NCBI GenBank assembly: GCA_905250025.1
Contig: CAJNOJ010000255.1
Location: 5,051 to 69,050 of the forward strand
Length of the DNA stretch: 64,000 nt
Reading direction: 5' to 3'
Source of the DNA: Adineta ricciae
Lineage: Eukaryota > Rotifera > Eurotatoria > Adinetida > Adinetidae
Below the pieces are notes generated by a model. It was not told the DNA's origin. It ran no database searches and saw only the letters and a list, made by a program, of their open reading frames with translations. Position 1 is the first letter of the stretch. The number at the start of each line of letters is the position of its first letter. Both the position numbers and the translations under genes were made by a program. Shown here in pieces: positions 1 through 64,000 of the stretch.

Positions 1-856
1 TTTTCGATTAATTTTATAAAAATCTTCATGAAGTAATTCATCTTTTGTAAAAGTACCTTGAAGAGAAGCAACAATTAAAGCTGCATAATAACGACAACAA
101 TCAATGGCCTTCTTATCACCATGTGTTATTTTTGCACTTATTCCTGAATATTCAATGGCTTTCGAAGGATTTTGATAGAAGAAAAGTGGAACAGGTGAAA
201 GACGCATCAAAGCTCCATTTCCTGCAACACCATCGTTACTACAATTAACATTGAATTTGTCAAGTAATTCTTTATTTTCACTTAATTGATCGATTTCATC
301 AAGATCAATTTGATTTTCTTGTGCAAATTTCTTTTGACGCGATTCAAATTCTTGAATTGATTGTCTCGTTGCTGTTCCAATATCAAAACATTGTCCTGTC
401 GATGACATATATCCATGTCGATACCACCATTTATATCGAACTAATTGATCATATGGGATAAAATCTTGACAAACAATTAATGAAATCGCTAAACAAATTG
501 CCATTGATGTATCATCAGTGAACTAAAACAAATAAAGAATTGTTTTTCTTTTAGAAATTCTATTTCGAAAATCTAACTTGTCCTTTTTCCAAACCCCATG
601 TTCCACCACCTTGAAGATCTTTAACGGGATTTTCTTTTAAATAAGTTTGTGGTCGAAATTCAACATGAGCCCCAAGTGCATCGCCAATGGCCAATCCAAA
701 TAAAGAACCTTTGATACCATTGAGAATTCGTTGATCGATTGAAAGTTTTGAAATAAGAACTTTGTTTTCATTCGTCAAATCGATTTCATCTGGTTTTATT
801 ATTTGTTGACGATTAGTTTCATCATGAAATTGCAGATCAAAGCACTTTGTATCCAT
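1..856 (-). CDS. ADP-ribosylglycohydrolase family protein, 5' part (runs off the window)
   Basis: This gene probably removes ADP-ribose from proteins or small molecules (ARH/DraG fold). Two exons are visible. Exon 1 spans 856-578 (93 codons) and contains the GLAIGDALGAHVEF motif of the family. A 55-bp GT-AG intron (577-523) follows. Exon 2 begins at 522 with FTDDTSMAICLA, whose paired Asp residues bind the two metal ions in known ARH enzymes. Further along exon 2, reading TH-GDKKA-DCCRY matches the second conserved block. The phase-0 join restores GQ-FTDDTS, which supports the splice model over unspliced reading that stops within a few codons. The 3' end lies outside the window, so completeness cannot be judged. 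There is no signal peptide, so a cytosolic enzyme is inferred. The neighbour on the right is transposon-like sequence. Confidence 0.85.
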
Positions 857-1546
857 TATTCGAGTTTTTCCTCGAAAATCTTCTTTTTTTCTTCGCTGTA
901 AGAAATGAAAAGAAAACGATGTCGACTTACCTTTTTATATTGGTTTCTTCCAACAAGAAAGTGTCACATGGATAGAGAAAAATAATTCTAGTCGAGACAA
1001 GTTTTTTTCTTCTTCCGAGATAACCTTATCGCTTTACAATGTTATTTTACTTCTGTGTGCTCTTTTGAAGAGTTCTTTCGTGTTTATTTTAGGTTTTAAC
1101 AAGAAAAATACAATTGAAATCACACTGAAAAAATCTCTGTCGATGTGAAAACTGATTTTTTGCAGTAGTGTCAAATTTGAAACTTGAATTCGAATATTCA
1201 ATTAATCGATAGCTCTGATTTCCCGATTTGTTGGAGAGTGCGTAAATGCACTGGTAGCGTGGGTACCAAATGCACGACAATAATCAAACTGGGAAAACGA
1301 ACATTTTCTTCTGGGCTTCTGATACTGTATGTTCTTCAATCGGATGAAAGCGGAAAAGAAGTCGAGACAGTCTGTAAAATTGATTGTTCATTAGGATTTA
1401 ATTCGCTTTTTACGAATAAAGGTCGTTCACTATTATTTGCTGTGGAACAGGCTCTATGCTAAGCTACCTTAACCTATCCTAACCTATGTTAATGTATGTT
1501 ATTTAGAAGATTGGATGATTTGGTGATATTGTTTTTTCTGTGATGA
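857..1546. other. Gene-free stretch between hydrolase gene and element-like ORFs
   Basis: This is presumably the 5' flank of the ADP-ribosylglycohydrolase gene. A 92-codon open frame at 1184-1462 on the plus strand has no recognisable motif and overlaps another frame on the minus strand, so I do not call it. A short repeat of the form 'ctaacctatcctaacctatg' sits near 1470-1490. Confidence 0.3.
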
Positions 1547-2092
1547 TTATGCATTGCGTGCACTCATGATCAGGACACCAGGGTATTTTTTGGAACAGCC
1601 TTGACGGCAAGCTTTTTTTGTTGTGCATCGATGTTGCGCGAGGGCTGTTTTTGGTGTTTTGACAATATTATGACAATGTACGCATTGTATTTGCTGGCGT
1701 TTGGAGTCGAAGTGCTTTTCTTTGTCTTGGTTGTAGTTTGGTTGAATCTTGCGCATCTTTGCTTATGCTGATTTTTTATCGAATGTATCTAGTATTCGTT
1801 TTTGTGCTTTTAGTTTCCAATTAACACTTTTTAGCAATATCACTTCAAGAGAAAGCTCGTGGGAGGTGTCATCTACTGGCCTTTGTTGAATCTGGATGCA
1901 GCCGGTGCATGTGGTTTTGTTTGGACACCATGTCATTTGTTTGAATAGCTCCCCGCACAGTGGTATGTAGGCTTTTACGTCTGTCCTTTTAATACCTGAT
2001 GGTGGACACGAGTGATAGGTACGGCGATGCGGATATTTTTTATCTGGAGATATCTCTTTTTTACAATGAGTGCATATAATTATTTCGGTCAT
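1547..2092 (-). pseudogene. Zinc-binding small protein, broken by one TAA
   Basis: Two open segments (2092-1763 and 1756-1547) lie in the same frame, separated by a single TAA at 1765-1763. The first carries a CTHC...HxxxYHSC arrangement and a later C-x-C cluster. The second carries CVHC...QHRC. Both resemble Cys/His zinc-binding modules. I do not recognise the family. The position, orientation and similar decay of the SGNH-hydrolase frames directly upstream suggest that all belong to one mobile element. This is inference only. The alternative is a short host gene with a recent nonsense mutation. Confidence 0.35.
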
Positions 2093-2247
2093 AAGGTTAT
2101 ATTTTTTAGGTGCAGTGCTCTGTCTGTCGCCGATTGGCCTTTTCGAAGGGCCTCTCTGTAGCCTATGTCAAGATGGGGATGATCGCGGATGTCTTTCTCA
2201 ATTTCTTCACAATATTGTTTTAGATTCTCGACTGGTATGTCAAAACT

Positions 2248-3549
2248 TCAGATATATGTTGCCCCTGAATCAGTTCGATGCTTCCATTTTGAAGGTAGAA
2301 TGATGGAATCGTTAGGAAGTACTAGTTGTGCAACGTCGAAGCTATGTGGATTCACTTTCTCGTTATTTTCAGCAAGTGAAATAAAAATCTTATCTAGAGC
2401 AGGATTTTCAATGCGTAGTTTATCTAATAGCTCACAAATCTTGGCTGGTCCACCGTCTATCGTTCGTAAATGTTGATTGGTTTTCAACCATAGAAGAAAT
2501 TCGGACTGATCGAAATATGCAGTTTTGCGAAAAGATTCATGGGAATCTAATACTATTGTATCTACGCGTGTCTTTTTATCGATTGGTATGTCTGGCGATC
2601 TGAATCTTTTGTTGCTTGCTTTCGCTTCTACATCTACAATTATATTATCTAATAAGATCGACTCATTTAACATATCGCTACTCATGCTTTCTTCGCTTTC
2701 CTTATTCTCATCATTCTCATATAATGTTAAATTTAAGATCTCTGATGATCTCACTACTGCCGTGTCCTCTATTGCTAAACTATTCTCAAGAAACAAACTA
2801 TGTGACGCAGCAAGAGAGATAAACCAGGAACGAAGCGCTTGTTCATATTTCCATTGGCCAGTGGTTGATGGATGTAATCCGTCTTCCACGCGCATATCCC
2901 CTGATCCTAAGCACGCATCAACAACATCAAAATCCAATTGCTTGGATAAGATCTGAAGACGCTCATTGAATTGGCGGTGAAAATCTCCGATGTCTGTCGC
3001 CGAGATCAATCTCGTTGGTTTCCATCTTGGAGATAACGCCAACTAACCAATCGCTCGGATATTAGAGAATGACTGACGAATGAATGATATGATTTCACTA
3101 CAACGCTCCAAGGAAATATCTACTCGATGCCGTGCCACATCATTGGTACCTAACGAAAAAACGATGAAATCTTTATTTGTTACCTGGTTAATGCCATCAT
3201 GCGTTCTGAACCATTTAATCATTTTATAAATGTCACAGCCAGATTCATAAGATAGTTCAATATCAATTAAATTAAATTTTTTAATCATGTAAGTACGTAT
3301 ACGAGAACACATGGAATCCGATAATATAATCCCTTTGAATTTGTTATCATTATCGTCCTTGTGATTGTAAGTATCATTAGTAACTTTAGATGTTGACAAG
3401 CGACAAGAATTTCGATGACGTCTATGATGACATTTCATGTTTGATGGTAACTTTTGAGTACTTGAATGTAATGGTGAACTGGAACGTGATTTCGATGATA
3501 ATTTTGATAATATTTCGAAGCGATTAATTAAACAATGGTATCGTTGCAT
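2248..3549 (-). pseudogene. SGNH/GDSL-type hydrolase-like protein split by one TAG, probably element-encoded
   Basis: Open segments 3549-3043 and 3042-2248 are contiguous in one frame, interrupted only by TAG at 3045-3043. The first half shows an SGNH block I-like start (LSDSM, about residue 79) and the block III signature SLGTND. The second half supplies the block V motif DGLHP with the catalytic Asp and His. The acid/ester hydrolase fold is therefore complete only across the stop. About 150 residues rich in Glu and Ser follow the domain. SGNH esterase domains are known in ORF1 of CR1-like retrotransposons and in bdelloid giant telomeric retroelements (Terminons). No reverse transcriptase is visible here, so the element assignment is inferred. 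Upstream frames to 3778 (same strand) look decayed. Confidence 0.5.
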
Positions 3550-4927
3550 CGTCAGTTTTTATTTTTGTAACATTTTTCGCACGATAAATATCATGACGTG
3601 CACGTGGATTCGAATTTGTCTGATTATCATAGCATATAATGGTCAATTTGCGAAGGAAAACGTAGTGAATCATGCTGTTGACGTTGATTAGTAATGTTGG
3701 TGTACCTGCCTGAAATTTAGAATGAAAACTTTTATAGGAAAGGTTTGAATTTGTACCAAAAAATGAAACACAAGACATAATGTGTTAGCGACAACAGTTA
3801 GTAGATAGTTATCGCTAACCTTCTCTCTTTCATGTTCTGTCATCACACGTCTCTCATCTGGTTCAATATCACATGGAGATCCTTTTTCTTTTCGTTCTTC
3901 TCGTTTTCTATATTTCGTTCGCTATGTTCTCTATTGTTCGTGTCCCCTGTCTGACCGCTCTGTGAACTTGTGTGATCGGTCAGGCAGTTCTCTTTGATCT
4001 ACGATTGAAGTCAGTCGTGTTTTGTTTTTTCTCTCGTCGATTAAATAAACATCATCACGAAGATCTCGTTCCATCTGTTCAACTCTGCCAATCACGAAGT
4101 AGGACAACCACACACCCACTAACCGGAACCGGTACAGATCTCGGCTCTCTGTTGTTTCCGTTCGGTCTATTAACGTCTAGTGGGCAGGAGTCTTGGATCA
4201 GTAACGGAAAAGCTAACATGATGAACGTGAATAAATAATAATTTGTTAAATAAGAAAAGATTTTTTTATTTTTTAAAGTGAAAATACTGAAAAGCTTTTT
4301 TTAGAATGAGCGATAAATTGAGAAAAATCCTTTTAGTCTTGAAAGAAAGCAATATTGAAATTTGAATAACTAGAGAGAGAAAAAACGTCAAACTTGAATT
4401 TTTACGATGATTTTTTAGTCTTTTTATACATGTTTTTTAAAGAATAAATAATTAAATAATTAAATAAATAGGTGAATGGTATATCACGAAGTGAGTAAGT
4501 TGATAGCAATTGGTGGCGAGACGTTTGTGAATAGTTGTCTTTCGACTGTAATCGACTGTTCAGTCTCTTTTTCTTTTATACAGAAGTGATGCTCTTTATT
4601 TTCGTCTAATTGATTAATAACCTTCTATTGATATTTCTTCATAGAATAGACGGGACCTATCGCGAACATGTCAAATACCGAAACGGCTATACAAGTGAGA
4701 GTGCATGTACACATCAAACACGGAAGTATCATTGGATGACGACACAGTATTGCGTAACATTGCCGCTTTTGAATTCTGTAAGCGATTTACTTGTCATAAA
4801 AGACGGTGACCTAATTCTGAATCGAATTGGCCAGGTCCAATGCACGAAAAAGTCTTCCGAAGAACAAGTCTCTCTCTCTGAATAGCCACGCTGACGCATG
4901 TAGTGATGCATTGAAAAGAAAATATCT
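3550..4927. other. Unassigned stretch, partly decayed coding on the minus strand
   Basis: From 3778 to 3550 the minus strand keeps short coding-like pieces in shifting frames leading into the SGNH frame, consistent with decay of a longer protein. From 3790 to about 4600 I see no gene. Between 4664 and 4880 there is a coding-like plus-strand stretch that starts at an ATG but closes after 23 codons. I cannot join it convincingly to the following ORF. Confidence 0.3.
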
Positions 4928-5347
4928 ATGGCATTTTTTTACTCTGCTACGAGATCTATTTTATACATGTGTGTGTATTATGAACATAAACAACACATAC
5001 CAAATCCAACTATCATGATTCGTGCTCTTACACATGATTTTCTCATATGTATTAGAGAACAAATATTCCAACAAGCTTCATTTATTTTCTGTGCTACAGG
5101 TAATAAGTCTCTTACATACAATGATCTATTTACTTTCAGTACCGATATTAAAAGTGCCATAGTCGCCTCGTGCACATCGGCTGACGATGAATTAGACCTA
5201 CACGAAGGTTTGAAACAACATAAGAACGACAGTCCAGATCCCGGTAGTTTCTCTCGTTATACATTACCACGTCTAAATGAAGTATTGAAGATGCGTTCAA
5301 ACGCATTTAAAGATGATTTTGTGGAATCAAAATGTTCTTTTGAATAA
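4928..5347 (+). CDS. Hypothetical protein, possible last exon
   Basis: This is an open frame of about 139 codons whose second half has ordinary, non-repetitive composition (DELDLHEGLKQH, SFSRYTLPRLNEVL) and could be the last exon of a gene whose earlier exons lie near 4.6-4.9 kb. I do not recognise it. Its last 13 codons and the following 3' sequence recur almost unchanged at 6718-6760, so the end of this frame belongs to the unit that was duplicated together with the EGF genes. The start is uncertain: an internal Met at about 5015 is equally possible. A chance ORF is a real alternative. Confidence 0.3.
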   Translation: MAFFYSATRSILYMCVYYEHKQHIPNPTIMIRALTHDFLICIREQIFQQASFIFCATGNKSLTYNDLFTFSTDIKSAIVASCTSADDELDLHEGLKQHKNDSPDPGSFSRYTLPRLNEVLKMRSNAFKDDFVESKCSFE

Positions 5348-5560
5348 CAAATCTGATTTTAATCATTTAAGTCTTTCTTAATCTTCATTTGATTGATCAA
5401 AGATTTGGTCTGTTTTACAGAAGATTTACTTTTCTTATCGAAATTATGAAAGAGAATAATGAAGAGATCAAATTCTTATCAAACAAAATTCGAAAATCGA
5501 TCGAATTTTGTCTCTGAAATTTATTTTTGAAGGTTTTTCCGTTTCCAAAATTTCCTTTTT

Positions 5561-6645
5561 TTATCCTTGAAGAGTTTCACAATTTGTGCCAGAGAATTGT
5601 GATCCACAATAACAGAAATACGAATTTCCATTATTATAACATGGACGATTGTTTCGACACGGATTCTGGGCACAAGTGATTCCAGCTAAATGAAGAGTTT
5701 CTCAAAAATTGGAAGAAATAAGAAGAAAAAAAACTGAACCTGGAGGAGAAGTTGATGATTGTCCCGGATTTATTGGAGGATTTGTTTGACCAGGAAATAA
5801 TGTTGCAGTTGATTGAGGAGGATTAACTGTTGGATTTGTTTGACCAGGAACAACTGAAATTGAATATTCAATTTGAATTTGAAAAGAAAAAACAAAAGAA
5901 ATATTTCACCTGTTCCTCCAACAGCATTTTCACATTGATCACCGGTATGTGTTGATGGACATTGACAACGTGCTCGATTATTTTCAACAACACATGATCC
6001 CGAATTACAATAACCATCAGGTAAATAAGAACAAATAATATCAGTTGTTGTTGAACCTGTAGTTGTTGTTATTGTTGTTGTTGTTGTTGTCGGTGGTGCT
6101 GTTGTTGTTTCTTGTTGTTGACAACGAGATCCTTCATAACCTGTTCCTTTACAATCACATTTGGGTTCTTTGCTTAGTCCATCACCCTCAACTGTACAAA
6201 CACCACTATTGTAACAATAGTTAAAACAGACTAAAGATATAAGAGGAAGTTTTAGAAAAAAAGAAATGTTTAAATGAATTTTACCTGAATATTCTCCACA
6301 ACGTGTTCCGTCAAATGGATATGGACATTTACACGCTAATTTCTTTGTAGTTTCATCTAGATAACATACACCAGCATTTTTACATAAATCAGGAACAAAA
6401 GTACACGGTGTATTTCTTGTCATGATTCGACTCATCAATGGAACTTTTTCATTTGATTTTCGAATTAAATTACAATGTTCACCTTCCCATTCAGGTAAAC
6501 AATAACATATTGGTTGATCATTTTCAATTAAACAAATTCCATTCTCATTCGAACAATAGTTCAAACATCTTGGATCATTTGATGGATATGATTGAACCAA
6601 ATTTTGACACAACAATATTCCAAAGACGGTCAATTGAACAAACAT
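5561..6645 (-). CDS. Secreted EGF-repeat protein 1 (306 aa, four exons)
   Basis: The model uses exons 6645-6285, 6230-5910, 5853-5740 and 5685-5561, with three GT-AG introns of 54-56 bp, all in phase 1, giving 306 residues ending in TAA. The start chosen is the Met of MFVQLTVFGILL, which matches the start of the neighbouring paralogue; a Met six codons earlier is less likely. The protein has a signal peptide, an EGF-like module (CLNYCSNENG...CYCLPEWEGEHC), a second at CTFVPDLC...CPYPFDGTRC, a third at CFNYCYNSG, then a Thr-rich linker, a fourth at CSYLPDGYC...GDQC, a Pro/Gln/Thr linker (PGQTNPP repeats) and a last short Cys-rich EGF-like module in exon 4. It is presumably an extracellular matrix or surface protein. 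No enzymatic motif is seen. Confidence 0.8.
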
Positions 6646-6980
6646 CTTTTCTTTCTTTTTCAAATTGGGATCGGAAAAAGAATTTGTTATTCGTGTGTTT
6701 TTATACGAAATCTTCTATTTAAAGATGATTTTGTGGAATCAAAATGTTCTTTTGAATAACAAATCGGATTTTAATCATTTAAGTCTTTCTTAATCTTCAT
6801 TTGATTGATCAAAGATTTGTTTTGTTTTACAGAAGATTTACTTTTTTTATCGAAATTATGAAAGAGAATAATGAAGAGATCAAATTCTTGTCAAACAAAA
6901 TTCGTAAATCGATCGAATTTTGTCTTCGAACTTTATTTTTGAAGATTTTTCGGTTTCAAGACAAAAAGAGAAAATCGGAT

Positions 6981-7988
6981 TTATCCTTGACGAACTTCAC
7001 AATTTATGCCAGAGAATTGTGATCCACAATAACAGAAATACGAATTTCCATTGTTATAACATGGACGATTGTTTCGACAAGGATTTTGGGCACAATTGAC
7101 TCCAGCTAAATGAAGAGTTTCTCAAAAATTCGAGGAAATAAGAAGAAGAAAAACTGAACCTGGAGGAACAGCTGATGATTGTCCTGGATTTATTGAAGGA
7201 TTTGTTTGACCAGGGAGCAACGTTGGATTGGGAGTTGGTGAATTTGCTCCTCCTTTAAAATCATTTCGAAAATTTCAAGAAACCAATTTAAACAAAATAG
7301 AAGTTTTACCTAATATAGGTTCATCACAAAAATCTCCTTGATATCCTAATCCACAAATACATTTCGGACGACCATTAACAATGATACATGACCCTTGATT
7401 ACACATTTCTTTCATTGGTGCACAACGGGGATCGAGTGTTGTTACTGGTGGTATTGTTGTTTCAGCTCTTCCACATTGTAGACCCTCAAAACCTGTCCCA
7501 TTACAAATACAGAAAGGATCTCCATCTGGATTTAATTTGCATAAGCCATTGTTTTTGCAAAATCCAACACACGCTACAAATCGAATTTGAAATGAAATTT
7601 CAAAGAAAATCTGAAAAAACATACGTGATTGTTCTTTGCATCGTCTTCCAGTAAATTCTGGTTTACATTCGCATGAATATGAATTATTTAGAAATCTGCA
7701 AATACCACCATTTAAACACATATTTGGAGGTGCTAATAAACATTCTGGACTTCGTACACTTGATCTTTCCATAACTTCTCCTTCTCCTTCTTCTTCTTCT
7801 TCAACAGAGAAATTTTCTTGTCGAACTAAATCACATCGTTCACCTTCCCATTCAGGTAAACAATAACAAACAGGTTCATCTTGTTTAATAACACATACGG
7901 CCTCGTTTGAACAATAATCTTTGCATTTATTTGATGGATAAGCAATTACCAATGGAAGAAAAACGCAAATGAAGAGTCGAACGAACAT
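6981..7988 (-). CDS. Secreted EGF-repeat protein 2 (281 aa, four exons)
   Basis: Exons are 7988-7625, 7573-7310, 7252-7160 and 7105-6981, separated by phase-1 GT-AG introns of 51, 57 and 54 bp, coding for 281 residues. The domain order equals that of EGF protein 1: signal peptide (MFVRLFICVFLPLVIA), EGF-like CKDYCSNEA...EWEGERC, an acidic Glu-rich spacer absent from the paralogue, EGF-like CLLAPPNMC...FTGRRC, EGF-like CVGFCKNNG...FEGLQC, EGF-like CAPMKEMC...YQGDFC, a PGQTNP linker and the terminal Cys-rich module. The last exon differs from that of the paralogue at only a few codons, whereas the middle parts are clearly diverged. It is secreted; binding partners are unknown. Confidence 0.82.
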
Positions 7989-8227
7989 TTTTTCCTTTTT
8001 TCGAATGATGAAAATCTCATCGATTTATATATTTGACAGATTTATTTGGATTTGAATTTCAACTTTGAAAAGATTTATTTGATAAAAACAATATTTTAAT
8101 CAGAAAATCAACGAAAAGATTAAAAATCCTTTTTCTTCTTTTTGAACTTTATTAATCTGTAAATGAATAGAAAAATATTTTTTTCTCCTTGATCAATTCC
8201 AATACAAAAGAAGAAAATTTTGTTTTT

Positions 8228-9100
8228 TTATTTTCCAATCCAAAATCGATAATTCAACAAAATCGAATAATCTGGTTTTTCAATGCGATGAAATTCTTCA
8301 ATTGTTCGTTTTCCTTGTTTTATTTGACATTTAACACAAGAACATTTCTCTTCAGGATAAATACTTCCAAATAATTGATCCCAAATTTTAAAAAAGAATC
8401 CCGTATGATATGGACGATTCTTTGTTGATACTGCATGATGTAAATAATGTTGATAGGATGTATTTAATAACCAATGATGAGCATCTGGATAGGAAAACTC
8501 ATATCCCCAATGAAGATAAATTCCATAACCATAAAAAAATATTGAAAATTGAAAAAAAAGTAAATCAATATTTATTGGAATTAATAATGGAATTAATAAT
8601 AATGGTGATGAACCAATGATTTGATCAATATAATCTTCAGCTATAACGGAAAATGGTGATGGATTATAAAATTGATGATGAGACTTATGAATATTCCATA
8701 ATGAATCTATTTTATGTCCCAATCGATGATAATAAAATTCAAATAAATCAACAAATAACCAACTAAGAAAAAAAGATAAAGTGAAATAAATCCAACCATA
8801 TTGATCAATTCCACAATAACTTTCAATTTTCTTTTTTGATATTAAATATAATGTTAATGATGGACAAAATGTTCCTGAAAAAATTCCTTTTAACATTAAA
8901 AGAATTTCTGTTCGAATATTTTCTGGACTTGGATATTTTGGATTTGTTTTTTTTAACCATTTTTCATATGTTATATTAACATATGAATAATAAAATATAA
9001 TTGATGTTAATATCATTATTGAAATAAATCCAATTAAACTTAAAATAAACCATGTCCAAAGAAAATGATTTCCAAAATATGAACTGATTTCACATAACAT
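8228..9100 (-). CDS. Fatty acid hydroxylase / sterol desaturase superfamily membrane enzyme
   Basis: This is a single-exon gene of 290 aa. It has the three histidine clusters that hold the di-iron centre of this superfamily: HRLGH (H125, H129), HKSHH (H138, H141, H142) and HYLHH (H218, H221, H222). Hydrophobic segments at about 15-40, 100-120 and 165-195 place it in a membrane, probably the endoplasmic reticulum. Family members hydroxylate or desaturate sterols, fatty acids or alkylglycerols; the substrate cannot be read from the sequence. The C-terminus has a CSCVKC cysteine cluster, which is unusual for the family. The first 38 codons recur exactly at 11602-11488. The start is the first Met in the frame. 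Confidence 0.9.
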   Translation of the reverse strand: MLCEISSYFGNHFLWTWFILSLIGFISIMILTSIIFYYSYVNITYEKWLKKTNPKYPSPENIRTEILLMLKGIFSGTFCPSLTLYLISKKKIESYCGIDQYGWIYFTLSFFLSWLFVDLFEFYYHRLGHKIDSLWNIHKSHHQFYNPSPFSVIAEDYIDQIIGSSPLLLIPLLIPINIDLLFFQFSIFFYGYGIYLHWGYEFSYPDAHHWLLNTSYQHYLHHAVSTKNRPYHTGFFFKIWDQLFGSIYPEEKCSCVKCQIKQGKRTIEEFHRIEKPDYSILLNYRFWIGK

Positions 9101-11486
9101 TTTCTTTTTTGTTTATTTCACCATTGAATCTCTCACGCCATACTTTTATATATTCATCGATAAGAATAACAAAAGTAAATTTTTCTTTCTGTCTGCATCA
9201 CATAAGTCGAAGAAGACGATGACACGTGTTCTTCTTTATACTGTAAATATACGAAAAAGAGAATCAGTAACTTCATTTATACTTCAAATCAACTATAAAC
9301 ATTGAATAAACTAATTTTCTTGAAAACGTTATGAATTGAAAATCAATTTCAGTTTTTTTTGTATTCAATGATTGTTTAAAATATTCAAACCATCTTCATT
9401 AATAATAACTTTATCTTAATTATCTCCTTGATATTAATGTCAGATTTGATGTTCTACCTGATATACAATGTATATTTCACATAAATAATCTCTTGTGAAT
9501 CCTAAAGAACTTATTTACAAATCTGAAATATAAACTGAATAATCGTTATCAATAATTATAAAAGTAAGATCATTAAACTGATTTAGTAGCTTTCTTCTTT
9601 CATTTTCTATTAAATATGAACAGTCAAACGTGTTAGTAAGACCATCAATTTTTCTTCCATTTCTTTCTTTTTATATTTTCATTATCGTTGAAAGCACGAC
9701 TTTTCATAAACACCCATTCAGTTTCTGAATTGACCTTTTTTCTCTGATGTTTCTTGTTAATTGTGATATCATAAAGAATGAATGATATTCTCTCTGTGAT
9801 GATACATTTCAAAATACTTAACAAATCGGAACATCATTTAAATATAGTGCGTTCACACAATAGATAAGATAAAGTTAACGAAAGTTATTCGAAATAAAGA
9901 TTTATAATAAAAACGATTCAAAATCGATAGAAATTCTATGATATTCATCGCCGTCAAGTTAATTTTTTTCGTATTTTATAGATCAGTGTACAATGTACCG
10001 TAAACCGTTTTTTTTTATCGCGTATTTATAAATATTATTTTTGATGCTTTTTTTCCAACACTTCACTTTGATTTTATACACACAAAAAACTCTATTCGCT
10101 TCTTATTGATTCTATCGCTCTTTTATTTTTCTCTTCTGCGTTGTCTGTGGTCGAAAGAATATCCGATAGATGCTGCATAAACATTAATACTGTTGACGAT
10201 ATGTCATTTTTTTATGTCTAGTTTTTTCTTTTTTATTCTAATATAAGAAAGCGGCGACAGTTGTTCTTCTCTCGTTTCCGCTTTTATATAGACTTTGAGA
10301 AAAATAGAAATCCACCATAAAATCAGACAGCAGAATATAGAAAAATATGAAAACCATCCTTGCCTTTTCTCCAATTGTCTCCAACTAGAGATATCACACT
10401 TCGTATTTTCTATATTTATACTTCGAAAACAATTGTAAGTCCTGGTTTGTGATTTTCTGCCTTTTCTCTTTTCTTCAGAGACGTTTCTTTCTATGCCTTT
10501 TTCTCTTTTATGCTAATAAACAATATGAAAGAAATTCTTTCTTTTAAACGGTCAGAGGAGTAGAGTGGGCAGGTCGTGGTAAATGTTTTTCCGTTTTGAA
10601 AATGGAATGATTTGTCAAAAAATAGCTACAGTAAAGTGCAGTTTTCGTCGAAGAATATTGTGCTTCAAAGAAATCATGAGATTCACATAATTTATCTATC
10701 GATCAAAATCTATAATAAGAAAAACCAACGAGCTTTTTGAGGTACTTTGAATGATTCATGATTTATTTTGAAAAAATAGTTCGTGATCTTCTGGTTGTGT
10801 TTAGAAAGAATATTTATTGCTTCTTGGAGAACAATATCATACTGACTACCTTATTATCTAGGGTTGTTAAAAGAGTCTCTGCGACGCCAGCGAAAAAAAT
10901 TTTCTCGTTTTGTTTTTGAAATTGATCCATCTGGTTCAAACAATGAAATTTAAAATATTAAATCATTTATGGTGCAATTAGTAAAAGCGGAAGCGAAAAT
11001 GTACTTTCGAATTTAGACGCGAGTGCGAGGATGAAAATATGATTTTCGTGGAGCGAATTCTCTGTTTGCATCATGCATTCGTATCTATAAAGTAGATTCT
11101 ATCGTTAATAAACTGGAACTTGTTTTTTTGATGTGTACATCTTTGATTTTGAAAGAAAGGAACATTTTTCTTGATAGTCTCTCGCACTAATTTTGTTTTT
11201 CAAAGTTGAATGAATATTCAGTTGTTGCTTTATTTCAGATAAACAAAAACAAATCTATTTATTATCAGCAGTGGCAAAGTTCTACAATAGCAGAATTCTA
11301 GAATTTTGCTAAAATGTATAATTATTAGTTTCTTATTTAACAAGTATAAGAAAAACAAAATTCTTCAGAAAACTACTTCTTTACATCAGAATTGTGCATC
11401 TACGCGTGTCGACTGTAGTATGAATATAAAAGATCTAAGCAGAATTGTTTTTCACAGCAGAATTCATCCAGAATTTTGGATTCTCT
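9101..11486. other. Long gene-free AT-rich stretch
   Basis: No open frame with recognisable content exists on either strand. The first few hundred bases are the upstream region of the hydroxylase gene. Near 11281-11480 the motif 'gcagaatt' recurs about four times, including a small palindrome around 'gcagaattctagaattttgc'. Its meaning is unknown, but it could mark a degraded repeat. Confidence 0.4.
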
Positions 11487-11670
11487 NAATAATAAAATAT
11501 AATTGATGTTAATATCATTATTGAAATAAATCCAATTAAACTTAAAATAAACCATGTCCAAAGAAAATGATTTCCAAAATATGAACTGATTTCACATAAC
11601 ATTTTTATATACAATGAAAGTCTATACGACATCACACCATACTTTTATATTTGTATACAGAACGATCGAT
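11487..11670 (-). pseudogene. Fragment: 5' end of the hydroxylase gene, second copy
   Basis: A single unknown base at 11487 is followed by 115 bp (11488-11602) that match 8986-9100 without any difference I can see, that is, the first 38 codons of the hydroxylase, on the same strand. Upstream of the ATG the flank diverges quickly but keeps pieces such as 'ccatacttttatat', so this is not a pure assembly echo of the first locus. It is either another allele/homoeologue joined at the n or a truncated duplicate. Confidence 0.75.
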
Positions 11671-12773
11671 AAGAAAAGAAGAAAAAAAAGTGTTTACATT
11701 CTTTCTTTCCTTAACATATATTAGGTAAAAGAATACACGTGGTCAGAAAATGTTCTGTTCTAATCGCTATACAAAAAAAAATCATAATTGAAGACAAGAA
11801 TATTTGTAATTGTATAGAATTCTATAAAGAATTTTTTTCTATTCAATTATTTAGATACAAACAATGAAAAAATAACGATTACGTATAATATTTACTGTTG
11901 AAATATGAAGGCTAAGAAATAGTGTCGTTTGTATAGTTTTGTTCAAAAAATTTGAAGAAACTTTTCTCAATCTCCACATAATAGTAATAAGAGTATAGTC
12001 TCCAAACAAAAATTTACATGAGAATTGATTGTTATTATATTGTTTTGAATATGTATTCATATCGCCATTGAATAGATGTATGTATATACTATATGTTGGA
12101 AGAAAAGCAAGAAGAAAAGGAAAATATCATACATTACAATATATGTTTTCATTTTATTCGTCTCTTTTCTCAATACATTCGATAAAAGCGTTACTTATGA
12201 CAAAAAATATGTTTATATATGTGGTTGTATATTTCAAGGAATAGATAAGAGAGGATAAGATATATATACTTTGATAAATATTCCATGATATGGAAAACTT
12301 TCCATCTCATACAAAGCTCTATGATATATATGAATATCATTCATAGATATTATATAAACGTACATATTTTATGTCAAAATTCTGATAATGTTATGAACTA
12401 AGATAAGATAAGATGAGATTTTATTTGTTTCTCATGTTTTTTAATAATTCATGTTCCTGACGTTCATAGAAAAATATATAGAGAATAAGTTATGTAAAAG
12501 TTGTCATTAAATTTGTTTTAATAATTGTGAATTCGATATAAATCTTCTCTGTATTTCTATTTTTGCTTATTGTCTATTCAAAATGAATATTGAATTTTTT
12601 TCTTCTGTCTTCAGATTGAATTTCTAATATAGTTACTTCATCACTATAATATCTTATTCTCCTTATAAATAATCTGTAAATTATTCTAAAATGAACAATG
12701 AAAAGTATATTTCAAAAGATTTTTGATATAGTATTTAAATAATCAGAAAAGTTGATGTTTATTATAGATAAAA
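11671..12773. other. Gene-free AT-rich stretch
   Basis: No supportable gene or RNA was seen. It is very AT-rich with short ORFs of low-complexity composition only. The final part is the presumed 5' flank of the broken secreted-protein gene at 12774. Confidence 0.4.
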
Positions 12774-14391
12774 ATGAATGTAGTTCAAATTTCTATTGCA
12801 TTTCTGTTACTGATGTTGACGTTTTCAATTTTGACTACTTGTAATGATTTAATTACTATTGATTCAGAACAAACGTTCAATATTAAGGAAACGAAATTAT
12901 CAAGAAGAAAAAAAGACGCTTTTGGTGGACGAGCGATATTGAATATAATAGATAAATCTTTAAATATGCTGATGAATTTTGGCAATAGAAATCTTACTGG
13001 TGCTGTTTCGGATCTTACGTCGCTTCCTGAACTAGTTCTTGCCTATAAATCTACGTCAACATGTGCACTAGAGGAAAAACTAAATACAATTTTGAATAAA
13101 CTTGAGAAAAATGCACAAACAATTAAGCAGATTCCCTTTCATAATGAATGTCTACACATAAAAGAGAGATATGTTACACTCTCAGATAATATACAAAGAT
13201 TATTAAGACTTTATCGTACGTTTCTTAAAAACGAAGATAATAGAGAATAAGCAAGACATCAAACAAATATGACATGTCTAAAGGATGCAAATGGAATTGG
13301 TTTTCTTAGAAGTTGCACTCATTATGAATCAAATCTCATTACTCAATGGAAAGAAAAAATAAAACAGTTAGCATGTGATATTGTATTCTTGATAAAACGA
13401 TGTGAAGAAATGCATGGTGGTTTAACAAAATTAGATCCTAATAGATTTGCAAATGAAGTAGAAAAAATCCTTGAATATTACAGTGAAACCACTACTTTAA
13501 AAGAGTTTGTAAATGACAAGGGATCGTATGCCTTAAGAAATGTTGTCAAAAGGATTTTAAATGAAACTAAATCTCCTGATAAAACTAAAAATTTTAAATA
13601 ATAAGTTTAGTTATTTTAATTGGGATGTCATCTCCTATCCTTCAAAAATCACAGAAGAAGATCATGGAATCATTTACTATCATGAGTCGTCACATTGTGG
13701 CTCAATATTCTTTAAACGTGAATTTTATTATGAAAGAAATATATTAGTATCATGGTGTATTCCAAACAACAAGAATTCCTATAATATTAGTGAAGAATTA
13801 TATGAGAAGAACGCACAAACAACTGCACTGAAATTTTATCGTGCAAACGACGAAAAGTTAAATAATGTTTTAGTGACGAGCTACGGTGACTGTGACCGCT
13901 GGGGCAGTATTTATTCCTACATGAAGCATGGTGTACCGACCGAATTAGACTATAATGGAGCGGGAGACCAATGTTATCATTGGTATGAAGGTCAACAATG
14001 CATGGTTTACAACAGGAAGATGATTTTTAAGAAGAATTATGATTCACTTTGTCGATGCTCATATAGTATATTCGCATCGTGGTAGACTGATGACATCGAA
14101 ATGAAAAAGTCCGAATTCTCAATCGATTCACTCATTTTCAAGCAAGGTCGAATACGAGTAAAAACTCAATATAACATCAGACTATTTGGTCATTATAAAC
14201 AATATATGGAAAAAGATGATTATAATTGCTTTGAAACATGTAAATCGGAAAAGCAATGTACTGCCGCTACATTCTATGCACCATACTTACACAATTGCAT
14301 ACTTACACAATTGCATTTTTTCACAAGAGGATTCACCAAAATTATTGAATCAGATTGGATAGCATATATCAAAGATCAACGTAGGAATTGA
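12774..14391 (+). pseudogene. Broken gene for a secreted protein with a PAN/apple-like C-terminal module
   Basis: Four open segments follow one another: 12774-13250 and 13269-13601 in one frame, separated by TAA at 13248; then a +1 shift near 13560-13610; then 13561-14085 and 14101-14391 in one frame, separated by TAG at 14083. The first begins with a signal peptide (MNVVQISIAFLLLMLTFSI). The middle part is helical and contains conserved-looking Cys, and the third carries YGDCDRWG and GAGDQCYHWYEG. The last segment has a CFETCKSEKQCTAATF pattern with later Cys residues, typical of PAN/apple modules. Such modules bind proteins or sugars extracellularly. Three lesions argue against function, but the uninterrupted stretches between them suggest recent decay. 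Alternatively these are separate short genes, or sequencing errors. Confidence 0.5.
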
Positions 14392-14518
14392 CAGAGTTTT
14401 AATACTAAAACTATATCTCTATCTATTTCCAGTCAAATGAGTTTATATACGAATTTATCCATCTTTCACATTTCTCTTTCGTTACGATTAAAAATGTCAT
14501 TTTTTCTTCAGTTAGATA

Positions 14519-14725
14519 ATGAGAATTGATGAAACTATCCGAACCTATCTAAATGATTCAGGTTATGCTGGCGATTGGACCGACGAAATGGTTAGAGATC
14601 ATGACGTGCGTATATGCGTTGGATTGCCTTTGTGGATCTGGGTATTTACAGTTACTATGATCATGAGTGGGAAACTGAATATGTATCTTTTATTTACTTT
14701 CATGTTGTTTTCGTTCAGTTTTTGA
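14519..14725 (+). CDS. Small hypothetical ORF with a terminal hydrophobic segment
   Basis: This is a 68-codon frame starting at an ATG. The first half is polar (YLNDSGYAGDWTDEMV), and the second half, from about residue 33, is strongly hydrophobic and could span the membrane or act as a GPI-type tail. It lies 130 bp after the broken PAN-like gene on the same strand and may be a remnant of its 3' end. I do not recognise it. Confidence 0.2.
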   Translation: MRIDETIRTYLNDSGYAGDWTDEMVRDHDVRICVGLPLWIWVFTVTMIMSGKLNMYLLFTFMLFSFSF

Positions 14726-14908
14726 CACATATGACTAAAACATATATCCTACTCTCCTTAACTAACATCTAATCTTAATAAAAAGAATTTCTACCTTAAT
14801 CACTCTTATTATTCTACATATCTTCCTTCATATCCTCTAGATAATATTATGTTGATATTTGTGATTTAATTCAAATCTTTAATAGTATAGAAAAAAAGGA
14901 GAGCAAAA

Positions 14909-15838
14909 TTAGAGAACTTGTCCTTGTTTATCACCCCACCATTGAAGAAGAAAATTTTCAATTGTTGTTGGTTGAACTTGTGGACATTTTTTGTTTAAAG
15001 TATCTTCATAATCAAATTCTCCTTGTATTAAACTTACATGAACTTGATACATAAATTTCTTCATAATATCATCATTTGTATCTTTTGCAAGTTGAACAAC
15101 TTCATCTATAGATGAATATTTTACATGAAATTGTTTTCCTCGAATTTTCTCTCCTAATTTGATTAATTCATTCCATGTAATTCGACTTCCAATCATACCT
15201 GTATATTCATCCCATTTATCAAGATCAAGTGCAGCAGCAACAAATTTACCCACATCATCAGCACGAGTAATACAAAATGGTTCATTTCCTGTTCCAAAAA
15301 GATCTGCTTGACATTTATTAAAATCTATACCAACAGTAAGAGAAGGTAATGATGCACTTGCTCGTTGTGGTGATGCAAAATAATCCATAAAAATTCCATT
15401 AACAAATATTGTATATTCAATTCCAGAAGCTTTCACCTTTTCTCGAACAGGTAATTTGAGAAATTTATAAAGTTCAATAGGACTCGTTTCTTCATGTTTT
15501 CCAGCCCATTCTGATGGGGCAAATCGTTTCACTTTCGCTTCTAATGAAGCATTAAGAAGATTTATTTGAGAATAAATTGATGATTCATCAAGAGAAATTA
15601 ATGTCACAATTACAGTGTGAACTCCTTGTAATTCTTTTACCAATAATTCATGATTGGAATAATCAACTTGAACAACAATAACACCTTTTTCTGTTAAATC
15701 ACTAAGTGTCGAAGGATCTTGACGAGAAAATACTTTAACAATAAATTTCTTTGTATTAACAATACCATCAACAATATGTCGACCAATTCCTCCAGTACCA
15801 CCAGCAACCACAATTATTCGTTTTCCTTCAACAGCCAT
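14909..15838 (-). CDS. NmrA-like / isoflavone-reductase-like NAD(P)-binding protein
   Basis: This is a single-exon gene of 309 aa, the usual length for the family. The N-terminus has a Rossmann-fold dinucleotide motif, GGTGGIG at residues 13-19, followed by alternating strands and helices and the FAPSEWAG block found in NmrA/isoflavone-reductase-like atypical short-chain dehydrogenases. In this family the protein either reduces a phenolic substrate or senses the NADP(H) state; which applies here is unknown. The best-known close relatives are fungal, so horizontal acquisition is plausible, helped by the lack of introns. It is cytosolic (no signal peptide). The neighbours are unrelated. Confidence 0.85.
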   Translation of the reverse strand: MAVEGKRIIVVAGGTGGIGRHIVDGIVNTKKFIVKVFSRQDPSTLSDLTEKGVIVVQVDYSNHELLVKELQGVHTVIVTLISLDESSIYSQINLLNASLEAKVKRFAPSEWAGKHEETSPIELYKFLKLPVREKVKASGIEYTIFVNGIFMDYFASPQRASASLPSLTVGIDFNKCQADLFGTGNEPFCITRADDVGKFVAAALDLDKWDEYTGMIGSRITWNELIKLGEKIRGKQFHVKYSSIDEVVQLAKDTNDDIMKKFMYQVHVSLIQGEFDYEDTLNKKCPQVQPTTIENFLLQWWGDKQGQVL

Positions 15839-17235
15839 TAAATGAGAAATTCACAGGAAAAATCAATTGAATCAATATTTATATACATTGGGATTTTGTG
15901 TACTTTATGACGCACTTTATATTCGACATTGTAACAATGATTCATATCGATACGCTTGAAAGAACGATAAACACATCAAGTTTCATAGAAGGAAAAAAGA
16001 CAAAAATCTTTTTAATACGTTTAATACATACGTATATTAAACAGATGTAGATGTCACTATATTGTTTCTTTCATTTATTTTATTTCAATATTTATCAATC
16101 TATGGATGATTTGGAAATAAAATTCATTGAACACATAAATCAAATGTTAATCTTTGTTTTACATTCATAAGATCAAGAAAAAAAAATGAAAACAATTGAA
16201 AATCCTTGAAATAAACTCAATTCCATTCACAAAGCAAAATAAACAATCAATTCTTAACAGAGACATTTGTTAATCATAATCAAATTTTACAATATCTTTT
16301 ATAACACACGGAAATTTAATAGAAAATTAACTTTTACATTCAGTTACAAAGAAATTTTTCTCTTCTATAAGAATCTCGAGGATTTCAACGTAAATCGTTC
16401 ATTGCTATGATAAAACATTGCTTTATTTAAAAACTTCTTCTATAACGAAAAATCAATAATTTTGTTTTCAACGCTGATTTTACAAATTTTCCTTTTTTTT
16501 ACCGATCATTGCGAAGAATTACTTATATCTATAAATCATTGTTTTATGTAGAAGTTTTTGAATGAAATGTTGTCAATTATTTATCTTCGATCGTGTATTT
16601 GCCAATAAGACAAATTAAAACGATTGCGTAATTTATTCGACGTATTTTCGTTCGAGTTTGTCAAATACACAAAATTGACCAGCATTTCAAAGATTTTTTT
16701 TCTTTTATTGACCGAAGTGAATCTTTTGATGACTTCGTCTCATGAAATCGCACAAGAACATCATTAATGTGTCTTATTTTGAAGTTGTTATTTCAAAAAA
16801 GAAAATTTCATTTGTGATGGGAAATAAAAAAAACAACTGTGTGTACATGGTTAAGATGTTTCTTGTAACAATTGAAGTATCTGAAGGGCGTCTAAGAAGT
16901 CTTTTATTCGAATGGCGTGATTATTATTTATTGAACTTTATCATTTCTTTTTTACTTTTATAAATGCCTTGATTTCATTTTAAAATATCCACTTTAATAC
17001 ACCCACTTTTTGTTATTTTATAGTGACAAATCGATTACTTTCGATGTACATTAACTAGAGTACATCACTTAAGAAATTCACAGAAATACAAACAAAAGAA
17101 AAAGACAGAAGGAGAAAGAAGAAGAAAACGAAGTGAAATATTCATTCTTTTAATTGCTTGAATAAAAGAAAGACAAACCATTAATCGAAATATTTGACAT
17201 TCTTTATTATTTAACGAAAAGACCAATAAGATCTT
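15839..17235. other. Gene-free region upstream of the Hint-domain gene
   Basis: No convincing coding frame is present. A 73-codon plus-strand frame at 16742-16963 has Lys-rich and hydrophobic composition and no motif. The region is the shared 5' flank of two divergently transcribed genes, so their promoters should lie here. I cannot identify specific elements. Confidence 0.4.
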
Positions 17236-20200
17236 ATGCTCGAAACAATCGCTTTTGAAATACCAAATTTAGACCTTCCACCAACCGAAGTTTGTTAAAT
17301 AATCCAATGTTCAAATTTATTTAAAAAAGTTTTACTTTAGGTTCCACAACGAATTTCCGAAGGAGATAATGTTAGACCAAAACGAATTCCAAAACCTCGC
17401 TCCAACAAGCATTCACCTACTCAAACAAATCCTAATTTAAATATTAATCTAGGATCGGTGCCAACAGTAACAAGTTCAACGTAAAATTTTATATTTCTTT
17501 TTTATTGAAAACATATTTCGATTTCTTTTCTAATTTTAGAACGAAAGCTACAGCTAGTGCGACAAAATGTTCATTACCTTTGAAGATTTTCATCTCAACA
17601 CTAATTGCATTAGTTGCAGCAGCTGGAATTGTTGGTCCAGCTGTCTATTTCAGTCAACAAGGTACTAATCATCCATTGATTATTTAAACTTTGTCTATCC
17701 TATACTGCATTTAGCAAAAACGACGACTGTAGCTGTTGCACGTCTAGCTGTCACTTCCCAAACAACTAGCACAACAACGACTACGGATACAACGAGTACT
17801 ACTGAAACGACTACTACCACCACCAGTACCACTACTACTAGTGAAACCACTACTACTAGTACCACTAGCACAACTAGTACATCCACTACCAGTGAAACCA
17901 CTAGTACCAGTTCAACGAGCTCAACTTCCACCACGGATACCACCAGTACTAGTAGTACAAGTACCACTAGTACTTCGACAACTAGTGAAACAACAAGTAC
18001 TAGTAGTACCAGCACGACTAGTACTTCTACGACCAGTGAAACAACAAGTACAAGTAGTACCAGTACTACGAGCACTTCTACAACCAGTGAAACCACAAGT
18101 ACGAGCAGCACAAGTACAACGAGCACTACGAGCACCAGTACTACAAGCACGACTACCACCACTGACACCACAAGCACAAGTAGTACCAGTACCACCAGCA
18201 CTTCTACAACCAGTGAAACCACAAGTACAAGCAGCACAAGTACAACTAGTACCACGAGCACTACTACGACTACGACGAGCGAAACAACAAGCACTAGTAG
18301 CACTAGCACTACCAGTACCACCAGCACTAGTACTACTACTACAAGCACTACTAGTGAAACGACAAGTACAAGCAGCACGAGTACAACCAGTACGACTAGC
18401 ACCAGCACCACTACCACTAGCGAAACGACGAGCACTAGTAGTACCAGCACGACTAGTACTTCTACAACCAGTGATACCACGAGCACAAGTAGTACCAGTA
18501 CAACAAGTACTTCTACAACTAGTGAAACTACAAGTACGAGCAGTACGAGTACTACCAGCACTACTACAACTACTACGACCGATACAACAAGTACCAGTAG
18601 CACTAGCACTACTAGCACAACCACTACTAGTGCAACAACAAGCACCACTAGTACCAGCACGACAAGTACTACCAGTACTACCACAACCACCACAAGCCAA
18701 ACAACAAGTACAAGTAGTACTAGTACTAGTACTACTAGCACATCTACTACTAGTGCAACAACAAGCACCAGTAGTACCAGTACAAGTAGCACGTCAACCA
18801 CCAGCGCGACAACAAGTACGAGCAGTACTAGCACAACGAGCAGCACTAGTGCGACGACGAGCACGAGCAGTACGAGTACAACAAGTACCAGTAGTACCAG
18901 CGCGACTACAAGTACCACGAGTACAAGCACGACTACCACTAGGACGACCACCACTAGCGCGACCACAAGTACCAGCAGCACGAGTACCACTAGTACCAGC
19001 ACTTCGACTACCAGCGCAACCACAAGTACTACTAGTACGAGCACGACAAGTACGACTACGACTAGGACGACCACTACTAGCGCGACAACAAGTACTAGTA
19101 CAAGTTCAACGACTTCGACTAGCGCCACAACAAGCACGACTACTACAACTCGAACAACAACGACCAGTACGAGTACAAGCACCACATCCAGTGAGTAATT
19201 TAAATTTATTTTAACTATATAGTTAGTATTGATAATGTAAGAAAGACTCTTCATGAGACTGTGTTTGAGTTGATTGATACATTGTGTTCTGATCGATTTC
19301 AAAATAGAAGAGAAGGAATAAAATATGTTTTTATTTCTAGCTGCTTGTTTGCCCGTGTGTCAGAACGGTGGTACGTGCAATTCTCCTGGAAGTTGTACTT
19401 GTACATCGAGTTGGACTGGTGCAACATGTACAACGCGTATGTAGAATGTTTGAAAAGAAAATTCGAATTAAAATCTCTCTTTTAGCCGTGTGTTCTCCAA
19501 CATGTTCAAATGGTGGTACATGTACTTCACCGAATACTTGTTCATGTACATCAAGTTGGACTGGGTCAAGATGTACAACACGTATGAATAAAATTGAGTT
19601 TCTAAATTTGAAAAAATTCTAGACAAATCTCACTTTTAGCCGTGTGTTCTCCAACATGTTCAAACGGTGGTACATGTACTGCACCAAATACTTGTGCTTG
19701 TACATCAAGTTGGCAAGGCGCTTCTTGTCAATCAGGTACGAATTTGAAATAAAAAGATTCTTTCTTTGGAAGGAAAGTCTTTCTGTTTGTTTGTTTGTTT
19801 TTTTAGCAAAGTCGTGTTATTATGGTAAAGATAAAGTTCGTTTAATCAATGGAAATGAACGTTCAATAGAATCATTACAAATTGGTGATCGTGTTTGGAC
19901 AATAAGTTCTGATGGAAAATCTTTAATTGAAGATGAAATTATTTTAATGATGCATAATGGACGAAATGTTTCGACATTATTTTATACATTTAAAACAATT
20001 GATGGAAATGAACTAAGTTTAACAGATCGACATAATCTTCCAATTTATGATAAAAAAGAAAATCAAATCAAAATTGTTCGTTCATCATTAGTTAAACGTG
20101 AACATTATTTATTAATGAATAATTATAAAATTCCAATTGAAAATATTTCATTAAATACAAAAATTGGTTTTTATTCTCCATTAACATTAACTGGTTATTT

Positions 20201-20542
20201 AACTGTGAATAATATTTCCACATCTGTTTTCTCTGATAGGTAAAACAAATCGATTTCTTTTTCTTTGAAATTTCTCTCTTTTTTTTCAGTTATAAAGTTT
20301 CATCCGACACAGTTCAATTTGTATTTTTTCCAGTTCGTATTTATTATCGTTTAACTCGATGGATTTATGGAGAAAAGTATATTCCATTTACTGAAATCAT
20401 CGATGGACTTCATCCAATCGCACAAATGTATAAAGAATATCAAAGTTTTCTGCGATTTCTCGTTCGACTTCCAGAATATTTCTTTTCAACATTAATTTTA
20501 GCTTTAATTCTTCATTTTTTACAAAAATTCATTAAACAATGA
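17236..20542 (+). CDS. Membrane-anchored mucin-like stalk / EGF / Hedgehog-type Hint protein (921 aa, nine exons)
   Basis: Exons are 17236-17289, 17341-17480, 17540-17661, 17715-19190, 19341-19436, 19486-19581, 19640-19735, 19807-20239 and 20290-20542. All introns are GT-AG, and phases join to a 921-codon frame ending in TGA. Order: a short basic cytosolic part, a membrane span (about 80-102), a Thr/Ser-rich stalk of about 490 residues, three EGF-like modules of exactly 32 residues, each on its own 96-bp phase-1 exon (598-693), then a Hint autoprocessing domain starting at SCYYGKDKVRL. Cys697 is in the nucleophile position, followed by GDRVWT and the T-x-x-H block (T766, H769). The last 25 residues are hydrophobic and could re-enter the membrane. 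In Hedgehog proteins Hint cleaves at the Cys and passes the N-part to cholesterol. Here it could release or lipidate the EGF/stalk part. No Hedgehog signalling domain is present. Confidence 0.85.
17760..19190 (+). repeat. Degenerate tandem array coding the Thr/Ser stalk
   Basis: About 1.4 kb consist almost only of ACN and AGY codons with a periodic Glu, Ala or Asp codon. The peptide pattern is units such as TSETTSTSSTSTT. Codon choice among synonymous forms changes freely between units, so the DNA is far less repetitive than the protein. Dense Ser/Thr suggests heavy O-glycosylation. The lack of stop codons in antisense frames is a by-product of this composition. Confidence 0.85.
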
Positions 20543-20711
20543 GAAGATTTTCTTTTATTTTGTCAATTAATTTAAACAAATATTTATTCTAATTTATCAG
20601 TTTGACGTTCTTTTTTTAAAATTTGTCTCGTCGTGTTTTTTTTTCATTTATTCCCGATGATGATGTGAACGGTTCTTTTTTTAATTCGATTTCGTGTTTT
20701 GTTCAATAAAA

Positions 20712-22210
20712 TCAATCAAAGAAATCATTTCTTTTTCTATGAGTTTTTTTCTTTTTCTCTCGATGATGATGATGATGATGACGAGAAGGTTTTTTCAAAC
20801 GAATATTTGTTTGTTTAATTGGAATAACTCGTGTTTTTCTTTGTTTAATCCATTGAATAAGATAAATAATCGAAAGAACGATTCCAATTGTTGCTGGAAT
20901 TCCCAATCCAATTGATAAACCAAGAATTGTTTTTAAACTATCTACATTTTATCCAAATACAAAGAAGATTTCTTAATCAAATGAAAGACTTACATTCATA
21001 TGGGGATTTGTCTGTTGTTGTTGTTTGATCTAAAAAGAGAAGATTTTCTTTTTGTGAAATTTCAATGTAAAGATCAACTTGAAGACGAAGGTAATTTTGA
21101 TGTTAATGTTGGATTTGGATCGATCGTTATTTCGAATGAAGATGTTGATGAATAAGATTCATCTGGAGAAGAAGAAGAAGATGTTGGAAAATGTTCCGTA
21201 GAAGTGTCAAATGTTGATTGATCATTGGAAAACTTCAAGAGATAAATGAAATGAAAAGAATTGAAATTTGGAATTTTCTTACAAATAATGGAATTCGAAA
21301 TTGTTGATTTTCTTGACAAATAAACAAAAGAAATGAAGAAAAGGAAATGTTGAATTTTTACCACAAATTCCTTGTTTTATTGTAATTTGATCAAATGCAA
21401 CATAAAATTCTTGTTGAAGATTTGTCATATTCACACGATAAATTCGAAAAATAATCTAAATGATCAATAAAATAAGATGAAATGAAATTGAAATGAGAAA
21501 TTCACTTGAAATGATGATGAATCTGTTTGAAATTGTTCTTTTGCCAAAATCCATCCATTAAAATGAATTTCATCAAATACACGAAGAAATCTTCGTTGAT
21601 TTTTTTCATTTAAATAATCAATAAAGAGAAGAATAGTTTGAGGTTTAGTTGAATAATAATAAAATGGAAGACAATGTTCAATTCGCTGAGTATTTCTTAT
21701 TATTGGTGTTATAAATTGTCGATTTTGATCATTTCCAAGTAATAATAATTGATATTTACCTTCTTCACAGAAACTTTCAAACGAATTTTCTGTTAAACAT
21801 TTCATTTCATTTGATGAATTATAACAAAAGTATAAATCATTCGGATTTGAATCGATTCGATATGGAATTGAACATCGATTTCCATTCTTTGTTGATTTTA
21901 CTTAAAAAATCCAATCAATAAGAAAAGAAATTTTTCTCTTACAAATCGATGAAACATCAGACCATGGCGAAATTGGTCGTTGAAATGAAAGATTTGAATA
22001 TGCAAATTATGAAGAAGTGATGAGCATTTCATGTTGATTATCATAAGAACGTAAATAACATGGATCATTTTCATCAAATGTACATTGATAAACAATTTTT
22101 TGTAAAATTATTCCATTTATATGAAAAATCAATAAACAAACAAAATCTTTTCAAAGAATTTCTTTTCAGTTAAATTTTCAAGAAAATCAAATTCACTTAC
22201 ATTTCAACAT
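20712..22210 (-). pseudogene. MAM-like single-pass receptor gene, eight exons, one in-frame stop
   Basis: Exons are 22210-22201, 22146-21943, 21900-21506, 21455-21362, 21311-21283, 21232-21079, 21029-20994 and 20941-20712. All seven junctions are GT-AG (introns 42-54 bp) and all phases join, giving 384 codons. The protein starts with a signal peptide (MLKYFVCLLIFHINGIIL), then a MAM-like ectodomain opening (CTFDENDPCYLRS) with further Cys, a Ser/Thr/Pro stalk, a membrane span (ILGLSIGLGIPATIGIVL) and a basic tail with a run of six His. Codon 50 is TAA (22009-22007), the only lesion found. The gene is therefore a very young pseudogene, a null allele, or contains a base error. The family function would be adhesion or surface recognition. 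It is divergent from the trehalase gene. Confidence 0.65.
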
Positions 22211-22969
22211 TTCAAAGTAACAACAAAGAAACTCGTTTTCTTTCTTAACTGATAAGAAATTATTTTATCATTAAAATAACAAAAGAAAACAAAGGAGATT
22301 TTTATCTTTTCAAATTCAAATTTTTCTTCTCAACTTCTTATTTGATCTTTTCTAATTTTATATCAAAATCAATTTCAATCGTTTTTCTCTTTCTTTTGTT
22401 TCTGATATCACAAAAGAAGAAATATTAATCGTTTAAATCATTTCTTATTCGTTTGAACATCAAGGATATCTTATTGTAATTTTAATTATTCTTTTTCTCT
22501 GTTGTTATTTCATTTATTAAAGTCATTTTATTATTATCAATTAAAAGAAACATGATGAGAAAAGTGATTTCTTTGGAATTATGACAATTTTGTAATTCGA
22601 TTTGAAAAAATTCTTCGATATTTCGTGAGATATTCATAAGTTCTCAAAGATTCTACTTATCACAGAATTTATAAAGAATGAAATATTCTTCTCATATCTA
22701 CACTCTCAAGACTTTCATTATCAATCGATTTGAATCGAATGTATAAGTCGAATGTAGAAACGAAGGTTATTCTAAAATAGAAAAGATGTCACTAATGAAA
22801 AATATCCAATCTTCATTGGATATATCTCGTGAGAAATAAAAATCATTTCTCTATTTGTACTTTTTACACTCATTATGTCCTCATTGACTTTTCAATGAAA
22901 TATAAATTGATCGTTTTTTTTAGAATAATTACTATTCAAATGAAAAACATTCGATTTCAGATAAGAAAA
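22211..22969. other. Shared upstream region of the MAM-like gene and trehalase
   Basis: This is a 759-bp divergent intergenic region. No coding content is supported. A pyrimidine-rich stretch ending in 'tttcag' directly before the trehalase ATG (about 22954-22960) could be a splice acceptor for a 5' untranslated exon or for a trans-spliced leader. Confidence 0.35.
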
Positions 22970-24561
22970 ATGTCATTGAAACAATTAATTGAGAATTCTC
23001 GAAAATCTCCTGATGAAATATATGGTGAATTATTTCGTGAAGTTCAATTAAAACGAATCTTTTCCGATACAAAAACATTTGTTGATTGTGTTCCAAAAAT
23101 TTCCTCGGAAGAAATTCTCCGAATTTATAATGAAAAGAAATCTTTATCTAATTTTAATTTATCGAAATTTATTGAAGAAAATTTTAATTTTCCTCATTCT
23201 CCAGCGAAAAATTTCTCAAGTGAAAGAAATCTTTCAACAGTTGATCATATCAATCGTTTATGGGAAATTTTATCTCGTCCAGCTGATGAAATAGTTGAAG
23301 GAAGTTCTCGAATCGCTCTTCCATATTCATATGTTGTACCTGGTGGAAGATTTCGTGAAATCTTTTATTGGGATTCATATTTTACAATGTTAGGTTTATC
23401 TGTTTCATCGAAATATTCATTTTTAATTGAAAATATCATAAATAATTTTGTTTATTTAATTGATCAATATGATTTTATTCCAAATGGAAATCGAACATAT
23501 TTTTTAACTCGTTCTCAACCTCCATTTTTCGCATGTATGATTCAATTATTATCTCAAATTCATTCAAATCCATCAGAAATTCGAAAGAAATATTTACCTT
23601 ATTTACATAAAGAATATCTTTTTTGGATGAATGGAAAAGATCAAGTTAATGAAAATGAAATTTTCAATCAAGTATTTTCTTTTTTCTTTTACAAATTCTT
23701 TAATGAAAATTTCGATTTCAGCATGTCGTTTGGATTTGTGAAGATGTGATATTGAATCGTTATTTTGATCCATTAACAAATCCACGACCCGAATCTTATC
23801 CAAAAGAAGAAGAAGAACGTAAAAAAGCTGAAGAATTATTTGGAATAAGTTCTGAAGAATTTTATTTACATAATCGTGCTGCTTGTGAATCTGGTTGGGA
23901 TTTTAGTTCACGTTGGTTTGATGATAAAAAAACGAAAGAATTAAATAAATGTGCTTTTATTCTTCCAATTGATTTAAATTGTTTAATTTATTCTTTAGAA
24001 AATTATCTTTCTTTTATTTATAATGAACAAAATAATGACGAATTAAGTCAACAATTTCAACAATTAGCAAAGAAAAGAAAAGAAATTATTCAAACTTTAT
24101 TTTGGTCCAATGAAAAAAAGTTTTTTTTTTTCGATTATGATCCAATTCGAAAATGTTTAAAAGAAGTTTTTTCTTTAGCTGCAGTTTATCCATTATTTTT
24201 TCAAATAGCAACAAAAGAACAAGCAGATTATGTTCGACAACATTTAGAAAAAGATTTTTTAAAATCCGGTGGTCTTTTAACAACTCTTGAATGTACAGGA
24301 CAACAATGGGATTCACCAATTGGATGGGCGCCTCTTCAATGGATTTCATATCAAGCGATGAAAAATTATCAATTTCAACATTTAGCCAATGAAATTCGTT
24401 CCAGATGGTTAAAACTTAATGATGAAGTTTTTAAACAAACAGGCAAAATGACGGAAAAATATAATGTTCTTGAACAAAAAGAAGGTGGAGGAGGAAATTA
24501 TCCTCTTCAAGATGGTTTTGGATGGACAAATGGAGTTTATCTTCGATTATTTTTTGATTAA
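22970..24561 (+). CDS. Trehalase, glycoside hydrolase family 37 (513 aa, two exons)
   Basis: This enzyme splits trehalose into two glucose molecules. Exon 1 is 22970-23671 and exon 2 is 23722-24561, with a 50-bp GT-AG intron in phase 0 that joins FNQ to HVVWICED. The start Met (MSLKQL) was chosen because residues before it are low-complexity. Trehalase signature 1 lies at about residues 124-137 (PGGRFREIFYWDSY), PRPESY at about 255, ESGWDFSSRW contains the expected catalytic acid D294, signature 2 is QWDSPIGWAPLQ (about 429-440), and E479 in TEKYN aligns with the catalytic base of bacterial TreA. The [18 protein letters not shown] end is typical. With no signal peptide it should be cytosolic, like bacterial TreF. 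Bdelloid trehalases are reported as horizontally acquired and desiccation-responsive in Adineta vaga. Confidence 0.95.
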
Positions 24562-25960
24562 ATTATCAAAAATTTTTCTTTTTTAATAAATTTCGACCTT
24601 CTAACGTATTTTATTTAAAGATCAATAAGTTAATTCGTTCATCACGATTGATTTTCTTGTGTTTTTATAAATCAGAGTGAATGTAACACATCGTTTGTTT
24701 GTGATAATTTCACTTCACACTGATGAAATTCGATTTCTATTTTGAAAGAGAATAAAAATCGAAATATTCATCTAGTAAGTTGTCGCCATCCATCAATCAT
24801 GAAATTAAAGAAGAGATGTTTATTTCATTTAAGTCAAAGAAGTTAATCATTATCTTGAGATTGGTTTTTCTTTTTCATTATTTAATCAAAACAAACAAAT
24901 GTAGATTTCATCATTAAAGTAATCTGATAATCAAATTACAATGTACTTCAGATAAAAACAAAAGAGTTCGGTAAAATTATTAAAATAATAGTTTTGAGTG
25001 GTGCACCGATCCGCAGTCGATTGTTAAACAGCAAGAAAATTGTTTCAATGAAGATATAAAATTGATTTTTTTGTCATAATTAAAAATTTCTTTTCGAAGA
25101 CATTTCTCACTCTTTTGATCGATAAAGAATTCATTTCTAAAATGTGATAAGATGAGTTTTGTCACACGACTTCACTCTAATAGAAAATGAAATGAAATGA
25201 AATGAAGAAATGATTTTTTGAGATTAATTTTCATAGAATTTAGAAGAGCATTTCTCATCAATGAAATTCTTAGAAGATTCATTGAAACAAACTTCCAATG
25301 AAATATTTCATTAAGAATTTTGTCATATTTTGATCAAGTCCAATTAATATTAATGAATCATTCTCATTTGATAAATTCAATTAGTCATAGAACAGGATGA
25401 GATATTTGCTCAATTACAAAATCGAATTCTTCATTAGAGATTTGTGAACATATTCGAACAAAAATATTCTTTACAATAAAATCGAATTAGACAAATCGAT
25501 ATTGTTTCATTTCATTTAATATTTCATCTTTCATTCATCGATGAAATTCAACACATTCTTTGTTTTCAAATCGTTTCCATTTACCTTTTATGTAGAAAAC
25601 ATCAATTAACCTACACAAAGTCTTCTTTCATATGATCAATCAATCTATTTCATCATTTTCTTGAATATTCTATTTTCGAATTACATTTGTGAAGTATCCA
25701 AAAGAGAAACAGATGATTAAATTGACAATTCGTTTTGTCATTTCAAATCAATAAACTTTTGTTTTTTCCTTTTGTTAAAAGAGCGTCATTCGACTGAGGA
25801 TTTGTGTATGAAGAGAAAAGCAATTACATATTTCAATATATGACTTAGGTGAGATTAGATTCGTTTCAAGTTTCAGTATGAAAAAAATACGCGAATCGGT
25901 TGGTTTTATGACCTTTTTTGTTCTTGTCTAGATGAATAAAATATCTCAAACAGATTTAGT
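24562..25960. other. Gene-free stretch
   Basis: This is the 3' flank of trehalase and the 5' flank of the C2 gene. No coding or RNA gene was recognised. From about 25680 onward it is homologous to 46920-47280 (second copy of this block), including 'ttacatttgtgaagtatc' and the segment just before the C2 start. Confidence 0.45.
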
Positions 25961-25990
25961 TTGATATTCATTGTAGAAAAAGAAACGAAA

Positions 25991-26415
25991 ATGCCGAATG
26001 GAACATTAGAAGTGATCGTTGTTGAAGGACGAGATCTGAAAGATAAAGATTTAATGGGTCAAAATGATGCTTTTGTTGAAATTTATATTGATAAAAAATA
26101 TAAACAACGAACAACAACAATATCAAATACAAATAATCCAATTTGGAATGAACGTTTTTCTTTTAATTTACAAAAAAATGATGAAACAATTCATTTTGAT
26201 GTTTATGATGCTGATCTCATTGGAAGAGATTCAATTGGAAATTGTAAAATCAAACTTAAACATGTTTTTGATGATGGAAAATATGATGAATGGATCAAAT
26301 TACCTTCGATGTTTGGTCTTTCATCAAAAGGACAAATTCATATTATTATGAATTTTATTGTGAGAATATTTCAAAATAATTTTTCTTAATTGAATTTCTT
26401 TTTTAGCCATCGTAA
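25991..26415 (+). CDS. Small single C2-domain protein
   Basis: The frame from 25991 codes for a near-stand-alone C2 domain: GTLEVIVVEGRDLKDKD, the first Ca-binding loop region with GQNDAFVEIY, then NPIWNERFSF and VYDADLIGRDSIGN. The Asp residues of both Ca-binding loops are present, so Ca-dependent lipid binding is expected. I place a 47-bp intron (26360-26406, gtgaga...ttttag) joining MNFI to a final Pro-Ser-stop, giving 125 aa; unspliced reading ends at 26389 and gives 133 aa. The start was set at MPNGTL because C2 homology begins there. Small proteins of this type are known in plants and are expanded in bdelloids. A damaged copy lies at 47281. Confidence 0.85.
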
Positions 26416-26502
26416 TCACAACTCTCAGAATTATTATTTCAACTTATCAAAATCAAAAACTTAAATTTCTTTCTTTCAATTTTCTTTCATTTTCATTAAA
26501 AT

Positions 26503-27660
26503 TTAACCAATAGGCCAAAAACTTGGTGATAAAACTTTATTAATTGTATTATTTTGTTCAGTTAATGTCCAAAAACGAGGTATTTGATCAACACTATTCC
26601 ATGTCCAAATCCCCCATCCATTAAATCGATAATTAAAACTGTCGATAATGACTTTTTTGATTGCTAAAGCAGCAATTGATGCATTTGGGAAATCACCTGT
26701 ATAAGCACCTGTTTCTCCCATTAGAATTGGTTTTTCACGACTAAGAGCGGCTCCTTCGAGTTCTTTCTGAACATTATTACTCGCATAAACATGTAAATCA
26801 GTATAATCAGCAAGACCTTTAATAAGACTTGCTGATCTTAATGGATATCGATCATCAGCACCTACTGGTCGAATTTCAACACCATCAAATCCATCGTGAC
26901 CAACTGCATTTGGAGAAAAAAGACTTGCAGTAACAGAAATATTTGATGAAATGAATTTTATTGCTTTAACTATTGAATCCATCCAAATATTCCCAGCTAT
27001 ATCGAGTAATTGTTGACGATCAATACCTTTTGACATATCATAGAGAATATCTTCAAATGAAACAAATCCATTTGTTAAAGAAAATGGTTGACAATGAACA
27101 GATATCGATATTTCATTGAAAATATCAATTGCAAAAATATTTTCAAAAGCAATTTGACTTAACAATCGAATTTGAGATAAAAGATCTTGAAAAAATTGTG
27201 CTTTTGCTGCTATTTGACCACGATGAAAAACAATTAAATTGATTCCTGTGACATTTGCTGGGAGTGGATATGAATTTATAATCGATTGATAATTCAATGG
27301 ATTAAAATCACCTGTTAACATCACTGATATTTGATGATTCGATGCACGAAGAAGAAAATCAACAAGATTTTTTGTATAATTTATCGAAATACCAGGTGAT
27401 GAAAGTCCAAATCCCGAATATAAATAAGGACAAGAAAGAAATACTCGAACATAATTATATCCATAGATTTTCATCTGTGTTAATTCATCTTCGATTTTCC
27501 ATGTTGAATATAAACTTGGTTCAAATAGGGCATGTCGTGTTCCATTTAATAAAGGAATATAATTTGTTCCACGCAAATATGTCTGATTACTTCGAAAGGA
27601 GACAAATTTGTTTGGGGAAGTAATACCAAACAAAGAAACTAAAAGTAAAACAATGCGCAT
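26503..27660 (-). CDS. Secreted GH5-like (cellulase/mannanase-type) glycoside hydrolase
   Basis: This is a single-exon gene of 385 aa with a signal peptide (MRIVLLLVSLFGITS). It shows the layout of a GH5-type TIM barrel: RGTNYIPLL near the N-terminus, YNYVRVFLSC (strand 2), DIFNEI with the presumed acid/base E183, DLHVYASN, and LMGETGAY with the presumed nucleophile E316, followed by GWGIWTWNS. Substrate is unknown; relatives act on mannans or beta-glucans. Absence of introns and the enzyme type suggest acquisition from bacteria or fungi. The likely role is extracellular digestion of food polysaccharide. The last part is present again at 47754-47988. Confidence 0.8.
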   Translation of the reverse strand: MRIVLLLVSLFGITSPNKFVSFRSNQTYLRGTNYIPLLNGTRHALFEPSLYSTWKIEDELTQMKIYGYNYVRVFLSCPYLYSGFGLSSPGISINYTKNLVDFLLRASNHQISVMLTGDFNPLNYQSIINSYPLPANVTGINLIVFHRGQIAAKAQFFQDLLSQIRLLSQIAFENIFAIDIFNEISISVHCQPFSLTNGFVSFEDILYDMSKGIDRQQLLDIAGNIWMDSIVKAIKFISSNISVTASLFSPNAVGHDGFDGVEIRPVGADDRYPLRSASLIKGLADYTDLHVYASNNVQKELEGAALSREKPILMGETGAYTGDFPNASIAALAIKKVIIDSFNYRFNGWGIWTWNSVDQIPRFWTLTEQNNTINKVLSPSFWPIG

Positions 27661-27866
27661 ATTTTCTAAATAAGAATAGAGTGAGTGAATGAGATATCTT
27701 CACAGATATTCTTATCTTCATTTTCATATTATCAACATTTAGACAGAAATGAATCAATGATTACAAAAGAATTATTATTCAAATTAAAATAATTGAAAAT
27801 ATTGAATATGAAAACAAAAAATTTGTGATTAATCATCAATTTTCTTAACATAGTTTGATTATCTCA

Positions 27867-28472
27867 TTATGGTGATGTAGAGGTATCCGATATTATCGAA
27901 ATTGTTATCACATCTGCTGAAGTTTCTGATTTCATTGTAGCACTTATACCTTCTAATACTATTGCTGTTGATACTGATGCTATTGGAGTTGTCGTTGTAG
28001 TCATTGTTGTTGATGTCGTCGTCGTCGTTGTTGTTGTTGTTGTTGTTGTCGGACTTGTTATAATTGTGTTTGTTACCGATGGTGTTGAAATTGCCGTTGT
28101 TATCATTATTATTGGTGTAGATGATGATATTGTTTGTGTTTGGGATGTATCTGTTGTATTTGATGTTGTCATTGTGAATGATGTTGAAGATTGAGTTGTG
28201 ATATTTGTTGAAAAGAACACATCAGTTGAAGTTCCTCGAGTGAATAAAACAATGGACATAATGAAAGCAACGAGTGCAATAATAGTTGTGATGAGAATAA
28301 TCACAAAAAGAAAAGGATATTTTTTAATCATTTTCACATATTTTGAAGAATGACCAGAATTAACAATTACTGTGGAATTCTTTGGAATATTTGATGAAGG
28401 ATAAGAATTATTTTTATGTACATTCGTTGATCTTTTATTATGACGTGGAACTTGTCGATGTTCACCCGGCAT
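27867..28472 (-). CDS. Type II membrane protein with Thr/Ser-rich ectodomain
   Basis: This is a single-exon gene of 201 aa. A basic cytosolic N-terminus of about 50 residues is followed by a strong membrane span (FLFVIILITTIIALVAFIMS, about 54-75), and the remainder is Thr/Ser/Ile-rich with a run of Thr residues. The arrangement equals the N-terminal part of the Hint-domain gene and of the ADP-ribosyltransferase/propeller gene in this window, but no domain follows the stalk. The protein is probably heavily O-glycosylated on the cell surface. Function is unknown. Confidence 0.65.
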   Translation of the reverse strand: MPGEHRQVPRHNKRSTNVHKNNSYPSSNIPKNSTVIVNSGHSSKYVKMIKKYPFLFVIILITTIIALVAFIMSIVLFTRGTSTDVFFSTNITTQSSTSFTMTTSNTTDTSQTQTISSSTPIIMITTAISTPSVTNTIITSPTTTTTTTTTTTTSTTMTTTTTPIASVSTAIVLEGISATMKSETSADVITISIISDTSTSP

Positions 28473-28872
28473 TTTTCACTTAAAAGTATCGATAGAGAAA
28501 TAAATGTTGTGAAACTTTTTTCAAAATGTATTTATATCGAATTGAGACTCTATTTTTACAACTTGGATTGTAAATTGTGTTTCATCCGAGTGGGTTAACA
28601 ATCATGAATGGATTGAGTAAAGCAAATACAAGTCTCACATTCGTTTTATCAATTATCAATAGACGTGTTTTTTATAACTTCATTGAAATTCATCTGTCGA
28701 TCGTAAGTCATGAAAAACTTCGATTATTCGAAAAGAAAACTTTTTCTCGATTTAAATAAAAGTGAAAAAAAGAATTGAGAGCAAAGAGGAAAATGTATTG
28801 ATTTAATTTGGTATTAAGTCTTGTAAACGTATTTTTGTCTAAAAATAAAAGAAATATGAAAAGATAAGAAAA
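28473..28872. other. Short gene-free stretch 3' of cullin, present twice
   Basis: No gene is seen. The segment from about 28528 to 28872 recurs at 48007-48361 with scattered differences and small indels, as part of the larger duplicated block. Confidence 0.5.
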
Positions 28873-31678
28873 TTAGACGAAATATGTGTCATACAGATCA
28901 TCTTGTGATCGTTCAATATAATCTGTTTCGATTAATCGTTCGATTTCTCGTTTTATGATAATTAAAGATGGAATAAAACGAGATTTGAATTCTTCAGTTA
29001 TCTACAAGAAAAAACGATGAAATTGTTGTTTTTGATCATTAGGAACAGATTTACTCGAGTAATAAGTTGTTGATGTGTTATTATTTGAAAAGATTTCATA
29101 ATTCTCACAATTGCAGCTCGAATTTGCCATTCATGAGGATCATTGATTTTCTTCTGAATGTCTTCACATTGGATTTTATTTGCAAATTTGACTTTCGACG
29201 AATGAATTTTCACAAAACGATGATTCGATGCAAAAGATTCATTAACAGAAAATCGATCGGTCAATTCCATGTTTTTCTTATTGGAATCTTTGAGAAGAAG
29301 ATTTTCCTGATGACATAATGGAAACAACGCTTTTTTCATATCATCTTCATCGATATCAGTTTCATGATGAATTTCCTGAAATAAATCAAAGAATGAAAAG
29401 AATTTCCTAAGAGAATAAATGAACTTCAAATGTCCATGATTGTTTTTTATTGAATAACATTAAAATCATCATTTGATATGTTGAAACTTGAAGAAGAATT
29501 TTTCCTCCATTGATTTCTAATCTTAAATGTGCTGAACCAAATTGTGGGAAGAAAATTAATTGACGACCATTAAATCTTTTCAAATAAAATTCCTGAAAAT
29601 ATTGATAAACGTGATAAATGTTGAATGGAAGATTTCCTTTGTTATTTAAATGAGAAATTGGCCAAGAATTTCTTTTTAATATTTCAATATGAAAATCAAT
29701 TCCATGGAAATTCAAATGATGTTCATTAACATGTTCCTGAAACTCTTTTCTTATTAATTTTGAAGATAAGAAAATATCTTTGAACATCATTTGAAAATCA
29801 TGTGTAAATTCGTTTCCAAAAGTGTTTGTTAATAAAGATAAAAGATCATTTTCTAAATCTTCACAAGATATTTCATTGGAAAGAAGACGTTCACCGAAAT
29901 GTTTTTGATAAAATTCTCGAAAAATCTCTCGATCTTCGAGATATCCAATAAGTTCGATGGTTTTCTTGAGAATATCTCGAATTTCTTCATTATCATCTGA
30001 ATAATTTCTCATTTGATTGTTAAGAAATAATGAAAAATATTCAGGAAGCATTTTATATGAATTAAGACAATTTTTCCAATGAGAATTGATTTCTTTGATG
30101 AATTGTTCATTGGAACGAAAAGATTTTCTCAGAAATCGATCGAATTTGTCTTTTAAATTGATTAAACTTCTTAGGTCTTCACTAATTATTGATTGACTTT
30201 GTTTTTCTAAATTATTTTTCATTGCATTGATCAATTTCGTTAAACCATTTGGTATTTGTCGATAATCGATGAAAATCTTTTCGAGAATTTCAAATTGATC
30301 AAATTGAAAAAATTCATTGAGAAGAAAATTTTCTTTGAAAAGATCTTCGATTTTGAGATAAAATAATAAAAGAATTGCTTTGATTAATTTGATCATTTGT
30401 TCTTGAGAAAGATTTGATTTATTTTGAAAAGATTTGTTAATAAATGAGAGAAGATTTTCTTGGAAATTCTCATTGAAATTTAGTAAATTTTCCAAATCAG
30501 AATTGATTTGTTCACAAATAATTTGATCATAATGAAAAGATTTTTCCCAAAAAAGACCAAGTTGATCTTTTAAATCAAGAAATTTGTCCAGAGATGCATT
30601 TTGTCCTTCTTCTCTTAAATATTCATCAATGCGACGAGTAACGATAGACAATCCATCAGGTATTTTCTTATAAATTTTATAAATTGTTTCCAATTCTTCA
30701 TATTGATTCGATTGAAACATTTTATAGACACACATTTTCCCCATTGCTATTGGATGTTCTTTATATTTATTCACGAATTCTTCGATAAGTAGTGAAACCA
30801 GAGGTTTTCTAAGCGATTGATTTAATTGAGGATAAACTTGTTCGAATTGTTCTTCAAAAAATAAGTCAACATTTCGAAGATATGTCAATGTGTCATTTTC
30901 TTTTAATAATCTTTCATTTTCCAGTTGATAAAATTCTGTAAAACGTTGTAAACACATTGAATGAAATTCATCATTGTAAAAAAGATCTTTGTTAATTTGA
31001 AACGTTTTTAATAAATCATCAATATCATCGACAATGGTTTTCTTCTCATATTTAGCGGTGATCATCTCCAAAAAGGCTTTTTCAAAAGATTTCTCTACAA
31101 TTGGATTCAAAAGAATATTTTCTCGAAATAACTTTACACCTAAATCATCAACAGATTCAAGACGTTTTGAAGAAACATAAACTCGATCCATATACGTAAG
31201 AACATCGCGAATCATGATTATACTTGTACGATAATTCTTCCACAATGATTTAAGTGTATCAACAAATTCCAAAGGAGACAATTGAAGAAGTTTTGGTTGA
31301 ATCTATTCAAAACAAATCAATATCATTCATGAACAAATCAAGATGACATACGTATACAACAATATGTTCATTAATTAAGTTTTTCGTATTTTCATAGAGT
31401 TTTTCACCGTGTCCATGAAGTACCAATTTATAAGCATTTAGATACAAAGCTTCAAAACTGTCATCGCTATTTAATTCCATTAATATCTTTTCTAAATTTG
31501 GTTTCAGTGAAGTTAACCAAATCTCGTCTCGACAAGACGTGTCTACTCGTGCCTATAAAATTAGAAAATTAATTTGAAATTTTCTATTAATTGTCTAAAT
31601 TAAATTGATCAATGATTCACTTACGAAAAATTGACGAATTTTCATTTTCCTTTTTTGTTCGTCCGACTGAGAACTCAT
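28873..31678 (-). CDS. Cullin, CUL3-like (860 aa, five exons)
   Basis: This is the scaffold subunit of a RING-type ubiquitin ligase. Exons are 31678-31625, 31552-31352, 31302-29425, 29375-29055 and 29001-28873. Introns are GT-AG, 49-72 bp, all phase 0, giving 860 codons plus stop. The N-terminus has the CUL3-like block SFEALYLNAYKLVLHGHGEKLY, then about 500 residues of helical cullin repeats. The cullin homology domain follows (YLEDREIFREFYQKHFGERLL), and the joined exons 3-4 read SWTFEEIHHETDIDE. The C-terminal winged-helix contains the neddylation region IVRIMK (Lys805) and ends ERLIETDYIERSQDDLYDTYFV, close to the family's usual end. The sequence is divergent and slightly longer than typical CUL3, so it may be a lineage-specific paralogue. 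Partial second copy at 48362-49257. Confidence 0.92.
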
Positions 31679-32760
31679 TGTGTACAGCAACAAGAAAATG
31701 CTTTACAAGAAATGAACACACACACACACTGACTTGAGTTGTAACTGAAAGAAAAGAAACGTATTGTAGTTCGAAAAAAAACTTCAAATAGGCGATGTTT
31801 GGGGAAAATATCCCGAAAAATATTATTGTGGAAAAATCCTGATGAGATATGTTGGAAATTTCCACTCAAGAAAAAGAATGTCGCATTTATGGTCGTTTTC
31901 GTGTGAAAGAAAAGGAAAGGAACGAACCTATGAATCATAACACCACTATGAATCATTAGATGAGATTTCATTATTACAGATTTCGATTCAATTTAATCGA
32001 ATTCATATGAAACTATTGCGTTGGCAGATGAATTCGGAGTGTTTCTTCTCTTATCCAATAAGAACTTCTGTTCACAATAAAAATATGTAGCACCGGTCAA
32101 CAACATATCTTTACTAACGAATAATCGTGGAAATTGTACGACGGTTTTGTTCAGAAATTTTTATAGTTTCTTTCTAATCGTAGTTCAATGCATACAGTTG
32201 AGATTTCGTTGTGTGAAAGGATATTGATTTGACAGTTTTACTCATTGATAATTTATATCACTTGTACAATTATCGAACTACACTCAAAGTGACAAATTCT
32301 CAGATAATTCTTTTATAGTATTTTATTATGATATTCTATCTTTTCCAAAAGACTAATAACTTTAATGCGCAATACTATACGACAGAAAGGAGGAACTTTG
32401 TAATTCTTGTGATTGAAACTTTTGAAATAGCTTCGTTTTACTTTCAAAATAGTGCAGATTTGTTTCTTTTCTTTTTATCATACTTCAATGAAGAATAGAT
32501 GCATTTTCGATCTTTTCGTAGTATCTTGAAAGTTCCAGTATGTGTAATCAGTGGTTGTCTTTATCCTTTTGATTGACACAAATGGATATATATTACCCAA
32601 TCTATATAAATGACTGAGAAAGGAAGCTTCTGAATGTTCTGCAAGTTTGGGAAAGGGAAATTCGTTCTCGAAATAGTATTCGATATTCTTTCTGAGGACT
32701 ATCTAGAACATTCTAGACGACATAAATCGAGATTTTAATTCTCTCTGGAAAGATCTCGTG
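31679..32760. other. Gene-free region upstream of cullin, second half present twice
   Basis: No gene is supported. A (CA)n run of about 16 bases lies near 31715-31730. From about 32273 to 32760 the sequence recurs at 49259-49790 with few differences, ending at the n at 32761. Confidence 0.5.
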
Positions 32761-32761
32761 N

Positions 32762-32950
32762 CAAACAGGTAAAATGACGGAAAAATATAATGTACTTGAA
32801 CAAAAAGAAGGTGGAGGAGGAAATTATCCTCTTCAAGATGGTTTTGGATGGACAAATGGAGTTTATCTTCGATTATTTTTTGATTAATTTCTCAAAAATT
32901 TTTATTTTTCTAATAAATTCTGCCTTTCAACGTATGTCACATGAAAATCA
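32762..32950 (+). pseudogene. Trehalase 3'-end fragment
   Basis: Immediately after the single n at 32761 lie the last ~42 codons of the trehalase ([18 protein letters not shown] ... to the TAA) and about 60 bases of its 3' flank, matching 24440-24620 with a few substitutions (for example, one silent difference in NVL). It cannot be functional alone. It is either the end of another trehalase allele joined here or a truncated copy. It lies 3' to 3' with the receptor gene at 32997. Confidence 0.85.
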
Positions 32951-32996
32951 AAGAATTATTTCATAGGATCATTTTAAACATCATCTCAGTGAAAGT

Positions 32997-35900
32997 TTAA
33001 GAACGAAGGCGTCGAAGATTTCTCTGAATAATACTTGTAAATTCATCCTTATAAGTTCTTGATGGTAAAACATAAACAATAAATGTGATCATCGATGGAA
33101 AAAATGAAAGTAAATATCCGAATAAAAATAACCAAGAATTATTTGGTGATTTCATACATCCACTGACAAATGAAATGATAAGACGAGGTAATCCCAATAA
33201 TACCAATGCAAATGACGCAATCAAATGATGCTTATGTTCTTTCAATTGTAATTTTAAATGTTCAACGTATGTTAATCGGGATTGAATAGTTGAACGATTT
33301 CGAGCGACTGTAATGATAATTATTATTGTTGAGATGAAATTGATTGAAAATGGAGGAAGAAAATGAAATAAAGTTACAAATGAATTATAAGTATTGATTG
33401 AAGATGAATAACGAGATATACACCAAAAACGTTCTTCATCAATATCAATATCTTTTATTAATTGTCGATGAAAAGGATCATGAAGATGAGTTGAAATTGA
33501 AAAGAGAATAACGAAACTTGTTACCCATTTTGCCATTTGTTTACTTTTACTTTTATTAAATGTTAAACCTTGTTTAACAGTAACAACACGTTCAATTGAA
33601 ATACATCCATCAAGCCAATCATTAATCGCTAAAAAAACTTTAATTAACACATCTAATAGAATACAATTGAAACGAAGAAATGAAAAATTGGTGAAAATTT
33701 TCATTTGTAATAAAATTAATTGAACAAATTTGTTCACCAATACAGATGAGATCAAGATCGAAATCCATCCGGATACGAATAAATAGAATCCACAACCATT
33801 TGTACGAATTTTCTCTACACGAAATGTGACAACAGTTAAGAATCCACCAAGAAATCCCATGAGAAACATCATGGTAACGATCGCGACACTCATTTTCACA
33901 ATAAATGGTTGTTGAGAAAACGAAAGATTCGGTTTAATATGATAACTGAGAATATAATCCAAAGATAAAACAAAACCTTCAGTTGTAAATTGACATTTTG
34001 TTCCATAAAAACAACCTGAACATAAACATTTCATTGAACTTGAACAAGTTTGATTTGCTAAAAAACATTTTCCTTTATTTTCACAAGGATTTTCTCTTTG
34101 ACCACAATTATAAGTTGTGTTACGATTGAATACAAAACAATTCGAGAAACGATCTTCATCACAAATGCACATGTAAAGTTCATCATAAAAACACATCACG
34201 TGTTTATTTTGTCGACAAAGTAATGGATACGATTTAACACGACGAAGATAATGAACAGATTTCAATGTTTTATCTAACAATTCATTGATAAAGATACAAC
34301 GATATTTGGGAAATAATTTTGTTTGAATATGTTCAGATTTGATAAAGTTTTCACGTTTAATGACCAAATAGAAATCTTCTTGAAGAGATTCGACAAAAAC
34401 AAGATGAAATGGAATAGTCGTGAAAATTGTCACTTGATTTTGTCCATATTTGATTTGTTTTAACATTGTACTTTGAACATGATCTGATCCTTGGTGAATT
34501 GTGATGAGATGAACTAAAAAAGATAAATCTGTTGATGTTGTTTCATCATTAAATTGAATATCAATCCGATTTTGAATATTTTCACATCGTTCTCCAACAA
34601 ATCCTTCTTTACAAATACAAATAAAGTTATTCAAAGCAACACGATCATCGATCGGTATACATTGTCCATCGTTTTCACAAGGATTTCTTAATGATTGACA
34701 TATTTCATGTTTTAGATAACATTTTGGACCGAATTTATATAATGGACAAATACAAATCGATGAATGAAGACAAAAAGAATCAGATGAACAAGAACAATTG
34801 GATTTCAATTGACAATTCAATCCTGAATAACCTGATTTACATTGACAAAAGTATGAAGAATTTGTGTTGACGTATCGAAGACATTTTCCACGATTTTCAC
34901 ATGATAATGAACATGAAAATTCGGTTTGTTGAGGATTCAAAGGGATAAGTAAACGTTTAGAAATACGATTGACGGGAAGGAATGGAAATGGAATTGGTAA
35001 AAGCCAACTTGCCCAATATGTTAAAGTTATTCGATTGAAAATATCAATTCGAACTGAAGAATTCGCTGAAGAATTCTTTGGTCTCGATGGATAAAGTAAA
35101 TTCAAATGATATTTTGTTCCACAATCACGTTTTGGTAAATGAATTATTTGTTCATGATAGGGGGAAATTTGTCCTTCATCATCAATAAGCATCAGAATTA
35201 GTTGGAAAATTGGCATTTCATATGTAAAAGTGAAATATTTCAATTGAATTGTTAAACTAACACGTTGATTTTGCCATTGACATTGTAAACCAAAATAAGA
35301 TGGAGGACAAAGACATTTCATCGTTGGATTATTTTCATAAAAAATGGCGAATCCTCGATTACAAAACCAACTAACTGAACCTTCAATATCAACATTGTTC
35401 AAAATTTGTTGTTGTTTTATTTGAATTTCTGTTGATTGAGGAGAAATCTGGGGAATAACAGATGGAAAATCACCTAAATGTGATGATCGAAGATATGGTT
35501 GTTGATTACGAATATTTTGTGCGATAGTTACACCAGATATACACAATGTTTTTGTGTTTCTCATAATTATAAAAGAGTTCGGAACATAATACATCGGAAG
35601 TTTAGGGATTAAACAAACATCATCATTATTTCCTTTTAATAAAGGTAAATTACTTTGATTCGAATATTCAACAGTGAGGCATTTGCTTTGATTCCAAAAT
35701 AAATAATTCTTCGCATCACCGATTGTTTCGTTAATTAAATGAATAACACGAAAATGTTTTTTTGAACTGAATTGTGTATAATCATCTGCTAAATATGATA
35801 TTGGTAAACAATAAGATATAGAAGGACGAACTTTTTCACAAAAAAGTTCATTAAAAGAACATAAATTATATGAACAATTGACTTCATCAATACCATTGAA

Positions 35901-37457
35901 ACAATGGATAAATCGATCACAACGAGTATTTGGATTATCACATGGCCACAAATGACAATCAGTTTCATCGGAATCTTTCGTTTCATTATCATCCGGAATA
36001 TATCGAAAACCATTACAAAAATGTGCAAACGGAAATGTTTTATGTGAATTGATCCATTTCAGAGAAGAATTGTTCGTTTCATTGGTCAATAGAAATTTTT
36101 CATTCCGATTCGTTTGAAAACAATTACGAAAAATATTTAGAAAAATAATTTGAAATGAAAACCATTGCTCGATTTTGTAACGAGTTATATTCAAAGCGTG
36201 ACAACAATGAAGACTATTGTTTATTCCAATATCCACGGAACAGAAAAGATATGTGGGACATCGACTTGCATTGAAACAAATGTAATCTGGTGTCAAATCA
36301 GTTTTTGATAAAGACAACGATCGATTTGTTAAGTAAATAAATTGAAAATATGAATAAAGCATTGGATATTGAGGGAAAACGAGCCATTCCAGTGGACAAT
36401 GATCAACAGGTAAATCACAATGAATTTCATTATGAAGATCAGAGAGAAAATCAATTCGATCTGGACGAATAAAACATAGAAGACGTTGTCGACATGCAAC
36501 AGTTGAAATATAATCAAATGAAGTGAAGAGAATTATTGTCATATATTGATCTCTTCGATTCTCACAAAAAGAATCGAAAGTAGGTACATTAAATTGTAAA
36601 ATTTGACCATCACCACATACAAAGTAATTAGGATATCCGTATGTTACTTCTTCACATTCAAATGTCGGAAATGTCATACATAATTCTCCAGTTTCTATTC
36701 TCCATTGTTCTGTTTCATCAGTTGTATCGAGACAATCGAAACTTTCTTCATAATCATTAGCAAATGTCTGCGAAATACATTCTTTACTTCTCAGACATTG
36801 AAATTCATCTTCTGAACAATGATTTTCTTCTAATAAATGACAGAATTGTTCATCTTCACCATGAACACAATCATAAACACCATTGCAGATTTCACGCCAA
36901 TCGAGACACATTGGTGATGGACCACGAATGCAACTTTTTAAGAACGGATAACATGTACCAACAGGAAAATCGAGATCTAATGATGGTGATTCATAGTGAA
37001 GAAATGTGAGACGAACAAGTTTACCAAATGAAACTTGTTGATCATGAATTAATTGATATTGACATGTTGAACCAAACCAAAAAGATGAACAATTGTAAAT
37101 GAATTTCTCTGAATGTTCACCATTGATTTCATAATCTTCTACAATATCAATTGGAATGAACCAATTCAATAATTGTGAACTCGTGATTCCATTTGTTGAT
37201 AATTTTTGAAAACTTATTTTGTTTTGGACATTTTCATCAGATATGAAAATCAACTTCTCTTTTTCATCTAATCGTTGACAAAAAGGAATCAGATGATAAA
37301 GTGTCAGATAAGCTCCATTCTCAATTAGATATGAATATTGTAAATGAGCATATAAACAATCAAATGTTTCTTCATCATTGATCGTTTCATAAAACCAATA
37401 ACGAGAATTACATTTGAAATAAATGAAAAAAACTATGAACAATTGAATGAATTTCAT
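32997..37457 (-). CDS. Large LDLa/EGF seven-transmembrane receptor, copy 1 (1486 aa)
   Basis: This is one uninterrupted exon of 1,487 codons. It has a signal peptide (MKFIQLFIVFFIYF), a novel-looking N-terminal domain with Cys pairs, an LDL-receptor class A module at about 169-206 (CIRGPSPMCLDWREICNGVYDC..EDEQFC), a second LDLa-like module just after, and further Cys-rich LDLa-like pieces around residue 500 (DETDCHLWPC, HCFNGIDEVNC). Several EGF modules follow in the second half (CENRGKCLRY...YSGLNCQ, CENDGQC...FVGERC, CENKGKCF). The last ~300 residues hold seven hydrophobic segments like a rhodopsin-class GPCR, with NDWLDGCISIERVV at the end of TM3 where DRY usually sits and VLPSRTY replacing NPxxY. 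A large adhesion or ligand-sensing GPCR is inferred. Tandem paralogue at 38449. Confidence 0.85.
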   Translation of the reverse strand: MKFIQLFIVFFIYFKCNSRYWFYETINDEETFDCLYAHLQYSYLIENGAYLTLYHLIPFCQRLDEKEKLIFISDENVQNKISFQKLSTNGITSSQLLNWFIPIDIVEDYEINGEHSEKFIYNCSSFWFGSTCQYQLIHDQQVSFGKLVRLTFLHYESPSLDLDFPVGTCYPFLKSCIRGPSPMCLDWREICNGVYDCVHGEDEQFCHLLEENHCSEDEFQCLRSKECISQTFANDYEESFDCLDTTDETEQWRIETGELCMTFPTFECEEVTYGYPNYFVCGDGQILQFNVPTFDSFCENRRDQYMTIILFTSFDYISTVACRQRLLCFIRPDRIDFLSDLHNEIHCDLPVDHCPLEWLVFPQYPMLYSYFQFIYLTNRSLSLSKTDLTPDYICFNASRCPTYLFCSVDIGINNSLHCCHALNITRYKIEQWFSFQIIFLNIFRNCFQTNRNEKFLLTNETNNSSLKWINSHKTFPFAHFCNGFRYIPDDNETKDSDETDCHLWPCDNPNTRCDRFIHCFNGIDEVNCSYNLCSFNELFCEKVRPSISYCLPISYLADDYTQFSSKKHFRVIHLINETIGDAKNYLFWNQSKCLTVEYSNQSNLPLLKGNNDDVCLIPKLPMYYVPNSFIIMRNTKTLCISGVTIAQNIRNQQPYLRSSHLGDFPSVIPQISPQSTEIQIKQQQILNNVDIEGSVSWFCNRGFAIFYENNPTMKCLCPPSYFGLQCQWQNQRVSLTIQLKYFTFTYEMPIFQLILMLIDDEGQISPYHEQIIHLPKRDCGTKYHLNLLYPSRPKNSSANSSVRIDIFNRITLTYWASWLLPIPFPFLPVNRISKRLLIPLNPQQTEFSCSLSCENRGKCLRYVNTNSSYFCQCKSGYSGLNCQLKSNCSCSSDSFCLHSSICICPLYKFGPKCYLKHEICQSLRNPCENDGQCIPIDDRVALNNFICICKEGFVGERCENIQNRIDIQFNDETTSTDLSFLVHLITIHQGSDHVQSTMLKQIKYGQNQVTIFTTIPFHLVFVESLQEDFYLVIKRENFIKSEHIQTKLFPKYRCIFINELLDKTLKSVHYLRRVKSYPLLCRQNKHVMCFYDELYMCICDEDRFSNCFVFNRNTTYNCGQRENPCENKGKCFLANQTCSSSMKCLCSGCFYGTKCQFTTEGFVLSLDYILSYHIKPNLSFSQQPFIVKMSVAIVTMMFLMGFLGGFLTVVTFRVEKIRTNGCGFYLFVSGWISILISSVLVNKFVQLILLQMKIFTNFSFLRFNCILLDVLIKVFLAINDWLDGCISIERVVTVKQGLTFNKSKSKQMAKWVTSFVILFSISTHLHDPFHRQLIKDIDIDEERFWCISRYSSSINTYNSFVTLFHFLPPFSINFISTIIIIITVARNRSTIQSRLTYVEHLKLQLKEHKHHLIASFALVLLGLPRLIISFVSGCMKSPNNSWLFLFGYLLSFFPSMITFIVYVLPSRTYKDEFTSIIQRNLRRLRS

Positions 37458-38028
37458 CTCTTCTTGAATGAGTTCAAATGATATTCCTTTTCCTTATTGC
37501 AAAATATTCAACATCTGTGCTTATAGCATTGAACGTATATATTTGGTTTTCCGTTCGTTTTTCCTCTTTTATATTTGAGAATAAAAAAACAAACCTTCAT
37601 CACTTTTTATTGAAAAAATTAACAGAAAAAAAAAAGAAGAACATAAACAATAACAGTAGTAAGCAACGAACAAACCAAATGGAACAGAGATTTAGAGTTA
37701 TTTTCACGGAATTTTCTCTCCAGTATCATACGATCGATATNNNNNNNNNNNNNNNNNNNNNNNNNNNNNNNNNNNNNNNNNNNNNNNNNNNCGATCCTTC
37801 GTACAAGTGATCGAGAGGCAAGTAGACTAACTATGAAACTGTATCACAACGAGCAGACCAAATGAATTGTGTTTCACATTTTGAATTCCACCAGAGATGG
37901 TGCCGAGAGCTTTTTCGCGTTGTAAATACATATTATATGTTTATTCTACGAGACAAGAATACCATATGCTATGTAAAAAAAACGTGAAAAATCTTTAGGG
38001 CGCCGCCCAACCATCCATTGAATCCTGG
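37458..38028. other. Intergenic region with a 51-base assembly gap
   Basis: This is the 5' flank of receptor copy 1, then a run of 51 unknown bases (37741-37791), then a short stretch without genes. The sequence 'gcgccgcccaacc...ctggttacgccac' near 38000-38035 looks like the end of a mobile element (such GC-rich ends with 'gtggcgtaacc' are common in invertebrate repeats), but the class cannot be named. Confidence 0.4.
37741..37791. other. Assembly gap (51 N)
   Basis: Run of unknown bases between the two receptor genes. Confidence 0.99.
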
Positions 38029-38169
38029 TTACGCCACTAATGGATCGGCCAGTTGGTTCAACTGTCGTCCGAAGCCATGACCACCAGCAACTGTGATTCC
38101 TTGTTTTGACCATGTCGCTGTTGAACATTTGTCGTATTGTGAGAATCTATCGTAGGCTTGAGGATCAGC
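38029..38169 (-). pseudogene. NHL-repeat protein fragment cut off by a repeat-like end
   Basis: The minus strand reads ADPQAYDRFSQYDKCS, then WSKQGITVAGGHGFG and RQLNQLADPL before ending in a stop formed by the adjoining GC-rich sequence. The GxxITVAGGxGxGxxLNQL pattern matches a blade of NHL-type beta-propellers, an abundant family in bdelloids. Only part of two blades remains. It is probably a broken copy truncated by an insertion or a rearrangement near the gap. Confidence 0.5.
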
Positions 38170-38448
38170 TTCAACTATTTACAAATTCAAGTACTTGGAA
38201 AAAGAAATTTCGAATAAGTACTGATAATTACTTGATAAACTGAAGGCGAAAAACAAGAAATAAAGAAAAATACTTTTTTCAAACATTTATTTCAAAATTG
38301 CGTTCTTTGTTCGTTGTAAGCATGTTTTAAATAGCATATTTTTCTCATGCATCATCATTATTTATCTCTTCATCTACCGATAACAACACACACTTTGATC
38401 AAATATTTATTTTTCTTTCGGACCCAATGTACAAAAATTGAATCAAAT

Positions 38449-41400
38449 TTAACGATGAAACTGTTGCAGCGTCTTCCGGACGACATTATTAAATTCATTT
38501 TTATAAGTTTTGGACGGCAAAACATAAACGACAAACGTCATCATCGATGGTAAAAACGAAACTAAATATCCGGATAAAAACAGCCACGAATTACTCGGTG
38601 ATTTCATACATCCACTGATGAATGAGATGACGAGACGAGGTAATCCGAGGAAAACTAAAGTAAATGAAGCAATAAAATGATGTTTGTGTTCATTGAATTG
38701 TAATTTCAAATGTTCGACATATGTTAATCTTTGTTGAGCAACGGATCGATTTCGAGCGATTGCAATGATAATTATGATCGTTGAGAAAAAGTTAATTGTA
38801 AACGGCGCGAGAAAGTGAAAGAGAGTTATAAATGAATTGTAAATACTAGTTGAAGGTGAATACTGAGTGATACACCAGATTCGTTCTTCATCAATGTCAA
38901 TATCTTCGATTAATTGACGATGAAGAGGATCATGAAGATGAGTGAAAATCGAAAGAAGAGTAACGAATAAAATCATCCATTTCGCCATTCGTTTACTTTT
39001 CTTTTTATCAAATTTGATTCCTTGTTTAACTGTGATCACCCGTTCGATTGAAACACAACCATCGAGCCAATCATTGATGGCTAAAAGAATTTTAATCAAC
39101 GCGTCTAATAGAATACAATTGAAACGAAGAATGAACAGATTATCGTAACTTTTCAGTTGTAATAGAAGCAATTGAGAGAATTTCATTACTAATACACAGA
39201 CAATGAAAATCGAAGTCCATCCGGATGCGAATAAATACAATCCACAACCAGTTGTTCGAGTGTTGTTCTCGCGAAACGTCGCAATCAATAATAATCCACC
39301 GATAAATCCCATGAGAAACATCACTGTAACGATTCCGACACTCATCTTCACAATAAATGGTTGATGAGAAAACGAAAGTTTCGGTTTAATATGATAACTG
39401 AGAATATAATCCAGAGATAAAACGAATCCTTCAGTGGTAAATTGACATTTCGTTCCATAAAAACAACCTGAACATAAACATTTCAGTGTACTCGAACAAG
39501 TTCGATTTGTTATAAAACATTTTCCATTATTTTCACACGGATTCTCGCTTTGATCACAATCATAAGTTGTGTTTCGATTGAATGAGAAACAATTGGAAAA
39601 ACGATCTTCATCACAAATACACATGTAAATTTCATCGTAAAAACACATCAATTGTTTGTTTTGTCGACATAACTGCGGATAAAATTTCATTCGATAAAGA
39701 TAATGAGAAGATTCATTGAGCAATTCATTGACAAACGTACATCGAGAATTGACTGATAATTTCGTTTGAATGTGTTCGAATTTGATGAATTGTTCACGTT
39801 TAACAATTAAATAGAAACCTTCTTGAAGAATTTCTACAAAAACCAAATGAAACGGATTTGTTGTCCGAATTGTCAATTGATTTTGTCCGTATTTCATTTG
39901 TTTTAAGATTGTACTATGTGAGTGATTCGATGTTTCATAAATTGTGATCAGATGAATTAAAATTGGTGAGTCCATTGCGATCTTATGGGCATTAAATTCA
40001 ATGTCAATTCGATTTTGAACGTTTTCACATTGATCGCCAAAGAATTCCTCTTTACAAAGGCATGTGAAGTTATTCAAAGCAAGACGATCATCAATCGGGA
40101 CACATTGACCACCATTTTTACAAGGATTTTCCGATGACTGACATACTTGACGCGTTAGAGAACATTTCGAACCAAATTTGTATAATGGACAGATGCAAAT
40201 GGATGAACTAAGACAAAATGAATCGGCTGAGCAGGAGCAATTGTGTTTAAGTTGACAATTTGATCCCGAATAACCTGAATCACATTGGCAAAAGTACGAC
40301 AAATTTGTGTTCGCATATTTGAGACATTTTCCATGATTTTCACATGATAATGGACACGAGAATTCAGTTTCTTGTGGATTTAAAGGAATGAGTAAATATG
40401 CGGAAATACGATTGACGGGGAGGAATGGAAAAAGTATAGGTAAATGCCAACTTGCCCAATGTGTCAATGATCTTCGATTGAATACATCGATTCGAACTGA
40501 ATAATTCATTGAGGAATTTTTGGGTTGAGATGGATAAAGTAAATAGAAATTATATTTGATTCCACAATCACGTTTTGGTAAATGAATTGTTTGTTCATGA
40601 TATGGGGAAATTTGTCCTTGATCATCAATAAGCATGAGGATGACTTGGAAAATGGGCATTTCATATGTGAAAGCAAAATGTTTCAATCGAAATGTCAGAC
40701 TGACACGTTGATTTTGCCATTGACATCGTGGACCGAAATAAGCTGGTGGACAAAGACATTCCATTGTTTGATTATTTCGATAAAGAACGGCAAATCCTCG
40801 ATTACAATACCAACTACGAACCTCATTGGCATCAAGGTAGATAAAAGTGGGTTCTTTTATTGAAACTTCCGATGATTGATTTAAAATTTCTGATTTAATC
40901 ATTGGAAAATAACCTAAGCGTGATGATTGAAGAAACGGTCTTTGTCGACTTGCATAATAGGCATGCGAATCAAATCTGCATAGTATCTTGTTGTTTCTAC
41001 TAAACATACAATCACCATAACGGGCACTTTTAGGATATTTAGGAATTAAGCAAACATCCTCATTCCCCGTAGATGATACAAAATGACCGTGATAAAGATG
41101 TTCCATAGTGATGCATTTCGTGTCATTCCAAAACAAATAATCAGTGACATTCTCAATAGTTTCATTTTTGAAAAATATCACACGGGAAAATGTTCGTGGA
41201 TCAAATTTTGTATAATCATCAACTAAATGTGCGACGGATAAACAATGATGTATATCAGATGATTCCCATACTGTTTCTTCACAACTCAGTTCATTAGATA
41301 AACATGGACTATTTGGACAATTAAGTTCATCGATACCATTTAAACAATGTAAATACCGATCACATCGAGTGTATGGATTGTTACATGGCCAGAAATGACA

Positions 41401-42912
41401 GTCGGTTTCGTCATTGTCGTCAGTTTCAGTATTGTCTTTGATATTGATATAATCATTACAAAAATATCCAAATACAAATGTTTTGGGTGAGTTAACCCAT
41501 TGATTATCAATACTTCCAGAAGGATTTCGCTCTTTATCAATCGATAAATAGTTCTCATTTCGAGTGGTTCTGAAACAATTTTGTAAAACACTTGGAAAAA
41601 TGTTTTGAAATGAGCGCCAGTAATACATTTTGCCACGAGTTATATTCCGAGCGTTGCAACAATGCAGCCCACTACGCATTCCAATATCAACCGAACAAAA
41701 CAAATAGGCTGGACATCGAGTTACATTGAAACAAACTAAATCTGGTGTCACATCATCTGATGATGGAGATATCGTTCGGTTTGTGAAATAGACAAACTGG
41801 AAAAATGAGTATAGGATTGGATATTGAGGGAAAACGAGCCATTCGAGTGGACATTGTTCGAGAGACACGTTACAATGAATCTGATTCTGTAAATGTGAAA
41901 GAAATTTGATTCGATCCGGACGAATCGAACATATGAGAAATTGTCGACAGGCGAAATTCGAAATATAATCAAATGAAGTAAAGAGAGTCATTGTCGTATG
42001 TTGATCTCGTAAATTGGAACAAAAGTAATCGAAACGAGGCATCGAGTGTAGCTTAATCTCACCATCACCACACGAAAAGTAATTATAGACTCCATATGCA
42101 ATTTCTTCACATTCAAAAGTCGCAAGTCTGAAACATACATTTCCAGGTTCGAATACGACAGATTCCACTTCATCACTACCATCAAGACAATCCAAACTGT
42201 CTTCTTGATCTTTAAGAAATACTCGTGGAATACATTCTTTACTTCTTTGACATTGAAATTCATCGTTTGCACATTGATTTTGTTTTAATAAATGACAAAA
42301 TTGCTCATCTGTTCCATCGACACAATCGTAAATGCCATTGCAGATCTCGCGCCAATCGAGACATATTGGTGATGGGCCACGAATACAACTAGTCAAGAAT
42401 GGATAACAGGTACCAACAGGAAAGCCGCTGATATTTGGCGGTGGCGACCCACGTGCACGAAATGTGAGACGAACGAGTCGACCAAAGGAAACTTGTTTAT
42501 CATCAATTAATTGATATTGACATGTCGAACCAAACCAAGGAGAGGAACAATTGTAAAAGAATTCATCGGAATACTTTCCATTGATTTCATATTCTTCTGC
42601 AATATCAATCGGAGCGAACCAATCCAATAATTGCGAACTTGTAATTCCATTTCTTGATAAATCTTTAAAACTGATCTTATTTTGAACATTTTCATCGGGA
42701 ATGGAAACTAATGTTTCACTCTCGTTCAATCGTCGACAATAAGGAACAAGATGATACAAGGTAAGATAAGCTCCATTCTTGGTTTCATAGGAATATTGTA
42801 TATGAGAATATAAACAATCGAACGTTTGTTTATTATTCGATTGATAAAACGAATAACGAGTAGAACATGTTCGATAAGTCGAAAGAAATATGAACAATTG
42901 TATGAGTTTCAT
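38449..42912 (-). CDS. Large LDLa/EGF seven-transmembrane receptor, copy 2 (1487 aa)
   Basis: This is a single-exon paralogue of the receptor at 32997, colinear over its whole length and in the same orientation. Signal peptide MKLIQLFIFLSTY; LDLa module CIRGPSPICLDWREICNGIYDC..TDEQFC; second LDLa CQRSKECIPRVF...DCLDGSDEVE, here better preserved than in copy 1; LDLa-like DETDCHFWPC; EGF modules CENHGKCLKY...YSGSNCQ, CKNGGQCVPI...FFGDQC and CENNGKCFI. Then come seven membrane segments with NDWLDGCVSIERVI after TM3 and VLPSKTY near the end. The C-terminal tail is short and basic. Divergence between the copies is much higher in the ectodomain than in the membrane part, consistent with selection on ligand recognition. 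Ligand and coupling are unknown. Confidence 0.87.
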   Translation of the reverse strand: MKLIQLFIFLSTYRTCSTRYSFYQSNNKQTFDCLYSHIQYSYETKNGAYLTLYHLVPYCRRLNESETLVSIPDENVQNKISFKDLSRNGITSSQLLDWFAPIDIAEEYEINGKYSDEFFYNCSSPWFGSTCQYQLIDDKQVSFGRLVRLTFRARGSPPPNISGFPVGTCYPFLTSCIRGPSPICLDWREICNGIYDCVDGTDEQFCHLLKQNQCANDEFQCQRSKECIPRVFLKDQEDSLDCLDGSDEVESVVFEPGNVCFRLATFECEEIAYGVYNYFSCGDGEIKLHSMPRFDYFCSNLRDQHTTMTLFTSFDYISNFACRQFLICSIRPDRIKFLSHLQNQIHCNVSLEQCPLEWLVFPQYPILYSFFQFVYFTNRTISPSSDDVTPDLVCFNVTRCPAYLFCSVDIGMRSGLHCCNARNITRGKMYYWRSFQNIFPSVLQNCFRTTRNENYLSIDKERNPSGSIDNQWVNSPKTFVFGYFCNDYINIKDNTETDDNDETDCHFWPCNNPYTRCDRYLHCLNGIDELNCPNSPCLSNELSCEETVWESSDIHHCLSVAHLVDDYTKFDPRTFSRVIFFKNETIENVTDYLFWNDTKCITMEHLYHGHFVSSTGNEDVCLIPKYPKSARYGDCMFSRNNKILCRFDSHAYYASRQRPFLQSSRLGYFPMIKSEILNQSSEVSIKEPTFIYLDANEVRSWYCNRGFAVLYRNNQTMECLCPPAYFGPRCQWQNQRVSLTFRLKHFAFTYEMPIFQVILMLIDDQGQISPYHEQTIHLPKRDCGIKYNFYLLYPSQPKNSSMNYSVRIDVFNRRSLTHWASWHLPILFPFLPVNRISAYLLIPLNPQETEFSCPLSCENHGKCLKYANTNLSYFCQCDSGYSGSNCQLKHNCSCSADSFCLSSSICICPLYKFGSKCSLTRQVCQSSENPCKNGGQCVPIDDRLALNNFTCLCKEEFFGDQCENVQNRIDIEFNAHKIAMDSPILIHLITIYETSNHSHSTILKQMKYGQNQLTIRTTNPFHLVFVEILQEGFYLIVKREQFIKFEHIQTKLSVNSRCTFVNELLNESSHYLYRMKFYPQLCRQNKQLMCFYDEIYMCICDEDRFSNCFSFNRNTTYDCDQSENPCENNGKCFITNRTCSSTLKCLCSGCFYGTKCQFTTEGFVLSLDYILSYHIKPKLSFSHQPFIVKMSVGIVTVMFLMGFIGGLLLIATFRENNTRTTGCGLYLFASGWTSIFIVCVLVMKFSQLLLLQLKSYDNLFILRFNCILLDALIKILLAINDWLDGCVSIERVITVKQGIKFDKKKSKRMAKWMILFVTLLSIFTHLHDPLHRQLIEDIDIDEERIWCITQYSPSTSIYNSFITLFHFLAPFTINFFSTIIIIIAIARNRSVAQQRLTYVEHLKLQFNEHKHHFIASFTLVFLGLPRLVISFISGCMKSPSNSWLFLSGYLVSFLPSMMTFVVYVLPSKTYKNEFNNVVRKTLQQFHR

Positions 42913-43254
42913 TCGTCAATGAATCCAATCAAATGAAAGTAATGCATCACCTGTTGATTGTTTTTCTTTTTTTAAAAACATCAAACATCTGCTTTTCCGC
43001 TCATTTTCCTGTTGTATATTTGAGAAAAACTACATCCATGCAGATTATTAACGTTTGATTTCAAATTCCCCATTGTCATGGATTTTATCCGAGGCGTATC
43101 CCTACCGGAAATTTCAAAATGAGATGTCGAGAAACGAAACAGATTGTTTTGTTTTATCTTTGTTGTGATCATGATATGGTTGAATCCATCGCAGAGAGAA
43201 GAAAAAAAGCCGAGTATCGATAGAATTATATACTTAAAGTAACATATGTTTTAG
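42913..43254. other. Short gene-free stretch
   Basis: This is the 5' flank of receptor copy 2. A possible splice acceptor ('gttttag', ending at 43254) directly precedes the next coding-like segment. Confidence 0.35.
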
Positions 43255-43724
43255 ATCAACATTGGTTCTTTGAATGCTTTGGTCTTTATCAGTTATTCAG
43301 ATTTCTCTTCATACGAAATCGTTTGCGTCGTTTAGTGAAAAGAAAACGCTGGACAGCTTACGATGATTATGAAAGGTTTCGAATCAATACAACTGATTCG
43401 AAATTCGTCCGCATAGAAAAACTAATGAGAGAAACAATGAAATATTTAAAAAAATGTCCCTAAGAAATGAAAAATACATCGTATTCATGTGCGAGTTGTT
43501 CTTATGAATTAGCAAATGACCAATATCAGATATTTTTAGCCCAAATTCTAACTGAAGACGTTGATGATTATATGAATTTGCTTCGACCACTAAAGAAAAA
43601 CGAATCAACAGCGGATCTACGGTATAGCAGTGTATCAAATGACACAAATAATAGTCAAGTCTACATTGTTTATGAAAATCGTGTGACTTATCTGATTACA
43701 TTTGCTCCATCGACGAGAAAATAG
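43255..43724 (+). pseudogene. PARP-like C-terminal fragment interrupted by one TAA
   Basis: From about 43260 an open frame of some 67 codons (HWFFECFGLYQLFRFLF...) ends at TAA 43461-43463, and the same frame continues from ATG 43467 to 43724. The second half has the look of a PARP-type catalytic domain end: YQIFLAQILT, then RYSSVSND...NSQVYIVYENRVTYLITF, resembling the 'YDSxVDD..PSIFVVF..NQxYPEYLITF' strand pair of mono-ART PARPs. The catalytic His and Tyr residues would lie upstream and are not visible. It is a fragment of a decayed gene, or the last exon of one whose earlier exons are lost. Confidence 0.4.
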
Positions 43725-44176
43725 ATTCATTTTTCGTTTTTTCGTTTACTCATACTTATCAAATAGTGACACACACAATACCGTCGTCCAAAAAATGCGC
43801 CATGGAAACATCACGCGTTGAATACCTGTACAACATATGGATGACCTTCTGTTTCCCGTTGTGTATGACACAAAACGACAGTTACAGTTACATCTCTTTA
43901 TGAGAAAGAATTACCAAAGCTAATTTATAATCAAAATCGACTAAATTGACTTCTTTCATCGATCTTCATTCTCAAACTTCGAACGTTCTCCCGACAACCT
44001 CATATTCACCCTGAGATTTATTTTCTATTTCAAAAGTTTATCATATAGGCCTTGCTTTTGCTCTCATAATTACACTGATCGATACATTACACCTTTCACA
44101 TACATCCTCAGTACGACTCGATGATATTTCAGCGTTAAATCGTTACTGGGCGAATTCATCGAGTCCAACATAAAAA
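43725..44176. other. Gene-free stretch
   Basis: I see no coding or RNA gene. Composition is less AT-rich than the flanks around 43780-43870. Confidence 0.3.
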
Positions 44177-44663
44177 TTATTGGATAATAAGTGTCGAGAA
44201 AATATGACATATGATCGATAGACCTGCGTAAAGACCAATCAGAGCCAGAACGTCTTTCATGACATCATTTTGATTATCTTTTAAATAAACACAGAGTGCT
44301 GGTCCACATTGACGAAAATATGATTCATACGATATGTTGTTCGTGAATTCTTCAACCATTAATTGATTCAACTGCAGTATTCAGAGCAAAACGATTTGCA
44401 TTAACCAAAGAAATATCCAATACTTTGAAATTGCCAGTTGAATTGATACAGTTTGGGGAAAAAAGACATTGAAGTATTGATTGAAGGATAGTTTCGAGTG
44501 GATAGCAACCAGAAAACATACCACGAGATAGTAAAACACATTTGAGCAATAATGCACAATCGCATTTTTCATACTTAAGTGGTACAGGAAAAGACAATAG
44601 TTCATGCGTTATTCTGGATCGAGTACCGATCATCCAATTCGTCAGAAACACGCTAAACAACAT
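44177..44663 (-). pseudogene. C-terminal part of a bdelloid multigene membrane-protein family, frameshifted
   Basis: Two frames overlap: 44663-44352 (CDCALLLKC...GMFSGCYPLETILQS...ANRFALNTAVESI) and 44371-44177 (LMVEEFTNNISYESYFRQC..CVY...IGLYAGLSIICHIF). Joined by a one-base shift near 44360-44380 they form a continuous arrangement, Cys-rich ectodomain, 'ESI-LMVEE' and 'SYExYFxQC', then a final membrane span with GLYxGLS. I recognise this pattern as recurrent among uncharacterised bdelloid proteins; the function is unknown. The shift and the absence of an upstream open frame mark it as a pseudogene fragment. Confidence 0.45.
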
Positions 44664-45539
44664 ATTTGCTGCGGTTATTTCTCGAATGAATGAAAGAGCA
44701 TTGAGAAATCAAGTTGGTATTATTGAAAGGCATACTCACATCTTCATCTAGTTGGATCCACCCTTTTACTAATACAAATAAGAAACGTAAACGATGCTGT
44801 TGAGAGATTTCGTCACAATGTCTTCTCACTTGGCCATATTTTTTATTTCTGCATAACGTCAACACCACCACTCTTAGATCAAAGTATACGGCAGATGAAT
44901 TTTCAAGTCTCTATTATTTTCTTTCGATAAGATATTACTCGAAGAAAATTTTTATTGGTATCTTTTTGTGGCTTCGCATCGCATTTATGGACAACATCAA
45001 TAAGCAACTTTCAAAACATACTGTCCATCCGAAAGAATTAAACACATCCATCGACGAAATGATTTGAAAAAACTTTTGCTCGTTCAACTTTGAATTGAAA
45101 CATTTACTGAAAACAAAACGTGTCACTACGACGTGTACTCAACTTTAAACCTGATATTTCTTTCTGATTCGTTTCTTTTCTTAATCGTTATTACTTTTAT
45201 AACACCTTACACTTCATTAGCAGTCTTTGCCACTAGCGTAAAGACATAAAAAAAGTAGATGTATTATTAAACAAGCAAAAAAGAAACGAATAAGGCAATG
45301 AGAGAAACCTTACAAAATTTCAAGTTTTGTATACTTTATTCTTTATATGATGATGATTGACAAACGAAAGCAAAAGAACGCACGATCGAACGAAAGAGAG
45401 GGGAAATAGTGGCAAAGAAATATACAGAAAAAATATTAAAAACAACAAACGTTATTGATGATGAAAATAAAAAAACTGATTTCAATTCACATATTACATA
45501 CGTATTTAACCAGAAAAAGCCTACTGGATATATATTGGT
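44664..45539. other. Unassigned stretch, probable remnants of the preceding pseudogene
   Basis: Short minus-strand coding-like pieces (for example 'HCDEISQQHRLRFLFVL' near 44800) suggest remains of the upstream part of the same broken gene. Otherwise nothing is recognised. 45300-45540 is the 5' flank of the innexin piece. Confidence 0.3.
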
Positions 45540-45712
45540 ATGGACAATCTTCTCATTTCCGAAGATCTCTATGGACGAAATTTAAATCATTTTGAAGATG
45601 ATGATTTCATTGATCGTCTTAATAATCGATACACAATAATGGCATTAATGTTATGTATTTTTATAATTACAGGGAGTCTCTATGTTGGCGATCCGATTAA
45701 CTGTTGGACACC
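45540..45712 (+). pseudogene. Innexin N-terminal exon, truncated
   Basis: The frame from ATG 45540 reads a short polar N-terminus and then DDFIDRLNNRYTIM, a first membrane span and GSLYVGDPINCWTP, the hallmark N-terminal region of innexins (gap-junction subunits: RxN-Y-T...YVGDPIxCW). A GT follows the Pro codon at about 45713 and may be a normal donor, but no further innexin exon is found downstream. AC-rich sequence, an inverted-repeat element and an n at 46686 follow. The rest of the gene was lost or lies elsewhere. An intact innexin would have four membrane spans and about 400 residues. Confidence 0.65.
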
Positions 45713-45929
45713 AGGTAAATTTGGGTATTACTAATTTATGCAAACAGCACAAACACCCAACTTTTCTAACCACTAAGAGAAATAAACCGTCAACAAGTTC
45801 GAAAAAATCACCCATCTCAACACTAACACCCAATAGCTCTCTTATTATCGCGACAAACACCCAAATGGTCTTATACAAACACCCACAGAACTTCATGATC
45901 TACATTTTGACTCTATTAAGTGCCATCCC
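45713..45929. other. AC-rich segment with a repeated 'acaaacaccca' motif
   Basis: At least four imperfect copies of a motif like (a)caaacaccca occur in about 200 bases next to the inverted-repeat element. They could be subterminal repeats of that element. No coding content. Confidence 0.4.
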
Positions 45930-46685
45930 CAAACACGTTTTAACGATGAAATCTGCTAGAAACATGTGAAATCGGTATATAAGCATATTTAGAGACCTAC
46001 TAACACTCAAAAACTTTGTCATAGTTCAGACAAACATCATAACAAGTCTTCACACATACTCACACCAACACCCTCACCCACACCCTCAAGATGGTAATAA
46101 CGATGATTCGATAAAACTTCTTTTTGGCTGATCCCAGGGGTGGGGTAGGGGACTAATTATCGGTAAAAAAAAATGTCAAAAACACCATGTGAATTTTACT
46201 GATTCTAACTCAGTTTTTTATGCTGATTCCGAATATGCCCCTAGTTTTTACATAAGCCCAGAATATTCTGTCGTAATCGATGAAATATGGTCCTAAATAT
46301 GCTAAGAAATGAGGTGTGAGAGGCTAGGTAATACGTGGTTCATCTTTTTTCGTCTTCAGAACGTGTTACTATGATAGGGGATGAAAAATTATGTAAACTG
46401 TAGAAGTTTCCAGTGGTTCCACGTTCTCTTTTGACATAAGGCTATATGAACTATCGATAAAGATATATAAATATCTCATAATGAACACCCTACGAGCCTG
46501 TTGTGGAATATATGGGACCAAGTTGTGTTCGAAACTCGTAGGGGTGTTGACGAGAGTGTGTGTAAAGACGTGTTATGATGTTTGTCTGAACTATGACAAA
46601 GTTTTTGAGTGTTAGTAGGTCTCTAAATATGGTTATATACCGATTTCACATGTTTCTAGCAGATTTCATCGTTAAAACGTGTTTG
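45930..46685. mobile_element. Non-autonomous element (or hairpin) with ~145-bp inverted repeats
   Basis: Left arm 45930 to about 46075 is the reverse complement of right arm about 46540 to 46685 with only a handful of mismatches (for example 'tataagcat' against 'tataaccat'). The spacer of about 460 bp has no ORF. The right arm stops directly at the n at 46686, so the true outer ends and any target-site duplication are not visible. Long-TIR MITE is the simplest reading. An assembly-made hairpin is the alternative. Confidence 0.65.
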
Positions 46686-47280
46686 NAGTGAAAACACACA
46701 GCTGCAGTTGCAATTTATGATGTAATATGCGTATGTTTTAGGGAGAGGAGTTGGTTTGGCGTATGCTTGTTATACTTTTTAGGGAGGTAGCTTGTTTTGC
46801 TTAACATAAAAAATACTCGTTGTTTTATTTAGGAAAATCGAAGATTTATTTCCATTGGTCGAGTGTCAAAGTTTTCAATGAAAGTTCATTTATTGAAAAC
46901 GCTAAAAACAATCATTTCAGCCATTATCGTTAGAATTACATTTGTAAAGTATCTAAAAGAGAAACATATGGTTAAGTATTTGTGTTTGTCCGTTTTATCT
47001 CATTATCATCGAGTCAATAAAGTTGGATCTCTCAACTTCATTACAAAAGCATTGAATTTGTTGAAATAGCTTCCGAACGAGAATTTGTCTATGAAAGAGA
47101 AAAGAGCACATTTCGATATATGACTTAGATGAGATTAGATTCGTTTCAAGTTTCAATAAAAGAAAAAGACGTGAATGGGTTGGTTTTAATTCGTTTATGA
47201 CCTTCGTTGTGCTCGTATAGAAGAATAAAACAAACAAAACAGCGTTATTTTGATATTCATTCGGAGAAAAAGAAAAAAGA

Positions 47281-47650
47281 ATGCCGAGTGGAACATTAGA
47301 AGTGATCGTTGTTGAAGGACAAGATCTGAAAGATAAAGATGTAATGGGTCAAAATGATGCTTTTGTGAAAATTTATATTGATAAAAAATATAAACAATGA
47401 ACAACAACAATATTAAATACAAATAATAATCCAATTTGGAATGAACGTTTTACTTTTAATTTACAAAAAAATGATGAAATAATTCATTTTGATATTTATA
47501 ATATTGATTGGAAATTGTAAAATAAAACTTCAACATGTTTTTGATGATGGAAAATATGATGAATAGATCAAATTACCTTCGATGTTTGGTCTTTCATCAA
47601 AAGGACAAATTCATATTATTATGAATTTTATTGTAAAAATATTTCAAAAT
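47281..47650 (+). pseudogene. C2-domain gene, second copy, inactivated
   Basis: The frame starts MPSGTLEVIVVEGQDLKDKD like the gene at 25991, but CGA has become TGA at 47398. Further damage includes an in-frame 3-base insertion (AAT), a deletion of about 20 bases in the second Ca-binding loop, TGG to TAG near 47563, and loss of the AG of the last splice acceptor (ttttag to tttta-a). Several independent lesions show true decay rather than sequencing error. Confidence 0.85.
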
Positions 47651-47753
47651 AATATTTCTTAATTAAATTTCTTTTTTAACCATCGTAATCACAACTTATC
47701 AAAATGAAAAACTTAAATTTCTTTCTTTCAATTTTCTTTCATTTCATTAAAAT

Positions 47754-47988
47754 TTATCCAATAGGCCAAAAACTTGGTGATAAAACTTTATTAATTGTAT
47801 TATTTTGTTCAGTTAATGTCCAAAAACGAGGTATTTGATCAATACTATTCCATGTCCAAATACCCCATCCATTAAATTGATAATTAAAACTATCAATAAT
47901 GACTTTTTTGATTGCTAAAGCAGCAATTGATGCATTTGAGAAATCACCTGTATAAGCACCTGTTTCTCCCATTAGAATTGGTTTTTCA
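47754..47988 (-). pseudogene. GH5-like hydrolase C-terminal fragment, second copy
   Basis: It codes for the last ~78 residues of the GH5-like enzyme (KPILMGETGAYTGDF to the stop), including the nucleophile Glu, with conservative differences from 26503-26737. It ends in the N gap at 47989, so the remainder may simply be unsequenced. No lesion is visible in the part present. Confidence 0.8.
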
Positions 47989-48006
47989 NNNNNNNNNNNN
48001 NNNNNN
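47989..48006. other. Assembly gap (18 N)
   Basis: Unknown bases inside the second copy of the C2/GH5/cullin block. The sequence jumps from the GH5 C-terminus to the cullin 3' flank across it, so the gap hides or deletes about 1.8 kb relative to the first copy. Confidence 0.99.
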
Positions 48007-48361
48007 AATGTATTTATATCGAATTGAGATTCTATTTTTACAACTTGGATTGTAAATTGTATTTCATGTCCTTTTAATTTCGTCCGAGTGGGTTAACAAT
48101 CATGAATGGATTGAGTAAAGCAAATACAAATCTCACATTCGTTTTATCAATTATCAATAGACGTGTTTTTTATAACTTCATTGAAATTCATCTGTAGATC
48201 AAACTTCGATTATTCGAAAAGAAAAATTTTTTTCTCGATTTAAATAAAAGTGAAAAAAAGAATTGAAAACAAAGAGGAAAATATATGGATTTAATTTGGT
48301 ATTAAGTCTTGTAAATGTATTTTTGTCTAAAAAACAAAAGAAATATGAAAAGATAAGAAAA

Positions 48362-49257
48362 TTAGACAAAATATATGTCATACAGATCATCTTGTGATCG
48401 TTCGATATAATCTGTTTCGATTAATTGTTCGATTTCTCGTTTTATGATAATTAAAGATGGAATAAAACGAGATTCGAATTCTTCAGTTATCTACAAAGAA
48501 AGTCAAAATTTGATTTGTGATGATTAAGAAAAGATCTACTCGTGTAATAAGTTGTTGATGTGTCATTATTTGAAAAGATTTCATAATTCTGACAATTGCA
48601 GCTCGAATTTGCCATTCATGATGATCATTGATTTTCTTCTGAATGTCTTTACATTGGATTTTATTTGCAAATTTGACTTTCAACGAATGAATTTTCACAA
48701 AACGATGATTCGATGAAAATGATTCATTAACAGAAAATCGATCAGTCGATTCAATGTTTTTCTTATTGGAATCTTTGAGAAGAATATTTTTCTGATAATA
48801 TAATGGAAACAATGCTTTTTTCATATCATCTTCATCGATATCAGTTTCATGATGAATTTCCTAAAATAAATCAAAAAATGAAAAGAATTTTCTAAGAGAA
48901 TAAATGAACTTCAAATGTCCATGATTGTTTTTTATTAAATAAAATTAAAATCATCATTTGATATGTTGAAACTTGAAGAAGAATTTTTTCTCCATTGATT
49001 TCTAATCTTAAATGAGCTGAACCAAATTGTGGGAAGAAAATTAATTGACGACCATTAAATCTTTTCAAATAAAATTTTTCAAAACATTGATAAACATAAT
49101 TAATGTCTGATGAAAGATTTCCTTTGTTATTTAAATGAGAAATTGGCCAAGAATTTCTTTTTAATATTTCAATATGAAAATCAATTCCATGGAAATCCAA
49201 ATGATGTTCATTAATATGTTCTTGAAAAGCTTTTCTTATTAATTTTGAAGATAAGAA
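48362..49257 (-). pseudogene. Cullin C-terminal exons, second copy, truncated at an n
   Basis: Exon 5 (48490-48362), exon 4 (48860-48540) and the last 348 bases of exon 3 (49257-48910) are intact, with the same exon lengths (129 and 321 bp) and usable splice sites (donor gtagat in place of gtaaat). Residue changes include ERL to EQL and TYFV to IYFV near the C-terminus. The copy stops at the n at 49258, after which unrelated upstream sequence follows. It is partial because of assembly or deletion, not because of coding lesions. Confidence 0.8.
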
Positions 49258-50058
49258 NGAACTACACTCAAAGTGACAAATTCTCAGATAATTCTTTTAT
49301 AGTATTTTATTATTATATTCTATCTTTCCCAAAAGACTAACAACTTTAATGCGCAATACTATACGACAGAAAGGAGGAACTTTATAATTCTTGTGATTGA
49401 AAGTTTTGAAATGACTTCGTTTTACTTTCAAAATAGTACAGATTTGTTTCTTTTCTTTTCTTTTGATCACACTTCAATGAAGAATAGATGCATTTTTGAT
49501 CTTTTCGTAGTATCTTGAAAGTTCCAGTATGTGTAATCAGTTGTTGTCTTTAGCCTTTGACCGATACAGATGGATATATGTTATCCAATCTATATAAATG
49601 AATGAGAAAGAAAACTTCTGATTGTTCTGCAAATTTGGGAAAGGGAAATTCATTCTCGAAATCTTTGGATCATTCTGAAAAGGTGTCATTGAGTTTATTT
49701 CTTAAAATAGTATTCGATATTCTTTCTGAGGAGTATCTAGAACATTCTGAACAACACAAATCGAGATTTTAATTCTCTCTAGAAAAATGTCGTGAGTTCG
49801 AAAACATTCTCGGAACCTCAAGCATGTACACATCATTCTGGAATAATCTAGAATAGAAGAGACCTCCTAGTCTTCAGCTTTTACTTGATTTTTGTACGAG
49901 AAAACACACATAACATTATATAGAGATAAATAAAAATATAAGATGCAGAATTAGATTTTACATTGATATTTTCTCAATTCAAACAATCAACATAAAATTT
50001 GTAAGAAAAATGATTAAATAGATGAACGGAAGTCTTATTGAAAAAAAGAAATAAATGA

Positions 50059-50301
50059 TTACCAACATTCTTTCTTAGGAATTCCCCCAGTACACCATAC
50101 AGAAGAACATGAGGAATTTTTGATAACATTGGGTAAATAAGCTAGTATCTTACATCCTTCACAAGTAAGACATTGTATAAGATAACCACTAGGACTAATT
50201 ATCTGCATAGCACCCCTGTCAATAAACATTGTATATTTTCCAAGACATAACGTTGCACTGAGAATAAAACATAAAAATAATACACGCAACAACATTATCA
50301 A
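50059..50301 (-). CDS. Small secreted Cys-rich protein (80 aa)
   Basis: This is a single open frame with a clear signal peptide (MLLRVLFLCFILSATLCLG) and a mature part of about 55 residues. It carries seven Cys, including the paired pattern CLTCEGC and the ending CSSVWCTGGIPKKECW. I recognise no family. A small extracellular disulfide-bonded protein is inferred. Its position is isolated, next to the end of the duplicated block. Confidence 0.5.
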   Translation of the reverse strand: MIMLLRVLFLCFILSATLCLGKYTMFIDRGAMQIISPSGYLIQCLTCEGCKILAYLPNVIKNSSCSSVWCTGGIPKKECW

Positions 50302-52826
50302 AACTATAGTGTGTTATATTTGAATTGTTTTCGCTCTTAATTTATATGTCGATTTCATTAACAACCACACGAGAGAAATAGAAGAAAATGATACTTTATT
50401 GACCAAGTAAATACACATTAAGAATATTTTCAAATATTGATAACCCTTCAGGCAAGTTTCGCAGCTCGTTTCTATAAAATAAATAATTTCCATCGCAATT
50501 TCTGACACCGTATACTTTTCAACATACGAAGTTCTTTACAAAAAAACTAACCAATGTTGAAGAAATATACATAATAATTAAAAAGTATTTGAATATGTGA
50601 CAAAGATTTAGAAATAAGATAGTTCATCTACAAATATTTTCAAATTTACAAAAAAATCTTAAGTATATATAAAAAATGCCTGGAGAAACATTGTGGATCG
50701 TTGTTTGACAAATGTGTGGACATTAAAGAAGACAAACTCTGATGAGTTCTTATCGAAATAATTCTTTCATATATCTTCAGAGAAGACCAGAGAATATTGA
50801 GGACTATGCAAATAAATATCAATACAAGCTGTACTTTGATTTATCTTATACTATCAATTTTGAGGATGAAAAGTCTGGAAAGATATCACATCTTAAGTAT
50901 TGTTTAGCTGATATGTACTGAAATGTTTACGAGAAAACTTCATCGTAGTAGAAAAAGTCTACTTTAGTCTTGAATCGTTCAATAATTCATAATGTGAAGC
51001 AACATTTCCGGCTAAAGTGAATTGTGGATAAATTCAAGACTGACGGTGTTAAAGAGAACAATCTCGATCTGGTTTATCATTGATCCCATTTAATGCTTTC
51101 GAAGAAATTTGTTATTTCTTCTAGAAAATTATTTGAATTTAGTGACTTTAATGTACACTTTTTTCTCTATAAATATATTTCTTGATTTATTTAACATATA
51201 TAATCATCTATTAAATTTACTTTTTCCATATTGAGATTATGAAATAAGAACGAGATAAAGCGAAAGAATTTTTGAGTGATTGAAAGTTTTAGTTGATTTA
51301 GAAACGTCATAAAGAGATTTTTTTCTATAACAAATTCGTTTTCCTTTCTTTTCTGGATATACCTCTCTCTCTGGAGATCATCTCCTTTGATATTCTATGT
51401 GGATCATTTTTTTTATTTGGATACTTTTTCCATAAATTCACACATCATGAACTATACAAGACATTGGTCAACAAATGTCATCTGAAGAATGCCATACAGA
51501 AAATAGTGACAATTCGCGGATTAATATGAATTCTTTCGATGATGGTTTTGCTAAAATGTGATTGGAATCTTCAAGATCTGAACAAGAATTTTCTGCTAAC
51601 GAATTAGATTCAAAATCGTTTCTATTGATTGCTATTATTATTTCATCACTGACGAAGTCATTAGTCCTATGGTTCGAGAGATTAATCGATATGTACAACA
51701 ATGCTGACAAATTCTTCAATGAAAACCAACTATTCATGAAGAAATGCGCAAAAACTTCTAACAATTTCACTGATTCAATATTGAATAAAACAAATACTAA
51801 ATAGGTTTCGACGGAAAATGGTCATACATCAGTGTACATAGATTTATTCGATAAAAATATTGCGTGCATACAATAAGAATCTGGAAAGAATTGAGACAAG
51901 ATCATCGACTATAGTGTACATTTTGTTTTCATTAAAGAAAAGAAATGATTATTTTTTGTTCTGTTCGTTATTGAATCATTGATTTAAATAGATGAAATTC
52001 ATGTCATGATGTGATTTTTAGTTTAAAAGGAGGAAAAAAAATCATGAATCATATGAATGAAAAGGAGAAAAACGAATCACGAATGTATAAAAAGAAGTAC
52101 AACGTTGTTTCTTTGACTATATTAACAGATTGAAACAGTTCAATCATCAATTATTTCTACACGTCCGTTTTCACAACTCGAAACACGAATCAGATTGTAA
52201 TGAAGTTTTCTGCATAGGTAATTCGATCTCGATTGTTATTAATATTGATGAGCTATTATAAAAATATTAATGTCAGTGTTTCTTATAGGATATTTGTAAT
52301 ACAAATTACTCTTGAATAAAATGCGAAATTTTCACATTTTATATATCTTGGTGCACAAAAGAATATTCAAAACCGTTCGATACATTTCCTATTTATTTCC
52401 CTAAGCAATATAACATTTTTTCCCCGATCAAAAATTGTTTTCATCTCCATGAATAATTTAAATATTCGTACTTTTTCTCAGCGAAAAAAAGCACCTTTCA
52501 TTACTTGTATAGTTGATGCCATTAATATGAATTGTCACCTGTTTTTTTTCTCAATTCTACATCAGTACGATGTGAATTTATGTCAACAGAACTTATTTGC
52601 TTTGCCTACAAGCGAGAAATTGCCTTTTTTTGTACATGATTTATCAAACATCGTAAATATACCGATGAATAAATAAATTAGAAAAACATTTTTTGATCAA
52701 GCTGTTAAAATTACTGAGAAGTAAGACGAAAATCTTTTTATCTCAGTGAAATTATAGTTTCAATCGGAATTGAAACTTTCATTTCTATGATATTGTTTTA
52801 GATATTTACTTTTCAAGTGAAAGACA
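50302..52826. other. Gene-poor stretch with short coding-like remnants
   Basis: No complete gene was found. Near 50780-50930 the plus strand reads a coding-like run (RRPENIEDYANKYQYKLYF) that ends at TGA; near 51470-51800 both strands have open frames without motifs. An ATG frame at 52449-52676 has no recognised content. The last few hundred bases are the 5' flank of the ADP-ribosyltransferase gene. Confidence 0.3.
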
Positions 52827-55800
52827 ATGAAGAGGCATAATAATAATAAGACAATAGATGATCATCCTTCGATCTCACTAACGGAAATCGCACGGATGAC
52901 CGATCAATTACAGAATATTGATGAAGAAGAAACAATAACAGTAACAGTGAACGATTCTATTGAAAATAATCTTCGAGTTGTTGATGTAACTGTTGACGAA
53001 CCAAATGTCACTCCTGCGCACATCAATAATAACAACCAAGGAAATTCAGGTCCTATTATTGGATATGCTCAAGCACCTTTATTACCACTTGTTAAAGCAT
53101 GTGCGCCATTGACTCATATTCTTCATAATTTATCATTCTATGTACAAATGGCACTTAACGAAACTCCAGAAGAACCACCTGATGGTTTAACAATTGATGA
53201 AAGTGCTGCAATTCGTCTATACTCAATGGAATGGAAACAACCACATCGAAGTCTTTATTCCATGCTTAATTATACAATCAACAATGATCGTCAAAATTTG
53301 CCATATTATTATAAGTATATGAAACTATTCTTAACTGGTTTAGTCAAATTACCATGTCATCCACCGTTAACCGTTTGGCGAGGTGTGACTAAAGATTTAA
53401 GTGCGCATTTTCCACCCGGTGCATCAGTAACTTGGTGGGGATTTTCATCATGTACAACTTCATTGACTGTATTGAATAATAATTTGTATTTGGGTAATAG
53501 TGGTGATCGTACATTATTTTCCGTCGAAGCAATTAATGGTCGAGCAATACGTGCTCATTCACGTTACATTACTGAAGAAGAAATTCTTCTTTTACCTGGT
53601 ACTCATATGATAGTCCAATCACAGTTGAATCCAGCACCTGATCTTCATATTATTCATTTGAAACAAATTATACCGGACGAAGTTTTATTGGAACCACCAT
53701 TTAAAGGTATTTTTGAATATTTTCATTTATTTATTTTAAATGAATCCTATTTCTAAATTTAGGTGCACATATTTATCCAGAAAATCAGTAAGTTGGACAT
53801 TATCTTGTAGTACTCGTAGTTTTAATCGATGTTTTTGTTATATTTACAAGACGTCAGTGGTATCGAATGAAAAGATTCGTCATTCCACTCGCTTTATTGA
53901 TTGCTCTTATCATTGCAGCAATCATCCTTGGCTCCGTTTTAGGAACAAGAGCTAACAAAACTTCAATAATTAACAGTACTTCAGGTACGATTCTTCTCCT
54001 TTCAGTTCGGGAGAGATGAGTATTACATATCTACATTTTCATATTTCCATTCAATTTGATTTTTAGTGTCTGTGTGCGACAAGCCATTTGAATACAAAGG
54101 TTCTTATGATACTGGAAATTATCCAGTTTCTACTACACTCGGCTATTTTACTAATGACAAAAACTTAGATGCAGTAGTAGCTAACAGCGACGACAATTAT
54201 ATCACGTTAATGCTTGGAAATGGAGATGGAACCTTTATATTTCCAGGCAAGTATGCGGTTGGCATGTCTCCCACTTCTGTGACGACAGCTGATTTTAATG
54301 GTGATGGTAAACTGGACCTTGCCGTGGCTCACGGGGATGACAACACCATCAGTGTGTTACTGAACAATGGAGATGGATTTTTTCAGACTCCAACATTTTA
54401 TACAGTTGGTCGTTCCCCTCAATCTGTGATAACATATGATTTTAACAATGATGGTCGATTAGATCTAGCGGTAGCAAATTATTTTGACGATGCTGTCTGC
54501 ATATTACTTGGCAATGGGGATGGAACTTTTCAGACCTCAACATTCTATTGGGTTGGTGATGTACCGGTCTCGGTAATATCAGATGATTTCAACAATGACA
54601 ACAAAAAAGATCTGGCAGTGGCCAACTATATGAACAACACTATCAGCATATTACTTGGTAATGGGGATGGAACTTTTCAGTCCCAAAAATTATATTTGGT
54701 GGGCGATTCTCCACGATCTGTGGCATCAGGTGACTTTAATAATGATAAAAGAGTGGATCTGGCTGTGGCTACCTTTACTGGAAATACTATCAGTGTGTTA
54801 CTTGGCAATGGAGATGGAACATTTCAAGCTCCAACATACTATGTGGTAGGTTCGGTTCCAAGTGCTCTGGTAGCATATGATTTCAATAACGATAAAAGTA
54901 TAGATTTAGCAGTGGCCAATTGGGGCGGTGGAAGTGTCAGCATATTGCTTGGCAATGGTAATGGAACGTTTCAGGCCCATGTGGATTACATGATTGGTAG
55001 AACTCCAGTATCTATAATATCAACTGATTTCAACAACGATCAAAAACTGGATCTCGCAGTGACCAACTACTACAATAACAGTATCAATGTGCTATTTGGA
55101 AAAGGAGACGGAACTTTTCAGGATCAAACGCACTATATGGTTGGTGTGTATCCAACTTCTTTAATATCAGGCGATTTCAACAATGATAACAAACTGGATC
55201 TTGCAGTAACTAACTATAATGACAGTACTGTAAGTGTATTGGTTGGTAATGGAAATGGAATGTTTCTATCTACAACGAACTACACAGTTGATATAAATCC
55301 AACTTCTGTGACGCCAGCTGATTTCAACAACGATGGCAAATTGGATGTGGCAGTGGGTAACTATTACAGCAACACTATCAGCCTACTGCTTGGCAACGGA
55401 GATGGAAGTTTTCAAAGTCCAATGAACATTGGAGTTGGTCAGGGGCCGCAATCAGTACTGTCAGCTGATTTCAACAACGATAATAAAACAGATCTGATCG
55501 TGACTAACCAAATTGATAATACTACCAGTGTGTTATTGGGTAATGGAGATGGAACCTTTCAGTCTCCCTTAAACTTTATAGTTGGTGGTGGGCCACAATC
55601 TGTCACATCAGCTGACTTTAATAATGACCGCAATGTGGATCTAGCAGTGGTTAACTACTACAGCAACACTATTAGCGTATTACTTGGTAATGGTGATGGA
55701 AGTTTTCGGAATCCAGTGAACATCGGTGTTGGTCATGGACCACGATCTGTAATATCAGCTGATTTCAACAATGATAACAAACAGGATTTAGCAGTAACAA

Positions 55801-56141
55801 ATTTCTTCGAGAACACCATCAGCGTGTTATTTGGTAATGGAAATGGAAGTTTTCTGGCTGCAAGGAACTATAGGGTTGGTAGTCGACCAGTTTTTCTGAT
55901 ATCAAATGATTTCAACAATGATATCAAAAAAGATCTGTTAGTAGCCAATTATAACGATGGAACTGTCAGTTTATTGCTTGGTTATGGTAATGGAACTTTT
56001 CAAAGTTCAATCAAATATGCAGTTGGAAAGGGTCCATCTTCTATAGCGTCAGGCGACATCAATAATGATAGCAAATTGGATGTGATTGTAACAAACAAAG
56101 AGTCTGTAGGGATGTCTGTTCTTCTTAACGGTTGCAATTAG
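52827..56141 (+). CDS. ADP-ribosyltransferase / transmembrane / FG-GAP propeller fusion protein (1037 aa, four exons)
   Basis: Exons are 52827-53706, 53763-53787, 53851-53984 and 54067-56141. Introns are 56, 63 and 82 bp, all GT-AG, and phases join exactly. The N-terminal ~290 residues are an arginine-type mono-ADP-ribosyltransferase with the R-S-E signature: R185 in VWRGV, Ser207/208 in GFSSCTTS, and E250-x-E252 in TEEEILLLPG. Exon 3 encodes a basic stop-transfer (RRQWYRMKRF reading across the join) and a membrane span, about 311-333. Exon 4 encodes about fourteen FG-GAP/VCBS repeats of ~46 residues with D-x-N-x-D-G-x-x-D calcium loops and LLGNGDGTF. Topology puts the enzyme inside the cell and the propeller outside. 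If intron 2 is retained, translation stops after PENQ and only the soluble transferase is made. A two-gene reading is the alternative. Confidence 0.8.
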
Positions 56142-56640
56142 TTGATAATCTTATTTCAAATATATTGACATACGTATATGTGAATCATTAATCTTGAGTG
56201 TGTGTGTGTGTGATTTTGAATAAATAAATATCGTCATCAATTTCGACTTCTGACTTTTAATGTTAATTCTCTTTCTATACTCAAAATATTCCCTATCGTT
56301 GACTTACACTTAAAAATAAACTGATTTTTTTTTGTATCAGCAACAAAATTATATTGGCTAAGTTGTGGAAGTTATTTGATGTCGCTTTAACTTTTTACTA
56401 ACAGTTTAGAGAAGTTCTATCGTGAACTTGTCAAAAAAAATCTTCGAGAATATACTCATAGCCTTCATAGTCGAACAGTCAAACGTTTCCAAAGCCAACT
56501 CGTATTTGTTGAGCGAGCGTACATCAGATTGGTTGTAATTAATTGTTAAAATATATATAATTAAGTTTTAAAACCCTGTTTGAGAGATTATGTAAAATTG
56601 TTCTTTGACATTTTAACAAAAAGAATTAGTCCTCGTTTAC
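56142..56640. other. Gene-free stretch
   Basis: This is the 3' flank of the fusion gene, with a short (TG)n run near 56198-56212. Nothing else is recognised. Confidence 0.4.
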
Positions 56641-56860
56641 ATGGCAGTTGCATTGGTTGTACGAGAAAATAAGAAACTTTCTTTGAAAAAACTACCGGTA
56701 AATTCTATTTATAAAAGAAATTGAATAATAAGAATTTATTTAATTGTCCGAAAACGGACTGAAAGATCCTTTAATTCAAGTGAACCATATAGCACAAAAT
56801 CCAACTGATTGGAAGTATGTTCATTTTTGTTTAGCAAAACCAGGATTAATTGTTGGCAAG
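56641..56860 (+). pseudogene. N-terminal fragment of a zinc-type alcohol dehydrogenase-like (MDR) protein
   Basis: ATG 56641 opens a 19-codon exon (MAVALVVRENKKLSLKKLP) followed by a GT donor. After about 55 bases comes SENGLKDPLIQV, then NHIAQNPTDWKYV and AKPGLIVG. This matches the start of medium-chain reductases (KALVVxENxxLxL..., AQNPTDWKxxxFGLAxPGxIVG). The acceptor before the second piece is not a clean AG, and the rest of the enzyme is absent. A decayed or truncated copy is the best reading. Relatives of this exact type are mainly fungal. Confidence 0.55.
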
Positions 56861-57729
56861 TTTATTAAAATAAGAAAAGACACCGTTGGTAAAAACAAAA
56901 TCTTGAATTTTTCTCATCTTGTTTTTTTTGCATTTAAGGTATTTATTAAAACAAAAGCGAACATATATTGCTTGTTGTGTTTATGGTGCTTTTTCTTAAT
57001 CTACTGTACATAAACATCACATTTGTCAATAACAGCTGCAGTTGAAATTTGCTAAGAAATGGGTTCACCGTTTCCATTGTGTAAAGTTAATTATAATTTT
57101 CTTGTTTGAGCACGTAGTACAAATGTTGTTTTATTGACAAAAGAACTAACAAACAGTAATTTAACATATGGTTTTGATTGATTTTCAGAATTTCAATCAA
57201 TAAAACAAGAATATTGCAGTAGAAAATTTATTTATAAATTAACCAATACATATTTATGATTTTTACCTTCTGATTCACGGATTTATTGTAAAAATATTTA
57301 TTAATATTTCTTTTCGAATATTCAGATTAATTTAACACGAAAAAATTTCTTTAATTGTTTTAAAGAACAAAGTAAAATCATCGCAAGCGATAGAACAAAA
57401 CGTCTGTGTAATGATTTTAGTGAATATGATAGCCGAAAGAACTTTTTCTATATATTTATGATCATGTCATTTTCAAATAATTCTGCGAAATATTCTTTTA
57501 TTAATCTAAACTATTGTATTCTTGAAAGCTTTATTGTGGTTAGCACTGCCAACTGTAATCACATTTGTTCCAGACAGAACTCGATGAGCTCTATCGATTC
57601 TAATCAGAAAAGTTTTCATCCACCCTCACCCACATCCTCAATAATGTTAGATAGTCTGATGTGTATACGCCTTTTTCCGTTTAGATCTGTTATGTACATT
57701 TCTTCACTCAATAGTCGTTCTAACAAATG
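56861..57729. other. Gene-free stretch
   Basis: No gene is supported. Two short plus-strand frames (to 57013 and 57458-57733) have no motifs. The second overlaps the end of the acyltransferase gene on the other strand. Confidence 0.35.
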
Positions 57730-59195
57730 TTAATCTTCAATCATTTCATGTAATTTTTTAATTGTGAAATCACGTAATTGCTCGAGAATATTTAACGGAA
57801 TGACGGGATCAGGTCCCCCAAACATAATTGTGAATACTCCATTAACAGTTTGAAATGTAATAAATGGCATATTTCCTTGAATCATATTAAGAATCGGAGT
57901 CATTCCTTCAAATATCCATCGTCCATATTGTTCATGAAATGGTAAAACACCCCAACTAGATATAGAACAAGTAGTAAGTTGAGGAGGCTCAGGATAATCT
58001 AACATTTTTGAAAACATTTGCCCACCCATTATACCAAAAGTAAGAACTTGGTTAGCATTAATGCATTTAACTGTATGTTCTCCGAATCTTTGAGCAAGTT
58101 GCCATGTTTCTGCACATGTTGTTGGTACATTTCTCAACGGCATTTCGAAAAACATAAGACTTGATACATGAGTAGATAGATCATGGTTCGGAATTGGTGG
58201 AATATATCGTCGACGTGAATCAGCTACAACACCTAATCGAAATATACTTCTTTCGACTTGTTCATGATCTACTAATAATGAAAATGCATATATAATAGCA
58301 CTAGAAACAGCAGATGTAATTGATACACCTTCTTGATGACATTTAATAACCAATTTTTGTGTTTCTTGTTTATTTAATATTCCATACGCAGCTTCTGAAT
58401 GGCAATGATCAGCCATTTCAGCTAATACAAAATCAACGTTAGCTAATGGAATTTTCGCTATTGGTGATCGATTTGCTACCAATGTGTATAACATTTGAAA
58501 CATTAATTTACTAAATGATAGTATTCTAGTTATTTTTGAGAGACTTCTTTGTACTGCTGCTTCCATAGTTATTGGCCAATCTAATGATTTAGAGAAAAGG
58601 TTGTCATTTTCATCAGCTAAAGCGATGAGAACTTCATGTGCTGCATTACTCAATGATAATGCATCAGAAACACTATGTTCACAAATAAATACAATTTCTC
58701 GTGGACTATTATCATCATGTTGATTTTCTGGATCCTAGAAAATTATCAAAATATTAGCTATATCGATCATGAATTACTATATACGTATACCTGCAAAAGC
58801 CAAAATTCAGCTAAGCCTTCACCAATGATTGTTGTTGTTTTTTCTCGTTTTCTCCATTCCTGTTTCCAAAATACTTCATGATCGGATTGTTTTCTTGATA
58901 TTTCTATGATTTTAAGTTGAAGTGTATTATCTTCTTCTAAGAAATAACAATGTGTTTTTCGAGGATTTCTTTGAAGACGACTTCGTAGAATAGGATGACG
59001 TTGCTGTAATTTAGTAACTGCTCTAGATAATCTTTCAAAAGATATATACGGTCCTTGGAGATGTAAAACTTCACAAATTCGCGTTGCTCCTTGATATTTC
59101 TGTGATGATTTCATGTAAGCATTTTCCATCGATCCTAATAAGCGTTGATTCCTTCCATCAATAGATAAATCATTTCTTTTACATAAGGAAAACAT
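57730..59195 (-). CDS. Condensation-fold acyltransferase (469 aa, two exons)
   Basis: Exon 1 is 59195-58791 and exon 2 is 58734-57730, with a 56-bp GT-AG intron in phase 0. The fold is that of the CoA-dependent acyltransferase / NRPS condensation superfamily (chloramphenicol acetyltransferase-like). It shows LSRAVTKLQQRHPILRSRL in the first lobe, the active-site block as EHSVSDALS (H155 and D159 in place of HHxxxDG), and GVVADSRRRY followed by SSWGVLPF near the DFGWG-like region. The catalytic His is kept, the Gly after Asp is replaced by Ala, and the first His by Glu. As a free-standing enzyme it resembles PapA5 or alcohol acetyltransferases that esterify lipids or alcohols. No carrier-protein domain is adjacent. 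A bacterial or fungal origin is plausible but untested. Confidence 0.8.
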
Positions 59196-59983
59196 CTTGA
59201 TTCTAATTAAAAGTTATCTTAAATAAATATTCGTATGTCATTTGTAAATGATGATTTTCTTTTACTCAATAGATTATTTTATAATTTACTTACTCCAGAT
59301 CATACACATAGTTGTCTCTCATGGCACAAGATCAAAGGACTTCACAAATATCCAACATAATACATTCTAAAATAACATAATTATTTCGCATGAATGAGTG
59401 ACATCTACTGATGCTGACTTTTACTTGATAATAGAATTTTTATGCAAAAATAACGACGTAATACTGCGCACCCAAGCAGACAAGAGTTCGGAAAAACGCG
59501 TGTTCACGCTTAAAAACTGCTACTTTTGAATGCTTACACACGTGTAGAGATAAGTGGCCGTGTAGACAACAACATTTCAACTTTTTACACGTAAATTTGG
59601 AGAATTTTAGTCGTCAACAATTTCTGTTTCCACGCGTAAAATACTCACTTTGTTGCCGTGTATGCGCGGATTGTTTCTAATCAGTGTGATTTTAGTCAAA
59701 ATGTCGGATAATTACGCATTTTCACCCCAAATTCTGAGGGCTTGTTTGCGGGTACAAGCGCTGATTCTGCGAAAACCATATCGTCATCACGTCAATATTT
59801 TGAACAATGAAAAAAAAATTCTCGCTGGAGATGACCTCTCTCTAAAAACAAATACATCCTCACACCCTCAATTTTATATAGTTATTAAGAATATAGTAAA
59901 TAAATAAGAAGACTTTCACAAACAAAACAATATCGAACGATAATTTGAAAATAATTGATCTTTTGAATTTATATTCAGAAGAT
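59196..59983. other. Gene-free stretch with a GC-richer segment
   Basis: Bases about 59455-59760 are less AT-rich than the surroundings and contain several 'acacgtg/cgtgtag' words. This could be an old repeat insertion, but no clear ends are found. An 85-codon frame at 59650-59907 has no recognised content. Confidence 0.3.
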
Positions 59984-60973
59984 CTATTTACATAAAAGGG
60001 CATTTCTCATTTCACGTCGAAAATGTTTTGATAGCACTAAATTCGTGAAAGTTCCTATACAAAACGGAATAGCTGTTCCAGTGAGACTAGTTACAAAAAC
60101 CAATCGTTCAGTGGTAACTCGTAAAGAACTCTTCGTTTGACTTAAAGTTGCTTGTTGATATATAACAATAATAGATTGAATTAAATTGAATACTATATAA
60201 ATAACGATGTCAATAAGAAGAATTTTAATAAGAAGTCGATCTTTTGCTTGAGTGGAGCATGATGGTAAACGATCACTTTGCATTATTCCAGTAATTCTTC
60301 TAGTGCCAGAAACAACTGGAGTTTTGGTTCGAATGTTTTTCACTGTCCATAAACCAAAAATAATCATAAGAGATGGAATAAGAATACCTTTAACAATTAA
60401 TGGATAATAACTCATTATAGTTAAATATAAACCAGATTGAAAAAAACATCCACTTATACCCAATGCAAATATTCGAATATACATAAAAATAAATGAATGA
60501 ATATGAATTATTGACCAAAATAATGTTACAAGAACTATTGAAATATAAGCAAGATGAACAGTACTCTCTTGTCTTATCAAAGCATTATGCGATGTAAGAA
60601 ATACTCGATCAATTGAAGCTAATATAAAATAACATGGTGGCAAAATTTCAAAAAGAAACATTGTATAAAAACGAAAACTACAATAAAATAAATTATATCT
60701 TGTCGGATCGATTGAATAACCGAACGATAATGTTGAATATAATGTTGATGTATAAATAAAAAAGATACTACTGACATTTGATGCTATTAAATAAATTGAA
60801 CATGGATTTTTTCGTAATGTTTTCCTACTAAAAACACATAAACTAAGTAAACAATTAATGGTTCCTATAAGAATTAAAATTGGACCACCATATTTATGTA
60901 TATTTGTAACCAATGATGAAAATAATACGATTAAATCATTGTCTGAAGACATCTTTGTTGTCTGAAGGAACAA
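59984..60973 (-). CDS. Rhodopsin-like seven-transmembrane receptor (329 aa)
   Basis: This is a single-exon gene. Seven hydrophobic segments can be placed, with GTINCLLSLCVF as TM1 (GN-type Asn), a Cys at the start of TM3 (FYCSFRFY), ASIDRVF in the DRY position, and TM6/TM7 followed by a short tail ending RREMRNALLCK. The layout fits the large bdelloid group of FMRFamide/peptide-receptor-like or chemosensory class A GPCRs. Ligand is unknown. There are two possible starts; the second Met (MSSDND, residue 8) gives the more usual short N-terminus. Confidence 0.85.
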   Translation of the reverse strand: MFLQTTKMSSDNDLIVLFSSLVTNIHKYGGPILILIGTINCLLSLCVFSRKTLRKNPCSIYLIASNVSSIFFIYTSTLYSTLSFGYSIDPTRYNLFYCSFRFYTMFLFEILPPCYFILASIDRVFLTSHNALIRQESTVHLAYISIVLVTLFWSIIHIHSFIFMYIRIFALGISGCFFQSGLYLTIMSYYPLIVKGILIPSLMIIFGLWTVKNIRTKTPVVSGTRRITGIMQSDRLPSCSTQAKDRLLIKILLIDIVIYIVFNLIQSIIVIYQQATLSQTKSSLRVTTERLVFVTSLTGTAIPFCIGTFTNLVLSKHFRREMRNALLCK

Positions 60974-61324
60974 ATAAGAAATGATTTCTCCAGGGTAATC
61001 TTTATCTTACTTTGAGTAAAATCCAATTAATACTTTCTTCCTTTCGTCTATTATGATCTCAAAGATAAAGGGCGATGGATGTTAACAAGTAAAATCGGTC
61101 ACCTTCAAAAACCTACATATTATCTTCAGAAAATCATTATACATGATATCCTGCATTACTTTATAATTATAAAAAAATGTAAGATAATAAGTAGGTTTTT
61201 GTAGAAGATCGATTTCACTTCTTAACGTCTGCCGTCTTTTCATCAATAATTTTTATTCTCTCAATTTTTGTCATATAAAAATTCTATGCTCTATATTATT
61301 TCATCCTTCTTTCTTTTTATCAAA
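60974..61324. other. Gene-free stretch
   Basis: This is the 5' flank of the GPCR gene. The word 'aaaacctacatattatctt' near 61110 and its reverse complement near 61174-61198 form a loose inverted pair that may be a degraded short element. Confidence 0.3.
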
Positions 61325-61545
61325 TTAACCCTAGTCCCCCCAACAAGGGGCATTTTTTACCCACATCCGAAGCGGATGTTTTTTGATACGTAACCGAGTA
61401 TAACATTTAGTTTTGATTTTTCGTTAGAGTTAAAAAGGTCATCGTTTTAATACGCTCTGCGTGAAATCACATGTAAAATATCATAACTTGAATTGCAGGG
61501 CTAGTTGCAAAAAATCCTAAAAGAGCACGGGAGGACTAGGGTTAA
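61325..61545. mobile_element. piggyBac-like MITE with TTAA target duplication
   Basis: The element proper spans 61329-61541 (213 bp) and is flanked on both sides by TTAA (61325-61328 and 61542-61545). Its ends are inverted: CCCTAGTCC at the left and GGACTAGGG at the right. TTAA duplication together with CCCTAG ends is diagnostic of piggyBac-type transposition. There is no ORF, so an outside transposase is needed. Confidence 0.8.
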
Positions 61546-61952
61546 TACTGACAGTTTTCATATGTCGTCCGAGAAGATCATTAGTTTCTTTTTATAATTG
61601 AATACACTATTAGACGAGAAAAATACACTTACGTAAACTATGTTTGTTATGATATACTTAAACTAAGTCTTTTTTAAAAGATATATCTTGACGATCAATT
61701 TGTCATTTGATGTTCTTCAAGTATAAAAGAGGATGCATTTTTATTTCATATTTACATTCTTTGAATCTTGTACGATTTAAAATCTATCGAAATGATTTCT
61801 GTCTGTCGAAAAATTTCATTCCGTAATTCCTATAAGTTTTGTTCAGAAATAAAATAAATGATAAGTTTACTTATTCAAATGATGATTTTAATAAGCTTAC
61901 CTGGGGCGTACCTAAAATTCGTGGCCCGATATTTAAAGGACGTTGTCGACTA

Positions 61953-62345
61953 GAGTGACCTACTTTAAAATAAGAAACCAATATACTGTATTATCGAGAT
62001 TTTCGAAGCATATCGAATGGTACCTATTAAATACTGTTTGCAAAGAATTTTCTTTAATGAATTCATATTGGCACGTCCGTATAAGCAACTTTGGTTACTA
62101 ATTATTGTTATAGATTGAAAACATTTGTAAGATACTGTTTTCCATGGGCCACAGTCTCGTATTCGCACCATTTCCGATCGTCTTGTAAATATAAACATGC
62201 CTACCGATTTGCAGTAGTTCATTGTTAAATTCATACGAAGTCTTTCAAAATTCTTTGAAAACAGCATTTAATATATACTATTCCATACGCTTCAAAAAGT
62301 TCGATAATATAATACATTGGTTTCTTATTTTAAAATAGGTCACTG
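61953..62345. mobile_element. Tc1/mariner-like MITE
   Basis: Inverted ends of about 35 bp (left gagtgacctactttaaaa..., right the complement of cagtgacctattttaaaa...) enclose a 393-bp element flanked by TA on both sides (61951-61952, 62346-62347). TA duplication and CAGTG-type ends are typical of Tc1/mariner. A 100-codon frame inside shows no transposase motif, so the element is non-autonomous. Confidence 0.7.
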
Positions 62346-62802
62346 TAACGAAAAAATGATGATGAGAGAATGAACAAGAATGCGAAATAATATTTCGTGA
62401 TTGCAAAGGTAAACTGGAGGAATAACATTATCGTTATTCTTCACATGTAGATGATGTTCACTACATTGTTCTATACTTTACTGCAGTTGTGTCTCATATT
62501 CTCTTTCTCGTAGAGAAGAGTCTTAGAAACATAAGTTGTTTGCTTGTTTGTTTGCTTGCTTGTGTGTCCGTACTTCACTGATTGTTCAAAAAATCAGATG
62601 AAACTAATAATCTAAATCTCTTTCTTAAAAGCATGGCCTAGAGGTTTTTTGGGTCGAGGAATTCGAATCTGAGATTATTTTTTATATTCTTTCAGAGAAA
62701 AACAAAATTCGGCCACAGCCAAGCGTATCAGTACGATGTATAAATTTTTTTTCAATTTTTCGTGACGTAATACTTGGTAATTAGTTGCCACAAGCGAATT
62801 TT
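62346..62802. other. Gene-free stretch before the helicase remnant
   Basis: No gene is seen. Near 62540-62565 there is a short run of 'ttgtttgcttg' units. Upstream parts of the helicase would be expected here but are not recognisable. Confidence 0.35.
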
Positions 62803-63506
62803 GAAGTAACATCCATTTACCTGACAATAAGACTGAAATTCTTCCTGGCCTCTTACCTTCGGTACCAAACATGCCTGTGCTTCTCACCGATAACATTGCG
62901 TATGAACTAGGACTTTCGAATGGTACTCAAGGAATCTTTCGAGAGCTCAAATACGATGACAAGGAAGATCCGAGTGATTTAAAAATAAAAAGCGAAGTAT
63001 TTCCCTCAAAGACAATCTACATACGAAAACCATTATATGCGCTCGTAGAAATTAATACATCACAACTAGAAACAAGCCTCGATAGGCTTCGTACTAAACT
63101 AATCCCTATTCCACTCGTCAGAAAGCAATTTACTATTTCCGTCAAGCAACTATTTGGTCAACTGTTCGAACGTATGCAAGATGGCAAAAAAGTCCCATAA
63201 GTGATTCAATTTACACGAATGCAACTACCAATTGTACCTGCCTTCGCAATAACTACATATAAGGTGCAGGGACTCACGATGAACAAAATCGTACTCGATC
63301 TTCAAATTCCACTTACGACACTGCAAGCGGCATCAGTATATGTACCACTCAGCAGAGTAAAGAGAATAGAAGATGTAATTATTCTTCGACCTTTTGATAT
63401 GAAGGTATTACAAGTCTACTATTTGACTTTGTATAAATCGATACTTGATAAGAGTTTAGGGTTATTTCAAGTCTATAAAACATTATCTTTTTTCAAATTA
63501 TCTTAA
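62803..63506 (+). pseudogene. PIF1/Helitron-type helicase C-terminal remnant, one TAA
   Basis: One frame runs from about 62803 to 63506, broken by TAA at 63198-63200. Before the stop it reads LPGLLPSVPNMPVLLTDNIA and LGLSNGTQGIFREL, the conserved block of PIF1-like helicases of Helitrons. After the stop it continues PAFAITTYKVQGLTM (motif V/VI region) and AASVYVPLSRVK. The RepHel nickase part and the ATPase Walker motifs are absent. The remnant is a 5'-truncated Helitron or a broken host-like PIF1; Helitron is favoured because such copies are common in bdelloids. Confidence 0.7.
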
Positions 63507-64000
63507 AATAATTATTCGTATATCTCCATTTTCCTTATCCTTCCTTACATTTATCTTACCTATTGTAGTAATTTTTCTTTTTCTCTTATTGTAGCAGATA
63601 TTTCCTATCATGCTTTCTTACTGCTCTTTTTTTATGTAATAGCTCATAATCTTCTCAATTGCGTTGACACTGACTTAGAATATCTAATTCTCTATTTAAC
63701 ATTTGGTATAAATGTCTGGTCTACACTGAAAATAAACTAATATACACAATAATATCTAAAAAGTGTAACTTCTGAAAGCAATATTTCTACGAGAAAGAAG
63801 TGAGCGAGTCGCTAGACGAGCGTTACTTGTCATACAGAACGTTGTCTTTTATAGATGACACAATGAAGAAGAAGAAGAAAGAAGTGAAGGACGAACCAAT
63901 ACAATGAGAAAATCTTCAATAGTGTACTTGTTGGCACAATGCTTTTAATCGACAACGTCCGTTAAACTTCGGGTCTCGAATTTTTGTTATACCCTAAGTA
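63507..64000. other. 3' flank of the helicase remnant
   Basis: No gene is recognised. If the remnant is a Helitron, its 3' hairpin and CTRR end should lie within this stretch, but I could not identify a convincing one. Confidence 0.3.

Follow-up and report, generated by a model that had tools for sequence, protein, structure and literature searches.

The vertebrate ecto-ADP-ribosyltransferases (ARTC, PF01129) are secreted or GPI-anchored, and so act outside the cell. Integrin alpha chains have seven FG-GAP repeats, folded as an N-terminal propeller, and a C-terminal membrane span. Receptor kinases and guanylate cyclases have one span, an inside enzyme, and an outside domain that differs among members; we know of no receptor with an arginine ADP-ribosyltransferase (ART) as its inside part. 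No such receptor was found among the open-licence PMC papers listed, judged by title or abstract start, and one may stand uncommented in databases. In Adineta vaga, the FG-GAP, LRR, TPR, and NHL repeat families have undergone lineage-specific expansion, with suggested roles in defence, chemosensing, and signalling (Arkhipova et al., 2013, PMC3846280). An ART fusion is not named in the part of that paper drawn on here, and the terms ribosyl, FG-GAP, and VCBS are absent from the main text of PMC11258130.

We analysed a window of 64,000 nucleotides from Adineta ricciae (contig CAJNOJ010000255.1), in which a gene at 52827-56141 joins an ART, a membrane span, and an FG-GAP array. The initial annotation had read this as a single gene with phase-matched introns, placed the catalytic residues at R185, S207/S208, E250, and E252, and counted one membrane span and about fourteen repeats. 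All of this was borne out: a scripted splice model of four exons (Table 1) yields one 1037-residue frame with a final stop only, the catalytic residues lie at those positions, one strong span and 14 repeats were found, and the same model of an ART followed by a span exon was recovered by script in 28 of 30 paralogous loci. Because these loci share the model, and because a second copy on contig C157 is collinear with the gene, the splice model is not a product of chance. Two AG acceptors for intron 2 lie within 53840-53869, and only the one at 53850 keeps the frame. All three introns fall inside the 30-100 bp range given for the majority of introns in bdelloid genomes (PMC5916493).

The window protein resembles the vertebrate ecto-ARTs in its R-S-E triad and E-x-E motif, by which it is predicted to be an arginine-type enzyme, but, unlike them, it lacks a leader, has its span behind the ART, and bears an additional outside domain. 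Like integrin alpha chains it has FG-GAP repeats beside a membrane span; in contrast to them it has 14 repeats, a propeller that is C-terminal to the span, and an enzyme on the predicted inside. The order of outside domain, single span, and inside enzyme, together with the variety of outside domains, is like that of receptor kinases and guanylate cyclases, the membrane sides of the window protein being assigned by sequence rules. The family differs from these receptor enzymes in its type II orientation and in having an ART as the inside enzyme, and its signalling is a prediction.

Table 1. Features of the ART-span-propeller gene, with positions in the window.
Feature	Position	Strand	Evidence and occurrence
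Exon 1: fast-evolving N-terminal tail (residues 1-74) and R-S-E ART (about 75-293)	52827..53706	+	PF01129 4.8e-7; R185/S207-S208/E250/E252
Intron 1, phase 1, 56 nt	53707..53762	+	GT..AG; in 27 of 28 modelled loci, missing from L049
Microexon of 25 nt, GAHIYPEN and part of Q	53763..53787	+	Found at this length in 25 of 28 modelled loci
Intron 2, phase 2, 63 nt, donor GTAAGT, TAA in frame if retained	53788..53850	+	In 26 of 28 modelled loci
Membrane-span exon, RQWYRMKR-span-GTRANKT, N-terminal side positive	53851..53984	+	Hydropathy maximum 3.06 at residues 311-329
Intron 3, phase 1, 82 nt; outside domain differs behind this junction in two paralogs	53985..54066	+	Phase 1 in 23 of 24 automatic models
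Propeller exon, 14 FG-GAP repeats spaced 49 residues apart, cysteine at each end	54067..56141	+	FG-GAP_3 1.6e-110

Three further frames noted in the window lie on the minus strand. One adjoining the gene (57730-58734) matches PapA_C (1.6e-7) and alcohol acetyltransferase (3.2e-5), and two adjacent frames of about 1490 residues (33000-37493 and 38452-42915) contain EGF domains, the second also an LDL-receptor A domain.

The Pfam ART match on exon 1 is above the cut-off but modest (29.8 bits, cut-off 22.3). R185, S208, and E252 are invariant in all 30 family loci, and E250 is present in 29, the exception being the broken locus L066; the exon-1 protein of L044 is truncated by our first-Met rule in these residue counts, as it is in the tree and in the tail-motif and leader counts. 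Three cysteine columns are common among the exon-1 ART proteins of the family. Comparison of the window gene with the C157 copy gave dN 0.014 and dS 0.157 for ART residues 75-293, 0.032 and 0.200 for the propeller, and 0.053 and 0.066 for the N-terminal tail (residues 1-74). The ART and the propeller are thus both under purifying selection, and the tail hardly is. Within the tails of the 30 loci (L039-L068), an NVRxQT-like arginine motif occurs in 13 and an RVVD-like motif in 14 exon-1 proteins, the patterns having been chosen after viewing; these short arginine motifs are possible self-modification or docking sites. A search of solved-structure sequences gave no match for either the ART half or the propeller half, and single-sequence structure models of the two halves had confidence too low to use (mean pLDDT 32.5 and 42.5, the latter for the propeller).

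The last exon matches FG-GAP_3 over 13 stretches (362 bits, cut-off 26.9), and its repeats score higher with this model than with the FG-GAP model PF01839. All six full-length copies, namely the window's and those on C157, C121, C206, C641, and C410, have 14 repeats at a pitch of 49 residues; our FG-GAP regular expression is loose, giving 17-24 matches per protein, and the 14 are those that fall on the 49-residue ladder. The same six copies have a cysteine at either end: one precedes the initial repeat motif by about 20 residues, and the other is among the final nine residues of the frame. Among 72 FG-GAP frames listed, 22, 13, and 10 have lengths near 7, 14, and 28 units and 27 lie elsewhere, the frames having been copied by hand and the length bins chosen after viewing. 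Repeat counts and frame lengths together suggest a seven-bladed unit, of which the window protein would contain two.

FG-GAP genes are far more numerous in the genome than ART fusions. No ART or span was recognised in about 2 kb upstream of the propellers on C176 and C235, which are two of the closest outside C157 (50% and 49% identity). Since FG-GAP genes without an ART are common, a propeller alone does not imply signalling. A further FG-GAP gene (L076, C604:34000-36000) has a different N-terminal span with an RRSK flank, read by eye, and no ART was recognised in the stretch read. One pattern-based scan found nine prokaryotic FG-GAP_3 relatives with the same repeat as the window protein. The best of them, L087 from a Parcubacteria MAG, reaches 42% identity in its top segment, which covers query residues 6-688; it was the one of the nine scanned for an ART, and none was found. 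A bacterial origin of the FG-GAP repeat is possible.

Exon 1 gave 137 matches in the A. ricciae genome (130 Mb in 1033 contigs), of which 30 loci were fetched and modelled. Apart from the window's own, the best match is a copy on C157 with 95% identity; its DNA is collinear with the window at 93% over 51688-56532 and 89% over 51175-51587, and it looks like a homologous or homeologous locus. The two loci that do not give the ART-span model are L055, which stops at an assembly gap, and the broken L066. In 26 of these 30 loci, the 1.5 kb downstream contain 2 to 12 FG-GAP motif matches; among the remaining four, L041 has cysteine-rich exons instead, L049 and L055 run into N, and L066 is the broken copy. 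Eight contigs (C73, C81, C147, C206, C221, C350, C407, and C448) each hold two or three copies of the family. Directly upstream of one decayed ART-span-FG-GAP remnant (L099, C332:91800-94100) we noted a TPR-type repeat frame, by eye.

The arginine-ART family is much wider than these loci, with at least 150 scored places among 553 candidates, counted by exon and not by gene; the window ART is not among the 150 places scored. Of the scored places, the 30 loci with the best Pfam ART scores have no FG-GAP array, some of them showing stray single motif matches. Five of the next relatives in the exon-1 search (C101, C4:371680, C199, C470, and C614, 48-50% identity) have no span exon and no FG-GAP in 1.35 kb downstream. 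Because neither the best-scoring ARTs nor these five relatives have the FG-GAP array, the ART-span-propeller fusion seems to be a feature of a single ART clade. Other ARTs have other neighbours: an ART frame at L080 (C199:132500-133850) runs on into DUF2807 (PF10988, 1e-27), which Pfam describes as a putative auto-transporter adhesin, head GIN domain. At L081 (C470:6300-7650) an ADP-ribosylglycohydrolase (PF03747, 2.2e-40) lies behind another ART, a possible writer-eraser pair or fusion.

Two members of the family have a different domain behind the span. At C211 (L084) the ART and span are kept, separated in our by-eye reading by an additional small exon, and are followed by a LamG domain past its cut-off (PF13385, 6.5e-8) and by further LamG-like sequence, again by eye, up to the end of the frame; the span here is the weakest of 37 span matches (E 8.6e-4). 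At C142 (L041) the ART, microexon, and span are kept and are followed by tandem cysteine-rich exons, with ten matches within 2.6 kb, for which no Pfam family was found. No FG-GAP was seen in the stretches read at either locus, the one at C142 stopping 2.8 kb past the array. Read by eye, both loci have a phase-1 junction behind the span, as do the FG-GAP members. The single exception among the automatic intron-3 models is L065, with phase 0; its near-twin L063 is phase 1, and the automatic models of both L060 and L065 look wrong, while L041, L049, L056, and L059 have none.

In our tree, C142 falls within a clade of 27 rows (100/98), the other rows of which carry FG-GAP where readable, and the C211 LamG copy is at the base (90/80), a position rooted on one long branch. 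That branch is L023, the only one of eight planned outgroup rows to qualify, and the tree omits the broken L066 and several members (such as C677, C221:63133, C73:330618, and C1010). Because C142 is nested inside an FG-GAP-carrying clade, its cysteine-rich array looks like a replacement of the propeller. The cysteine-rich exon itself (CNDGVxNGDETDxDCGG) is tandem and widespread, with 175 matches on C142, C700, C229, C29, C123, and other contigs. About 2 kb beyond the C142 array is a Kelch-like frame, by eye, which may be another gene.

Could the model have joined two adjoining genes, or describe a decayed copy? A Met codon lies in frame directly upstream of the span, and FG-GAP genes without a recognised ART occur, as a false join would have it; however, intron losses have fused adjacent parts in the DNA itself. 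In L049 exon 1 runs straight into the microexon, and in L064 and L067 the microexon runs straight into the span exon; these uninterrupted genomic junctions are the nearest available equivalent of cDNA. The span exon matches the genome at 37 places, and a by-eye comparison puts 33 of these under 400 nt downstream of an ART match. The span exons at C407:78544 and C350:15409 follow ART pieces interrupted by N, and those on C332, with an ART remnant, and C278, without ART, are in decayed copies whose FG-GAP sequence has decayed too. No intact ART-less gene was recognised among the 37, and we reject two separate genes on these DNA-level fusions and on the placement of span exons mostly behind an ART. 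Decay does occur in the family, which includes broken or truncated members (L066, L083, L085, L086, L098, and L099), but the window frame is intact and its dN/dS against the collinear C157 copy is low, so that a false join or a decayed copy can hardly be the explanation. A third alternative concerns splicing. The initial annotation saw a built-in switch in the TAA at the intron-2 donor, by which intron retention would give a soluble ART as a regulated second product; skipping of the microexon might do the same. Its reading of the unspliced exon 2 end as PENQ-TAA is correct, and retention of intron 2 leads to an immediate stop in all 26 modelled loci that have the intron. Donors of the form GTRA are found at intron 2 in 26/26 loci versus 6/27 at intron 1 and 3/24 at intron 3, and this excess could reflect selection for the stop. 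It could also compensate for a missing exonic last-base G, which is common at intron 1 and mostly absent from intron-2 donors (by eye); a stronger intronic half of the donor is a known compensation for a weak exonic half. The stop is in any case automatic, because intron 2 has phase 2 and a GTAA or GTGA donor, and relatedness of the loci means that their GTRA counts cannot be taken as independent. Intron 2 has been lost altogether from L064 and L067. In the window, moreover, retaining intron 1 or intron 3, or skipping the 25-nt exon, also leads to a stop within 20 codons; since other mis-splices stop early too, the TAA is no special device and we reject a stop/splice switch of that kind. A regulated soluble ART seems to us unlikely.

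The orientation in the membrane bears on the remaining alternatives. One span stands out from the rest of the protein, in which the next best hydropathy is 1.27. In 27 of 28 loci the flank of the span that faces the ART carries the higher net charge (mean +5.3 versus +1.7), and no hydrophobic leader was found, by a hydropathy threshold, in the window protein or in 27 of 30 exon-1 proteins, the truncated L044 among them; the exceptions are L054 and L057, read from upstream of a likelier start, and the broken L066. An oxidising exterior would suit both the end cysteines and the substitute domains. Charge flank, missing leader, end cysteines, and substitute domains therefore favour a cytosolic ART and an outside propeller, in agreement with the initial annotation, although the membrane could be an inner one instead of the cell surface. 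The reverse arrangement, with the ART outside and the propeller inside, would match the extracellular vertebrate relatives, and the span might in principle insert in either direction, but the charge flank and the hydropathy and leader evidence lead us to reject it, and with the end cysteines and extracellular-type substitutes on the non-ART side it is very improbable. The protein might instead be an anchor that senses nothing, its adhesive or matrix-binding ectodomain keeping a constitutively active ART at contact sites or beneath the membrane. In integrins, FG-GAP propellers serve adhesion, the LamG and cysteine-rich substitutes can be adhesive too, and no signalling motif was identified in the family. 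In the span and first repeats, however, most members are 38-54% identical to the window protein, and outside domains so diverged beside invariant catalytic residues fit a repertoire of sensors at least equally well; we regard a mere anchor as possible but rather unlikely.

We favour the reading of the protein as probably a type II membrane receptor-enzyme. Its N-terminal R-S-E arginine ART would lie in the cytosol, a single signal-anchor span would cross the membrane, and the 14 FG-GAP repeats outside would most simply form two propellers of seven blades each, which probably bind calcium, like other FG-GAP proteins. A ligand at the outside domain would change the NAD-dependent modification carried out by the ART, by clustering or position, and the targets would be arginines of cytosolic proteins or of the tail of the enzyme itself. 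A likely use would be to recognise microbes, food, or surfaces, because several copies occur per contig and the outside domains are exchangeable. A receptor-like enzyme had been proposed in the initial annotation; the family of about 30 members and the different outside domains of two of them strengthen that proposal without proving it, and sensing remains predicted from sequence.

More tentatively, the family may comprise about 30 receptor-type ARTs in which a conserved cytosolic enzyme and span are joined through a phase-1 intron to exchangeable sensors: a double FG-GAP propeller, a LamG domain, or a cysteine-rich array. Arginine ADP-ribosylation would then play the part that phosphorylation has in receptor kinases, perhaps in the recognition of microbes or food, with ADP-ribosylglycohydrolases as the off-switch. 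ADP-ribosylation is reported as one of the processes enriched in the A. vaga genes that are over-expressed at desiccation and following rehydration (PMC10809525), and as one of the processes under-expressed in spaceflight, where it is discussed via PARPs and DNA repair (PMC12220480). Because the arginine-ART family is large here, part of this bdelloid expression signal may stem from ARTs and not from PARPs, with the proviso that species and annotation may differ. With its invariant catalytic triad and different outside parts, the family offers an animal example in which outside-in signalling by ADP-ribosylation could be tested.
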